This document shows, one piece after another, positions 1 through 64,000 of a DNA stretch of 64,000 nt. The stretch covers positions 195,849 through 259,848 of the forward strand of contig WFMF01000178.1 in assembly GCA_011033025.1 (NCBI GenBank), in the 5' to 3' direction. Under the pieces are notes generated by a model, which was not told where the DNA came from, searched no databases, and was given only the letters and a program-made list of their open reading frames with translations. The DNA is from Beroe forskalii (lineage: Eukaryota; Ctenophora; Nuda; Beroida; Beroidae). Each line of letters begins with the position of its first letter. Positions within the stretch are counted from its first letter, which is position 1. The position numbers were made by a program, and so were the translations under genes.

Positions 1-34
1 GTGTATTAGCCAATGTGAGGAAAACGATATTAAA

Positions 35-158
35 ACTTATTTGCATGAGCATTTTAATTGCAAAATGCTGTATTATAAATTATTGCACTTTCGATTCAAC
101 TTATTTGCATGAGCATTTTAATTGCAAAATGCTCTATTATAAATTATTGCACTTTTGA
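35..158 (+). repeat. 62-bp repeat, dimer (left pair)
   Basis: Two tandem copies of a unit of about 62 bp begin AACTTATTTGCATGAGCATT and end in ATTATTGCACTTT. A second near-identical dimer sits at 1205-1325 in the same orientation. Each unit contains the octamer ATTTGCAT and an internal short inverted repeat (GCATTTT/AAAATGC). The two dimers bracket about 1.05 kb. No coding capacity is seen. Confidence 0.75.
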
Positions 159-1204
159 TGAAAAACTATTTGTCGTCAATTTGACTTATGAAAGGTGAAA
201 AGATGAATCACAGCTGCTATATGATAAAGTTGGTCACGTGACACGCAGTGGCAGCTACAAATCATGTTGCCGTGTGTTACAAATAAGTCTGAAATTAATT
301 ACGATACGCCTTCTAGAATAAAACGATTTGTTTACTAAAGGAACGAAACAATGAAAATTATGATACAAATAATCAGCAATCACTGAAGGAGAAGGATGGT
401 TCATGAACAGAAATAATTGATAATTTAATGAATTAAACAGGAGTATGTTTCAAAGAGCACTATTGTAGGATTAAAAATGCAACAACAAAAACAATATCGA
501 TCAAAGAATCAATACAACAAAAACAATATTAACGAATAAGGGCATTGCGATATAATCTGCAGAGCATGCAAAAGAGGTAAATGGACTTTCTCGCCGTAAA
601 CAAGTAAAGCAGAGCCAGAACGGCGAAACAAAACAGAAACTGTGAATGAGAGAATGAGAAACCGTTTGAAGGATAGTGCTCAGAAACCAGTGGCACGTGC
701 AACACGTGACCATTTGGTACAGTAACAGTGGCACGTGTGCGAGTCATGGGACGGTAATTACATGTTTAGAGAGATTCTCGCGGGAACGAAACATTTGCAT
801 TTGATTTGGTATACATTTGCTAGTGCGTGTTGTTTGAAAGGAGTACAATACACTGAAACTATGTGATAGAGACAGTGAATGTATTTGATAGAGGGATTCT
901 GCCAGTGTGTCTATCGCTTTATTTTTATCCCCTCCCGCTGGCTAAACCCTCACTCATTAACCCGGACGAATCTATAAAATACATATAAAATACACACACC
1001 TATCGGGTCCATTTTGGGATACTTCCAGAGGGCGTTAGCCCGAGGGATATGTATCCGGTTTTGGCCCGAGCCCGTAGGGCGAGGGTCTAAACCAATATGG
1101 ACCTGATCAGGCAAGTGTCTATATATTACAGAAAACGTCAGAGGGTCTATAATAGTATAATCATCATCCCATAACTATTGCATAATTTTGGAGTGCAATA
1201 ATAG
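159..1204. other. Non-coding stretch between the two 62-bp dimers
   Basis: No recognisable protein or RNA gene. Short open frames on the minus strand at 501-747 resemble nothing known and look like chance. A GC-richer patch at about 1010-1100 has GCCCGAGG/GCCCGTAGGGC words that could pair locally. The stretch may be the interior of an element bounded by the dimers, but no target duplication was found. Confidence 0.4.
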
Positions 1205-1325
1205 AACTTATTTGCATGAGCATTTTAATTGCAAAATGCTCTATTATAAATTATTGCACTTTCGAACAACTTATTTGCATGAGCATTTTAATTGCAAAAT
1301 GCACTATCATTAGTTATTGCACGAT
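1205..1325 (+). repeat. 62-bp repeat, dimer (right pair)
   Basis: Second dimer of the repeat described at 35-158. The last unit is the more diverged (GCACTATCATTAGTTATTGCAC). The short open frame that starts inside it (1216-1419) is repeat-derived and not regarded as a gene. Confidence 0.75.
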
Positions 1326-2560
1326 GAGCAGAAATGATGCCAAACAAACAATCAAATCGGTCATGCACTGTTACAAAAATGGGTTAATCCGCGATTTTTG
1401 CAGGGTAGTAGAAAAATAAATTCTGTCTAAGAAAGCATTATTTTTATTTCAATTTAGGCTCTAGATTTTCCTTACTTAATCATTATCAATCCTCAAAGTT
1501 GGAAAAAGTATCGCGAAAAACAAGATCAAGTTCAAGATTTAATTCACCTGTTGCGATCGTTGCTATGGCTATATGTTGAAGCGCGCGCAAAAATGCAAGT
1601 GCATTTCAACAAAGTATCTGCCATTTCGTTGTTTGCTCTTTTTGAAACGTTTCAAAAAGTTACTAATAAGTTCTGCATGGAATTTTCAAGTATGGGGGGG
1701 AAGTTTACGACAGAAGGCCTATCAAGATAACTTACGGGAAAGTAGAAACGGAAAGAAATTTAGAGGTATGATTATTTTTTATTCAGTGGTGGAAGTTCAG
1801 TGTTCACGAGTCAATTGTAGAAAATTTTCGCTACAAAGCATAAATACGGCAGAACTTTTTAACGTAATGCCAAAGAAAGGTGAAATGCCAATTTATAATA
1901 CGTGGTACGGAGCAATCAGAGATTTAAGCCGCGCGCGCACTATTTCGCGTGTTTTGCAAAGTTATAAATTTAATGAAATCGTCAAAACCAGTAATCAAGA
2001 TTTATGCCTGGCGCCGCGCGCAACGTAGGCTATTCTCAAACATTCCAAATAAAATGTGCTTACCCATTGTCCGCGAACACCGACTTTATAATTTCGGTTT
2101 CATTTCGGTGATTCACAAATCTCATAAAAATGATTTCAATTTTTCTTTACTCCGAAGCGCCGGGGCGCCGCGCATGCTGATCGGTGCTTTGCTATAGTTT
2201 ACTTACTAAAATGATACACTACCATTTGAAAACATATTTGCAACTGAATGTACGTCCGTCGTCCAATTTACAGATACGTCCAATTAAAGAGAAAACCAAA
2301 CGGGTTTTCTCGTCTTACTTATAAAATCACAAATTCTGTTTTTTCTCTGTACGTCACGTTTTTGTCCTTTTGTAGACACATTTTAGGGCGCCCACGTGCA
2401 GTATGGATATATGTGTGCGCGTTGCTATGGTTACACGTGTAATGTGATTCGCGCGAGCGTTCATTTCTGTTCAATGCGGTTTTGAGTGCGTTGATCTGTA
2501 ACTTTTGAACGGATTGGAATTTTTTGATACCGTAAGAAGTATTCAATTAATTCGAATAGT
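1326..2560. other. Gene-free stretch with weak open frames
   Basis: A 151-codon open frame at 1573-2028 matches no family I recognise and has no intron or motif support, so it is not called as a gene. At about 2287-2310 a hairpin with an AACGGGTTTTCTCG strand recalls the hairpin ends of the repeat units at 8.97-10.73 kb. The text around 2390-2450 (cacgtgcag, gttgctatggttaca) is also shared with that family, so this is probably a decayed copy. Confidence 0.35.
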
Positions 2561-3840
2561 AATGCTTGGAATGGGGTCCCTGAGTATATTGCGCAGCATA
2601 TATTCTAGATGGGTGGTCTTGTCTCTGGCACTTTTTGAGTCACGAGGCAGCTAGCGAAGTCCTGTTCCACCCTCCAGCAGCTTCGGTCTGCTAGGTGCAC
2701 CCCGGGTAACGCTAAGGTTCAGGCAACACTGAGCTGACTCTCATCCAGCTCAGTGCCACCTCACCTCATTTTCTGACCCCCCCCCCTGTTATCGCCCTCC
2801 TCACCTTACTTCACACCATGCTCCCCTTTCCTTGGCTCATTTCTTCCGGCTATTGTTGCCCCTTTTTTCTCCAGTTCCCTTGGATCCCTTTTCTTGCTTG
2901 CAGTTCTGCTACTTTCCTCTGACTCTTCACCCTTCAGGCATCTCCCAGAGACCCAATAAACTGCAGATATCAATCTGATTTTCAATTTAAAATTCAGATA
3001 TCTTCTATCGTGATGGAAAGACATAAGGCAAATTCCAGTGATCTGACATGCAGTGATCTGAAACACAGCTTAACACAAGGTATACTATGAGTCACAACTC
3101 CACTTTGATCGCAAACAGATGCAAACGAACACACCCAGATCCCACCAATTGCACCTATTCAAATCATTGTCGAGCTTATCAAGAGCGCAGCGCATGCAGT
3201 GCGTGCGCATGCTGCATGCAGCTTATCAGTTATGTTGTTACCATAAAAGTCTCAACGACCAACCCTTTCAGGAAACCTTTCAGCAACTCTTTCAGGACTA
3301 CTCCCTAGGTAAAATCGATCATGTCCCCTGTGCAGTGTGCAGGCCTCCCTGTACGGCTGTGCATAGGCACTAGCCAATGGAGAACCTGTGCGCAGCACTA
3401 ACTTTTTGAGGGCATTGTTGCAGCAGTTGGAGCATGTGGAACTACCAGAACACTGGATCCAGTCTAGTTATAGAGACCCCACGTCCTACCTGGTTTCACG
3501 AGACAGGGCCGACTGCAGTCATCACAATCATATCTCTGCACTAGAGCTATGCTAATGCAGAGACGTACTCACTGGAGTACTAAATATGATTACTGCTCGC
3601 ATACCACCAAGGAACCATGTCGGCCAATGTTTCCGGAAGGGTATGGTCGGGCATATATGTCCTCCAATTCTGTGTGTTGGGGGCACTACGGGGGCTTTAG
3701 TAAGCCTTCCGTCAACTATCTATCTATCTATCTATGCTTGGAATTTGCGGACGAGGTGCTGCGTAGCAGTGACGAGTGAGCTGTGTATTTGCAAGCCCAA
3801 CGGGCCTGCAAAAACAGGTCATGCCTGATTGTTAATTCTG
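2561..3840. other. GC-richer block, probable retroposon debris, no gene
   Basis: Base composition rises (about 2600-2810 and 3420-3830) and contains a C-run at about 2778, a short (TATC)n run at 3718-3735 and no coherent reading frame. Near 3795-3815 it carries GCCCAACGGGCCTGC, the hairpin motif of the repeat units at 8.97-10.73 kb. I see no tRNA or SINE promoter clear enough to name. Confidence 0.3.
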
Positions 3841-5051
3841 TACAATAGATAATAGGTCGTACTTGAGTTGAACGAAATTAGCCCATTCTGAACTTTTTCA
3901 TTGGGCCATTTATAATGTTTATGTGTTTATGTGTTTATGTGTTTATGTGGCCAATTTGACCACATATTTGTTTTTTTTCATGCAGGACGACATACAACAA
4001 TATTTCCTAGGTCTGGACCAATCCGTACCAGTTCTTTTTTAGCTTTAAATTCCCTTCAATAAAAGTTCCCCTCCCACCTTAGCCGCTCATACATTTACCA
4101 TATTGGCATAACACGCAATCTCTCCAGCAATCCAGCACACCTCACTGAAATCACCCACTAAACCGTGTGTAACTAAATTGTTCATAAGCACCGCATAAAT
4201 CTTAAAAGTTAAGTAAATATAAATATTAAGAATATATTCAAAATAAATGCATCAGAAATTCTGTCGCCAATAATATTACGAATATATTCAACACGAGAGA
4301 AACTTGGAGTTTAAAAAGACATCGCCTGAGGATGACACAGGGACCAATCAAAGAGAGGGCCAACGCAGAATCGTGAGGCACGTCAGAGGGCATACATCAA
4401 GGGATGGCTTCAATCTAGCTTCACTTCCAAAACTTACAATCTTCTACATCCACCATAATTATTGTGCTCCGCCGATGTCGTACTTAGTTTATAGCTTGAC
4501 TTCATTTTTAATTGCCTTTTCCTATGACATTTACCTTCTTATTATTAATTAATTTTAAATTAATTCATTGAATTCGTGGGAGGGGGAGAGTAATCCTCTG
4601 AACCCCCTAACGCTATGGCAATTTTACATCCACAGGGGGGGGGAGGGGGTAAATCAGATCCCAAAAGTAAAATTCCTATGGGCACCAAAAACGATTCAGG
4701 ATGGACAACCATCCATCGTAGGGTTCCAGGGTAGCACCAAAACTAAGCGACACAAAGCTAAGCGACACAAAACTAAGCGACACAAGAGATACCGTTTTAA
4801 AGAAGGTTCATTGTCATACTGTCAGCTAATGATTGCTTGGCGATCGACCACAGTAGTATTTCGATTTCTGTATCAAGTAGTAGTGGCTGTTGGCATCATT
4901 TTCACCGATTAATTGATTGCGTTGAAATGAGGTAAATACGACTAATGCACGTGAAATTAGATCTGGGTTCTGTTTCCGGGACACCGAAGTTCCACGTGGA
5001 CGATTTGTAGAAATAAGGAAAAACGTCACTTTCGTTAATTCCAAGTTAAAA
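3841..5051. other. AT-rich intergenic sequence, minor repeats only
   Basis: Nothing gene-like. Small tandem tracts are visible: TGTTTATG repeated four times at about 3918-3950, a G-run at about 4637, and three 15-bp copies of CTAAGCGACACAAA(A/G) at about 4742-4788. Confidence 0.5.
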
Positions 5052-5059
5052 TAACGTTG

Positions 5060-6649
5060 TAGGCTTTCCAGTCCGATAATCGAAACCGATAATTATCTCC
5101 GATAATTCGTCAAAATAAATTATCGGTTTATCTAAAATAAAAATTAATTTTATCTAGATAAAATAGCAAAAAAGCTCGCGTTGAATGAAACCAGTCTGCC
5201 GTATAACTGACACCAATCTGCCGTATCGCTGACACCAGTCTGCCGTATCACTGACACCAGTCTGCCGTATCAATGACACCAGTCTGCCGTATCACTGACA
5301 CCGGTCTGCCGTATCACTGACACCAGTATTTCCGTATCACTGACACCAGTCTGCCGTATCACTGACACCAGTCTTCTGCATCACTGACACTAGTGTGCCG
5401 TATCACTGACACCAGTCTGCCGTATCACTGACACCAGTCTGTCGTATCACTGACACCTGGACACCAGTCTGCCGTATCACTGACACCGGTCTGCCGTATC
5501 ACTGACACCAGTATTCCGTATCACGCAGTCTGCCTTTATCACTGACACCAGTCTTCTGCATCACACTGACGCAGTATTGCGTATCACTGACACCAGTCTA
5601 ACCGTATCACTGACACCAGTCTGTCGTATCACTGACACCAGTCTTCCGTATCACTGACACCAGTCTGTCGTATCACTGACACCAGTATTCCGTATCACTG
5701 ACACCAGTCTGCCGTATCACTGACACCAGTCTTCCGCATCACTGACACCAGTTTGTCGTATCACTGACACCAGTCAACCGTATCGCTGACACCAGTCTGT
5801 CGTATCACTGACACCAGTCTTCCGCATCACTGACACCAGTGTGTCGTATCACTGACACCAGTCTGCCGTATCGCTGACACCAGTCTGTCCTATGAATGAC
5901 AACAGTCTGACTTATCACTGACACCAGTCTGCCGTATCACTGACACCAGTCTGCCGTATCACTGACACCAGTCTGCCGTATCACTGACACCAGTTTTCCG
6001 TATCACTGACACCAGTCTGCCGTATCACTGACACCAGTCTTCCGCATCACTGACACCAGTCGCCGTATCGCTGACACCAGTCTGCCGTATCACTGACACC
6101 AGTCTGTCGTATCAATGACACCAGTCTGACTTATCGCTGACACCAGTCTGCCGTACCACTGACACCAGTCTGCCGTATCACTGACACCCGTCTGACGTAT
6201 CATTGACACCAATCTGATGCATGATAGCATGATTGATACCTTTTGGACGCATCTCTGATTCTCTGACCTAGTCTGCTGTATAGTATTCATAATACCGTTG
6301 AGACGGATTAATGGCATCAGTCTAACACTTACAAATCAATGATATCAACCTGAATGAACTCTGAATGGGAAGCGCCTTTGGCACCACTATTACGTATCAT
6401 TGACAATTTTCAGACGTGGTGTTATCACTAACAACAGTCTCCCTTTTCACTAACGCCAGTCGGGTGTATCAACAATCACCGGATGATATCAGACTGACGT
6501 ATATTTAGCGAAAGTAACCAGATTGACAGTGGCAAAAAAGTTTTTAAAAACTGATAGATTTTATCTAGATAAAAATTTTATCTAGATAAAACCGAAATAA
6601 TTATCGGTTTATCTAGATAAAAAATTTGTTACCGATAATGGAAAGCCTA
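5060..6649. mobile_element. hAT-like non-autonomous transposon filled with satellite
   Basis: The element is 1590 bp long, begins TAGGCTTTCCA and ends TGGAAAGCCTA. It is flanked on both sides by the identical octamer TAACGTTG (5052-5059 and 6650-6657). Just inside the ends lie subterminal repeats of TATCTAGATAAAA and CCGATAATTATC in inverted order (about 5070-5165 and 6545-6640). The 8-bp duplication and TAG.. terminus fit the hAT superfamily. No transposase frame exists, so it would depend on enzyme supplied elsewhere. The core is almost wholly a 22-bp satellite (separate entry). Confidence 0.85.
5186..6215 (+). repeat. 22-bp satellite array
   Basis: About 45 tandem copies of a 22-bp unit, mostly CTGACACCAGTCTGCCGTAT plus two bases. 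Variants (TCTTCCGCATC, TCTGTCGTATC) recur in blocks, as expected from unequal exchange. The array degenerates after about 6215 toward 6490. A diverged array of the same 22-bp period lies at 33.82-34.29 kb inside EHBP1. Open frames on either strand here are by-products of the repeat. Confidence 0.95.
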
Positions 6650-7306
6650 TAACGTTGTTTCGGATTGCGTGAGGTTTAGTTACGTTGGTTCCAACCGAAA
6701 AAATGGACTGACGACACCGAAGCAGTAGGGGTTTACTACGACAACCGTCCAACAGTTTCGGAGAGCCTCAAGAACATATTATCTGGGTTAATCGAATATG
6801 ACCTGCACACAAGCATACTGAAATCCATTGACTTCATATCATGGTATTGCTCATACCTATCTTCATGGAAAGTAGGTTCAGCTCTTGGTTTTGGAAGTGT
6901 CTCAAAAAGGACCTGCTCAGCAGCAATATTGTTATCTTCAGTCGAAGGTTATCAGTAAAGCTTTCCTGCAATTCCATATCAGGGAGCAGGCAAGCCCCCC
7001 GCGGCGGTTTGCGAGCCAGAAGGCGAGCATTGGACGGATATCCTAACAGTACGTGAGCCTCCGAGCATCGGAAGTGAGTAAATGCGGTTAATGTAACTTT
7101 GCTTGCCAGCCCCCAACTATATGTTTTCATGGATTGGCCATATTTCACGTTGAAATTTGAGTAAGTTCCCGTTGCCGAAATCGCACTCAACTTTGAAAAT
7201 CGCATGTTTAGGGTACATGCAACTGTCAAAATTTCAGATCGATTCGATTAAAGATGGCCGAGTTATTACAACTTGAATATTGTCAAAATCGAGGGTGTTC
7301 TTGTCT

Positions 7307-7330
7307 ATTATATAACGATCGTTATATAAT
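7307..7330. repeat. 24-bp perfect palindrome
   Basis: A perfect palindrome centred on CGATCG with arms ATTATATAACGA. It has no spacer and could extrude as a short cruciform or bind a dimeric protein. Nothing nearby gives it a function. Confidence 0.8.
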
Positions 7331-7428
7331 TCTTGCTCCGATAATTTTTGTTATACAACGACTTCAAAAATTGATTTTGATGGTCGATAAACGTTTTACA
7401 TAAGATTTTAGAATTTTCGAAATTTTGG

Positions 7429-7527
7429 GGTGTGATAATTTTTACAGGTGTGTGATAACTGTACAGTTATCACACCCCTCAAAGAACAGTTATCACACCT
7501 TTGAAAAATTATCACACCCTAAAAATC
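7429..7527. repeat. Nested inverted repeats built on GTGTGATAA
   Basis: A perfect inverted core, GTGTGATAACTGT paired with ACAGTTATCACAC, lies inside a wider pair (GGGTGTGATAATTTTT with AAAATTATCACACCC). Another inverted copy (AACAGTTATCACACC) lies between them. This looks like a small foldback element. No flanking duplication was identified. Confidence 0.65.
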
Positions 7528-7587
7528 AAACCTTTAGAATTTTGTGATTCTTATGAAAGATCATTTAAATCAGACTTTTAAGTCAAT

Positions 7588-7965
7588 GCTGTCACTCTAT
7601 CACGATACACCAGTGTATACATCTTACCTTATCTTATGTAACGTTAGTCGTTACATGAGCCGCGCACGTACGTGCCAGTAAAGCAGTAAGACCACTTGCT
7701 CTCACTCCATTACGATACACCAGTGTATACATATTATTATGTTATCTAGTTATCTTGCTTTGGTTTCATGAGTTTATGTATACTTGTTGGTCATTATATG
7801 AGCCGCGCACCCACGTGCCAGTACGACCACGTGCTCTCACTCCATATCGATACACCAGTGTAAACATTTATTATGTTATCTTGTTTTGATTTCATGGGTT
7901 TATGTATACTCGTTATATGAGCCGCGCACGCACGTGCCACAAGGACCACTTACCCTCACAACGTG
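7588..7965 (+). repeat. Three direct repeats of about 110-130 bp
   Basis: Each copy contains CGATACACCAGTGTA, a TTATGTTATCT stretch and GAGCCGCGCAC.CACGTGCCA, followed by GACCAC and CTCAC. Copies start near 7588, 7702 and 7832. They differ by small indels. No coding content. Confidence 0.75.
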
Positions 7966-8023
7966 TCTATATTATGATACTGATTTCACGGATCGGGTCG
8001 TTGAATAAGAGTCGCATGATTAC

Positions 8024-8258
8024 AATTGATGAGTAATTGATTTATTCTCTTTTGACTCAATGGTACAGGTACAAAACTAAACGATGTGGTTCTTTAATGA
8101 CAATCAATTTCGTCGTTTTAGGACATCTTCAGGTCTCAAATTTGATTGTAATTAGTACTGTAGTGTTGTTAAGTTTAAAACTTAACAACACTACTAATTA
8201 CAATCAAATTTGAGACCTGAAGATGTCGTAGAACGACGAAATCAATTACTCATCAATT
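8024..8258. mobile_element. Foldback element, about 235 bp
   Basis: Outer arms are AATTGATGAGTAATTGATT (8024-8042) and its exact complement (8240-8258). A long inner palindrome is centred near 8170-8180 (TTAAGTTTAAAACTTAA), with arms running outward through AGTGTTGTTAAG, CAAATTTGATTGTAATTAGT and GACATCTTCAGGTCTC. One inner arm (about 19784-19826) is found again just upstream of the DLG-like gene, showing dispersal. The frame at 8210-8431 starts inside the arm and is not considered real. Confidence 0.7.
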
Positions 8259-8791
8259 ATATTATGATACACGACCCTATACAAATTATATTTTGTTGCT
8301 TTGGCGTGATGTTTCTTGTCTTGGTGTTTTGTAAACTTGACATTCGTTGCACAGTGGACACGTTGGTGGAATGTCACTTGTTTGAATGTGCCCGCAATTA
8401 TCCAATAAATGCGTGTCCTTTAAATTTTTAAGGCGTTACACACTTGATGATCTTTCTATTTTGTTTCCTCTTAGCTTGAGAAATATTGACGTTGTTATAG
8501 ATTTCAATCGACAAACACTTTATAGTAACTAGTTGAATCAAAAGATATGACCTAAGTTTAAGAATATTCCGGACTTGGTTTTTTTTTATTCATAATTTCT
8601 TTGGCAAATTTAAATATACATAGCCATAATATAAAATTCTAGGCCACTTCAGAGCTTGATATTTTCAAAGTTCAATCAATTTCAAGCCCTCTAGTTCAAA
8701 GGATTTTTATATTTAAAGGCTTCTAAATTAGCTTTCTTATTGAAAAACCAGTGTAGATATCCGCCCGTTTCTCACGTTATATAATAGATTA

Positions 8792-8956
8792 ATCAAACAC
8801 CCTAAGGATACGTTTATATCAATTATCACACTCGCCTTCGGCTCGAGTGATAATTGGAATTATTGCACTCGCCTTCGGCTCGAGCAATAATTCGAATTAT
8901 CATACTCGCTTTGCTCGTGTGATAATTCATATAAACGTATCCTTAGGGTGTTTGAT
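8792..8956. mobile_element. MITE with 28-bp or longer terminal inverted repeats and TA flanks
   Basis: The element is 165 bp long, starts ATCAAACACCCTAAGGATAC and ends with its complement. Pairing extends about 36 bp with one mismatch. Each end abuts TA (8790-8791 and 8957-8958), as for Tc1/mariner-type MITEs. The interior is a series of small hairpins such as CTCGCCTTCGGCTCGAG flanked by ATTATCA/TGATAAT. No coding capacity. Confidence 0.8.
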
Positions 8957-8970
8957 TATCCTATCTTTAA

Positions 8971-9660
8971 TTATAATTTGGTAAGAGCACGTGAATAATG
9001 TTTGTGCTCCCGTACACAATTAAATTTGAGCTTGCCAAGAAAATATCAAGAGAAACGAAGGCTAAGCTGGGCTAAGTCGCGCCGTTGCTATGGATACAGA
9101 TATTCTGCACGTGCAGATTATGATCATTTCTTTGCGAGTGCTTTCTGATACGTTGTTGACTGCTGCATTGTAGCGTTTGAAAGAACGGCCTGTTTGCTGT
9201 TTTTCATTTCAAATTCAAGATCCGAAGATAGAGGACGGATATGACTGGCATCGTGGAGACTATTTCCGATAGCATTTTTTCATAAATCTTTGGCAGACGT
9301 CGGTCGATTTAAATTAATGCTGAGTTGATGGTAACGGAAAAATGTGAATTTAGAGCAATTTAAGATTGAACAGAAGCAAAATCAAATTGAATCTAATTTG
9401 GGCATAGCACATTGCGATTTTGGAAGACAGCTCTTGGCGTAAATCAATGCTTTAATTCAACGGTCAGTTTGAATACGATACTCGGTTTTAATTTTAAGAT
9501 CATACATTCATACAATAGCAAGTTATAATAATCAAAACTTGCCCGGTCCAGCATTACTAAAAGTAACCAAAGAATAATGGCAAATTTGCTCCTTTATAAA
9601 CTTTTTGAGAGCTTATTATTTGGTCCTGTATTATCTAGCAGGCCCAACGGGCTTTTCTAG
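8971..9660 (+). mobile_element. Helitron-like repeat, unit 1
   Basis: The unit starts TTATAATTTGGTAAGAGCAC and ends in a hairpin AGCAGGCCCAACGGGCTTTT followed by CTAG, with T next. The 3' hairpin shortly before a CTRR end (here CTAG) is what Helitrons show, although the canonical TC start is not evident. Its body (9000-9450) is closely repeated in unit 3. No Rep/helicase frame is present, so any element would be non-autonomous. Confidence 0.45.
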
Positions 9661-10092
9661 TTTATTATATAATTTGGTAAGAGTGTATGGATTTTGTGTC
9701 GGCGTGTGTGTGGATTATTGTGTCGGCATCATAGATTAGAATGGGAAAACCGTGTGTATGGACAATGTGTCGACGTGTGTGTGGATTTTGTGTCGGCGTG
9801 TGTATGGGTCATTGTGTCGGCATCATAGATTAGAATGGAAAAACCGTGTGTATGGGCACTGTGTCGATGTGTGTATGGGTTTGTGTCGGCTTGCACGTGC
9901 AGATAGGGGAAAATGCCGGCGTTGCTATGGTTACATGTATAGTGTGTGAATTTCATTTCTTGCGTTGTTGGTTTTGTTACGCTACTCCACTCAACAATTT
10001 TAGTTCTGATTCGAATTTTTCAATGCGGTAAAAAAGTTTTTCATTAATTTGCGAGTGTGATGGTGCGTAGCAGCGCCGAACGGGCCTGCTAG
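9661..10092 (+). mobile_element. Helitron-like repeat, unit 2 (short, internally different)
   Basis: The unit follows unit 1 with no gap, starts TTTATTATATAATTTGGTAA and ends AGCAGCGCCGAACGGGCCTG then CTAG. Its interior differs from units 1 and 3. It holds a GTGTCGGCGTGTGTATGG tandem region of about 94-bp period (about 9719-9870) and a GTTGCTATGGTTACA word shared with about 2425. Open frames here arise from the tandem repeat. Confidence 0.45.
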
Positions 10093-10726
10093 TATTATAT
10101 AATTTCGTAAGACTAAGAGCACACGAATTATGTTTGTCTGTACCGCCGTACACAATAAAATTTGAGCTTGCCAAGAAAATATCAAGAGAAACGAAGGCTA
10201 AGCCAGGCTAATTCGTGCCGTTGCTATGGATACAGCCAGGCTAATGCACGTGCAGATTATGATCAGTTCTATGCGAGTGCTTTCTGATACGTTGTTAACT
10301 ACTGCGTTGTAGCGTTTGAAAGAACGACGTGTTTACTGTTTTTCATTTGATCTGAAGATAGAGAACGGGTATGGCATCTCTTCATACCTTCATAAATCTG
10401 TGGCAGACGTCTGTCGATTTTAATCAATGCCGAGTTGATAATATTTCAACGGAAATGAATGGGAATTTAGAACTATTTAAGGTTGGCCTTAAGCAAAATC
10501 AAATTGAATCGAGTTTGGGCAAAGCACATTGCGAATTTGGAATACTATTCTTGGCGTGAATCAATGCTTTATTCAACGTTCAGTATGAGTACGATACTCT
10601 GTTTTAATTTTCCGATTTAACTTCATCCTACAATCGCAAATTATAGTAATCGCAAATTATAGTTATAAACTTTGTGAGCTTAGTATTTGATTTTTTATTA
10701 TCTAGCAGGCCCAACGGGCCTACTTG
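10093..10726 (+). mobile_element. Helitron-like repeat, unit 3
   Basis: Starts TATTATATAATTTCGTAAGA and ends CTAGCAGGCCCAACGGGCCT then ACTTG. It parallels unit 1 through GAGCTTGCCAAGAAAATATC, CGTTGCTATGGATACAG, the TTTCTGATACGTTGTT segment and AGCAAAATCAAATTGAATC. Three units sit head to tail, an arrangement known for rolling-circle elements. The family assignment is inference; the repeat itself is clear. Confidence 0.45.
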
Positions 10727-10739
10727 TATCGTATATTAG

Positions 10740-11060
10740 GAGATAGAGATTTCACAATTCACAAGCAGAAGTCGAGCAGAAGCATGATTATTTACCTATC
10801 TTTGCATCGTGATAACAAAACGCTGATTGTTGAAAACATTGATTGTGTGTTTTATGCTCAGTTATCTGCTGTATTTTTCGAATGATCAAAAAAGTAAAAG
10901 GGGACAAGACATTTGGCGCACCCTGTAGAAAGATTTACTCTTTTGATCCGTTTTGATATTGGAGTTTCCCTTCTCCCAATTCCCTCCTCCATCCCCATAC
11001 TTTCACAACTCTTCCCTCCGGACCTACCTGAAATATCTACAACCCCTACAAAAGACCTGT
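10740..11060. other. Short unique intergenic stretch
   Basis: No supported gene. The 68-codon minus-strand frame at 10858-11064 has no recognisable feature. Confidence 0.4.
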
Positions 11061-11065
11061 ACAAG

Positions 11066-11352
11066 TCTCTCCCTGTAAACCTCTAGAATAAAACCCGTGC
11101 GCCGTACACCAGAGTCTTTCGCTGTAAACATCTAGAATAAAACCCGTGTGCCGTATACGGTATACCAGAGTCTCTCGCTTTAAACCTCTAGAATAAAACC
11201 CGTGTGCCGTATACGGTATACCAGAGTCTCTCGCTGTAAACTTCTAGAATAAAACCCGTGCACCGTACACCAGAGTCTTTCGCTGTAAACATCTAGAATA
11301 AAACCCGTGCGCCGTATACGGTATACCAGAGTCTCTCGCTGTAAACCTCTAG
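11066..11352 (+). repeat. Tandem repeat of about 60 bp upstream of the transporter
   Basis: Five copies of a unit of about 50-62 bp contain CTCTAGAATAAAACCCGTG, GCCGTATACGGTATACC and AGAGTCTCTCGCTGTAAAC. GTATACGGTATAC is itself palindromic. The array ends 145 bp before the transporter start codon. Any promoter role is unproven. Confidence 0.85.
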
Positions 11353-11496
11353 AGGGAAATTAAGCGCCTGCATACCGCATTCAGGAACAACGAACAACAA
11401 GAATTGTGCCTGCAGGCGCCATTCTTGTTTTAAGGTATAGTATTGCTGGATTATTATTGAATATTAAATATTTTCAAGTGGTTTAGGAACAGCAGT

Positions 11497-12969
11497 ATGG
11501 CAGAAGAAGACCGTGTGCATGTAAACGTTGCACTCGAGGAAGCGGGCTGTGGAATTGGTACTATTCTCTACATGTTGGGACCCTTTCTCTTCTGCTGTCT
11601 GCTTGGTGCTGAGATCTTCGTGTTAGCCATTGTGGGGCCCATCCTGAGATGTGACTGGAACCTAGACTCCTTCTCCCTCACTGCCCTCCAAATAAGCACT
11701 ACCTTTGCCATGATGTGCTCCACGGGGCTGATTTCACCTCTTGGAGACAAGTTTGGTCGCCGACCTATGCCCAGTGGAATAATATGGGGAATTTAGGAAT
11801 CAAATTCCCAGTCAAATTTCCAAATGAGAAATCGAAAAAAAGCTTAAATTCGAACAAAATAAGCTTTTCTGGACACATTTTGTAATTGATGAACTCAAAA
11901 TCATGAAATTCATAGAGCTGAATACCATAATCGACCTTTCCCGGCGCCTAATCCGAATCCAGCAGCTGCATTCCCACCGCATTCCCAAACCAGCCATCAC
12001 ATTCCCAAACCAGCCACCGCATTCCCAAACCAGCCGCCGGATTCCTAAACCAGCCGCCGGATTCCTAAACCAGCCGCGGTATTTCCTTGTGTTTGACTTT
12101 GGTCAAACTTTTTTAGTGAAAACTATCTAAATAGCCATCATAAACATTTTAAAATAATTACCATATTCAATGAAAAACATTGTTGCACGTTTCTATTGTT
12201 TCTCTAGCTAGCAATCGAACTTATCTTTTAAAATATCGGTCATTTTAGTAAAAACATGTCAAAACCAGCTGGTCTTTACCCCGAGCTGAAAAAAGCCTCT
12301 TTTTAATCTTAGTTACAGATTCCCAGCCACTTTTTAAAATTATTCCACTGGGGACCTATGGCACTGATTGGCTCAACAGGAGTAATACTGATTGGAATCC
12401 TCTGTGCCTTCATCACGGCCTACTGGCAGCTCTTAACGCTCAGATTGTTGATGGGCCTGTTCTTTGGATTCGGAATTTCTCCAGCTGTAGTTCTGAGCGC
12501 AGAAATGCCACCAAAGAAGTACAGAGCTTTAGGAATGTCTGGCTTCGCCCTAGCCTGGGGGATAGGAGTGTGTATCTGTGGAGCTATCTCCTACTTCGTT
12601 ATGGACTCTTATGGCTGGAAAGGGCTTGTTCTGGGTGTTCCAGTTATCTTCTTACCATGCCCGATTTTGTTTGCTTGCACCAGAGAATCGCCGAGATTTG
12701 ACTTCTATCGCGGGGCAGGAAAGAGGGCAGAGAAAACAATACAAAATTTATATAAACTTAATGGGAAAGGTGATAAAAACATAAATTTGGAAGAAGCAAT
12801 TGGTTCAGAAGCCCCCAAAAATGTTGGATTTATTGCGACCTACAAAATCTTAAAGGCCACACAAAACACAAAGAACTCACTGTTCATCATGATTCTTGGG
12901 TTTTCCGGACAGTTTTGCTACTACTTATATACCTACATCATGCCTAAGTTACTAAACGAGGGTGAATAA
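11497..12969 (+). pseudogene. SVOP/SV2-type MFS transporter, N-terminal half, interrupted
   Basis: Two in-frame blocks (11497-11769 and 12361-12969) make about the first seven membrane segments of a major facilitator transporter. The likely family is the SVOP/SV2 and SLC22-like organic ion carriers, plasma or vesicle membrane proteins. The first block has an N-terminal ALEEAGCGIGT segment, two hydrophobic helices and the loop motif DKFGRRP. The second has YWQLLTLRLLMG, SAEMPPKKYRALG and a RESPRFD loop typical of the family. Between the blocks lies a 583-bp transposon, and removing it and one copy of its 8-bp duplication rejoins the frame exactly. The protein ends LLNEGE at a stop. Helices 8-12 are absent, and at position 12962 a composite repeat begins with a possible splice donor (G|GTGAAT). 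Either the last exons lie elsewhere or the gene is truncated. An intact allele elsewhere is possible. Confidence 0.75.
11770..12352. mobile_element. MITE inserted in the transporter coding exon
   Basis: The element is 583 bp long with perfect 14-bp terminal inverted repeats (CCCAGTGGAATAAT and complement). It is flanked by the perfect octamer GACCTATG (11762-11769 and 12353-12360). The interior has a 20-bp tandem repeat, ATTCCCAAACCAGCC plus five bases, in about five copies (about 11972-12075), and no transposase. The 8-bp duplication suggests hAT-like transposition, but the CCCAG terminus is not the commonest hAT end. The host frame reads without a gap across the empty site (..RRPMALIG..). 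Confidence 0.9.
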
Positions 12970-13636
12970 TGAATATTAATTTGTGATATTAAAGCGTCCC
13001 ATAATTTGACAGAGAATAGAGTAGCTGTGAAAACACGCAGTCAAAAAACAAGAAAATAGTATTTAAGTGTCAGTAAGAAAATTATTTATTATTGCTGATT
13101 GAATATAAAAGGATACTGATAGGATAACACACACGAATAGTGAATACTGAATAGCAGCCCCACACCATCATCTTAATTTTAGCATCTTAAATTGCGATAA
13201 TGGTAAATATTTTGCAATTTGCTGTTTGGCTAAATTGTATTAGTAAATTATCAATTCAAATTAGCAAAAACTCATGCCATTTATTGATTATTGATATTAT
13301 TGCGTTGAAACTGACTATATTATCCGATATCATTACTATAACTATTATTATTACTATTATTATCAATGTTATACTGTCTTGTTGCTTGCCCATGTTATTG
13401 TTATTATGTGTACATATATAAATTTAAAAGATAAATTTAATTGAAAGCTGTTTCTTTTAACTTTGTTTCTTTTAACTTTGTTGTTTAAGACAAATCTTTA
13501 TACTCATAGAAAAGACTCTGGCTAAACACAGTCACTTGAAAGATCACGTGGAAAAAGGATATTGCAGTTCGAAATGGGCTATGTAATTAGTGTTACAAAC
13601 CACTTATGAATTGTTTCCTTCCTTTTCCCTCCATAT

Positions 13637-14632
13637 CCCTTCCACTCCTTTTTTTCTTTCTTTCCTTCTTTCCTTTTTTCTTTCTTTCTTTTCTTTATTT
13701 CCTTCCTTTCTTTCCTTCCTTTATTTCCTTCCTTTCTTTCCTTCCTTTCTTTCCTTCCTTTCTTTCCTTCCTTTCTTTCCTTCCTTTCTTTCCTTCCTTT
13801 CTTTCCTTCCTGTCTTTCTTTCCTTTCTTTTCATCCTTTCTTTGTTTCCTTTCTTTCTTTCCTTCTTTTCTTTCTTTCCTTCCTTTCTTTCCTTCCCTTC
13901 TTTCCTTCCTTTCTTTCCGTCCTTTCTTTCCTCCCTTTCCTTTCTTTCCTTCCTACCTTTCTTTCTTTCTTTCCTTTCTTTCTTTCCTTTCTTTCTTTCC
14001 TTTCTTTCTTTCCTTCCTTTCTTTCCTTCCTTTCCTTTCTTTTCTTCCTTTCTTTTCTTCCTTTATTTCCTTCCCTTCTTTCCTTCCTTTCTTTCCTTCC
14101 TTCCTTCCTTTCTTTTCTTTCCTTCCTTTATTTCTTTCCTCCCTTCTTTTCTTTCCTTATTTCTTTCCTTCCTTTCTTACCTCCCTTTCCTTTCTTTCCT
14201 TCCTACCTTTCTTTCTTTCCTTCCTTTCTTTCCTTCCTTTCTTTCCTTCCTTTCTTTCCTTCCTTTCTTTCCTTCCTTTCTTTCCTTCCTTTCTTTCCTT
14301 CCTTTCTTTCCTTCCTTTCTTTCCTTCCTTTCTTTCCTTCCTTTCTTTCCTTCCTTTCTTTCCTTCCTTTCTTTCCTTCCTTTCCTTCATTTCCTTCCTT
14401 CCTTTCTTTCCTTCCTTCCTTTCCTTCCTTTCTTTCCTTCCTTTCTTTCCTTCCTTTCTTTCCTTCCTTTCTTTCCTTCCTTCCTTTCTTTCCTTTCTTT
14501 CCTTCCTTTCTTTCCTTCCTTTCTTTCCTTCCTTTCTTTCTTTCCTTCCTTTCGATTCTTTCTTTCCTTCCCTCCTAATTCTTTCCTTTCTTTCCTTCCT
14601 TGGCCTTTCTTTCTTTTCATTTCTTCAAATTC
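13637..14632 (+). repeat. Polypyrimidine 13-bp minisatellite
   Basis: An uninterrupted C/T strand of about 1 kb is built on a 13-bp unit CCTTTCTTTCCTT. Because 13 is not a multiple of three and TTTCC-type triplets give no stop, all frames stay open. Frames of 348 and 345 codons reading only S, F, L and P are therefore artefacts. Such homopurine-homopyrimidine tracts can form triplex (H-) DNA. Confidence 0.97.
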
Positions 14633-14674
14633 CTAGTAGGTGAAGTCCAGAATGTGCTGCAGATGTTCCTATTG

Positions 14675-14902
14675 TTCCTAAGCCTGCATAAGTGTGAGTA
14701 TATACGCGCCGCGTGCTTCAGCTTCCGTTCCGGCGTTCCCTACGGCGCGGGAAAACGTTGCGCGGCCGCCGGCCGCGCGACGTTTTCCTAATCCCGCATA
14801 GGTGTGACCGTGTGACTTTGTGTGTACGCGCGCTTCCCTTCTGAGGAAGCGCGCCGCGCAACGCAAACCGGCAAACAGGGATATTATATACGTGTTTAGC
14901 AA
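14675..14902. repeat. GC-rich hairpin block between TTCCTAAGCC and GTTTAGCAA
   Basis: Sharp GC-rich island in AT-rich surroundings. It contains GCGCGGCCGCCGGCCGCGC, CGCGCGCTTCCC and GGGAAGCGCGCC-type inverted words. A nested start TTCCTAATCCCGCATAGG lies at 14785. Both ends match those of the micro-elements at 62156-62228 and 62421-62511. The corresponding block in copy 2 is 62412-62728. Confidence 0.75.
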
Positions 14903-15469
14903 AGCAAACCAGACCCGCTAAATAAAATGCATTGATTATAAGATTATTGAAATGCATTAAAATGAAAAAAATGAATAAATAACAAATTTAAAAATATAGT
15001 GCATAGTGAAAATCTGTTAATTTGAATCAAATGAATTACCTTTATTGAAAATTACCTTTGTTAAAAATTTAAGCTCAGCATTAACTCAAAATTTAATCTC
15101 AAATGGTAGATTTAAAACTTGGCAAAAAGTCTTGCAGATGCCAGATTGACGTCTTGAAATTTCTTTTTAATTCAAATATATGAATTCTCAACGGTGGCGC
15201 AATGTTGATTTTTGAGCCGGGGAATTTTTCCCTAGAAAATTAACGCTAATTGAATTATGGTAATTTAATTATAGCAGTCCAACAACTTTTTTGATCCCAA
15301 AAGACAAACAGTAACGTAGTTGTATGAAACATTAGCTTCCCACTCTCAGTCCCAAAGTTGTTTGTTTTCCTAAAGCAATCAGGTCGGACCAATATCTGCA
15401 TGTTCTCATGTTGCAGCATATCAAAAAAGATAGCGATAGGCATATGGAAGTGACATCATAATATTGTGT

Positions 15470-15790
15470 TAGTCTTAGTCTTAGTAAAACGGCCACAGTC
15501 AGTTTAATCAACCAGGCCGGTGGCAGCCATGCTGAGCATGGAGACTATCCCTAGTACACTAGGCGAAGGGTGTGAACTCCTGGGTGGTTTTTCAGGCCAC
15601 CTGACTGCCGGAGATATCCTGGGCTGAGAGTAGCCTACCCGTCCAGGACCTCACTGGACCAGCAAGCCACCAACGCCCCTGGCTTCAAACAGACTGCAAA
15701 ACAAGTCAGTGCTTGCCTGCAGATTAAGTTTGGAGATCAGCCGGAGGTGGCTATGTACCACCTCCCTTCATCTGACTGAGCCACAGGGAG
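15470..15790 (+). repeat. 310-bp repeat, copy A (inside the hAT element)
   Basis: Starts at TAGTCTTAGTCTTAGTAAAA and includes GGCCGGTGGCAGCCATG, GGGTGTGAACTCCT, CAACGCC.TGGCTTCAAAC and GGTGGCTATGTACCACCTCC. Copy B is at 16541-16855. TGGCAGCCATG and GTGTGAACTCC faintly resemble pol III A and B boxes, so a tRNA-type SINE origin is possible but unproven. Related words (CTTAGCTGG, GAGTACCCAGCAGGTG) also recur at about 16089 and 18070. Confidence 0.6.
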
Positions 15791-16540
15791 GTCTGACCCA
15801 ACCAGACTGTGTAAATAATATTCCCATTGATTGGAGTTATGCTGGGATCAATGGGCAAAGCCCAGCTATGGGGTACTACCTGGAAAAGAAGAGGGGGAAC
15901 TGATTGTTAGTTTTGTGATATTTTTGGTGTTGTATAATTGTTCATTAATCTTGGCAATGTTGCTAAATCTGATTTATTGGGATGGAACATCCTTTCGAAA
16001 TTGGCTGCAGTTTGTACTGTAGTATTTATTTCTATGGGTCTAGATGTACAGAAATTTGTTGCCTGACGGAAGTGGTGAGGTAATGGGACTTAGCTGGTTT
16101 GAATTACAGAGTACCCAGCAGGTGAGGGTGATGAAAGTGGGAGATAACGAAATAAAATGTTGTTTCCTAATTGGATATAATATGGGAGAATTTGACAGTG
16201 GGCTTAGTTTTAAAGCAGTAAGAGGGTTGATAATGCAGGGATTGCCAATGTAACTGCTGCTTCCAGAATGAGACAAAAATTACTCTATGATGGTGCTGAG
16301 GAACCTTGGAGGGATCTGAACTTTGGAGGGATCTGGAGAAAATCTTATCAGGAGTTCTTGAGTGACCTTTGAGAGTTTGAGGGAGGAAGCCATATTGTTT
16401 TTTTGTAGTACAAAAGTACAAAGTGAGTACTGACTACCGGGCTGTGCCCATGTTGTTACAGTATATAATATGTATTTATGGGTTGATCATTCCCTTTGAG
16501 GACAGTCTTCAAGTTAGTGAACCTGAATTATAGTCAATTA

Positions 16541-16855
16541 AGTCTTAGTCTTAGTAAAATGGCCAAGGTCGGTTTAATCAACCTGGCCGGTGGCAGCCAT
16601 GCAGAGCATAGAGACTTCCCTATACACTAGGCCAAGGGTGTGAACTCCTAGGTGGTTTTTAGGCCACCCGACTGCCGGGTTATATCCTGAGCTGAGAGCA
16701 GAACCCAGTCCTGGACCACACAGGTCTGAATTCTACCAACGCCCGTGGCTTCAAACAGACTGCAAAGCAAGTCAGGGGCGTGCCTGCAGATTAGGTCAGC
16801 TATCAGCCGAAGGTGGCTATGTACCACCTCCCTCCGACTAATGACGCACGAGATG
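16541..16855 (+). repeat. 310-bp repeat, copy B (inside the hAT element)
   Basis: Direct, diverged copy of the repeat at 15470-15790, with the same TAGTCTTAGTCTTAGTAAAA start and the same GGTGGCTATGTACCACCTCC near its end. The 68-91 codon frames across this region have no support. Confidence 0.6.
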
Positions 16856-19039
16856 GTCTGCATCAGTAGTCTGAAAACATAGAGTCCCTTCTGTTTTAAC
16901 TGCACAAAGATGCAGCTTCAGCCAGGTACAAAAGGGCATAAACCCAGCCCAAAGAGATAGTGGCTCTTTGGAGACCAAATAAGAAGTAGGTAGAAGTGTG
17001 TATTTTGGGACGTTATATTGTTATATTTGGTTTTATTTATCAGGATTTCATCTTCTTGGAGATATGGGCTCTGTAAATTGTGGGATTTCATTGAAGCAGG
17101 CGGATTTTGTGAAGAATTTTGTTATTTTGTGCAGGGTTGTTGATAGTGGCTGCTTAGAGTTAATTATGTCTTATAGTTTAATATTATGGTCTTGGAAGTG
17201 GTAAATTCTCTGTAGGGAGAAGGCTGGAATTTCTTCTAGAATGAGCATTGCTGTCTCATCCGGGCAGAAAATGGGGTCAATTCCGCAGTTTTGTAAGTCA
17301 CAGTAATCACAAAGAGGATCAAGTGCCATATTCAATCTGTGTAGGTGACTATTGAGGTTATTGTGTCCAGAAATTATTTTGAGAAGGATGCATAGATTTC
17401 TGTTGTTAGTTTTATTATTGTAGCTTAGTTAGATAAATATCAAGTGTCACTTTACAATGGTTATTTGCCCTGTCTAGCATTTGGTGTGGAGGGAGTTTGT
17501 GAAAGTTGGAGAGGAGATGTGTGTTGGCGTTTATTCTAACGTTTTTGGCCAGTCAAGCTGGCGCCTAAAGTGAGATGAGTGAGTGAAATGAAAAGCCAGG
17601 AAAGAAACGAGTTGACCCCCTGCTCAGAACCTGATCAGGAGGGTCTACCTGGGGTGCTCTGCCAGGTAATCACTGTGTATTAGCCTGCCTCGACAACAAA
17701 TGAATGGCAGTTACCGCCACTCACCGCGGGGAGGGACCCATACTGTCTCGGACTCACCATCTTCACTGGGTAATGAGACAAGGGGGTGCAGCCACAGCTT
17801 CAAGGGTGCGAGAACAGTATGGGGCACTGGGTCTTACGGATGCCCTGACCAGACTATGGCAACCCAGTTACACAGTATACAACGTACACAGGAGAACAGT
17901 GTTCCTGTGTACGAGGGTGCATTGGTTGTGAAAAGGAACAATGCACGAGTGGCAGTCAATTAAGTAAAAAGATAAAAGAATAGTATAGATATAGAAAGAG
18001 GGGGCTAGGGTGGTTATAATGTAAAATCAAAAGTTAATATACCGTGAGGGGCTGGATAGTGAAGTTATGATACTTAGCTGGTGGGTGGTACTAGAGAGTA
18101 CCCAGCAGGTGGAAGGTGTGGATGATACCAACTGCATGGGGAAGTGCAGTTGGCACACTTGGGAGGGGGAGGTGCGTGAAGCCCCAACTGGAAAGAACCA
18201 GGTCCCTGCCCCAATATAATAATATTGTGTTATTGCATGGAATTACCGATTGATAAAACCGCCTATCAAATGAAAAAGTCGTGTACACTTACAGTAACAC
18301 ACTGAATCTAGTTTGTATCGGTTAATGATGGGCATAATCTTATTTGGTCAAGGTGAAGTAGCCTTGAAATAACAAAAGCAAATTTTTACACAATTATAGA
18401 TAGGCCAGAAAGTGTAACTTGAAAAGTATGGCTCAAAGCTCGACACGATTTGCGATTTTATATAAGAAGGTTGAAAATTTTGTCAAATTTGAGCCAGGGA
18501 AAAAGGATACTTTTCCCCAGCTTCATGAATAAAGCCGGGGAAAAAACCCCCTGGGCCCTGTCCCCGGCTCCTGCTCCACCCATGTGAATTCTTAAGAAAT
18601 AATCCTCTTTGTAGCCAAGAAGAAAGGTGTCAATATTTATACTTGATAAATTAAATTACATATTTTTCTTATCTTTGGGATACAAATACAGTCATCTTTG
18701 TACAGTCAAGCCACAAAACTTTCCAACAGCTCTTTCCTTAGTCTTTGACAGGATCCAAGTGAGATACCTTCATCAGAGATCTAAGTAGATCCAAACAATT
18801 TCTTTATATTCTACCATTTGGTATCATTTGACCTTGTTTATTTGACTTACTATTTTTACTGGCTTTTCAGTGTTTTTATCAATTTTGATATTTTGTCATT
18901 GTGCAAGTTAAATTTGATTTTATCACATTGAATAACTTCTTATTTGTTATCTTCTTTGTAGAACAAATACAGTCACCTTTGTAGTCAAGCCACAGAACTC
19001 TCCAACAACTCTTATTTGTTAATTGTAAACTTGCTTTTT

Positions 19040-19170
19040 ATTAATGTTACTATGGAATGGTCACCAGAGTGAAATGGTGCTAAATGTTTGTTAACATTTG
19101 ATATTGATCAATTGGGTGTGAGATTAGAGATGGTTCAATACCATTATGCTTACTTTACTTTACTTTATTG
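19040..19170 (+). repeat. SINE-like repeat with (TTTAC)n tail
   Basis: Contains TGGAATGGTCACCAGAGTGA, GTTAACATTTG, GGTTCAATACCATTA and a simple tail CTTACTTTACTTTACTTTA. Similar units with different tails occur at 25505-25625, 52040-52190 and 63265-63395. A conserved CAATACCATTA end with a variable short-repeat tail is the usual form of a retroposed SINE; this is inference. Confidence 0.5.
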
Positions 19171-19654
19171 TCATACTATTTATATTATGATAACAAATGA
19201 CCTTGTGAGTGCTGCTACACCCAAAATCATCTGCTTGGGTTCTAAAAGCCATTGGCTATCAAACTTGACTGTTGCCCTTTTGATCCCTTTTGATCCAATT
19301 ATTTATTGATCCAATTATTTATTGATCCAATTATTTATTGATTTCATTATTGAGATTTCTGTGTTTCACTGCAATGATCAATCATATCAAACATAGTTTT
19401 GCATTTATTCAGTAATTGATCCAATACACAATAGATTCATTGCACTCCATTCTTCCATGGATTAATGAGGAATGGATTATTGCAATTTTCAATTTCTTTG
19501 ATTTTTCATCTAAGTGTTTCTGAGAAAATTTTAAATCTTTGAATCTAATTTATCAGTCAATTTTCCATTGTGCTCACAATTTTCAATTTCAAGTTCCAAT
19601 TGAAAGAATAAGTCCTAGCTTATCAGATTGAAATCTATTATCAATTGACATAAT

Positions 19655-19826
19655 ATCTATGTTTGAAGTGATTGATGATTTCAGTGAAACACAAAAATTT
19701 GCACCTCTTTTCAACTGTCAGTTTCAAGATGAAATATCTCTTCAGATTCAGGAACTCCACATAGCGTGACACAACATTCTCAAATTTGATTGTAATTAGT
19801 AGTAGTGTTAAGTTTTAAATATCTAC
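19655..19826. repeat. Repeat end shared with 63.54-63.70 kb (inverted) and 8.1-8.2 kb
   Basis: The part ending GTGACACAACATTCTC (about 19768-19785) is found inverted at about 63546-63700, together with GGAGTTCCTGAA, ACTGACAGTTGA and GTTTCACTGAAAT. The following CTCAAATTTGATTGTAATTA is one arm of the foldback at 8024-8258. It lies directly upstream of the DLG-like start codon, so mobile DNA makes up the presumed promoter region. Confidence 0.6.
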
Positions 19827-19913
19827 AAATATCTACAAATATATACAAATATCTACAGCATCAATTGACAAAGCTACTAATATTTGAGGCTGCTCTACTA
19901 GGTTCAGTTCAGT

Positions 19914-22900
19914 ATGTCATTTGGCAAAGATGGTAAGTTTATCTATTGACCAATTAAATTTTTGATTTTTCATTTTACTAGATTAATTATTTATAATTCT
20001 ATATAGCTGCCAATGTCATGGACAATGTGAATTGAAATGGGTATGTTCAATTTACTTAATACTAGCTATAGCCCCATAGTTCAATGGTAACCATTATCTC
20101 ATTATGAAATATCTCATGATGCAATATTTATTCCTTTATTTGTTTCAGATGTACAACGAATGGTAGAATTGATACAAGATTATAAAGACAACTTAACATA
20201 TCCTAGTGATACAAATCTTCAAGAATGCATGAAAAGGGTTATCAGTATGTGTCAGAGTGAACTATTCAATGCTCTGCTGGGTATGTATCTGCATTATATT
20301 GTCTATGCCAACAAATTATTCAAAATTGTTCTAATTTAGGTGTATAATATAATTTATGGGAAGAATAATATCTTCTTCATCTGTTCTCATGTTTCAACTT
20401 CTGCATCACTTTCATTTTTTTCAAAATAAATTATCTACTATTAATAGTTAATGTTCAGATCACCAAAATAATTTCTTAAAATAAAATAATTCAATGTTTT
20501 ACAGATATCCATGAATACCACAAAGATCTCTTAGTGAATAGTAGTGTTGGTAGTCCTGGTGCTATTAACAATACTGCTACACTTAGCAGTGAGAAATCTC
20601 ACACACTCAACTTATCTAGTGGTGCCTCGGCTGGACCCCCAGACCCACCAATCAGGTATTTTATCATTAACAACTGTTAAATTAGGTTATGTCAAACATT
20701 GTTACTCTGTGCACACTCTAATCAGGGTCCACAAAAACAGTTTACCATACATAAACATAGCTGGATAGTTGTACAATAGTATGTCAAAATCTTATTTCTA
20801 AGCAGTATTGTGTAAAATTGTATGTGTCATTGTGCTGCATAACTTTTATCTTAGAATTTGATTTAATTCATTCAATTATGAATTAAATAGGTATATCCTT
20901 TTGGCATTTTCAAATGTAATAGCTATTCGAATCAATTTTTACAACATTTCATTCCAGACCTGAAATTCCAAGAGCAAATAATGTTATTCCAGAGGAGGTT
21001 GTCACAGAAACCATCATACTAGAGAAGGGCAGAAATGGTAAGATTTAACTAAGAAGGGTTCTTACATTACAATCTTGATTGTCAGCAAATCTTGTTAGGA
21101 TTCCCAATTAGCAAAATGTTTGCTACAATATTATGTATCATTTGGTAGTAGGTAACCCAACTGGTCATGGGGCAATTAAATAATATTTGCAACCAACCAG
21201 CTTGCATGCTATTCATTTGTACTTAGATGTGCTACATTTAAAAATAACAAGCATTATATTTAAATCAGGGCTAGGATTCAGCATCAGTGGGGGCTACGAC
21301 ACACCACATTACCCCAACGACCCAAAGATCTATATCACAAAGATAATTCCTAACAGTGTCAGCCATCAGGATGGTAGATTGAGGTGAGATGATGTTATCG
21401 ATAACAAATTAGTTAATAAGATTGATAGAACCAGTGAGATTGCATATGTTACAAAATACTTTGAGAAGTTATTGAATGCTTTTAATGGAACATGTTGAAT
21501 TCACTGATTTGAATATGTAATTATTGTTCCGATACAATTTAAGTAATAATTCCAAATACTCGTATCACCATTTTCACTGTGAACCTCTTTAGGGTAAATG
21601 ATTGTCTGGTGAAAGTAATGGATAAGAGTCTTGATCACGTGTCTCATGACGATGCAGTGGAGATTCTGAAACAATCACCTCAAAGGGTAATCTACTTTTA
21701 GACTTCATTTATGGGGTGAAGTGGGTTCCTGTTTGGAAATGATCCCCTTTTATGTACCTACTGTATACGTTGATATTTTACATCGAAGCTCCTCAAAAAC
21801 TGCTCCAATACTTCAAGGCCAACAGGATATTCTTTTATCAACAGGTTCTACTGACTATTGAACGTAAAGAGACCATGGAAAAGGTAGTGCCACGTATCAT
21901 AGAAGTGTGTCTGAACAAGGGAGAGAAGGGGCTGGGGATATCTATTGCTGGAGGAAAAGGAAATCAGCACATTCCTGATAGTGATGGTGAGTACACCCCC
22001 GGGCGGTTTTACAATTTAGTTAATTAATTATTAGGCACCCGCATCGTTCAGCGTCGATCAAATGAACTGATCAAATGAAAAACGCACACAATCACTCGCG
22101 CTTCCTCTTTTGCGCGGACGTCTTCCTAAAAGTGTGCTATGCGCGTTTTTTCATTTGATCAATTCATTCGATCGACGCGGAACGATGAAACCACCTTAGA
22201 TTAGGGGGCTGACCTCCATTTTTTGATGAAAATGAAAAAAATCGGCTATAGGGGCTGAATTGGGGTGGGTTTTTAGGTGCCGGAAAATCCTTTATGCGAT
22301 AAAAGCTGGTGATTAACCGGCAATGCGGTCCAATTTCTTTGCGAAGGCAGGGCATGATTGACTCAACATATTTTTTTGAAATTCTTATCTTTGATCAGAT
22401 ATACATTGCATTGTACAACACACACTATACACTACACAGTGTACACAAGTACGCTATACAAACTACTAACTTACGACTGTGATGATGTTTTCAGGCATCT
22501 ACATAACAAAGATCATTGGAGGAGGAGCCGCCGACAAAGACGGGACTTTACAGATCGGAGACAGGATTTTATCTGTAAGTGATTATATCCATGACATAGA
22601 GCCCTCCTCTGCAATCTGCAATTTAACAATTAGTATAAGTAGATCCTTCGGTCCCTGTTAATATCTACTTCGATGGCTCTGTAAATTTGGGAGGAAATTA
22701 CTACCTACCTGCAAATAAAAATCTAAAAAACTGCTTTTTTCGCTCGGTGCTCAATTGCTTGTGGCGCAGCTGTGCTGCATTTGTGTTTAAATTGTGTAGC
22801 ACCTGTGTCGTGCGACCGATTATCTGAAAAAATAAGATATTTTCTTGTGTTTGATCATTAAGATCCTGATTTCCCCTAACAGGTGAATAACATAAACATA

Positions 22901-23014
22901 GAGGAGGTGACGCACGATGATGCTGTTGAAGCCCTCAAGGGAGCCGGGGATAACGTTACGCTCGTCATAGCCCAGAACATGCCTGAAGTCGTCTACCCTG
23001 ATAGCTCCGGTTAG
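19914..23014 (+). CDS. DLG-type MAGUK fragment: L27-PDZ-PDZ, nine exons
   Basis: Discs-large proteins are membrane-associated scaffolds of cell junctions and synapses; L27 oligomerises and PDZ domains bind receptor or channel C-termini. Exons read: 19914-19932, 20149-20280, 20505-20655, 20958-21037, 21269-21383, 21593-21686, 21845-21986, 22495-22574, 22883-23014. All have GT..AG borders and phases that join, giving 314 residues. L27 is at about 7-60 ([16 protein letters not shown]). PDZ1 is at about 116-203 with [12 protein letters not shown]2 is at about 211-302 with [15 protein letters not shown] and [12 protein letters not shown], all DLG hallmarks. The frame stops soon after PDZ2, and an AATAAA lies 82 bases downstream. 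PDZ3, SH3 and guanylate-kinase domains are absent up to the next gene. The start codon is the first in-frame ATG, but further 5' exons are possible. A true short paralogue and a truncated gene are both open. Confidence 0.85.
22042..22187. mobile_element. Foldback element in DLG-like intron 7
   Basis: The element is 146 bp long with inverted arms of about 45 bp. CATCGTTC, CGTCGATCAAATGAA and TGATCAAATGAAAAA-CGC on the left pair with matching complements on the right, with a few mismatches and one indel. It lies between exons 7 and 8. No flanking duplication is obvious. Confidence 0.75.
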
Positions 23015-23095
23015 AGAATATTTCCTTGTGTTTAAGTAGAGATGTTTCTTTGCTTTAATGATTTAAAACAAAGATTTCCCTTGTTAATAAAGTGG

Positions 23096-23101
23096 TTAAA
23101 A
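23096..23101 (+). promoter_or_regulatory. Poly(A) signal AATAAA, DLG-like gene
   Basis: Canonical AATAAA 82 bases after the stop codon at 23012-23014. Its position supports a real short transcript end after PDZ2. One hexamer in AT-rich DNA is weak evidence by itself. Confidence 0.45.
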
Positions 23102-24560
23102 GAGTGGGAGTAGAAAGGTATTTCCTTGTGTTTGAAAGGGATGTTGAGACAAAGGGTCGAGTGTAAGCTCATGCCCAGGCAGACAAGTAAGCTGTAGGGC
23201 GGTTTAGTGCCCCTTGTTAGACATTCATATTCATTGAGCTTTCATTAGCCCCTTTCTTTCTTTCCACATACTGATGAGTCTTGTAGCTTTGTAGCCAGTG
23301 ACACTTGTTTTAGCTCGCTTGGTTATTTAGCGCAGAATGTGTCATAAGTAACTGTCCTTGTTTGGTAAAATTCTGAGAAATTTTTTCAGGGTTTTTATTG
23401 GGGCAGCCCATAAAGCCCAAAAGGCCCATCCTACTTTTTCGATCCTTGGGCTGCTATACCTTTTTTGCTTTATTTAAGCATTTGGGCTCCATCCCCCTTC
23501 ATCCCCTTAACTGGATTACCTTGTGAAGCTTCTCAATAGTTAAACTTTTTTTGTAGACTCTGTTTTGATTAAATGTTTACTAGGTATACTGTACCTACAT
23601 AATGATTTGAGAAACCGGCATATTATTTTTGGTGTAATTTGATTGGACTTGTGAAATGCCGAATAAATACCATTAAATGTGATGTCATTTTGAACCAATC
23701 AGACGGCGAACAAAGGGCATACTGCACACCATTACTATTCTAGACTTGAGGACACAATGTCTATACTTAGTCTAGTTCATCATATGCAATGTATAATTCC
23801 TTTACCGAGTTAACGTTTAGTGTTTGAATGCCATGAGTATATATTGTTCGTTCATTGTTTCTGTCCAATTTTACTTTTTCTTTATATGGTATGGTTGACA
23901 AGCTCTAAGCAGGTTTTAGACAGACTCAGTGAAGATTTCGAAAAGAATTTGCATCTTTTTTGCCAACTCTGTGACAGGTTTTGGACGGATTTTCCAGTTT
24001 CCACATTTCAGAACTAACTTTGCGACCGGTTGGGGACACGTTTTCGACAAGTTTGTGACCCTGTGACAGGTTTTACTCACATTCTATGCTCTTTTGAACA
24101 GGATTTGAGCGGGTACCGCCTTTCAGGAGAGCTTGATTTTGAGAGGTCTTCGCCGATAAATGTTGGGTTATTGACGATATTAATGATAAGTTTAAATTGT
24201 TTCACTGTCAGCAAACTTCATTTTTCTCAATCGAAGCGATACCTGTTTACAGTTGGATAAGTTTGGATTGCCAATTGTCATTTTTTTCCCAATTTATACA
24301 AATCTGGAAAAGCGCCATGAAAATAACCTTGAATAAAAGCACATTATTTTAGCAGTTAAGAAGAAGAGACCTAATATATTTTAAGCAACAGTTTGCAGGT
24401 GTAGTATTTGCTATCGACCTCGATCGATGAGCTTCTTAATCTTAGTGTTTTAAATTCAGTTGAAACTATTTTTCTCTACGAGTATAAATCGAATTGATTG
24501 TACATTTGATCATTCAAACAAATTGTTGAATTACACTGATTTGGTTGTATACATTTAGTC
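23102..24560. other. Intergenic stretch after the DLG-like gene
   Basis: No exon for PDZ3, SH3 or guanylate kinase could be recognised here in any frame. A degenerate repeat of GTGACAGGTTTT/GACCGGTTGG words lies at about 23905-24075. Frames of 65-76 codons have no motif. Confidence 0.45.
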
Positions 24561-24599
24561 CTTCATATTAACATGAGTCGGCTATATAAATGCGATGAC

Positions 24600-25036
24600 G
24601 TCATGCAATCACGTAGCAGGAAACCGCGCCACCTAAAAAACTGTGTCGTTCGCGCGGGAATGGTCGCGAGCGCACGTACAGTAAAAAGCTTCGCCAGAAA
24701 TAGGGGTGTCGTTTCGCGACACCCCTGGTTAGGGGAAGCGCCGCTTCCTAAGCCCGCATAGGTGTGTGTTCGCGCCGCGCGCGCTTCCAATTCCCTACGG
24801 GACACACTGTGCTGGGGAAGCGCGCCGCGCCGCGCGAGCCACACATCGACGGGCGATGTCCGTCCCTTTCTTCTGACTTTGCGCCGAAGGCGCAAAGTCC
24901 AACGTCAAATGGAACGTTGCGCCGCGCGCGAGGGTCAGAAATCACTTACTTTATGCATTGGATCAAGCCTAACAATGTCCATTAAAATGAAATTTGGAAA
25001 TGAAATTTGGTGTCTACACAGGCAATTAGGTTCATT
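24600..25036. repeat. GC-rich hairpin block, intergenic
   Basis: GC-rich island with CGCGACACCCCTGGTTAGGG, TTCCTAAGCCCGCATAGGTG (from 24745), GCGCCGCGCGCGCTTCC and GGGGAAGCGCGCCGCGC. The CGCGACACCCC word string recurs at about 50837. Overlapping frames on both strands (up to 110 codons) are by-products of the GC-rich sequence. Confidence 0.7.
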
Positions 25037-25037
25037 G

Positions 25038-25092
25038 TTGCTAAACACTTAAATCCCTGTTTGCAGCGCGCGGCGCGTACACGGGCTTAGAA
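25038..25092. mobile_element. GC-rich micro-element, 55 bp
   Basis: Starts TTGCTAAACAC and ends GGGCTTAGAA, with core GCAGCGCGCGGCGCG. It is flanked by the direct repeat AGGTTCATTG (25028-25037 and 25093-25102). Same ends as the copies at 62156-62228 and, inverted, 62421-62511. Confidence 0.75.
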
Positions 25093-25504
25093 AGGTTCAT
25101 TGATCAAATTTATAAACTGAAAACTTGCTATTGAGTGGTCATGCAGGCTCTGTTGTTATCACAATTGTAAAAACATTTGCAAAAATTTTTAATAACTTTT
25201 TTTCAAATCATCTCATTTTCAAGCACTTTTAGAAATTTAAAATCAACCAAAGTCTATGCCCAAGAGTTCCTAAATGAAACTCCATTGTATATGAGAAACA
25301 ACAGAATCTACTAAGATTAGATTCTATTCAATAGCAGGAGAGTAAAGGTGCTTCACTCTGCATTCTCTGCTTTTCAGCAGTACATTATTCTTGGTATTTT
25401 GGTATTAAAAATTGGCTGGTGTTCCTTATTATCATGATTATTTTAATTCATTCTATGTAATATTCCTATTTCTTCTATGAAATGTTATTGATAAATGTTA
25501 TTGA

Positions 25505-25625
25505 TAAATGGACACCTGTGTTCAAAGGTGTGTTCTTAATGTAAACCAATAGAATGAATATTGTTAAGATTTGTGACGGTTCAATACCATTAATTTTATC
25601 TTATCTACCTTATCTTACCATTATC
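25505..25625 (+). repeat. SINE-like repeat with (CTTAT)n-like tail
   Basis: Diverged relative of the repeat at 19040-19170: GGACACCTGTGTTCAAAGGT, GACGGTTCAATACCATTA, then a CTTATCTACCTTATCTTACC tail. Confidence 0.45.
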
Positions 25626-25931
25626 ATTATCTGAAAAGCACATGATTCATAAGATGTGAAAGAAAAGCACTAATGAAACAATGGGTAGTAATGACAATAA
25701 TTCTGTGATCATAATTTTCAAGGTTTGAAAATATAAGATTTTGTCCTATATTGCATGAAATCCCCAAAGTTTGTTAGTGAGTTATGTTTACATGTCATTA
25801 AACCATTATGGGGCTGTTTTTATGCCACTCCCATTTAAAAAAGGCCAAAATGACCTTAAAATCAATGGTCAAAAATCATGATGGCCCCAGCCATTCTCCT
25901 CAATCAATAAATTCTTCACATAGGATGTAAG

Positions 25932-28900
25932 ATGAGTAAAGTATGGAGAAGGTTGCAGCGTGTTGGTAAAACTGCTTATAAGTTTGATTTTACCATCAAA
26001 GTTCATACTGTGACATTAGAATGTGTTTCAGGATGGTGAGTACTGATTCTTTAAATTTAGTTTATTGTCGTCCATATTTTTAAGGAATTTGCAACTCAAT
26101 AAAATTTGAGTATTTAAACTTTGTTAGATTTTCAATAACTTTATCCCAGGACTCCAAATCAAGTATCTATACTATGGGTTAGGAGAGGGAGGAAAGTCAG
26201 GACTGAGGTGAGATCTTTGGATGCCATAGGGCTGGTTTAAAAAAAGCCAGTAAAAGTTATTCAATCAAAGACATGCCAATTAGGTTGAAAGGAGGCTTTT
26301 TGACTTTTTAAGTGTTTATTTTAACTTAAACATCAAGTTACTCAACACAGATACAGAAACTATAAAATCATGACAATAACTAAGCAGTTAGATTATGAGA
26401 TTAGACTGGTATGTGAATCTTTTGATGCATGGTATTAAATATAAATGTGTTCCAGTGGTTATTTTAGACTGATATACCTATTTATATATACCTATATACC
26501 TATTTATTTAATTTATCAATTTATTAAATTATTAATTCATTGCTCAATTTATTTAATTTTTTTTTGTTTTAACTTCTGTGTGAAGTTTATCAGCCTTATT
26601 GAGAAAGGTTTTTTCTATCCTTAAAGTTCATTACTTTGAAATGTTACTTCACTGAAAGTATATAAATAATGTTATTGTAATGTTTTATGTTATCTATTCT
26701 TTGAGATAATAATAATAATAAATAGATTGATAAAAGTTCTAATACTTGTCTGCTGGGTGTTTAAAGTTTTGAGGTTTAATCATCCTCTGTAATTCAGGTG
26801 ACATCATGGACCACTATGCCTGGAAAAGATACACAAGGGGTGGTACATTGGCAGGCTTTGGAGGCTACAATGACCCTTTACATGGTAATGTGGGATGCTG
26901 GTGCATTAAAGCCTAAAATCAAAAGCTTAAATTTACCATGACTGACACAAAGTTTTTGAGAAGGCTTGAGTTTTGCCATGTTTAAAAATCTATAATTGGT
27001 TATACCATTTCTTGGTTTAAGATGATTAAGTTCTAACTTGCTGTTTCAGCTTATTGTTGCTCTACAAGATTGTACTGACTTTAATATGATACTTTTTGGC
27101 TGTTGGAAAATAGAAAAAATACCGGTAATATGAAAGTATTCAAATGAATCCCTACTGACCCCCTACTGACCCCTTGCTGACCCCCCACTGACCAAAACTA
27201 TTTCCGACCAACTATTTTTCCCAATTTTGACACTTCTGACCTACTGAAAATGGTACCATTGAAGGGCCATTGATGTGTCAATCCAGGATCATTTGTTATG
27301 TTGACAGGGGCTTTATTTTGGGGGGTGAAAGGATGCCCAGTGCCCACCTATTGTAAATGGAACTGTTGTAAATGTTCAGGCATCACAATAAAATACTAGG
27401 GATTTAGAACAGTTCTATGATAATGTTCCATCAATAAAATGGATTGGTTTGAATATAACAGTCAACAGGGATTGACTTTTACAAAAAGCATGCTCAACTT
27501 TGTCCAGATAATTAGTCATCACCTGCTTTAAAAAACTGAACTGTATCATGATAGGTAACCATGTTAACCTTCCTTATAGGATACCAACTCTACAAAGCAG
27601 AAGTTTGATGAAAAGTTTTGGACACTCGTTGTGGAAAATGTAAGTCACTGCTTTTGATGAAGTGAAGGTATTTTCCCTCTCCCAATTGAAATTACAGTGT
27701 TGCTGGTCAATGTCACTGAGGTTTGCACACTTAGTTATGACTTAGTTATGTCTTTTGCTCATTCTGAATCCTCGTGGCACTTTTTATAGCTAAGGTATTC
27801 AGTATTCACATTTTTTATTCTTTTCAGGTTGGTCCAGATGGCCGGCACAAGGCCTTGGCCACTAAGCGAATCAACATGGGCGAGTTTGCTGATCCCTCCC
27901 TCCTCCCTCACGAGTCAAAGCAGAAGTACCGGATGAAACCTGTGGCTCGCAAAGTTCACCTCACAGAGGTTAGTTCTGCTCACAGGGGCAGAATATCGCA
28001 AAGTTCACCTCACAGAGGTTTTTCTACTCACAGGGGCAGAATGTCTGATATCTATCTTCTACTTTAGTTGTCGTTGATGGAGCCTCAATAAAGTCCATAA
28101 AGTGACTATAGCAACTGGCATGATTGGTCCAAGGAGGCTGGCACAAATAGCGGTAGTGTCAGTGTGTTGATCGATAGTGCGTAGGGTGTTAGGTTAGTAC
28201 TCTGTTGCCTGGAATACTATCGCGTGATGGATGAAAGTTGTACAATAAATACTGCTAATTTAACATTGTACTTCCACTATACCAGTACAGTAATGAGCTT
28301 GATCTGTAGCAAAGTTAGAAGTTTCTAGTTCCGGTCATGACCTTGCACTCATTTATCATGGATTCGTAGTGCGCGGTATGAGTTAACTTCGTGGTATGAT
28401 AGGTAAACTTATTTCATCTGATTAAATTTCATTGCCAGCTAATATGTACCAAAAGCCGATTGAAAACGACTTAAGTGATGAGGTATACTTCCCTTTAAAA
28501 ATTTCCTCTTTGCGAGAGGAGAAAAACAAAATATCATCACTCCAGTTTTTAGCATACAACCACTTGATAATGACGTCACACTTCATATTCGTCTGCCTAA
28601 CTGAGACTCACTCACTCAACTAATTTGTTTTCAAATGTATTAAAATGCTAACATTGTATTTATTATAAATAGAATTTACGTCCATACATCTTTAATATAT
28701 TGCGATATCTTTAAAGATATTATATATGTGGTAGTTTTGTATTTAGTCAGAAATACAGCTTTAGTTGGAACATAGAGGACCATGCTGTGTTCAATTTTTA
28801 CAACCAATCAAAATCATTCTTTTTCTTCCTGTAGCAGTTAGCCAATCAAAATAATTAGTTTACATTTCCCATAGCCAATCAAAATCATCCTTACATTCCC

Positions 28901-31900
28901 ATACCCTATCAAAATCACACTTTAATTTCCAACAAGCAATCAAATCCACCTTTATTATCGCAATGTAATCAAAAGCATATTCCTATTTCCCGGATTCTCA
29001 TTTGAAGAGACATGTAAATGCGCCTCAGTGATGCCTCGTACTGGATGTCATGTTTTATATATAACTAATAGTGACGTCATTATCAGGGTTTTAAATCGTG
29101 AACTGTCGACGTTAAACCGCCTATTCATCACAGACGACAATCCACATGGAACGAAGCTACAGCTCGAAATGTAGTAGTAGTAATAGAACTCATTACACGG
29201 GTAACGAAATGACTTATATTTAGGGATGTATTGGATGTGTATATGCCTCTGAATATAGAACAGGAGGTGAACTGAATCCTCCCAAAGATGTTAGAACCTT
29301 TTTTGGCAGTTCATATCCAACTTGGAAGCTTAATATCTGTTATCAAAAAGGCCTCTTGATGTCTTATTACATCAGGATGCGTTTACGTTGCAACCTTCAG
29401 AGCGAATCTTATACGGTGCCTAACGGTTTCAGTTCCTTGTTGAACAAGCCGTACAGCAAGAATCAGCGTGCCTCGCCTGGCTAATGCGGTGGAAGTCCTT
29501 GTTGTACGGCTTGTTAAACAAGGAACTGAAACCATTGGGTTCCGTACAGGATTAGCTCTGCACCTTCTTGTCTGATTGTTACAATGTATAGTGAGTATAC
29601 GCCTCTTGATGTAATAATGCTGGGGTAATGTTACTGGAATTTATTTTTATCTACAAACTACAGTACAGAATTGCTGAAGTCTGTTCACCAAGTCTTTATA
29701 GTTATATGATACGATCCAAACCGCAGCCCACAAATATTTTGCAGTTGCAGTGTAATGTATATTTGATATATGTACATTATGTAAAAGTGTCATTGCTATT
29801 TTAAGACTTACTTCCTGCCCTGTTTTCCCTAATCGGATTATAAAAACTGGTACCTAGAATCCTGTTAGCCGCACTCTGATGATAGGAAAGTTTGAGAGTG
29901 ACGTCATTATCAGAACAAGATAGCACAAAATGATGACGTCACTCCGACTTCTTTCCGTGCAAAGCATGAAAATGTCAGTACACTTTTTCTCACTGATTCC
30001 TATACGCGGCTCTAAATATCATGTCCACCGGAAAAATAGTCGGTTGCGATGACGTCATTATCATACCACAACGTGGTAAGTTGATGACGTTTAACCGCCT
30101 ATTTTTCGAGCGCGAGGTCTGGAAAAAACGCCACAGCACGCCGGATCTAATTATAAATCAAGTGTTGAAGTGAGCTCCTTATATATATATAGTTATGTAT
30201 CTCTTTATATATATATATAGGGTTTACCAGGGAGATTCGTGCGACAGAGTAAACCGGTGATTGAATATAATTCCTAAGGTTGCAAGTGACATCTTTAAAC
30301 ACAAAACTGTATAGTATGTACACAATGTATAATGTGGATTAAGGATTCGTTGTTGAATCTGGGTGATGTCGCAGAGCTCTACCCTCCTAATTTGATCTCC
30401 AGATCCAAAAAGATATTGGAAATTGATGTGACGTCATTATCATACCAAATACGCTTGCCTGGTGACATCTTTAATTACACAACTGTATAGTATGTACGCA
30501 ATGTACAATGTGGAATCGCTATATTGAATCAGGGTGATGTAGTGGAGCTTTATATTAAGGGATCCCCCGCTTAATTTGATCACCGGATCCAATATTGGAA
30601 ATTGATGTGACGTCATTATTATGCCAAAAACGCTTGTGCTGGTGAGAATAAAGAATTCCTTACTTTTGCAAGGCCAATTTTACAATTTAAACTTACAGTT
30701 CATGCATAAAACTCAAATTAAGGTTCAATTTAAAAGTTTTGCAATCAAAACAACTGTCCCATTTATATTATGAACACTTCCCAGTATGAATAAGTCAAAA
30801 ATATTGTACACATTTTCTGTAGATATTTTGAATTAATGCACGCAGACCGAGTTACTCTATTTCTATTTACTGCACACAATAGTAGCCGGGAAGAATGAAA
30901 CATAGAAAGTATGGGAACTATTGAACTTATTGAACTATTGAACTTAGAAGACATATAATATTATTTTGGATTATTAATAAATCTTTCGGGGAATCGATTG
31001 GTGTGTGTGATTCTTGGTATAAATTTTAATTATAGATTAATTATGTGTGTAGTAGTGTGATAGACTTCTATCATCCGCATAAGTTGGTACAGACCACTAT
31101 TTTATTCTTTACTTACTGTACTAACTGTACTCCCTGCAGTAAATGTTCTAGATATAAGCATAATTTAAAGGAATTATCAGACTTGATAATAGGCAGATAG
31201 ATTTTTGGCGATGATAATCTTTCTTGGTTTCTTGAAGTCCAGTGTAAACGAATGTCGAATGTTAATTAATTTGAAGATTAATTAACTGATGAACTCCTTT
31301 CAGTTGGCAGTGACCTTCATCAGCAAGTTCGAACGGCAAGGACCTGCCATGTAAGTATTATGCATTCATTAATAGTTTAAAAGCTTTTACCAAATCCTTT
31401 CCAGACTCGATTGAAGGACTTTGTAGCTGTAGCTTTTAAGTCTTAAAAGGTTAAAAAGTCCGAACTGTAGACGGTATAGCTGAATTAAATCGACCTTGTA
31501 ATTTAAACAGCTGCTACCGTTTATTATTTTGATAAATAAATATCAAACTCATTCAAGTTCACAATGTGTCATAAGTTTAAAGGTTTGAATACAGTGTGAT
31601 ACTTAGAAATTTCTATCCGTGGCAATGCTATGTTACGTCACATCGATTAACAGAACCTTAATGAGACCTGGTTACGTCACGACTTAGTAATGTGAACTCA
31701 ACTGTAACCAGTAACAAACAGATCCTGTGTAAATTGGAGTGTCACCTGGTGCGGTATACTGGAACTGTAATTTTATTACTAGACACACCTGCGCGTAGAA
31801 GATCCATCTCAGCACGGGTTTTGAGAAAAAAACGAGCGAATAAATGGAATAAGGAAATGTTTTCCTTTGGGAAAAAAGGTGCTCTGTAGCAAGGGTTCCT

Positions 31901-34900
31901 TTAGCTTTATAATAGTCCTTGGCTGGCACTCTGGTCCGCTGTTTATGAGCAGGGAGAGTCGCCGAGGAGCAGTCAGTGGACCGCTACTTTGTACTGGTTT
32001 TCTACCACCAATATGTCAATATAATATGGGCTATGTTGTAAATTAGGCTAAGTTACGTCATATAATTTCCCCATATAATTTCAGAGACGATGACATGCGG
32101 AGCGTGACGAGTGAAATGTCGGCCATGACCTTTGGCGGCTTTGAGGACGGCTACATGTCGGAGAACGAGTACGAGTTTGAGAACGAGGCCAACAAGGAGG
32201 AAAAGTTAGTCTCTGGTTATTTGATTCTCTTAAAATGATCTAAAATCTTCAGTTCTTGAGCGTCAAGTTAGTTCTGCTTTGTTGGTTCTTTTAAAAACTC
32301 ACTTTATTTCTTGAAAAGGTTTAAAATCTTTAGGTGTCCAGCTCAAGTTGTTCCCGCTTTACAAATTACCTTATTTTTTTTCAAAATGAGCTAATCTCAT
32401 CAGTTCTCCAATTTCAAGTTTGAAGTGAGACCCTCGTTATTATCTTTTTTCAAAATTGATCTAAAATCCTCAATTTTCCCACTCTGAAATCTGCTGAAAA
32501 GTTGAAATGAAACCCGCTAAACATGACCCATTTCAAACCCACACCCTTTTCTTGTTAAATTCCCAAACAATAGCCCGTGAGACGTAAAGTATCCCCCAAA
32601 AGAGGCACAGGAGGGTGATATAATTAATCACCCTTGAAATTCGATACAGTAACGTGTAGCGTGTAACTTCGGTCTTATTTCCGGGACCTAACATATTTCT
32701 GAGAAATATACCATAGTACAAGATTAAGCAGGATATTAAGTATTCCAGCCGTCGAATATGCTTGATTTAGAAATCTGACGTAATAATGTGCTTCTTAACT
32801 GCTTAATTAAATGGTCTCTTGATTATGGAATCAAAATGAAAAATGTTCCGCGCATATTTGAGATAATCATCTACAAAGGAATGCGATGCAAAAATGATAC
32901 TGTACACCAGTAATCAAAAGGTATTCAAAGGAGTGATCGTGCGCACAAAATCAAATTATGCTGCGCGTTAAAGGTTTCTTAAGCAATTTTCTAAAGCAAA
33001 TTGCCATTTCTGCACGTGTACACATTCTTTCTGCGCGCGTTGCCATGGGACGTGACCTAAAGACGCAAATAGACTCGCATTTCCAGACACAAGATTCTGC
33101 AAAAAAGTGCTTAATTTGCTCATCTCCTACATCTGCTGCCTGACTACAATGCACACTATTTTGATCATGTGTTTATCAGTTTATGTATACAATGGTTGCA
33201 TATTATCATATTATTCACACTTCACACCGAATTATTTTTATAGCGGAGTAGACACTTTTTAGACAGTGTTTTTTAAAGTTTTTTCAAGGGGGTATAATGA
33301 ATTAAATGCTTTAATGTTACATCCTAGTATTACATTCCTTCATTTTGCATATATAATATTTTTCCAATCATATTATGAACTACAGAATATAATAAATATT
33401 CATTCTATTCACATAGAGAACAAAATATTCAAATATCTGGTTTTATGTTACGAAATATACAAAATCCGTGATTTCGGAAGAAATTGTGAACAAAAACCGA
33501 AACGAAAAATAATTTCGGATCCTTCAGATCCACATTCCGACATTCCTAAAATCCTTTCCCTTTATGCTGGACATTGTTATACAGTCGCATAAAAAGTCGC
33601 TTCATCTTTGTATATGAAATAGAAAAATATAAAATAAAAACAGTACTATTTCGTGGAATTTTGCACTGGGTAGTTCTAAGAGAAATTTTCCTTTAAAAAA
33701 GTTAAAAGATGCCATTATATGTCTGACTTTCAGTGCATTGGAGTTGCGAAAACAATGGGAAGGTTGGAATTAAAGTCTAGAATTTCAACAGGTTTATTAG
33801 CACTGGTATTAGCACAGGTACCAGTGACCAGTCTAACGTATAACTGTTAACTGACACCAATTATAATTGACACCAGTCTTACGTATAACTGACACCAGTC
33901 GAACGTATCACTGACACCAGTCTGTCGATTCACTGACACCCGTCTGTCGAATCACTGACACCAGTCTGTGTCAGTAGTATCACTGACACCAGTCTGATGT
34001 TCCACTGACACCAGTATGTATAATCACTGACACCCTTATGTCTCTGTAGAATCACTTACACCAGTCTGCCGAATCACTGACAGCAGTCTGTCGAATCACT
34101 GACACCAGTCTGATGTATCACTGACACCAGTTTGTTTAATCACTGACACCCTTATGTCTCTGTAGTATCACTGACACCAGTCTGATGTATCACTGACACC
34201 AGTCTGATGTATCACTGACACCAGTATGAATAATTACTGACACCAGGCGCCAGACTGACACCAGTCTTACACGCTAACATTGCATAACACTGACACTAGC
34301 TTCTAAAAATCTGATATTTATATTTTATGCGCTGCTGTCTGCTAGTATAGTTCATAAAATTTATTCATAAAATAATGGAAGCTAAGGTTTAGTTTATATA
34401 TTCAAATCTTATAAGAATGATTCTAATAGTCTGTCATTGCAATTGGGTGTGAGTACTGGCCACATTTTACACTGAAATATATTTAAAGTTCATTTTCAAT
34501 GAAGCTGAAAACGATACCATTATAAATTTAGCATGATTTTTACCACCCCGGACCTATTATATGTTATGCAATATAATATGCAACTTATGAGCGCTCCTAA
34601 ATATCGAGAATTCTACGTCATCACTTTGACATTATAAGCCATGATAACGACGTTAATGATTAATTTACGATCATCAACGAGTTATATCCTATTAGATGCG
34701 ACCTTGCTTCATATCAGTTGTATTAGAATCGGTAAAGGTGGACTGCCAAGGTTAGCCTTGGACGTTTACCACTTTTCTGAGCAAGAATTTCCCCGAAACT
34801 TGAACCCTGGACGTCATGAATATGACAGGCAGAAATCAAGTCCGCTCAGCCAATTGCGTCTCTCGAAGCTGCTTATCATATCAGTCGGTAACGGGTAAAG

Positions 34901-37900
34901 AGATAACTTTTCAAGTCACATGGTGGATGGAAACACCTAAGCATGGAAATTTAACATATAAATTTCGTATGTTGTAACACAATGCTATCTCAATATATTT
35001 CGGTCTTTGTTTTAAAACAGAGCTTGAATGTCCCATGGTATGTGAATATGTAATAAAATGTTATATTGGAAGAGGTACAGTGTGTTAACGGCGTAGCACA
35101 CGGTGATGCCGAGTGTGGTTGGTTGCTTATGGCTCGAGACGAAGCCAAGTGGTATGAGTCTTAGTTAACGCTGTATGGCGAGATTGATAACTTTAAAAAA
35201 ACAAATAGTAATCCACCCTGTTTGTAAAATAAATTTACTTGTTTTCCTCAATTTACTTATTTTTCCTCACAATGCAATTCAATACAAAATATGATATAAA
35301 CCCTTCATTTCAGTCAGCAGATCACTGAATTTAATTCTAACCTAAATTATCATGAAATTTCATTATTTTCGCACCTATTTCAGTGAGCAGATCATGAAAG
35401 AGATCGCTGCTATCGGCGCTGATTTCCGGCAACTCTCCTCCTTTAACGAGGAACCGGCCGCCGGCACCGCCTCATCGCCCTCTGGGGGCTTAGCGAGGAA
35501 CAGTAGCAACGAGAACAACAACAACAAGCAGAGCAACGGAGTGACGTCACACCAGGAAATGCTCATTGGTGAGTTGTGATTGGTAAGGAGCTGGCTTGGT
35601 GGGTTGTGATTGGTTGGAAAATGATTTGGTGTGTCATTATTGGTGGAAAGTTGTTTTGGTTGGTTGTGATTGGTCGAGAAATATTTGGTATTTTGGTAAG
35701 AACTTAGAACATTTGGGAGCGGTGTAAATTTGAGCGCACATTGGGTGTGTGGTCTTAAGAATAGGTACCTCACAATCTAAAGAATAGGTGCCAACCTTCA
35801 ATGCAATGTATTCAATTATTCAATTACATACATTCCCGTTCCTGGCTATCGGCTATCGAATATCGCGTTTCGTCGAGGCCTCTTTAATCAACACGTCCTA
35901 GTATTTCATTACACTCAAACACACAAAAATCTATTGAATAATGTTAACTTATTTGAAGGTGGGCTCAGTAAATTTCATGTATATTTCATGTACTTTAAAC
36001 TTTACAACACTACTTTGACTACACCTTCTTCGGCAATTTCATTTAATGCCGATGAGAAAATTTTACGAAGAAGCTCAAAAAGGAGGGTAAAAGAGGGCGT
36101 CTTCCCAAAAAGAGGGTGGTTCTTCAGCTATGATTTTCGTGGGTAAACTAATAGGCCACGTCGATTGTGCGTACAATTTTATCGTACATTTATACATCAT
36201 GAAATTTACATCATGGGGCGTACAATGTACATTGCACATGAATTAATAATAGAATGTGACTGCAAAGATTTAGGGGGTGCACACACGTGGCTTATAAGCC
36301 ATGGCTTATAAGCTACGTGTGTGCTGTCGATAACTTACCCATGGACTATTATCCATACGTGTGTCTTGGGTGAAAGTATCGACTATACTCTACAAAAGTG
36401 TGGAGATTAGTCCATGAAAAATAGTCGGTCTTAGGGGGTGCACACACGTGGCTTATAAGCCATGGACTATAAGCCATGGCTTATAAGCTGCGTGTGTGCT
36501 GTCGATAACTTACCCATGGACTATTATCCATACGTGTGTCTTGGGTGAAAGTATCGACTATACTCTACAAAAGTGTGGAGATTAGTCCATGAAAAATAGC
36601 CGGTCTTAAATGTGGTATTACAATCCACATGGCTTGTAAGCCACGTGTGTCTTGTAGACTATAGTCGACACTGTACATAATTCCGAGAAAAGTTGTATAC
36701 ATTAACGCTAGCCAATCAGAACGCTGTATCACGCGTGTTATTAACCAATCAAAAGCAAGAAAAGTGATAGGGGTTATGTTTCCGATTCTTCCTGTGTTGT
36801 GTTACGATCAGAGCATCCGAGGGTATCATGTCAAATTCCATCAATCAATTTCTATTCGGGACTCAGAAGAAACTGCTTTCGATATTTTGTTACGATAACG
36901 TGTGTTGACAATAGTCTACAAGACACACGTAGGATTCGTGGCTTATACTCCACGTCGTGTGTCTTCACCCCAAAACTCGGCGTAGACTATAGTCGACATG
37001 GCTTATAATCCACGTGTGTGCAGCCCCTAAGAGGGGTATTACAATCCACATGGCTTGTAAGCCACGTGTGTCTTGTAGACTATAGTCGACATTGTACATA
37101 ATTCCGAGAAAAGTTGTATACATTAACGCTAGCCAATCAGAACGCTGTATCACGCGTGTTATTAACCAATCAAAAGCAAGAAAAGTGATAGGGGTTATGT
37201 TTCGATTCTTCCTGTGTTGTGTTACGATCAGAGCATCCGGAGGGTATCATGTCAAATTCCATCAATCAATTTCTATTCGGGGACTCAGAAGAAACTGCTT
37301 TCGATATTTTGTTACGATAACGTGTGTTGACAATAGTCTACAAGACACACGTAGGATTCGTGGCTTATACTCCACGTCGTGTGTCTTCACCCCAAAACTC
37401 GGCGTAGACTATAGTCGACATGGCTTATAATCCACGTGTGTGCAGCCCCTAAGCGAAGATGTTTGAATGTATACAACTGTATACAACTGTACACCATGAC
37501 CAGAACTGTAATGAAGAAATGAATTCTTCTATCGCCTTAAAATTATCACGTGATTCGTCCTTAGGGTCGAGAACACAACATCCTTAAATCGAAAGATTTA
37601 AATGTCTTATGCTTTAAACAGTGTTTTAAAGTTCATTCTAGATAATATGTAATAGTAGTTCAAGATTATTAAAAACTAATATGATAAACTGAGAAATAAA
37701 ATTTAAAAGTACAGACCATTCAGGAGATATAATAGTTCTGTTAATTGCGCAATCAGAGATTATGTGTAGTGTGTTGCAAATCTGCAGAATAAAGATAAAC
37801 TGAGTGGGTGTGTTTGCGTGGGAAAATCGTTAAGTTTGCTTATCGAATAAAATTCTTGCGTGCTCTCATCGAAATTTCAAGCATCGTATAAGTTTATCAT

Positions 37901-40900
37901 TTCATCAAACTATCATGATGTGCTTTATCAAAAAATATCTTTTCACCGATTTTGATAACATATGAATTAATTACTCCTTTTAAATTTGGAGTCCAGAAGC
38001 ATTTTACTTTTTTGCCACATTGATAATCCTGAGTAAAGCATCCAAAAATGCATTTCACTGTATGCTGTCATTCCTATTTTGAAACACGTACATGCGTTCC
38101 CAATATAACGTCATCGAGTGACTTCTCACCTAAAATCATATTTAGAGCAACACCTGCAGTAAACTGCCACACTAGAAATAGGCGGTTAAGATGACGTCAT
38201 TATCATAGCGCAACGTAGTAAATTGATGACGTTGAACCGCGCCTACTTTCGCGCGCAGGGTTGAACTTCAGAAGTCCGGAGACAGACAGGCCAAGAAGCA
38301 CTAAAAGTGTGTTACTCTACAGACGTATCGTCTGGGGAGCACTTGCGTGCTACTGGCATCCTGCCAAACAGAGCTCTTTAACTCGGAGCTATGCGTTGTA
38401 AAACTAGGTGTTTAGGCGGGATGTCGTCAGTAATTTATCATGTTAAACTCTGATAATGACGTCATTCTGCCACTCCTTTGATTCCTATGCGATCTGTATA
38501 TAATAGTACCGTGTTATTAAAATAGATACGGAGTGGTTTGCATGTGATTTATATACAACATCAGCAAGTTATCAGTTTATGTGTAGCATCGGCTGATCGG
38601 CTCTCAACAGTGCATCATATTAGTTCGATAAGTTGACATGGGAAAACGCTATATAAGGACACCCGGACTGCGGTACCTTGTTAACATTGGTACCTTGTTA
38701 TCATTTGTACCTTATTAACAGCGGTACCTTGTTAACATTGGTACCTTGTTAACATTGGTACCTTGTTAACATTGGTACCTTATTAACAACGGTACCCTTA
38801 TTAACAACGGTTCCTTATTGACAACGGTTCCTTATTGACAGCGGTACCTTGTTAACATTGGTACCTTATTAACAACGGTACCTTTATTATCAACGGTTCC
38901 TTATTTACAGCGTTACCTTATTAATAACGGCACCCTATCAACAACGATACCTTATTAACAACGGTACCCTGTTAACATTGGTACCTTGTTTACATTGTTA
39001 CCTTCTTTACATTGGTACCTAGTTAACATTGGTACCTAGTTAACATTGGTACATTGTTAACATTTGAGCATTGGTAACTTGTTAACATTGGTACCTTTAT
39101 TAACAACGGTTCCTTATTGACAGCGGTACCCTGTTAACATTGGTACCTTGTTTACATTGTTACCTTGTTAACATTGGTACCTTGTTTACATTGGTACCTA
39201 GTTAACATTGGTACCTTGTTAACATTTGAGCATTGGTACCTTTGCTAACAACGATTCCTTTTTGACAGCGGTACCTTGTTAACATTGGTACCTTATTAAC
39301 AACGGTACCTTTATTATAACGGCACCCTATTAACAACGATACCTTATTAACAACGGTACCCTGTTAACATTGGTACCTTGTTTACATTGGTACCTAGTTT
39401 ACATTAGTACCTAGTCAACATTGGTACCTTGTTAACATTTGAGCATTGGTACCTTATTAACATTGGTACCTTATTAACATCGGTACCTTATTAACAACGG
39501 TACCCTGTTAACAACGGTACCCTGTTAACAACGGCACCTCATTAACAACGGTGCCTTATTAACAATGGTACCTTATTAACAACACATTATTATTTATTAA
39601 CGACACGTTATTAACAACAAGTTAAGAAATGCAATAGAGCAATGAACAACAAAAAACTGAATCGAACTAATGATCTGTCCTGCTGCACATGCCTTTATAT
39701 ATGGCATTGACACCACTCAGTACCCAATCAAGCATGACGAATAGCGTTACGTGCACATACCCACTCTATGACGTTGACACCACTTTGCATGACGAATAGC
39801 GTTACGTGCACATACCAACTTTATGACGTTGACACCACTCTGCATGACGAATATCGTTACGTGCACATACCAACTTTATGACGTTGACACCACTTAACCT
39901 AGTGAGCCTAGCTTGAGGTATGTTGACACATCTTATAGCAATGAATATATCAGTGAATTAGGCCCCAAAACTTTACTCTTCGGAAAATCATGTTGCCTCA
40001 CTGATCATAACAAATGTTACAATTTTCTGAGGGAATTAGAGAAAATTTAACTTTCTAAAGTATCAGGTGAGGCAAGGACTCCTCCAGGTGAGGCTAAGCC
40101 TCAGCTCTGGCTGCACGGGCAGATACGAATTTTCTGTATATTTTGTACATTCTTGTACACTTTCACCAAGATATGTACTAAATATGTACGAAAATGTACA
40201 AAAATTCCGTTCCCCGTAACAATGATACGATTCTGCCATCAAATCATTGCGGCGATGTTTCAATGGAATGTTATGTAGTTTTGGGTTTCCGCACCGACTT
40301 TAATTAAGCGAGTGTGTGACGTGCCCACTAGTTCAGGCTGAGTTTTTGGAGCGCGCGAGTCAGTTTTTGCTTACACAAATGCGCGGTGCCGCGCGCAAAT
40401 CATATGATTTGCGCGCGCAGCCCTATATTATCGATCGAATCATGTTTGGGTGTGTACGCGGATTTTATAGTTTGTTCACGAAAGTGTGTGAAAAGTGATT
40501 GGAATGTGAGTGCCGAGTGATTGGATAGCGAGTCGCGCGTGATTGGACAAAGTTCAGTAAATGAGCGGGAAGTGTTTCTTGTGTTACACTACTGCACATC
40601 AAAAGAAATTACAGATGTCAATTTGAAATACAGCCAAATAAATACCAGTCCATGAAAGCTAACAGTTTGGTGCTAGCATGCAAAGTTTCACAACTTCGTC
40701 GGGCCCGAGGACTTACACTCGGGCATTCGGCCCTCCCAAAGTTATAGGGTCCCGTCTTATCTCTGGCCTTCTGGCTCGCAACCAGCTGCGCGTTTTCAAC
40801 CTCCTGAAAACTTTAACTCTTAATTTCAGCTTGGTCCCGTAAAGAGACATCGGGCTACAAGGACATTTCTATCGAAGATCTGACAGATTCCTGGGCTGAT

Positions 40901-43900
40901 GGTGCTGCGTTCTGTGCCATTATCTACAAATACTGCCCTGATTTGATTAAGGTTGGTTGGAATATCACGCCTTATGAAATATAGTGGCTAGTTAGATCCC
41001 CCAAACACTTGTTCTGAGCAGCTTAGGTTTTTATCGAAGGTTCGGTCGAATTTTGTAGTCCAAAAAGGTATCCACTGTCTTCATTTTTTGCTGACTCTCA
41101 CGTAACCATCATTTAATTAAGATGAGCCAACTAAAAGATCCCTATTCCAACGTGAAACAAGCCACTAAAGCAGCAGTTAGCCTGGGCCTATCTCCAAGTA
41201 TCGATCCTCTGGATTTCCATAAAGGACGGTTAGACGAACTGAGCATCCTGACATTCGTTGATCAGCTTTACCAGCAGTTCAAAACCGAAACACCTCAGTT
41301 GTGTGAAATTATCTGAGTACATAACCCAGAAGTTGAATGAAAATCTTTCGACAGACTCCCCGATCCTTATTTCATCAATCTTCACACACTTACTGTATGT
41401 TTAACATACATTCTCATCAAGGAGAACAAGATAATTTGAGTGCCCGCTGAAGCCTGAGCTACTGATCTATTTGATTCTGACTTTGTCGTGTATTATGTTT
41501 GATATTCAGAGTTTTAATAAGCATTATTCCCATTGCAGCTCAGGGGAGAGTGTACTCAATCTGTCAAAAGAATCCAGGAGAACACCGGACCTAATCCAAC
41601 CTACCACACTGTCCAACCGGTACGTTTATAACCCTGAATTCTTCCACATTTTATTTTCTTAGGGATAATACTTCCCCTTACTACCAGCCAAGTAACCAAG
41701 GAGAGTTGACATTACACCTCGCAAGGGGTTGTGCTAGTCTGTGATTGATTGAAACCCACGCTGGGGTACCACTAAGGGCTTTGAAAGAAATACATTAGTA
41801 CCATAATAAATATAATATTCCTATCTAGGGCACTCCACAATGTGAATGAAATCAAATTTGATACGTCACCACTGAGTATTGTACAAAAAGTAACAGGTTT
41901 GCAGTGGTTTTACTCCATGCTTAACCCCAGGAAATCAGACGTTGATGACTCTGCTGAAGAGAAAAGAAGGAAGGAGATGATAGCTAAGGGCAGACTGAGA
42001 GCTAGTAGACGCCGTCCCAATAAGGTGAGTTTCTTCTACCCGGCAACTGCTAAGAAAAAGAGTAAAAAGTCTCACTGATTAAGTGTACATATCTTTAAGT
42101 GCGCGCCAATTACACATTACGTCTCGCACTATAATTAAGTATACTAGACATTAGTTTTTTTTGCTATTTTTCGCTATTTTTTGCTTTTTTCCCTATTCCT
42201 CACCACTCCTCACCCGCAGAATAAGAGTGACACGTCCCTGGATTCCGTCCCACGAACGCTAAGTCCCCGGGTACCGCCCCGTAAAACCTCCCCGTACCTT
42301 AACTCCGCCCATCGTGGACCTTCACCCGTCGTGGCTGGACGGATTGTGTCGCCTGGCCGAGGTAGGTCCCTGATATTTTGATTTGCTGAACTCTGTTGGC
42401 GTATTATATGCATGCACATGGATCAATCGATGAAAACACGCAAAAAATACTGATCTCATCAGAAGTTTTATCAGAATTTTTCATCAGAAGTTCTATGAAA
42501 AGTAAATAACGCACTATAAATTGAAATGCTCATCTTTATCAATACCTCCATTGATCTATGCATGTGACTATGCAGTACTGCAAGTGCAGTATTTCCTGAT
42601 ACGAGCATGGTATGATGGTTCAACCACAATCTATCAGGACAGACAAACCACACGTTCTTTAGTCGAAAGTTACTTTTAGTGCTTTAGTTGAAAGTTTCTT
42701 TTAGTGCTTTTCAGAAATTTCATAACCTGAAAACATCATCAGCGGTGCAGAGTCGCCGTCCCCTGTCCCTCTGAATTCCTTTATCCCAGGCGTGACCTCG
42801 TCAGCAGAGTCGCCGTCCCCTGTCCCTCTGAATTCCTTTATCCCAGGTGTGACATCCTCAGCAGAGTCGCCCTCCCCTGTCCCTGTGAATTCCTTTACTT
42901 CAGGCGTGACCTCGTCAGCTGAGTCGCCGTCCCCTGTCCCTCTGAATACCTTTATCTCAGGCATGACCTCGTCAGCAGAGTCGCCGTCCCCTGTCCCTCT
43001 GAATTCCTTTACTTCAGGCGTGACCTCGTCAGCAGAGTCGCCGTCCCCTGTCCCTCTGAATTCTTTTATCTCAGGTGTGAACTCGTCAGCAGAGTCGCCG
43101 TCCCCTGTCCCTCTGAATTCCTTTATCCCAGGTGTGACATCCTCAGCAGAGTCGCCGTCCCCTGTCCCTCTGTCCCCACGGAGCATTGACATTCACGAGG
43201 AGGATGAGTTGAAGAGCGAGTTGAGTTCTCCTGCAGTCGTTAATGAAGATGAGGACCCGATCTCAATGACAGGTTTGGAGAAAAAACACGCGGTTATCAA
43301 AGTTGTTAAAAGTGGTTTGGAGAAGAAATTTAACCACCAAACCGTTGGAAGGTTGGTTTAGTAACCCCCGGCGGGTCCTTTTTCCTTCCATTCGTACTAC
43401 GGTGTGTACTGTGTTGCGTGTTAAAGAGTGCGTCTATACAAATAGTGATACCCTCTAAATCACTCAAAACCTGTCGTAAGACTAAAATATTATGCGGTGA
43501 TTAGGCGGTCTTAATGACGTCATTTACACTGTTTGCGCTGCCAAATTGTTGAAAATAGCCGCGTACTATTCGGGCGCGACATTGAATAATTCTTTTCATA
43601 CAACCTCTGTTTTCATACAATATCTTCCTCTTGATTTAGCTCTTACATATCCCAGGAAGTTTCGACCTTCTGAGCACTTCATCTCCTGCTACTGCCAACG
43701 TGACGTCATCATTCGGTGATGACGTCATCGAGCCATCCGGAGCGAGTTTAGATCCCGACGAGCTCCTGCGGGAGTTCAATAGGAAATCTCCGTTATACAT
43801 AGGTGAACACACAATAATGCTTAATATTTGGTTAATAAATGCTTAATGAGTGCTTTTGCGCTCGTTGCCATGAATTGTGATGTACTGAAAAAACAGAAAA

Positions 43901-46900
43901 GGCAAAATTATATGATAGACATTGCAAGCTGTAAAATAATGAATTTCATACTAATAGTGCTTCATTTCATTTCAGATAACAAGCCTCTTGAACAACAAGT
44001 CTCCCAGACCGACTCAGTTGACGATCAACTCGTTATCGATGCTCTGATCGGCAAAGTGACCCCTCAAACACTCCCATACACTGAGACCCAACAAACACCA
44101 GAAGCACGACCCTCGTCTGAAAGATCTGAATCCCACGAAAAACTTTCATCAATCCACTCATCTGTTGACAAACTCTCGGTGGAAGCTGTAACCACAGCAG
44201 CAGTTGAATACAGACTGCCTTCCGAGAGATCCTCTCAGAAGTCAGTTAGCAGCTCCGCAGATAACCTCTCTGGACGGCTCTCAAACAGGACGCACAGCAC
44301 TTCATCTTCTGACAAGGTCTTCCTCGGGGCTGATAAAGTCTCCCTTGACAAGGTCTCCGTTGGTAAGGTCTCGGAAACGGAGGACGCGGCAGTCTCGGAG
44401 AAGTCTCTGGGTGGAGAGGCTGAGCTGTCTGGGAAAGTGTCTCCTGATCGGGTGTCGGTGGAGTCAGCTGAGGCGATCCTGCAGTCCCTGGGAGCGGAGA
44501 TCATCCGGTCTCCCTCTGAGATCAGGATATCAGGTGAAGAATATGTATCTTTTTAAATTTACAAAAAGAAATTGTATTCGCAACACTCTGGAACAATGCC
44601 AATTATTTATTTATTATCGACATAATACCCCTTTTTGCTGTGCAGATCAGTCCAAAGAATTCTAATTCTTACTAAACTAGCATATCCTCTTCAGGCATCC
44701 AATCAGCAGAAGCAGAAGTTATCGACCCTGAAACGCTCTCCATAAAGCTTAACGAAAGCAAGGACGAGTTAGCCCTGGCTAAAGAAGCTGTACTCTCTGG
44801 AGATGGAATCAGCAACTCCTCAGAAGAACCGGCACCGGTTGAAAAGGCTCCTGATTTCGATGAGATTATCCGAGCCAAGTTCTCTACTGATATCATTGAA
44901 ACCAGTGAAAAGCCAGCTCCGAAGAAAGCTCCTGCGACTCCCCCACCTCCTCGAGCTACAGCTCAGATTGAGAATGATATCGAGGCTGAGATCGCTGCTT
45001 TGGAACTACAACTCAGCACTACTCTGGACCCTCTTTCCCCTGTTGCTCTTCAACCCGTTTTCGCGGGTTCTGACCCGCTGGCAGCCCCCTCTGTTTCCCC
45101 TCAACCCACTTCTCCCATAAATCCTGCACCCGCCTCCGTTCCTCCCCGTGGCTCTTCTCTGAGGGATAAGCTCCGAGGTCTGCACAACGCTCAGGAAAAG
45201 CTGAGGACGGCGTGTCCGGGTCCCTTGCTGGACAAAGCAGCTAAACCCCAGCCACCCCCCGTGCTACCCAAACCTGTGATAAAGAGCCGAAGTAGGGAGT
45301 CCCTGGGAGTTAGCCGGACTAGTTCGCTGGAAAGTGACAAGTCGAGGCAGTCCTCGTCCTCTAAAGCAAGTGCTCCTGCCCCTCCTGTGCTATATGGGGA
45401 AATAATCAGTGAGCCAAGGGACAAGGAAGCCGCTTTAAGTGGCAGCGAGGCGGCGTCAAGTGGCGCAGAGGAGAGGAAACTCCATCGCCGAGCCCACTAC
45501 AACACTTTGGAGCGGAAGCAGTTGGTGGCTAACCGTCTTTCCACGGAAGTGAAGGTGGAGTCCGTGTCGAATACCAGCAACTCTGTGGATGTGGCGGTGT
45601 CTCTGACCTTGGAGCGTGACGTCACGCCACCGAAGCGTGATGTCACGCCACCAAAGCGTGATGTCACGCCTCCTAACACGCAGAAAACCCACCTGTCACC
45701 GAGTAAACCGTCACCTAGCAAACGGAAAAGTGGTGCTGAAATCCAGTCTCTCTCCGAGCTGATCTCTTCCTTCTCTCCTAAAACCGAGGCAGAATCCTCG
45801 GCTGAGGAACACGTGCACCAGCCTCGTGGCTCGTCCCCCTCGTTATCCTCCTCGACCAATGACCGAGCTGCGTCACAGTCACGTGACAGCTTGAACAGGT
45901 CACGTGACAGTTTGAATGGGTCACGCGGTGCCATAGCAACGGGATCACGCGACGGTACGCACGGAGGACTAGCAGCCAGCAAACTTACCTTTGGTGAGTC
46001 ATTTCTTTATATTATTTCCATATTGATAAGGATTTACATATAATACAGCGGTACATATCGTAGCTTCACTCTAACAATGCCTTAAAACTACTAGATGAAT
46101 TTCGTATAAAGACCCTAAAGTGACCACTGTTAGAATTTAATGATTGCTTGTAGGTTGTTGGCTATACGCCAGATGACCCCGGGCTGTAAGGCCCTGAAGG
46201 ACTCTCCAGTTTAACCATAATTATAAGTCGCTTTAATTTAAACATTTTAATATCTGTGTATGATGCTATGATATAATAACTTATTCTCAGGGCACAAACA
46301 TGCGGAAATACCAGTTGATTTTCTTTCTTGTTGCCACAAAAATCAGTGTTAAACTTTTTTCCAATTTCCGGAGCCTGAGTATATTAATATATCAACTCCT
46401 CTCTTTTTTTCTTGTTTGGCAGATGTTATATTATATCCGGTAGACTCCTATACAAGTTGTACATTGTCATCACGTGGCAAAGTGCCAGATCACGTGGTAC
46501 ATGTCACGTGACCGGACTCTCTCACGTGATTGGTCTGTTGCCACCTCGTCAACCAATCAGCGACGAGCTCTTTGAAGGTCGCTTTATTTTTACCTGATAC
46601 TGTCACCAGCCAATTGTCGCCCAGTTTTTGGCCACATGATCAACACAAGCCAATAGGAAGCCGTGGGTTGACGTTTGTTGAATGATGATAGCTTAACTCT
46701 TAGCATGGGCAATGTACGCCGCTTAGCATATACCTTACATGGTATCAGTGTTTGACATTAAAAGTTGTACTGTACGAAATCAGTATTTGTCATAGAAAGT
46801 TGTACTGTACGAAATTTTGATTTGTACACAATTTCTGTATATTATCTGTTTTCTGTCCTTGGCTCTTGTACGATTCCTTGGTCTGTCAGAAATCGCTTTT

Positions 46901-49000
46901 CCACTTTCGTGTTTCCACATTTTCCCCGCCATATGGTTTTAAATGATTTCCGCTTTTGATTGTCTGCGGCGTGTGCTCGATGATTTTGTATGGAACATAG
47001 GTGAGTTCCTTTAATCGCAAGCCCATCTTGGCATCTTATTTTTGTAGAACTCCTAGAACTAGAAATTATACCTTATCGGACCGACCTTTTTAACTTGATT
47101 TAGAAATTTCGACAAATTCTATGAATTAAGGAAGTTGCACTCGCCGTAAAATGCGCGTCTACATCAATCCCTTCGTCGATTGATCGATTGAATGTACACA
47201 GATTCGAGTAACAAATCTTGATAAATGGAACAAATCGCAACGCCAGTTTGGCGCCGGTTTCCGGGTTTCAAAGCTCACGCGTGTTTGGCGCCCGGCGCCT
47301 TAAATGCGCCAAATCGGCGTAGCGATTCGTTCTATTGACCCAAACCTCTCTCCAGGCAGTTCCGCTAGCTCTGTGTCCTCTGAGCCACCCCCACCCCCTC
47401 CCCCTCAAGCTCCCCTTGCCATGATGATGGGTCCTGAGGACGCAGCAGAAGAAGAGGAGGAGGATGATGTCTGCAGTGGGGCGGAGGAGGATAGGGGAGA
47501 GGAAGAGGAAAGGGGAGAGGAGAACTTGCTCGATCAGACCATACTCGATAAACAGGTGTGTGTACGATGTATAAACAGCTGATGATGATAATCACATGAT
47601 TTTCAAAATCTTCTGATGATATCTTCCTTGTATCAGTAAATTGGTTAAACTGAGGTGTATACCCTGGTCATTGGGGAGGTACGAGACTCGTTCCCACCCG
47701 CAGTCCTTCATGTGCAGTGCCCCTCTTACACTAGAAGAAGCTGTTGTTCCGTCTCCTAGCTATCAACATTTCTCCCTTCCATCTTGTTACTCTTTATCAC
47801 TGCCCTCGTTTTGGTCCCTCCCTATAATCGTTATAATCGCAATTCTCTCCTCGTTATTATGACATTATCCCCTCCCTTAGGATCTGCAAGATGTTCGGAA
47901 CTACATTACCGAGTGCAACTCTCGGATCAGCGAACACAACAGGAAACTGGACAAACGGGCTAAAGTCCTGGAGAAGGATCTCAGAGTTGCAATGGACGCT
48001 CAGAACCACGTGAGTACTGAGTGAAGGCGTCAGGACAAGGCCAGGAAACGATAAAATTGCAATTTGAAGTTGCTATTTCTGGCATTGACGAAGCAAGATC
48101 TAGAGAATGAATATCAAACTGAGATGACGATCGTAATCGAATCACCCAACAATTTTAACCACCTCCCTTTGCCCTGCAGGAGCTAGAACAGCGGCTCCTG
48201 AAGAAATGGCTGCACCTCGTCCACGAGCGAAACACCCTCGTGCGGAAGCAGGACGAGCTCAACTCGCTCCAGAACCAGGAGGACTTGGGGGAGAGGTGTG
48301 AGCAGGTTCTCAAGGAGAAGAGGAAATACGAAAATATGCGAGACGTTGAAATACGAAAATATGCGAGGAGAGGAAATACGAAAATATGCGAGGTGAGAAA
48401 ATACGAAAATATGCGAAGTGAGTCATGAGCCTGGATATGCGAGGTGAGCGTGAAATAATATGTTTTGCCCCCACTCAGACGTGGAAAAGACTGAGGAGGA
48501 CGTGGACAGGGAAGACCAGTTGGAGGAGGAATACCAGGAGATCCTGAGGAAACGAGAAGTGTTGCTCAGGTACTATAGTTTGGGGATTTCAGAACACCGG
48601 TATATTGAAATCAGCGACTAGGAGCTTGATTCATTAACTTTATTGGTAAACTGTACTGTTTATTTTCACCCTCATTTTCAACGGTCGGTACTACTTGATC
48701 AATTCACCATTTTGATGAGCCATAACTGAGGTTTCTCGACTTTTTGGCGCGCGGCATATCACGACCCGCGTTGTGCTTTTTTGAGTGTGCTTTAATTTGT
48801 TTTGGCATTTGAATAAATTACATTTGCGCTATCATGCGCTGCAAATTAACAACGCTCGACTACACTATATTATTGATAAACCTGTTCCTAGGATTCGGGA
48901 CGATATCAACACCATCTCAATGGAAGAGGAGGCAGAGTTCAGATCAGTGATAGAGAAACCCAAGTTGTTGCAGGACCAGTCGTCGTGTAAAGTGTCGTGA
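25932..49000 (+). CDS. EHBP1: EHBP1 homologue (EH domain-binding protein 1), complete, 22 exons
   Basis: EHBP1 proteins link Rab8/Rab10-type GTPases and endosomal or actin machinery in membrane traffic. Exons: 25932-26035, 26150-26207, 26798-26884, 27580-27639, 27828-27968, 31304-31350, 32085-32204, 35384-35568, 40830-40951, 41122-41297, 41539-41619, 41829-42024, 42220-42361, 42751-43272, 43656-43802, 43976-44533, 44695-45993, 47356-47555, 47881-48009, 48180-48417, 48479-48569, 48892-49000. Every phase joins, giving 1603 residues. NT-C2 is at about 1-165 (MSKVWRRLQRVGK, then W-TPNQVSILWVRRGRK). The CH domain is at about 262-366 (LIAWSRKE, ADGAAFCAIIYKYCPDLI). The middle is long and disordered. 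bMERB is at about 1415-1575 (ISEHNRKLDKRAKVLEKDLR, KKWLHLVHERN). The last four residues are CKVS, a CaaX-like prenylation box. The donor of exon 10 could be 3 bases later. I saw no NPF motif, the EHD-binding signature of the vertebrate protein. An exon missed in the big introns is possible. Confidence 0.93.
28790..28990 (+). repeat. Degenerate CCAATCAAAATCA repeat, EHBP1 intron 5
   Basis: Five or six copies of (G)CCAATCAAAATCA(T/C) are spaced about 30-45 bp apart, with CCATA/TTTCC spacers. Each carries a CCAAT box. Probably a decayed minisatellite. Confidence 0.65.
29398..29560. mobile_element. Foldback element, EHBP1 intron 5
   Basis: The element is 163 bp long. Strongest pairing is GGTTTCAGTTCCTTGTTGAA..GCCGTAC (29425-29454) with its complement ending 29533. 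Weaker pairing extends out to CAGAGCGAATC at 29398 and GATTAGCTCTG at 29560. The loop holds AGAATCAGCGTGCCTCGCC. MITE-like; no target duplication found. Confidence 0.75.
30031..30117. mobile_element. CRE-bearing foldback, copy 1 (EHBP1 intron 5)
   Basis: Left arm is GAAAAATAGTCGGTTGCGAT, followed by GACGTCATTATCATA. The right arm, GATGACGTTTAACCGCC then TATTTTTC, is its near complement. The full-length site ATGACGTCAT is a CREB/ATF consensus. Related copies are at 38175-38250 and 54871-54937. Partial copies are near 29070-29135, 29898-29915, 30428-30450, 30607-30630, 38450-38470, 43495-43530 and 54775-54810. Confidence 0.7.
30288..30650 (+). repeat. Two direct repeats of about 180 bp
   Basis: Each copy contains GACATCTTTAA, ACTGTATAGTATGTAC, AATGTGGA, GGGTGATGT, AATTTGATC, ATATTGGAAATTGATGTGAC (start of a CRE) and CGCTTG. 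The two differ by point changes and small indels. Intron 5 of EHBP1. Confidence 0.75.
33820..34290 (+). repeat. 22-bp satellite array, EHBP1 intron 7
   Basis: About 18-20 copies, many diverged, of CTGACACCAGTCTGATGTAT plus two bases. The unit is homologous to the satellite inside the transposon at 5060-6649. Here no TAGGCTTTCCA ends or octamer duplication could be found, so the array is either a decayed element or a free-standing satellite. Confidence 0.9.
36270..37452. mobile_element. hAT-like MITE cluster with internal duplications, EHBP1 intron 8
   Basis: Left end TTAGGGGGTGCACACACGTGG and right end complement TTAGGGGCTGCACACACGTGG pair over about 30 bp. Flanks GCAAAGAT (36262-36269) and GCGAAGAT (37453-37460) form an 8-bp duplication with one mismatch. 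Inside, one module of about 160 bp is repeated twice (36270-36430, 36430-36608) and one of about 425 bp twice (about 36605-37031, 37026-37452). GACTATAGTCGAC and GGCTTATAAGCC palindromes are scattered throughout. The 112-codon frame is not considered a gene. Confidence 0.8.
38175..38250. mobile_element. CRE-bearing foldback, copy 2 (EHBP1 intron 8)
   Basis: GAAATAGGCGGTTAAGATGA, CGTCATTATCATAGCGC..., then TTGATGACGTTGAACCGCGC and CTACTTTC. The arms pair with few mismatches, and ATGACGTCATTATCATA is identical to copies 1 and 3. Confidence 0.7.
38671..39620 (+). repeat. 17-bp minisatellite (GGTACC/GTTAAC), EHBP1 intron 8
   Basis: About 950 bp of a 17-bp unit GGTACCTTGTTAACATT alternating with GGTACCTTATTAACAAC. 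Each unit holds two 6-bp palindromes (GGTACC and GTTAAC), so the array is dense in short dyads. Higher-order blocks such as AACATTTGAGCATTGGTACC recur three times. It ends where the 55-bp repeat at 39690 begins. Confidence 0.95.
39690..39895 (+). repeat. 55-bp repeat with GTTGACACCAC / CATGACGAAT
   Basis: About three and a half copies with a 55-bp period contain TTGACACCACT, GCATGACGAATA, CGTTACGTGCACATACC and CTTTATGACG. A related, longer-period array lies at 56715-56995. In both places it directly follows an unrelated minisatellite. Confidence 0.85.
40540..40829. other. End of EHBP1 intron 8, nothing further seen
   Basis: Intron sequence before the CH-domain exon. A word CTTCGTCGGGCCCGAGGACT occurs at about 40695, but no repeat partner was found. 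Confidence 0.3.
42751..43170 (+). repeat. 57-bp coding minisatellite in EHBP1 exon 14
   Basis: Seven and a half copies of a 57-bp unit encode the 19-residue repeat SSAESPSPVPLNSFIPGVT with small changes. The copies are very similar at the DNA level, including silent sites, so the array is young or kept uniform by exchange. The acceptor of the exon lies inside the first, partial unit (…cggtgcag|AGTCGCC). An earlier AG (ttttcag at about 42711) would hit a stop. Confidence 0.9.
45616..45675 (+). repeat. Short coding repeat RDVTPPK in EHBP1 exon 17
   Basis: Three copies of CGTGA(C/T)GTCACGCC(A/T)CC(A/G/T)AAG encode RDVTPPK. Each carries a near-CRE GTGA.GTCAC at the DNA level. Lies in the disordered region. 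Confidence 0.85.
46436..46560. promoter_or_regulatory. Cluster of CACGTG E-boxes, EHBP1 intron 17
   Basis: Four CACGTG sites within about 90 bases (ATCACGTGGC, ATCACGTGGT, GTCACGTGAC, CTCACGTGAT). Two CCAAT-type inverted boxes follow (GATTGG, AACCAATCAG). Such clusters can act as bHLH-ZIP (USF/MYC/TFE) binding regions. Use as an internal promoter or enhancer is speculation. Confidence 0.4.
48321..48445 (+). repeat. Minisatellite across the exon 20 splice donor of EHBP1
   Basis: Five copies, the last partial, of (G)GAAATACGAAAATATGCGA(G) with spacers encode KYENMR-like repeats in the bMERB coiled coil. The repeats also copy the donor GCGA|GTGAG, giving alternative GCGAG|GTGAG sites at about 48393 and 48441. 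Only the donor after 48417 joins the next exon in frame. Confidence 0.75.
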
Positions 49001-50700
49001 GACACTCCCTCGTAACAATCAGATGGGATTTATTTCTTTATTATTTTTTCTTCCCAAGGAAAAAGTTTCAGGATGTTTCTTTATTATTTCGTAAAAGATT
49101 TAAGAAAGATACGAAAAATAACGCAAATACTTTGAATTCCAGTTACAAGGGTAAAATGTAATTTAAACCTATAGAAAATTTCGATATTCCATCCCAGTAA
49201 CATAAAATTAATTGATAAGATTAAAACATAAAATTTAACATAAAATTAAACATAAAATTAAACATAAAATTATAAACCATTCCAGATGCTGACGACGCGG
49301 TATCAGTGTTTTGTGTTTTTATGAACAGTAACCCTGATCGTTAGCCTGCCAAGAAGACGTTTTGACGATGCAATTTCCTCACATTCCTGATTATATACAA
49401 CAATGCGCTGAACTAGTAATTATGTTGGTGGTCGCCAGTGATGTTCATTGAACTGTGGTCCATTAAACTGCTGCCTGTTGCTTGTGCGCTACTAACTGTA
49501 GTTATACCAGTGACCGTATTCCCCGGAATCCCGAAAACTTGAATTCCGAATATGACCAGATATTTTCGGAATCACGGTTTTGGGGATTCCGTGTTTTCGG
49601 AATTCAGGGTCTGAGGTCAACTCTGTCATAGATCACACTGACAATTATGCATATATTGATCACTGGTACACAAGATCATGGTACACGCATATAATATAGA
49701 ATGATGTATTATGTACATTATACAATATATATACATACTGTGTACATGGTGTGTAAAGGATAGTTATACATGTTAATGAATAATGATCTTAATCGTTTTT
49801 TCACAAGATCTTTTTATGTACTCATGTAGAAAATCAGTAGATTTAACATCTTATTGATTATATTTATGAAATTTAATAGATATGTAACGATTTATGAGAG
49901 CTAGGGGGTTCAGGTATGATACTTTGGAAAGCACGATTTTGAGATATTTGTTGGCCTGGATGGCAAATAAGAGCGAATTTTTTATTTAGGCCTCCAATAA
50001 CGTTTGAGCCAGAAATTTGGCTAAAATGGACCCAAGAGTAAAAAATCAAAAGGCTGTCTCTTCTTCCAGTAGCTGCTAGTAGTATAAAAAAATAGTTTCT
50101 GATGAATTTACTCTGCTTAAAGTTAAACTGATGCAAAAAGAATTATGCAAAATATTTATCTTTACACTATAACCATTTTGGCCACTGAGGCACTCATATC
50201 CGGTACGGGTAATCTTTCCAAACTTTGATTACCAGACCTGGACCCCCTTAAGGTTCTATGAAAGCAGGTAATTGAATTCCCTGTTTCAACATGTAATTTA
50301 ATTTCACTTCACTTCATTTAGCCAGCCTTTTTAACCGGCCAAATTCAACGTTAATGTTTGTCCATTGAACAATTTTAACCGGCCCCTTGGACATTTTTTC
50401 CATTTGTTTCACAGATCCAAGATCAAGGATTTTATGCTCCAAATAACCACTTAAACCTTAAAGCAATTTATACTCTATAAATATACTCTATTTACCATTT
50501 TATGTTTGAGAAAGATAATTTAGAAAAATTGTTTATCAACTTCTTCAAAAAATTTATACGATAATAACTTTTTTCAATTTCATATCGGTATACTTTTCGA
50601 GCACCGTTGTACTAGTAGCACTTCGCGATGTTTAAGTCAAAACATATTTTCAGTCAATTCTATTATATTTCAATTCTAATAATTATTGATTTTTAAATCG
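49001..50700. other. Region downstream of EHBP1, no gene seen
   Basis: Contains the EHBP1 3' untranslated region. ATTAAA/CATAAAATTAAA runs at about 49235-49275 could serve as poly(A) signals. A short imperfect repeat of GGAATTC/GATTCCG words lies at about 49530-49610. No reading frame with recognisable content. Confidence 0.45.
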
Positions 50701-50717
50701 TTGCGTACACCTTAATT

Positions 50718-51060
50718 GGAAGCGCACGTTACTGAGCTGCGTTGGCAAACACAAATACCCTTGTTCGCGTTGCACGGCCCTGGCCCTGGTGTTGCTCTAA
50801 CCAGATCCCTAGTTTTACGCGCGCGCCGCGCCTTCGCGACACCCCTGGTTAGGGGAAGCCCTGGTGCACTTCTTGACACATCACACATGTAAATGCTAAT
50901 GCTGTGACCCGGGTCGTGGCGCGCGCGCGAGGGGGTCAGGCAACGCCTGACAAACACACACCTATGATTGTCTGACGTTGACAGACCCTCTCGAGAATCA
51001 GCGCCGCGCGCGCGCGGCGCTGACGCCCGCGCCAGCCGCTTCGCATTTCCATGAGAAAAA
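50718..51060. repeat. GC-rich hairpin block upstream of SPRYD7
   Basis: Contains CGCGACACCCCTGGTTAGGG as at 24.7 kb, then CGTGGCGCGCGCGCGAGGG and GCGCCGCGCGCGCGCGGCGC. The composite-repeat segment that follows (AAGACGTCAATCTGCAAGAC, about 51330) is in inverted orientation relative to copies at 15.1 and 62.9 kb. Confidence 0.65.
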
Positions 51061-51192
51061 ATTCTCAGGCCCTCTGGTTAATTAACTAAATTTCTTGTCA
51101 AACTTGCTGTGTTACTGTGTTAGCCAGTTTACATACTTTGATCTTGTCATTAAGTTTCCAAAAAGGGAGGGGGATAGGGTACTTTGAAAATT

Positions 51193-51212
51193 AAGGGGGG
51201 GGGGGGGGGAGG
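51193..51212 (+). repeat. Poly-G run
   Basis: Sixteen or more consecutive G with one following GAGGGCGG; able to form a G-quadruplex in principle. Minus-strand frames rich in P and S here come from it. Confidence 0.8.
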
Positions 51213-51425
51213 GCGGTTGGGAAGAGCAGAGGGGAGTTGAAAAATTTGGGGAGGATGAAGCTCTGGACTCCATATCTATATTCATAAGAAATCTCAATCT
51301 TATTTAAATTAAAAAGAAATCTTTCTTCAAGACGTCAATCTGCAAGACTGAAGACTTTTCTCCAACTCTGTACTTGAGCACCAACATGATCCCTTTAGGT
51401 AATGCAATGTTGAGAGCAGCAGGAT

Positions 51426-51487
51426 CTAAGTGAGTCACACCAAGATGAGTGGTGCATGCACCACTCATCTTGGTGTGACTCACTTAG
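51426..51487. repeat. 62-bp perfect palindrome without spacer
   Basis: Arms of 31 bases starting CTAAGTGAGTCACACCAAGA meet at GGTGCATGCACC. The pairing is perfect and there is no loop, which is rare and usually unstable. It is immediately followed by the nested palindrome at 51487-51571. Confidence 0.95.
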
Positions 51488-51571
51488 AAAGTTGAGGTAG
51501 GTATTGGACTGAAGATGCCCGCACATGTGCGGGCATCTTCAGTCGTCAGTCCAATACCTACCTCAACTTTC
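51487..51571. repeat. Nested near-perfect palindrome, 85 bp
   Basis: Outer arms GAAAGTTGAGGTAGGTATTG and complement surround a spacerless inner palindrome centred on GCCCGCACATGTGCGGGC. A 7-bp extra GTCAGTC in the right arm is the only break. RNA from it would form one long hairpin. Confidence 0.9.
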
Positions 51572-51599
51572 TCAATCTTGGCTGTGTAATCAATTAAAC

Positions 51600-52938
51600 A
51601 AAATTTCAATTAAACAAAATTTAAACATTTTACAACAGTACAGACCAGCATTTTCACAATTGATTTAATTCCAATACATTACATTAATTCCAATACATTA
51701 CATTAAATTGAATTAAAATTGCTGATGAAAAACTTGCAAATGACTGCATTGATAAAAAGAACCAAAAAAATACTTCATTTACATACAACTTTAAAAATAA
51801 ATAAGAAATAAGATATATAGGTAACTATGTAAGCAAATAAATACAAAGTACCAAGTGAAACGATTGGGTTCCAACTCAAAGTTTCATGTACTTACGTACA
51901 ATCTTCAAGGATGTTCCCAACTGGTCACTGTCTTGTACTTAGCTCCAGAACTTCAACTAAGCAAATAAATAAATACTTGCTAGCTAAACATATGTCGCAA
52001 TAGCAATGACATGTACAGTGCCCCACCTAATTAACTGTTTATGAATGTTTTTAATGATGTTCAATGGGCACCTGAGTTGAATGGTGCGTAATAATGTTAC
52101 CAATGTTATTTATATAATATTGTTTGTGTAAATTGTGATGGTTAAATACCATTACCCTTTTATTATTATTATTATTATTATTATTTAGTTCAATTCCTAG
52201 TTTAACATGCTGTACATTAAGGATCTACACTGAGTTCACCATGCTTAGGCACTTAGCCATCCATTAGTACTATAACATATTATCATTATCGTTATTATTG
52301 TAAAGAATAGATAACATTACAATAACATAATCCTGCCTCTTATTGTAGGCACTAACATACTTTCAGTGAAATAACTATAATTTAAGTTGTATTTATACCC
52401 TCTGTCTATTGGAAATGTTTACTTGGGTTTGACAATTGATGCTCACACAGTTCTGTTTCATTTCCAATGTGATGTTATATGATTCCCTTTTGAATAAAAA
52501 TTCTTATACATTTTTCTGTTTTCGTTCTTCAAATCAAACATGACTCATCTTTGAGATATGATTAACATTAATTCAACTTTATGTCTGAGCGAGTTAGTTG
52601 AATGGATGCTACAATGAAGTAAAAGTGTTTCATTCATGTTGAGTTACGTAGCTGGTTGGTTTGGATGGGTTGGAGAGTGTTTTCTCTGTAAAAGACCAAC
52701 AAACAGGGATCCAAACAATTCTAATACTATTTCTCCAGTTTGCCTTGACAGTACCAAAATTGGTGAGACTTGTGAATGATCCTATCATAATTAAAGTTCA
52801 TTTTTCTCTTATATCTACTACTTTTATCATAAGACCTTGCTGTTGATTATGACATAATTTTTCATGCAACTTGCTGGCTTTTTAATACTTAAAGCTCTTA
52901 TTCTCAGCTAATAAAGTAATGACAATATCAATTCACAG
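51600..52938. other. Upstream of first visible SPRYD7 exon
   Basis: Expected place of the missing first SPRYD7 coding exon (about 36 residues), which I could not recognise. A SINE-like repeat with a (TTA)n tail lies at 52040-52190. Duplicated words AATTCCAATACATTACATTA occur at about 51667-51705. Confidence 0.4.
52040..52190 (+). repeat. SINE-like repeat with (TTA)n tail
   Basis: CAATGGGCACCTGAGTTGAA, TGGTGCGTAATAATGTTACC and GATGGTTAAATACCATTACC followed by TTATTATTATT. Relative of the repeats at 19040-19170 and 63265-63395. Confidence 0.45.
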
Positions 52939-55900
52939 GCTCTGAAACTGTAATTGTAAAGTCTGGAAGACGCATATGTGGTTCTGGAGGTGCTTTAGCT
53001 GATACTCCCCTCAACCAAGATAAGACCTATTTCGAAATCAAAGTTCAGGCATCAGGTATTTGGTAGTTTATATTTAAAATCTCATTTTTGAAAATCTCAT
53101 ATATTGATGGAATGTTTGATAATCTCATATATTTGAAATCTCATGGCAAGGGCTATTGAGAGCCTTTTTCTAAGTGTAAAACACACCCTTAGTATAATGT
53201 TTTAAGCCTTAGATCAATAACAGACTCTTCTGCTAAAAGTTCACAACAAATTCTAGATAAGCCCTGAATCTATTTTTTAATGTGGGGATAGCTATAGATG
53301 TATAGATTTTTTGGTGTAAATTTAAGTTTCCACGCATTATTATTGCCACACATTCAATAACCACGAATAGGCTACAGTTTACTCAGACTCCAGTTTGCTA
53401 AGACTAATCAAATCATATCAAATCAAAGAGTGCCATGGTGTTATTACATTTTGTCCACTACTTTTGCCCCCATACACACAACATCCTTTGATTGTGCCTT
53501 GCTAGGCGCATGATATATAATATTCCTATTTCCCAGTGATGTAGGAAGTGGGTGGGCCAGTAGGGCCATGGCCCTACTGCATTTCAGGCGTGTAGGGCCA
53601 AAGTATACTTTGGCCCTACTGCTTTTCAAGGCCAGACAACATAGATTTATATAATAATTTTCGTTCTTTTTCCATGTTTCATCAACAGGGCAGTTCCCAT
53701 ACTTTTATCTCACCTAATTTAATTTCACTAGAATGTAACTGTAAACTTGGTTAGCAATACAGCAATGACAACCTATATTGTTTATTTAACTCATGACCTT
53801 GGGGTTTGGGCTGTGATCGCAAGGCAATATCATCTTATTATGTCATGTCTGATGAGTGATGGTCGGAAGGAGTCTCAAATTTCTTGTTAAGATGATCTTG
53901 TGCTATAATCGTAGGTTATGGTTAATTTGGTTTATCTGATCGTTTTTTACATAAAATGTTTTTTAAACATAAAAGTTTACTGAATAAACGTTTAGATGCA
54001 ACATTGATTTTTAGTGCCTAGCCAAAGTTTATCAAGATGATCACGTGACCTAAAGTCACGTGACATGAAGTCATGTGACCACTTTTGCATCAAAAGTGGC
54101 CCTACTGCCTCATGACATCTTTCTACATCGTTGCTATTTCCTAATGAATTACCTTGTACATTATACACCTTGCAACTGGTATATTATAATTTATAATTTT
54201 TATACTAGGCAAGGTGAGCTCGGATAGGGGCCTTGAGATTGGGATTCTACCAGAGCATGCCAAACTACTTTAATATACAACCACTTTAGTATGCAATCTT
54301 TCTCTCTTATAAACTCTCCTTTCTCCTTTCTGATTTTTGTATATTATACCTCCTTTAATTCAACATTATGGATGTCAATGTTCCAAATACATTTTTGCAT
54401 TCCTAATGATCAGTGTACATTCCAAATACCCAGTGTACATTCCAAATACCCAGTGTACATTCCAAATACCCAGTGTACATTCCAAATACCCAGTGTACAT
54501 TCCAAATACCCAGTGTACATTCCAAATACCCTGTGTACATTCCAGACAATCCCAGTAATCAGTGTACACTGTAAATGTATAATCATTGCACACTTCAAAT
54601 ACACCCTGCCACTCCCTGTGCAATTACATACTACATAATACTACATCTCTACTACTAGATCTTATGAAGCTATAGCTGTATGCGGCACTAATGTTGCAGC
54701 TAATTACCTCATTAAGTCATTACACGACCACACACACAGTTAGTTTGACGTTACTAATTTACCACTTCAAGCTTTGATAATGACGTCATCTGTTACCGCC
54801 TCTTCTACCGTCTCTGAGTACAAACCTGCAAAGAGTAGATCTTCATATTTAATATGAGCACAGGATCGGGGGTGGCGGTTGAGATGACGTCATTATCATA
54901 GCGCTCAGTGGTAAGTTGGTGATGCTGGACCGCCTGTTATTCTACTCGTAGTTATTATACTGCACACGCCCACCACACACAGTACAAGCCAAGACAAATC
55001 ACCGCTTACCATGGACCGATTATACCCAATGAATAAACTGGATTTGTCACGTGATATACGACAACCAATGGAAAGCTGGGATTTGTCACGTGATAGACGA
55101 CAGCCAATTAAAAGCCCGGATTTGTCAAGTGATGCACGACAACCAATGAAAAGCTTTGATCTGTCACGTGATATGCGATAGCCAATGAAAAGCTTAGATC
55201 TGTCATGTGGTATCCGACACTGATGCACGCCAATGAGGGTTGTACCGGTTTAACTATAAGTTCAGATAAGTTGGACTGTCTGAGCCCATCCTCCAACGAC
55301 AAGTGATATGGAGTAAACGATTAAAGACAGAAAGGTTAGATCGCTACACAGTTTTAGAGTTGCGTCATCATCATAACTTAAAGTGGTTATATTGACGTGC
55401 TGTCAAAGCGTGCCTGATGAATGGTCAGGAAACGGTAGAAAATCTGTGGTGATTATCCATACATGAGCAGCATGAAAATGCAAATTTTAAAAGCTTCTAC
55501 AATGACGCAATTGAGGATCAGAAATCCTTGATGGAGCTTCGAATGGTTGAATGATTCATATCACAAATGAGAATTGAGATATAGCAATATCATTGTTTTC
55601 AATGCAGGCAATATAAAGTGCCTGAATATTTATTTTGGAAACAGTGTGCTCTTGAGCATAAATTACTGAATTGTGCCCAATTCAAATTGATGACGATGCT
55701 AGGAGACAACGCCGCAGTCGTTAATCAGTGGTTTCAAGCATTCCAATTTCCGACGAATCATTCTTTTAACTGTACCCGAAACTTCGAATCAGAACAAAAA
55801 TTCATCTGCTTGTTTAACAATTTATGTACGATGATATGCATTGGAAAGAACTACACATTCTTCAAACACCCCTTTCTCTCTGTATCTTCAGGGCCTCTTT

Positions 55901-58510
55901 AGGCTATATAAGGAGTTGTGTTGTGCAATGTGCATGTATTTTATAAAGAATGTACTCCATTGACCCCTCTTTCTTTCATTTATTTCATTGCCTTGTAGAA
56001 GCATTGTAGGGTGTATCTCTTGGGCAATGTCGATGCATATCACGGGATGTAGTAAGGGCGTAGTTGAGACATTATAGATGGACATAGTCAGGACATACAT
56101 GTAGTTGAGACATATATGGGGCATTTTTCGGAATGCGCTGTCATCCTTGCGCTGTCATCACTCGTCAAGGAAGGCATGGTAGGAGTCGGAGGGGCTCGTC
56201 ATCCCTTGTCAAAGAAGGCGTGGTAGGATGGGCTGGTCATCACTCGTAAAGGAAGGCGTGGTGGGAGTAAGAGGGGCTGGTCATCGCTCGTAAAGGAAGG
56301 CGTTGTAGGAGTAGGAGGGCCTAGTCATCACTCGTCAAGGAAGGTGTGTTAGGAGTAGGAGGGGCTGGTCATCACTCGTGTAGGAAGGCGTGGTAGGAGT
56401 AGGAGGGGTTGGTCATCACTCGTCAAGGAAGGCGTGGTAGGATGGGCTGGTCATCACTCGTAAAGGAAGGCGTTGTAGGTTTAAGAGGAGATGGTCATCA
56501 CTCGTTATGGAAGGCGTGGTAGGAGTAGGAGGGGTTGGTTATCACTCGTCAAGGAAGGCGTGTTAGGAGGGTAGGGGGAGCTGGTTATCAATCGTCAAGG
56601 AAGGCGTGGTAGGAGTAGCAGAGGCTGGTCATCACTCATCAAGGAAGGCGTGGTTGGAGCAGGAGTGGTCAACGAATGTTATGAATAATGACTCAACCCG
56701 CAGTGGGGGGCTTTATATATGTGTCGGTTGACACCCAATCAAATATGACGAATGCGCGCATTCCACATTCCAACCATATGACGTTGACACCATTCGTATG
56801 CTTTGACGCATGACGAATGCGCGCATTCAACATTCCAGCCATAATATGACGTTGACACCATTCCCATGTTATAACGTATGACGAATATTGATTCGTACGC
56901 ATTCCACATTACAGTTCTACTGGCGTTGACACCATTCGTATGTTATGACATATGACAAATATTTATGCGCATCCCACATTCCATATGACATTTTTGTGGC
57001 ATCTGGAGGGAAAGTGTTCCAGAAATTTACATATTTTCTGATCAGTGAATTGTAGTATGAATGGGGAGAAACATTAGGGAGCGCTTCGTTGCCTTGTGGC
57101 TTGCATCATGTATGCTTGCATCTATGATATCGGTTACATAGATTCCTTCCCAGGAATTCGCAGCACCTTAATGGTGTTATGCTCAACATCACCACATGTT
57201 TGTAGAGGGCTGGCCGGTACATGACAATTTTGAGGTGGGGCATGTACTTGGTTAGTGGGTCAATTGTTTCCGACCTGAAGGCTAATTGAATCAATGCTTG
57301 GGGCACTGTCACACCGCTTGTGAGGGCAAATCGTGGAGTGGGGCTGTCACACTTATTTACTGTGGAGAATCTGCCACACTACTGTTTGCCACACAATCGA
57401 GTGTGGCAGTGTGGCAAAGGTCATTGGAATAATTGTCATATTATGTAGCGCGCGATGATTCAATTTGTGATGCTATCCGCGCAAAAAACGCGCGCATTTA
57501 AATTTCTGCAATGCGCGCGCCCAAAGCCTGGCGCGCAAATTGAAAGAAGGCCTAGAAGGATGAATTAGCCCATCGAATCATTCATTATAATAGCCCATTC
57601 GAATCATTCTGTAGTATGCAGATAAAAATACATGTATGTAGATAAAAATATATTGTATTTCAACCAACAAACCATATGCCATATTTCAGGTGTCTGGGGA
57701 GTAGGGGTCGCGTCCCGTGACGTATGCCTGGATAAGGCTCCTCTGGGGTCGTGTGCCAACAGCTGGCTACTCCGACATGATGGCACCTGCTGGCACGCCA
57801 ACGAGCCACTTTCCACCCTGTCCATTGTGCCATCCGAGGGAGACATCATTGTGAGTGCGCCAGTGTGGATATGCGGGCTTATGGCCTGCAAATCTGAGTT
57901 TTAAAAGTCTTTTAGAGCACTATTCATTGCGCACTATTCATTGCGTAATTTGATCCCCAATTCCCAATTCAATCTTCAATTTCATGCCCGATTCCCTACT
58001 TTCATACCCTATTCACGCACTTTCCCAATCCCACAGGGCGTTACATTTGATCATGTGCAGCTACAGTTCTATGTGAATGGGAAGTTGGCTGATGGTTGTG
58101 TTGCCTCCAACCTCCACACCCTTGTTTACCCGTGCTTTTACGGTAAATATTTGAGCATATTCATGTATTTACGGTAAATATGAGAGGAAATATGGGAGCA
58201 TATTTGAGGTTTCTACTAGTGAGGGATGTTACGGTTTGGGATTAAAAGTCACGCACTCCTTAAATTGATTACTACAAAGCTACAACATTCATCCCAACCC
58301 CCTTAGCTTGAGTATCATTCTAGTGAACTGCTAATCATTCCTTTAATTTCATTGATTTCTTCAATTAATCCTTCCTTTATTTTCCTTTAGATAATCATTC
58401 CTGTAATTTCAGTTGACGACGGAGCAATTATCGATGTGAACTTTGAGAAGTTCTACTACGAACCCCCGCAAGGTTACTCTTCCATTATGAAGGAGCAGGA
58501 TATGCTGTGA
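52939..58510 (+). CDS. SPRYD7: SPRYD7 homologue (SPRY domain-containing 7), 5' exon missing
   Basis: SPRYD7 is a small, widely conserved metazoan protein that is mostly one SPRY (B30.2-like) beta-sandwich; its biochemical role is not established. Exons: 52939-53055, 57690-57850, 58037-58142, 58413-58510. All have GT..AG borders and matching phases, giving 160 residues of an expected about 196. Hallmarks are TVIVKSGRRICGSGG, YFEIKVQASGVWGVGVA, a SWLLRHDG strand, VTFDHVQLQFYVNG and the C-terminal FEKFYYEPPQGYSSI. The first visible exon starts in phase 1 (G|GC), so an upstream exon must supply the start codon. I could not find it between 49.0 and 52.9 kb; it may be short, farther upstream, or lost. 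The intron between the first two visible exons (4.6 kb) is filled with a transposon and minisatellites. Confidence 0.9.
53534..54133. mobile_element. hAT-like MITE, 600 bp, SPRYD7 intron
   Basis: Starts CAGTGATGTAGGAAG and ends CTTTCTACATCGTTG (12 of 15 pairs). It is flanked by the perfect octamer CTATTTCC (53526-53533 and 54134-54141). Near the left end lie two perfect palindromes, CAGTAGGGCCATGGCCCTAC-TG (53558-53579) and a 28-bp one centred on AAAGTATACTTT (53592-53619). Near the right end, GTGGCCCTACTGCC echoes them. Three CACGTGA/CATGTGA sites lie at about 54042-54080. CAGTG start, short terminal repeats and the 8-bp duplication fit hAT. No transposase. Confidence 0.9.
54412..54550 (+). 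repeat. 20-bp minisatellite, SPRYD7 intron
   Basis: Seven copies of CAGTGTACATTCCAAATACC, nearly identical, with degenerate copies on both sides (CAGTGTACACTGTAAATG). Frames across it on both strands are repeat artefacts. Confidence 0.95.
54871..54937. mobile_element. CRE-bearing foldback, copy 3 (SPRYD7 intron)
   Basis: GGTGGCGGTTGAGATGACGT, CATTATCATAGCG..., then GTTGGTGATGCTGGACCGCC. The left half is intact; the right arm has lost its CRE half (GATGCTGGACC in place of GATGACGTTAACC). An isolated half with TTGATAATGACGTCATCTGT lies just upstream at 54775-54800. Confidence 0.65.
55031..55245 (+). repeat. 39-bp minisatellite with E-box and CCAAT, SPRYD7 intron
   Basis: About five copies of GATTTGTCACGTGATA, CGACA and ACCAATGAAAAGC. 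Each unit contributes one CACGTG (some mutated to AAGTG/CATGTG) and one CCAAT. Confidence 0.9.
56150..56685 (+). repeat. 44-bp minisatellite, SPRYD7 intron
   Basis: About 12 copies of GGTCATCACTCGTCAAGGAA plus GGCGTGGTAGGAGTAGGAGG plus GGCT. Some copies are shortened to 29-30 bp by loss of the GAGTAGGAG part. The array ends where the GTTGACACC/TGACGAAT array starts. Confidence 0.95.
56715..56995 (+). repeat. About 70-bp repeat related to 39690-39895
   Basis: Four degenerate copies share TATGACGTTGACACCATTC, GCATGACGAATG and CGCATTCCACATTCC. They are homologous to the 55-bp repeat in EHBP1 intron 8, including the CCCAATCAA.(G/T)ATGACGAAT leader. Confidence 0.85.
57000..57689. other. Rest of SPRYD7 intron
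   Basis: GTGTGGCAGTGTGGCA and GCGCGCGC-rich words (57450-57530), otherwise unremarkable; the minus-strand frame at 57106-57312 has no support. Confidence 0.35.
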
Positions 58511-59717
58511 ATAGTTACGTTGCTGAAAGTGATATGTGTGTGCGTGTGTGTGTGCTCATGAGTCGAAAGCAACACATCAAAAGGGCTATAGAAAGAGCTG
58601 TGATTACCCATATGTGTGCAGATCGCTCGATATGGTTTAGAGACATGTGGCTCTGTTGATGTACATATGTATAGTCTTTACCGGAAGTGACCAGAAGGTG
58701 AAACAATCAGCATTGAGCACTTTTGCATCCCTGCTTTTAATACAGTTCCCATTCAGTCCCTTTTGACGTGTTGCTTTCGACCAACGAGCACTCTACGCCT
58801 TATAAATACGCATTATGTTGTGTGCGCATTTAATGTGCACGTGCTTGCAAATTGAATATGTGCGTACTTTGAATGTATGAACATTGACTGTGTATGAACA
58901 ATAATGTTCAATATGTGCGCTCATTAAATTTTAATGTGTGCAAATTGAATGTGCACTATGAATGCGCATGCACATCGAATGTGTGTGAACATTGAATGTC
59001 TGTGGACTTAGAATGACTGTCAAGATAGAATGTGTGTGCACATTGATTTTTTGAAGTTCGGGAGATTAATGCACTGCACTCTTTTCTCTTGAAGTATATG
59101 TGATTATTGAAGTGCCAGCATTTAAATTGCTCGTCTTGAATTAGACCACCCTATTTCATTGATTGATGTGCCCTCATTTTATTCCATTATTTACGCGATA
59201 AAACTCCGTGTGTCAGGGGAACCGCCAATTATCGTGTTCCTGTTCGGTATTTTTCATTGCTAGCCTAAAACTCCATTTCGGCCATCGGCACCCTGAAGAC
59301 ACCCTCATAAAAGGACGTAGTGATCTCTGAATATCTCTTTTTTTTTCTTTAAAAATTCATTTTATTTTGTTTCGCTGGCGAAATGATTTTGTTAATATTT
59401 AGATGTAGTATATGCAGTGGACCATGAATTAATGTAAATATGGATTGATCGAATAAAGAGAGCGATAGAAACGCATATTTCACAATTAATGTTCGATAGT
59501 TCGTACTTCTTACTGCATATTTGAAATTTCGATAGAATTTCTGTCGATTAAATAGCACGAATTGCACGTGTTTGTCGGTCCCCTATTCAATCCATCCATA
59601 TACTGATGTACAGATGCAAGATGCTCCTTCGTGCTTTTGAAACTTTGAGATTTGATTCCTCCCCTGATGCTAGCTGATTTCAATTGAATTAAATCTATTA
59701 TTGCTCATACTGGTTTT
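58511..59717. other. SPRYD7 3' region
   Basis: Likely 3' untranslated sequence, then intergenic. A degenerate repeat of GTGTG(T/A)(G/A)(A/C)ACATTGAATGT of about 18-20 bp runs at about 58800-59050. (TG)n occurs at 58529-58551. Confidence 0.45.
59452..59457 (+). promoter_or_regulatory. Candidate poly(A) signal AATAAA, SPRYD7
   Basis: Canonical hexamer about 0.94 kb after the stop codon. It is the best candidate noticed in the 3' region, but an isolated hexamer is weak evidence. Confidence 0.25.
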
Positions 59718-59863
59718 AGCTTACCCAAAGATCTTGCCGAACGCAGGGTGGACCTATAGAGAACCAAAGGTCCATTTAACGTTGACCAATCAGTGCGCGA
59801 GTTGGCCATAAACTCTCGCAATGATTGGTCTATTCGTTATGATCATCCTAATCGGGTAAGCTA
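59714..59863. mobile_element. Small TIR element
   Basis: TTAGCTTACCC near 59717 and its exact complement GGGTAAGCTAA near 59863 bound about 147 bp. Inside, GACCAATCAGTGCG and GCAATGATTGGTC are also inverted. No target duplication was seen, so this is only a probable MITE. Confidence 0.5.
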
Positions 59864-60689
59864 ACACTTGGCTGATATTTCTTGCACACCTTTATTAATA
59901 CATAGATTCATTAATTTATATGCTAGGTCCAAATATCAACACCACGATAAACTGAATTCACGTTTAAATTAATCCGTTATTTATCCTTGTGGCTCTGTGC
60001 TATATTGTGAATAATGAATATTAATTTGTGATATTAAAGCGTCCCATAATTTGACAGAATAGTAGCTGTGCTAATAGCAGTCAAAAAACACCCCGAAAAG
60101 ATAGTATTTAAGTGTCAGTAAAGAAAATTATTTATTATTGCTGATTGAATATAAAAGGATACTGATAGGATAACACACACGAATAGTGAATACTGAATAG
60201 CAGCCCCACACCATCATCTTAATTTTAGCATCTTAAATTGCGATAATGGTAAATATTTTGCAATTTGCTGTTTGGCTAAATTGTATTAGTAAATTATCAA
60301 TTCAAATTAGCAAAAACTCATGCCATTTATTGATTATTGATATTATTGCGTTGAAACTGACTATATTATCCGATATCATTACTATAACTATTATTATTAC
60401 TATTATTATCAATGTTATACTGTCTTGTTGCTTGCCCATGTTATTGTTATTATGTGTACATATATAAATTTAAAAGATGAATTTAATTGAAAGCTGTTTC
60501 TTTTAACTTTGTTTCTTTTAACTTTGTTGTTTAAGACAAATCTTTATACTTATAGGAAAGACTCTGGCTAAACACAGTCACTTGAAAGATCACGTGGAAA
60601 AAGGAAATTGCAGTTCGAAATGGGCTATGTAATTAGTGTTACAAACCACTTATGAATTGTTTCCTTCCTCTTCCCTCCATATCCCTTCC

Positions 60690-62152
60690 TCTCCTTTTTT
60701 CTTTCCTTCCTTCCTTTCCTTTTTTTTCTTTCTTTCCGTCCATTCTTTCCTTCCTGTCTTTCTTTCCTTTCTTTCCTTCCTTTCTTTCCTTTCTTTATTT
60801 CTTTCCTCCTTTTCTTTCTTTTCTTCCTTTCTTTCCTTCCTTTCCTTCCTTTCTTTCCTTCCTTCCTTTCTTTCCTTCCTTTCTTTCCTTCCTTTCTTTC
60901 CTTCCTTTCTTTCCTTCCTTTCTCTCCTTCCTTTCTTTCCTTCCTTTCTTTCCGTCCTTTCTTTCTTTCCTTTCTTTCCTTCCTTTTTTTCCTTCCTTTC
61001 TTTCCTTCCTTTCTTTCCTTTCTTTCTTTCCTTCCTTTTTTTCCTTCCTTTCTTTCCTTCCTTTCGTTCTTTCCTTTCTTTCCTTCCTTTCTTTCCTTCC
61101 TTTCTTTCCTTCCTTTCTTTCCTTCCTTTCTTTCCTTCCTTTCTTTCCTCCCTTTCTTTCCTTCCTTCCTTCTTTTCCTTCCTTTCTTTCCTTCCTTTCT
61201 TTCCTTCCTTTCTTTCCTTCCTTTTTTTCCTTCCTTTTTTTCCTTCCTTCCTTTCTTTCCTTCCTTTCTTTCCTTCCTTTCTTTCCTTCCTTTCTTTCCT
61301 TCCTTTCTTTCCTTCCTTTCTTTCCGTCCTTTATTTCCTTCCTTTCTTTCCTTCCTTTCTTTCCTTCCTTTCTTTCCTTTCTTTCTTTCCTTCCTTTTTT
61401 TCCTTTCTTTCCTTCCTTTCGTTCTTTCCTTCCTTTCTTTCCTTCCTTTCTTTCCTTCCTTTCTTTCCTTCCTTTCTTTCCTTCCTTTCTTTCCTTCCTT
61501 TCTTTCCTTCCTTTCTTTCCTTCCTTTCTTTCCTTCCTTTCTTTCCTTCCTTTCTTTCCTTCCTTTCTTTCCTCCCTTTCTTTCCTTCCTTCCTTCCTTT
61601 CTTTCCTTCCTTTCTTTCCTTCCTTTCTTTCCTTCCTTTCTTTCCTTCCTTTCTTTCCTTCCTTTCTTTCCTTCCTTTCTTTCCTTCCTTTCTCTCCTTC
61701 CTTTCTTTCCTTCCTTTCTTTCCGTCCTTTCTTTCCTTCCTTTCTTTCCTTCCTTTCTCTCTTTCCTTCCTTTCTTTCTTTCCTTTCTTTCTTTCTTTCC
61801 TTTCTTTCTTTCCTTCCTTCCTTTCCTTCATTTCTTTCCTTCCTTTCTTTCCTTCCTTTCTTTCCCTCCTTTCTTTCCTTCCTTTCGTTCTTTCCTTCCT
61901 TTCTTTCCTTCATTTCTTTCCTTTCTTTCTTTCCTTCCTTTCTTTCCTCCTTTCCTTTCCTTCCTTCCTTTCCTTCCTTCCTTTCCTTCCTTCCTTTCCT
62001 TCCTTCCTTTCCTTCCTTCCTTTCCTTCCTTCCTTTCCTTTCCTTCCTTCCTTTCCTTCATTTCTTTCCTTCCTTTCTTTCCTTCCTTTCTTTCCTTCCT
62101 TTCTTTCCTTCCTTTCTTCCCTTCCTTTCTTTCCTTCCTTTCTTTCCTTCCT
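60690..62152 (+). repeat. Polypyrimidine 13-bp minisatellite, long copy
   Basis: About 1.46 kb of C/T-only sequence with the 13-bp unit CCTTTCTTTCCTT, changing to an 11-13-bp CCTTCCTTTCCTT form at about 61950-62040. It continues after the micro-element at 62238-62375. Frames of 508, 531 and (minus strand) 372 codons are artefacts of stop-free composition. Confidence 0.97.
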
Positions 62153-62155
62153 TTG

Positions 62156-62228
62156 TTGCTAAACACGTATATCCGATCCCTGTCTGCGTTGCGCCGCGCG
62201 CGTACAGACACCTATGCGGGCTTAGGAA
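62156..62228. mobile_element. GC-rich micro-element, 73 bp, inside the polypyrimidine array
   Basis: Starts TTGCTAAACACGTATATCC and ends CACCTATGCGGGCTTAGGAA, with core GCGTTGCGCCGCGCGCG. It is flanked by the 9-bp direct repeat CTTCCTTTG (62147-62155 and 62229-62237). The copy-1 array has no such insertion, so the event postdates the split of the two copies or was lost there. Confidence 0.85.
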
Positions 62229-62411
62229 CTTCCTTTGCGTTCCTTGATCCTTTCTTTCCTTCCTTTCTTTCCATCCTTTCTTTTTTTTCCTTCTTTCCTT
62301 TCTTTCCTTCCTTTCTTTCTTTCCTTCCTTTCTTTTCTTTCTTTCTTTATACCTTCCTTTCTTTTCTTCATTCCTAGTAGGTGAAGTCCAGAATGTGCAG
62401 ATGCAGCGATG

Positions 62412-62728
62412 TTCCTAAGCTTCCTAAGCCCGCATAGGTGTGCGTACGCGCGCCGCGCTTCCCTGGGGAAGCGCGCCGCGCAACGCAGACAGGGATATAC
62501 GTGTTAAGCAATTCCTAAGCCTGCATATGCATAGGTGTACACTGTGCGTATACGCGCCGCGCGCTTCCAATTCCGTTCCCCACGGAAGCGCGCGCCGCAC
62601 AACGTTTTCTTAAACCCGCATAGGTGTGTGTAGTACATACACCTATGCGCGCCGCGCGCCGCGCTTCCCTTCTGAGGAAGCGCGCCTCGCAAAGCAAACA
62701 GGGATATACGTAATACGTGTTTAGCAAA
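62412..62728. repeat. GC-rich hairpin block with nested insertion
   Basis: Equivalent of 14675-14902, running from TTCCTAAGC to ACGTGTTTAGCAA. It contains GCGCGCTTCCAATTCC, GGAAGCGCGCGCCGC and GCGCGCCGCGCGCCGCGC. A 91-bp micro-element sits in its first nine bases. Minus-strand frames (70-93 codons) are shadows. Confidence 0.7.
62421..62511. mobile_element. GC-rich micro-element, 91 bp, nested in a related block
   Basis: Starts TTCCTAAGCCCGCATAGGTG and ends ATACGTGTTAAGCAA, the reverse orientation of the 62156 copy. The core is a perfect-looking hairpin, GCGCGCCGCGCTTCCC with GGGGAAGCGCGCCGCGC. The 9-bp duplication TTCCTAAGC (62412-62420 and 62512-62520) is the first nine bases of the outer block, so the element landed in a relative. 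Confidence 0.85.
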
Positions 62729-63264
62729 GCAAACCAGACCCGCTAAGGCGCTGAATAAAATGCATTGATTATTCATGAAATGCATTGAAATGAAAAAAAT
62801 GAATGAATAGAATAAGAAAATTTAAAAGTAAAGTGAATTGCTGTTAATTTGAATCAAATGAATTACCTTTATTGAAAAATTCCTTTTGTTAAAAAATCTA
62901 AGCTCAGCATTGCATTAGCTCAAAATTTACTCTCAAATGGTAGATTTAAAACTTGGCGAAAAGTCTTGCAGATTGACGTCTTGAAATTAATTCTTTTTAA
63001 TTCAAATATATGCATTCTTAAGAAATAATCCTTTTTGTAGCCAAGAAGAAAGGTATCAATATTTATACTTGATAAATTAAATTGCATATTTTTCTTTATA
63101 TTCTACCATTTTGTATTATTTGACCTTGTTTATTTGACTTACTATTTTTACTGGCTTTTCAGTGTTTTTATCATTTTATCAATTTTGATATTTTGTCATT
63201 GTGGAAGTTAAATTTAATTTTATCACATTGAATAACTTCTAATTTGTTAATTGTAAAATTGCTT

Positions 63265-63395
63265 TTTATTAATGTTACTATGGAATGGGCACCAGAGTGA
63301 AATGGTGCTAAATAATTGTTAACATTTGATATTGATCAATTGGGTGTGAGATTAGAGATCGTTCAATACCATTATGCTTACTTTACTTTACTTTA
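63265..63395 (+). repeat. SINE-like repeat with (TTTAC)n tail, copy 2
   Basis: Counterpart of 19040-19170 within composite copy 2: TGGAATGGGCACCAGAGTGA … GTTCAATACCATTA, CTTACTTTACTTTACTTTA. Confidence 0.5.
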
Positions 63396-64000
63396 TTGTC
63401 ATACTACATTTTTAATGGGCCATCTATTTTCATTTTATTGTTCATTTATTCAGCTTGATGATGTTTTGTTAAAGTATACTTGTGCATTGGGCTCGCAATT
63501 AGGAGCGTATTAGATATATTAATTAATTAATTATTGTCTAACTAACTGAGAATGTTGTGTCACACTTTGTGGAGTTCCTGAAGAAGAGATATTTTATCTC
63601 GAAACTGACAGTTGAATAGCAGTGCAAAGTGTATGGGTTTGATTTCATATTTGAGAATTTTTGTGTTTCACTGAAATGATCAATCACTTCAAACATAATT
63701 ATTGTCATACTATTTATATTATGATATTGTCATACTATTTATATTATGATAACAAATGACCTTGTGAGTGCTGCTACACCCAAACTCATCTGCTGGGGTT
63801 CTAAAAGCCATTGGCTATCAAACTTGACTGCTGCCCTTTTGATCCAATTATTTATTTATTTCATTATTGAGATTTCTGTGTTTCACTGCAATGATCAATC
63901 ATATCAAACATAGTTTTGCATTTATTCATTAATTGATCCAATACACAATAGATTCATTGCACTCCATTCTTCCATGGATTAATGAGGAATGGATTATTGC

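Follow-up and report, generated by a model that had tools for sequence, protein, structure and literature searches.

Abundant GC-rich micro-elements with 9-bp target duplications in the genome of Beroe forskalii

Short insertions and a segmental duplication in the window

The window, by which we mean the whole 64,000-bp stretch of the Beroe forskalii contig that was analysed, contains several very short GC-rich elements (Table 1), a segmental duplication that includes a C/T array, and an open frame on the plus strand (12358-12969) matching major facilitator / sugar transporter proteins. A search of the window against Rfam gave no match at the gathering threshold, and a tRNA scan of it was empty.

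An original prediction, made from the letters of the window, had delimited three insertions, and all of them are present with their borders, ends and duplications: the 55-bp, 73-bp and 91-bp elements of what we call family A. As it had described, the 73-bp element interrupts a C/T array, and the 91-bp element lies within the opening nine bases of another family end, which continues on its far side. The repeats that border the 73-bp element are exact over 9 bp. The repeat flanking the 55-bp element is 10 bp long, or 9 bp if the next A is assigned to the element. This 55-bp sequence has no second place in the genome at ≤3 mismatches, and the 91-bp element (C223:258269-258359) is one of 53 genome copies of a 91-bp form, with 3 mismatches. 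Larger GC-rich blocks had also been pointed out at 14.7, 24.7, 50.8 and 62.6 kb; the larger A-type elements in the 14.7- and 62.6-kb blocks (Table 1) lack the 9-bp repeat, each having 6 mismatches in the putative repeat.

Table 1. Micro-elements, target duplications and GC blocks (positions in the window, except for family F)
Feature	Position	Strand	Remarks
A-family micro-element, 73 bp	62156..62228	+	In C/T array; ends TTGCTAAACACG...CGGGCTTAGGAA; exact 9-bp repeat CTTCCTTTG
9-bp target duplication CTTCCTTTG, left copy	62147..62155	.	
9-bp target duplication CTTCCTTTG, right copy	62229..62237	.	
A-family micro-element, 91 bp	62421..62511	-	Exact 9-bp repeat TTCCTAAGC; nested in end of another A-type end
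9-bp target duplication TTCCTAAGC, left copy	62412..62420	.	
9-bp target duplication TTCCTAAGC, right copy	62512..62520	.	First nine bases of the host A-type end; host continues from 62512
A-family micro-element, 55 bp (56 bp with next A)	25038..25092 (/3)	+	AGGTTCATTG on both flanks
D-family micro-element, 66 bp	50792..50857	+	Ends TTGCTCTAACCAG...CTGGTTAGGGGAA; exact 9-bp duplication GCCCTGGTG
GC block	24720..24950	.	D right end 24720-24737; A right-end fragment from 24745; C-family start from about 24846 on (read by eye)
A-type right end and GC core	14675..14784	-	Holds uninterrupted paralogue of 62412/62512 site
Larger A-type element, 118 bp	14785..14902	-	No 9-bp repeat; paralogue of 62607-62727
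Larger A-type element or composite, 121 bp	62607..62727	-	No 9-bp repeat; paralogue of 14785-14902
Family F, TIR type TTGTCAGACGTT, 95-102 bp	L016:3227-3328, L016:4115-4216, L020:4823-4917		8-bp duplication; GC palindrome

Positions 62594-63021 match 14772-15191 at 78% and form a paralogous segment, and 63008-63406 continues piecewise at 18582-19178 with 92-96% match. The C/T arrays beside both paralogues also match one another, in low-complexity sequence where the extent of a match is no measure. The segmental duplication (C/T array and flank) covers about 62000-63406 on one side and 14200-15191 and 18582-19178 on the other, and its first copy seems to be split by about 3.4 kb (15.2-18.6 kb).

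The paralogous segment gives a view of the insertion sites without their insertions. The C/T array at 14.2-14.6 kb lacks the 73-bp element, though arrays of this kind do not allow an alignment of single bases. Where the 91-bp element has inserted, the paralogue shows an unbroken TTCCTAAGCCTGCATAAG (alignment, read by eye). From this comparison of sequences, the 73-bp and 91-bp insertions would most simply postdate the segmental duplication.

Abundance of family A and its 9-bp duplication

The 16-bp left end of family A, TTGCTAAACACGTATA, has 3,013 exact copies (1516 + 1497) in the genome (216 Mb, 1,134 contigs), and the reversed control has 0. Pairing left with right ends across the window plus 28 fetched loci (L001, L009-L035) gave 46 pairs 43-217 bp apart. 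The 9-bp flanking repeat was exact in 20 of these pairs and had one mismatch in 7, while shuffled partners gave an exact repeat in 0.11%; the other 19 pairs had at least 2 mismatches. Some of the 46 were mispaired because copies are nested in one another, and all were retained in the count. Exact repeats of 8 bp and 10 bp were found in 1 and 0 of the 46 pairs, respectively.

A second sample comprised 22 left ends from C3-C25, taken in list order with flanks ignored and with three places at C25:100.6-100.9 kb skipped. Here the 9-bp repeat was exact in 8 cases, had one mismatch in 4 and was not found in good form in 4; L079 and L080, which lack a good 9-bp repeat, show an exact 8-bp repeat by eye. 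Six left ends had no right end inside 215 bp, and one of these was later resolved as an element that is whole at 286 bp (L094/L097), with an exact 9-bp duplication and another repeat nested within it. In a nested pair at L026:4056 and L026:4201, exact 9-bp repeats were present at both levels. The flanking repeats of about 9 bp described for the window recur in both samples, as they do in the identical copies described below.

The 68-bp and 91-bp forms

At ≤3 mismatches, a single 68-bp sequence is present 129 times in the genome (control, 0), and 45 of these copies are identical. We fetched 20 of the identical copies with 30-bp flanks: the 9-bp duplication was exact in 18, had one mismatch in one and contained an extra base in one. 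L058 and L059 have the same flank and represent one insertion, so that 19 of the 20 are independent, and the assembly may contain further duplicates among the copies. Among the 53 copies of the 91-bp form, 29 have 0 mismatches. Because copies are identical and duplications exact, we infer that the elements have been active and have spread recently.

Many element lengths besides 68 and 91 bp occur, with a possible clustering near these two values. A 43-bp copy (L013) is unique in the genome, as is the 55-bp copy of the window, and both may have shrunk after insertion. The 91-bp forms carry core arms in mutually reverse-complement versions (GCGCCGCGCGC, GCGCGCGGCGC), which suggests inversion or conversion between hairpin arms.

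Ends, core and predicted folding

Family A elements have 23 conserved bases at the left end and about 20 at the right, and the two ends are asymmetric (left TTGCTAAACACGTATATCCCTGT, right TTCCTAAGCCCGCATA). When the left TTGCTAAACACGTATA is compared with the right TTCCTAAGCCCGCATA, 12 of 16 positions match in a count by hand, giving an imperfect 16-bp TIR. The mean pairwise edit distance in 29 simple elements with exact duplication was 0.106 over the 43 terminal bases and 0.497 over the core, and the core has a GC content of 0.71 (36 elements). The 36 pairs of ≤115 bp measure 43-113 bp and have no coding capacity; in the 68-bp element, about 25 bp lie between the conserved terminal stretches.

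The original prediction had assigned a hairpin to the GC core, which holds in altered form. With single-strand DNA parameters, the 68-, 91- and 43-bp forms are predicted to fold over their entire length, the fold of the 68- and 91-bp forms not being confined to the core, but the ends of the 73- and 55-bp copies in the window are not predicted to pair.

Target preference and GC blocks

Insertion is biased toward GC-rich DNA and other micro-elements. Target flanks had a GC content of at least 0.5 in 14 of 20 cases, compared to 17.7% of 60-mers in the window. At least two micro-family 11-mers were present in 8 of 20 empty sites, compared to 89 of 3762 window 51-mers (2.4%); in the transposase loci, the corresponding figure was 5 of 2601 (0.2%). 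The nested GC blocks fit with these GC-rich targets and with the micro-family 11-mers at empty sites. It had been proposed that the larger GC blocks were built by repeated self-insertion. Self-insertion accounts for only part of them: the blocks mix several families instead of consisting of one, and those at 14.7 and 62.6 kb are the two copies of a duplicated segment.

Companion families

At least four other CpG-rich micro-families, B, C, D and F, are found in the same islands as family A. The right-end 18-mer of family D (TTGCCCTAACCAG.../TTCCCCTAACCAG) has 687 exact genome matches. An exact 9-bp duplication flanks 10 of 20 rows of this family, corresponding to 6 of 12 elements with orientations counted once, and an exact 8-bp duplication flanks 0 of 20 rows. 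The D element of the window has no second genome place at ≤3 mismatches. Families A and D have a common end asymmetry, with TTGC on the left and TTCC on the right.

In the other families, duplications of 8 and 9 bp occur. Among the five family C elements, two have exact repeats of 9 bp, two of 8 bp and one a 9-bp repeat with a mismatch; in its variant Cb (n=3), one has 9 bp and one 8 bp. Family B shows 8 bp in 3 and 9 bp in 2 of 8 rows (5 elements). Family F has an 8-bp duplication in 6 of 8 rows (3 of 5 elements) and is perhaps another micro-transposon, of a hAT-like type. By eye, families C, D and F also contain GC palindromes. The hAT duplication is 8 bp; family A does not fit this pattern, with exact 8-bp repeats in 1 of 46 and, by eye, 2 of 22, and neither does family D, with 0 of 20 rows.

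We also carried out a motif-free scan for TIR-flanked exact maximal repeats. For lengths 6-12, it returned 8, 9, 9, 21, 2, 1 and 0 repeats around CpG-rich bodies and 38, 33, 14, 27, 6, 1 and 1 around all bodies.

Search for a transposase

The genome contains 99 transposase matches: 46 MULE rows (PF10551), 35 Merlin-type and 18 Mutator-type (PF20700). We examined 28 of the 99 places (13 of 46 MULE, 12 of 35 Merlin-type and 3 of 18 PF20700); at 19 of these, a single side was covered. The scan for A ends took in all 28 and allowed up to 2-3 mismatches, and that for C, D and B ends allowed ≤2 mismatches in 27 and ≤3 in L100; F ends were scanned in L098-L100 only. At the 28 places of the 99 rows, no paired A ends were found around a transposase. 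Isolated, weak and unpaired end matches did occur (e.g. at L030, L035, L053, L098 and L099), such as one 2-mismatch A-end match at L053 and one 2-mismatch match to the D left end at L030.

A longer relative with the same ends and a transposase gene had been proposed as something to look for, and the same 28 places did not contain one. The enzyme had been proposed to be Mutator-like or of an unknown type, and a Mutator-like one may be involved. MULE, Merlin-type and THAP/Mutator genes are present, and the MULE at L033 has a candidate 9-bp duplication, TTCAAAATA, together with ends that differ from those of family A; the A-end matches at the 28 places are isolated ones with 2-3 mismatches.

Exact matching to other collections gave no hit for the left-end 22-mer in IMG/VR or for the right-end 20-mer in GTDB genomes, two collections from which records near this genome may be absent.

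Classification and mechanism

Defined ends, the 9-bp duplication, dispersed copies and two empty paralogous sites bear out the reading of these sequences as mobile elements. Very probably, they are micro-MITEs, extremely small cut-and-paste DNA transposons that are non-autonomous and are mobilized in trans by a transposase with a 9-bp stagger. They have a fixed-length duplication, TIRs, a high copy number with homogeneous subfamily size and no coding capacity, as MITEs do. The kind is a known one (a MITE, or non-autonomous TIR transposon), and what is unusual is the small size, the GC palindromic body, the nesting of several families and the apparent youth.

The short TIRs, the constant length of the 9-bp duplication, the empty sites and the dispersed copies mark transposition with a staggered cut, and the enzyme would be a DDE-type transposase acting in trans. 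Given such an enzyme, the chances that it is Mutator-like are about even; this is the first guess because of the 9-bp stagger and the MULEs in the genome. A transposase supplied in trans would recognize the asymmetric ends TTGCTAAACACGTATATCCCTGT and TTCCTAAGCCCGCATA, pair both and insert the element into target DNA whose strands are cut 9 bases apart, and repair of the staggered target would then produce the 9-bp duplication. The palindromic GC core would be altered by slippage, hairpin deletion and nested insertion, which would account for a core that differs in most copies between ends that stay constant.

The ends of so short an element could be paired in three ways: through bending or bridging of the element by the enzyme, through pairing between the ends of two elements, or through folding of the palindromic body. 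The last option adds to the explanation above that hairpin or cruciform extrusion of the GC core juxtaposes the ends of DNA below its bending length, an addition that we consider possible though doubtful. It is consistent with the end-to-end folds predicted for the 68- and 91-bp forms, with the core GC content of 0.71 and with the palindromes seen by eye in families C, D and F. According to the looping formula for DNA ends in an excerpt of PMC3687335, the local end concentration relative to 1300 bp falls to 4.9e-16 at 68 bp and to 1.35e-8 at 91 bp, and by extrapolation simple looping of 68 bp is about 2e15 times less likely than that of 1300 bp; however, these lengths lie far below those that the formula covers, and it allows neither for bending by protein nor for the limited reach of a transpososome. 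The window copies of 73 and 55 bp, with no predicted end pairing, also argue against a folding core, as do copies of 43-57 bp that have an exact repeat and have lost most of the hairpin (two of these, at 43 and 55 bp, are unique), and the ends of two elements could pair in trans instead.

A wider form of the folding idea seems to us rather unlikely. Families A, B, C, D and F would then make up a community of nuclear micro-transposons in which the GC palindromes are a built-in fold that sets the ends side by side, A and D may use one enzyme, and the sequence of the core can change freely as long as it still folds.

It is unlikely that the transposase is instead of the Merlin (IS1595) type. Merlin duplications are 8-9 bp long, the genome has 35 Merlin-type matches, families C and B have duplications of both 8 and 9 bp, and two A copies show 8 bp by eye, but A ends were found at none of the 12 of 35 Merlin-type places examined. 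That the elements are introners (mobile introns) or serve RNA in some other way is very improbable: their size and fold-back resemble those of some introners in the excerpted account of PMC7789003, but the Amoebophrya introners described there have direct repeats of 3-5 nt at the intron edges where these elements have 9 bp, of the copies in the window one interrupts a C/T array and another a family end, and the window lacks Rfam matches at the gathering threshold. Spread of GC hairpins by ectopic recombination or segmental duplication, in spite of the segmental duplication in the window and the two fetched 68-bp copies with a common flank, is hardly credible, as flanks otherwise differ among the 20 identical copies of the 68-bp form, 18 of which have an exact 9-bp repeat directly at their ends.

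Relation to known elements

Micro-MITEs, as we interpret these elements, share with MITEs in general their shortness, non-coding sequence, TIRs, fixed-length target duplication, high copy number and nested insertion. MITEs are usually larger and have an AT-rich body, whereas the mobile units here are 68 and 91 bp with a GC- and CpG-rich palindromic body, and no autonomous partner was found at the 28 places. Very short GC-rich hairpin elements are known as the mobile GC clusters of yeast mitochondria and as bacterial REP and RUP palindromes; those are organellar or bacterial, whereas the elements described here are in megabase-sized eukaryotic contigs and have a 9-bp duplication.

MULEs duplicate about 9 bp of target, and MULEs without long TIRs exist. 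The 9-bp duplication is common to our elements and to MULEs or MULE-derived MITEs, and the genome contains MULEs, including the one at L033 with its candidate 9-bp duplication. The elements differ in their imperfect TIR of about 16 bp, and no MULE with A ends was found at 13 of the 46 places. In classical maize Mu, the TIR is about 215 bp according to an excerpt of PMC2774946, longer than the whole of a 68- or 91-bp element.

BogoMITE of Blepharisma, a Pogo/Tigger-type element with C-rich ends (PMC9942856, in excerpt), is similar in being very abundant and homogeneous, with nested insertions and few autonomous copies. It differs in its length of about 389 bp and its TAA/TTA duplication, compared to 68 or 91 bp and 9 bp here. 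In the literature searched, which had limited coverage, we found no description of a micro-element family of this sort.

A 68-bp unit that recurs in numerous identical copies, all flanked by target duplications of their own, is a natural case of very small mobile DNA and poses the testable question of how a transposase pairs two ends on DNA below its bending length. The 9-bp duplications, combined with dating by nesting, provide clean marks for the history of the genome. In addition, the CpG-rich islets that the A family builds in an AT-rich genome could pass for regulatory CpG islands.

Other coding sequences and repeats

Several sequences encountered near the ends or among the transposase loci are recorded here. 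The MULE at L033 (L033:1008-4023) is a candidate FLYWCH-MULE transposon of about 3 kb whose ends contain repeats of TCTGAATACCCTCG. Open frames of about 760 aa with THAP and Mutator-like transposase domains are present at L098:1261-3531 and L099:1276-3570 (minus); their coding parts are 75% identical in DNA, and their flanks have one short match only. An 11-mer common to MULE coding DNA and family C, ATGTGGAACGT, was judged to be a chance match.

An open frame with a weak PHD-finger-like Pfam match below the cut-off (L001/L036; L036:6325-6867, minus) lies about 30 bp inside a right-end-like TTCCTAAGCACGCATAGGTGTG. It has 116 genome matches, and the open frames in the closest of them are about 350-380 aa long. 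We rejected it as an autonomous partner, as its copies at C155 and C633 lack the right-end-like TTCCTAAGCACGCATAGGTGTG, and it is likely a retrotransposon ORF1-like fragment next to a micro-element scrap. The sequence at C25:258695, which has an AT-rich interior, was likewise tried as an autonomous partner and turned out to be a micro-element holding a nested repeat of about 200 bp. This nested repeat (L097:68-273, C25:258717 on) is about 206 bp long and has 40 other match rows in the genome.
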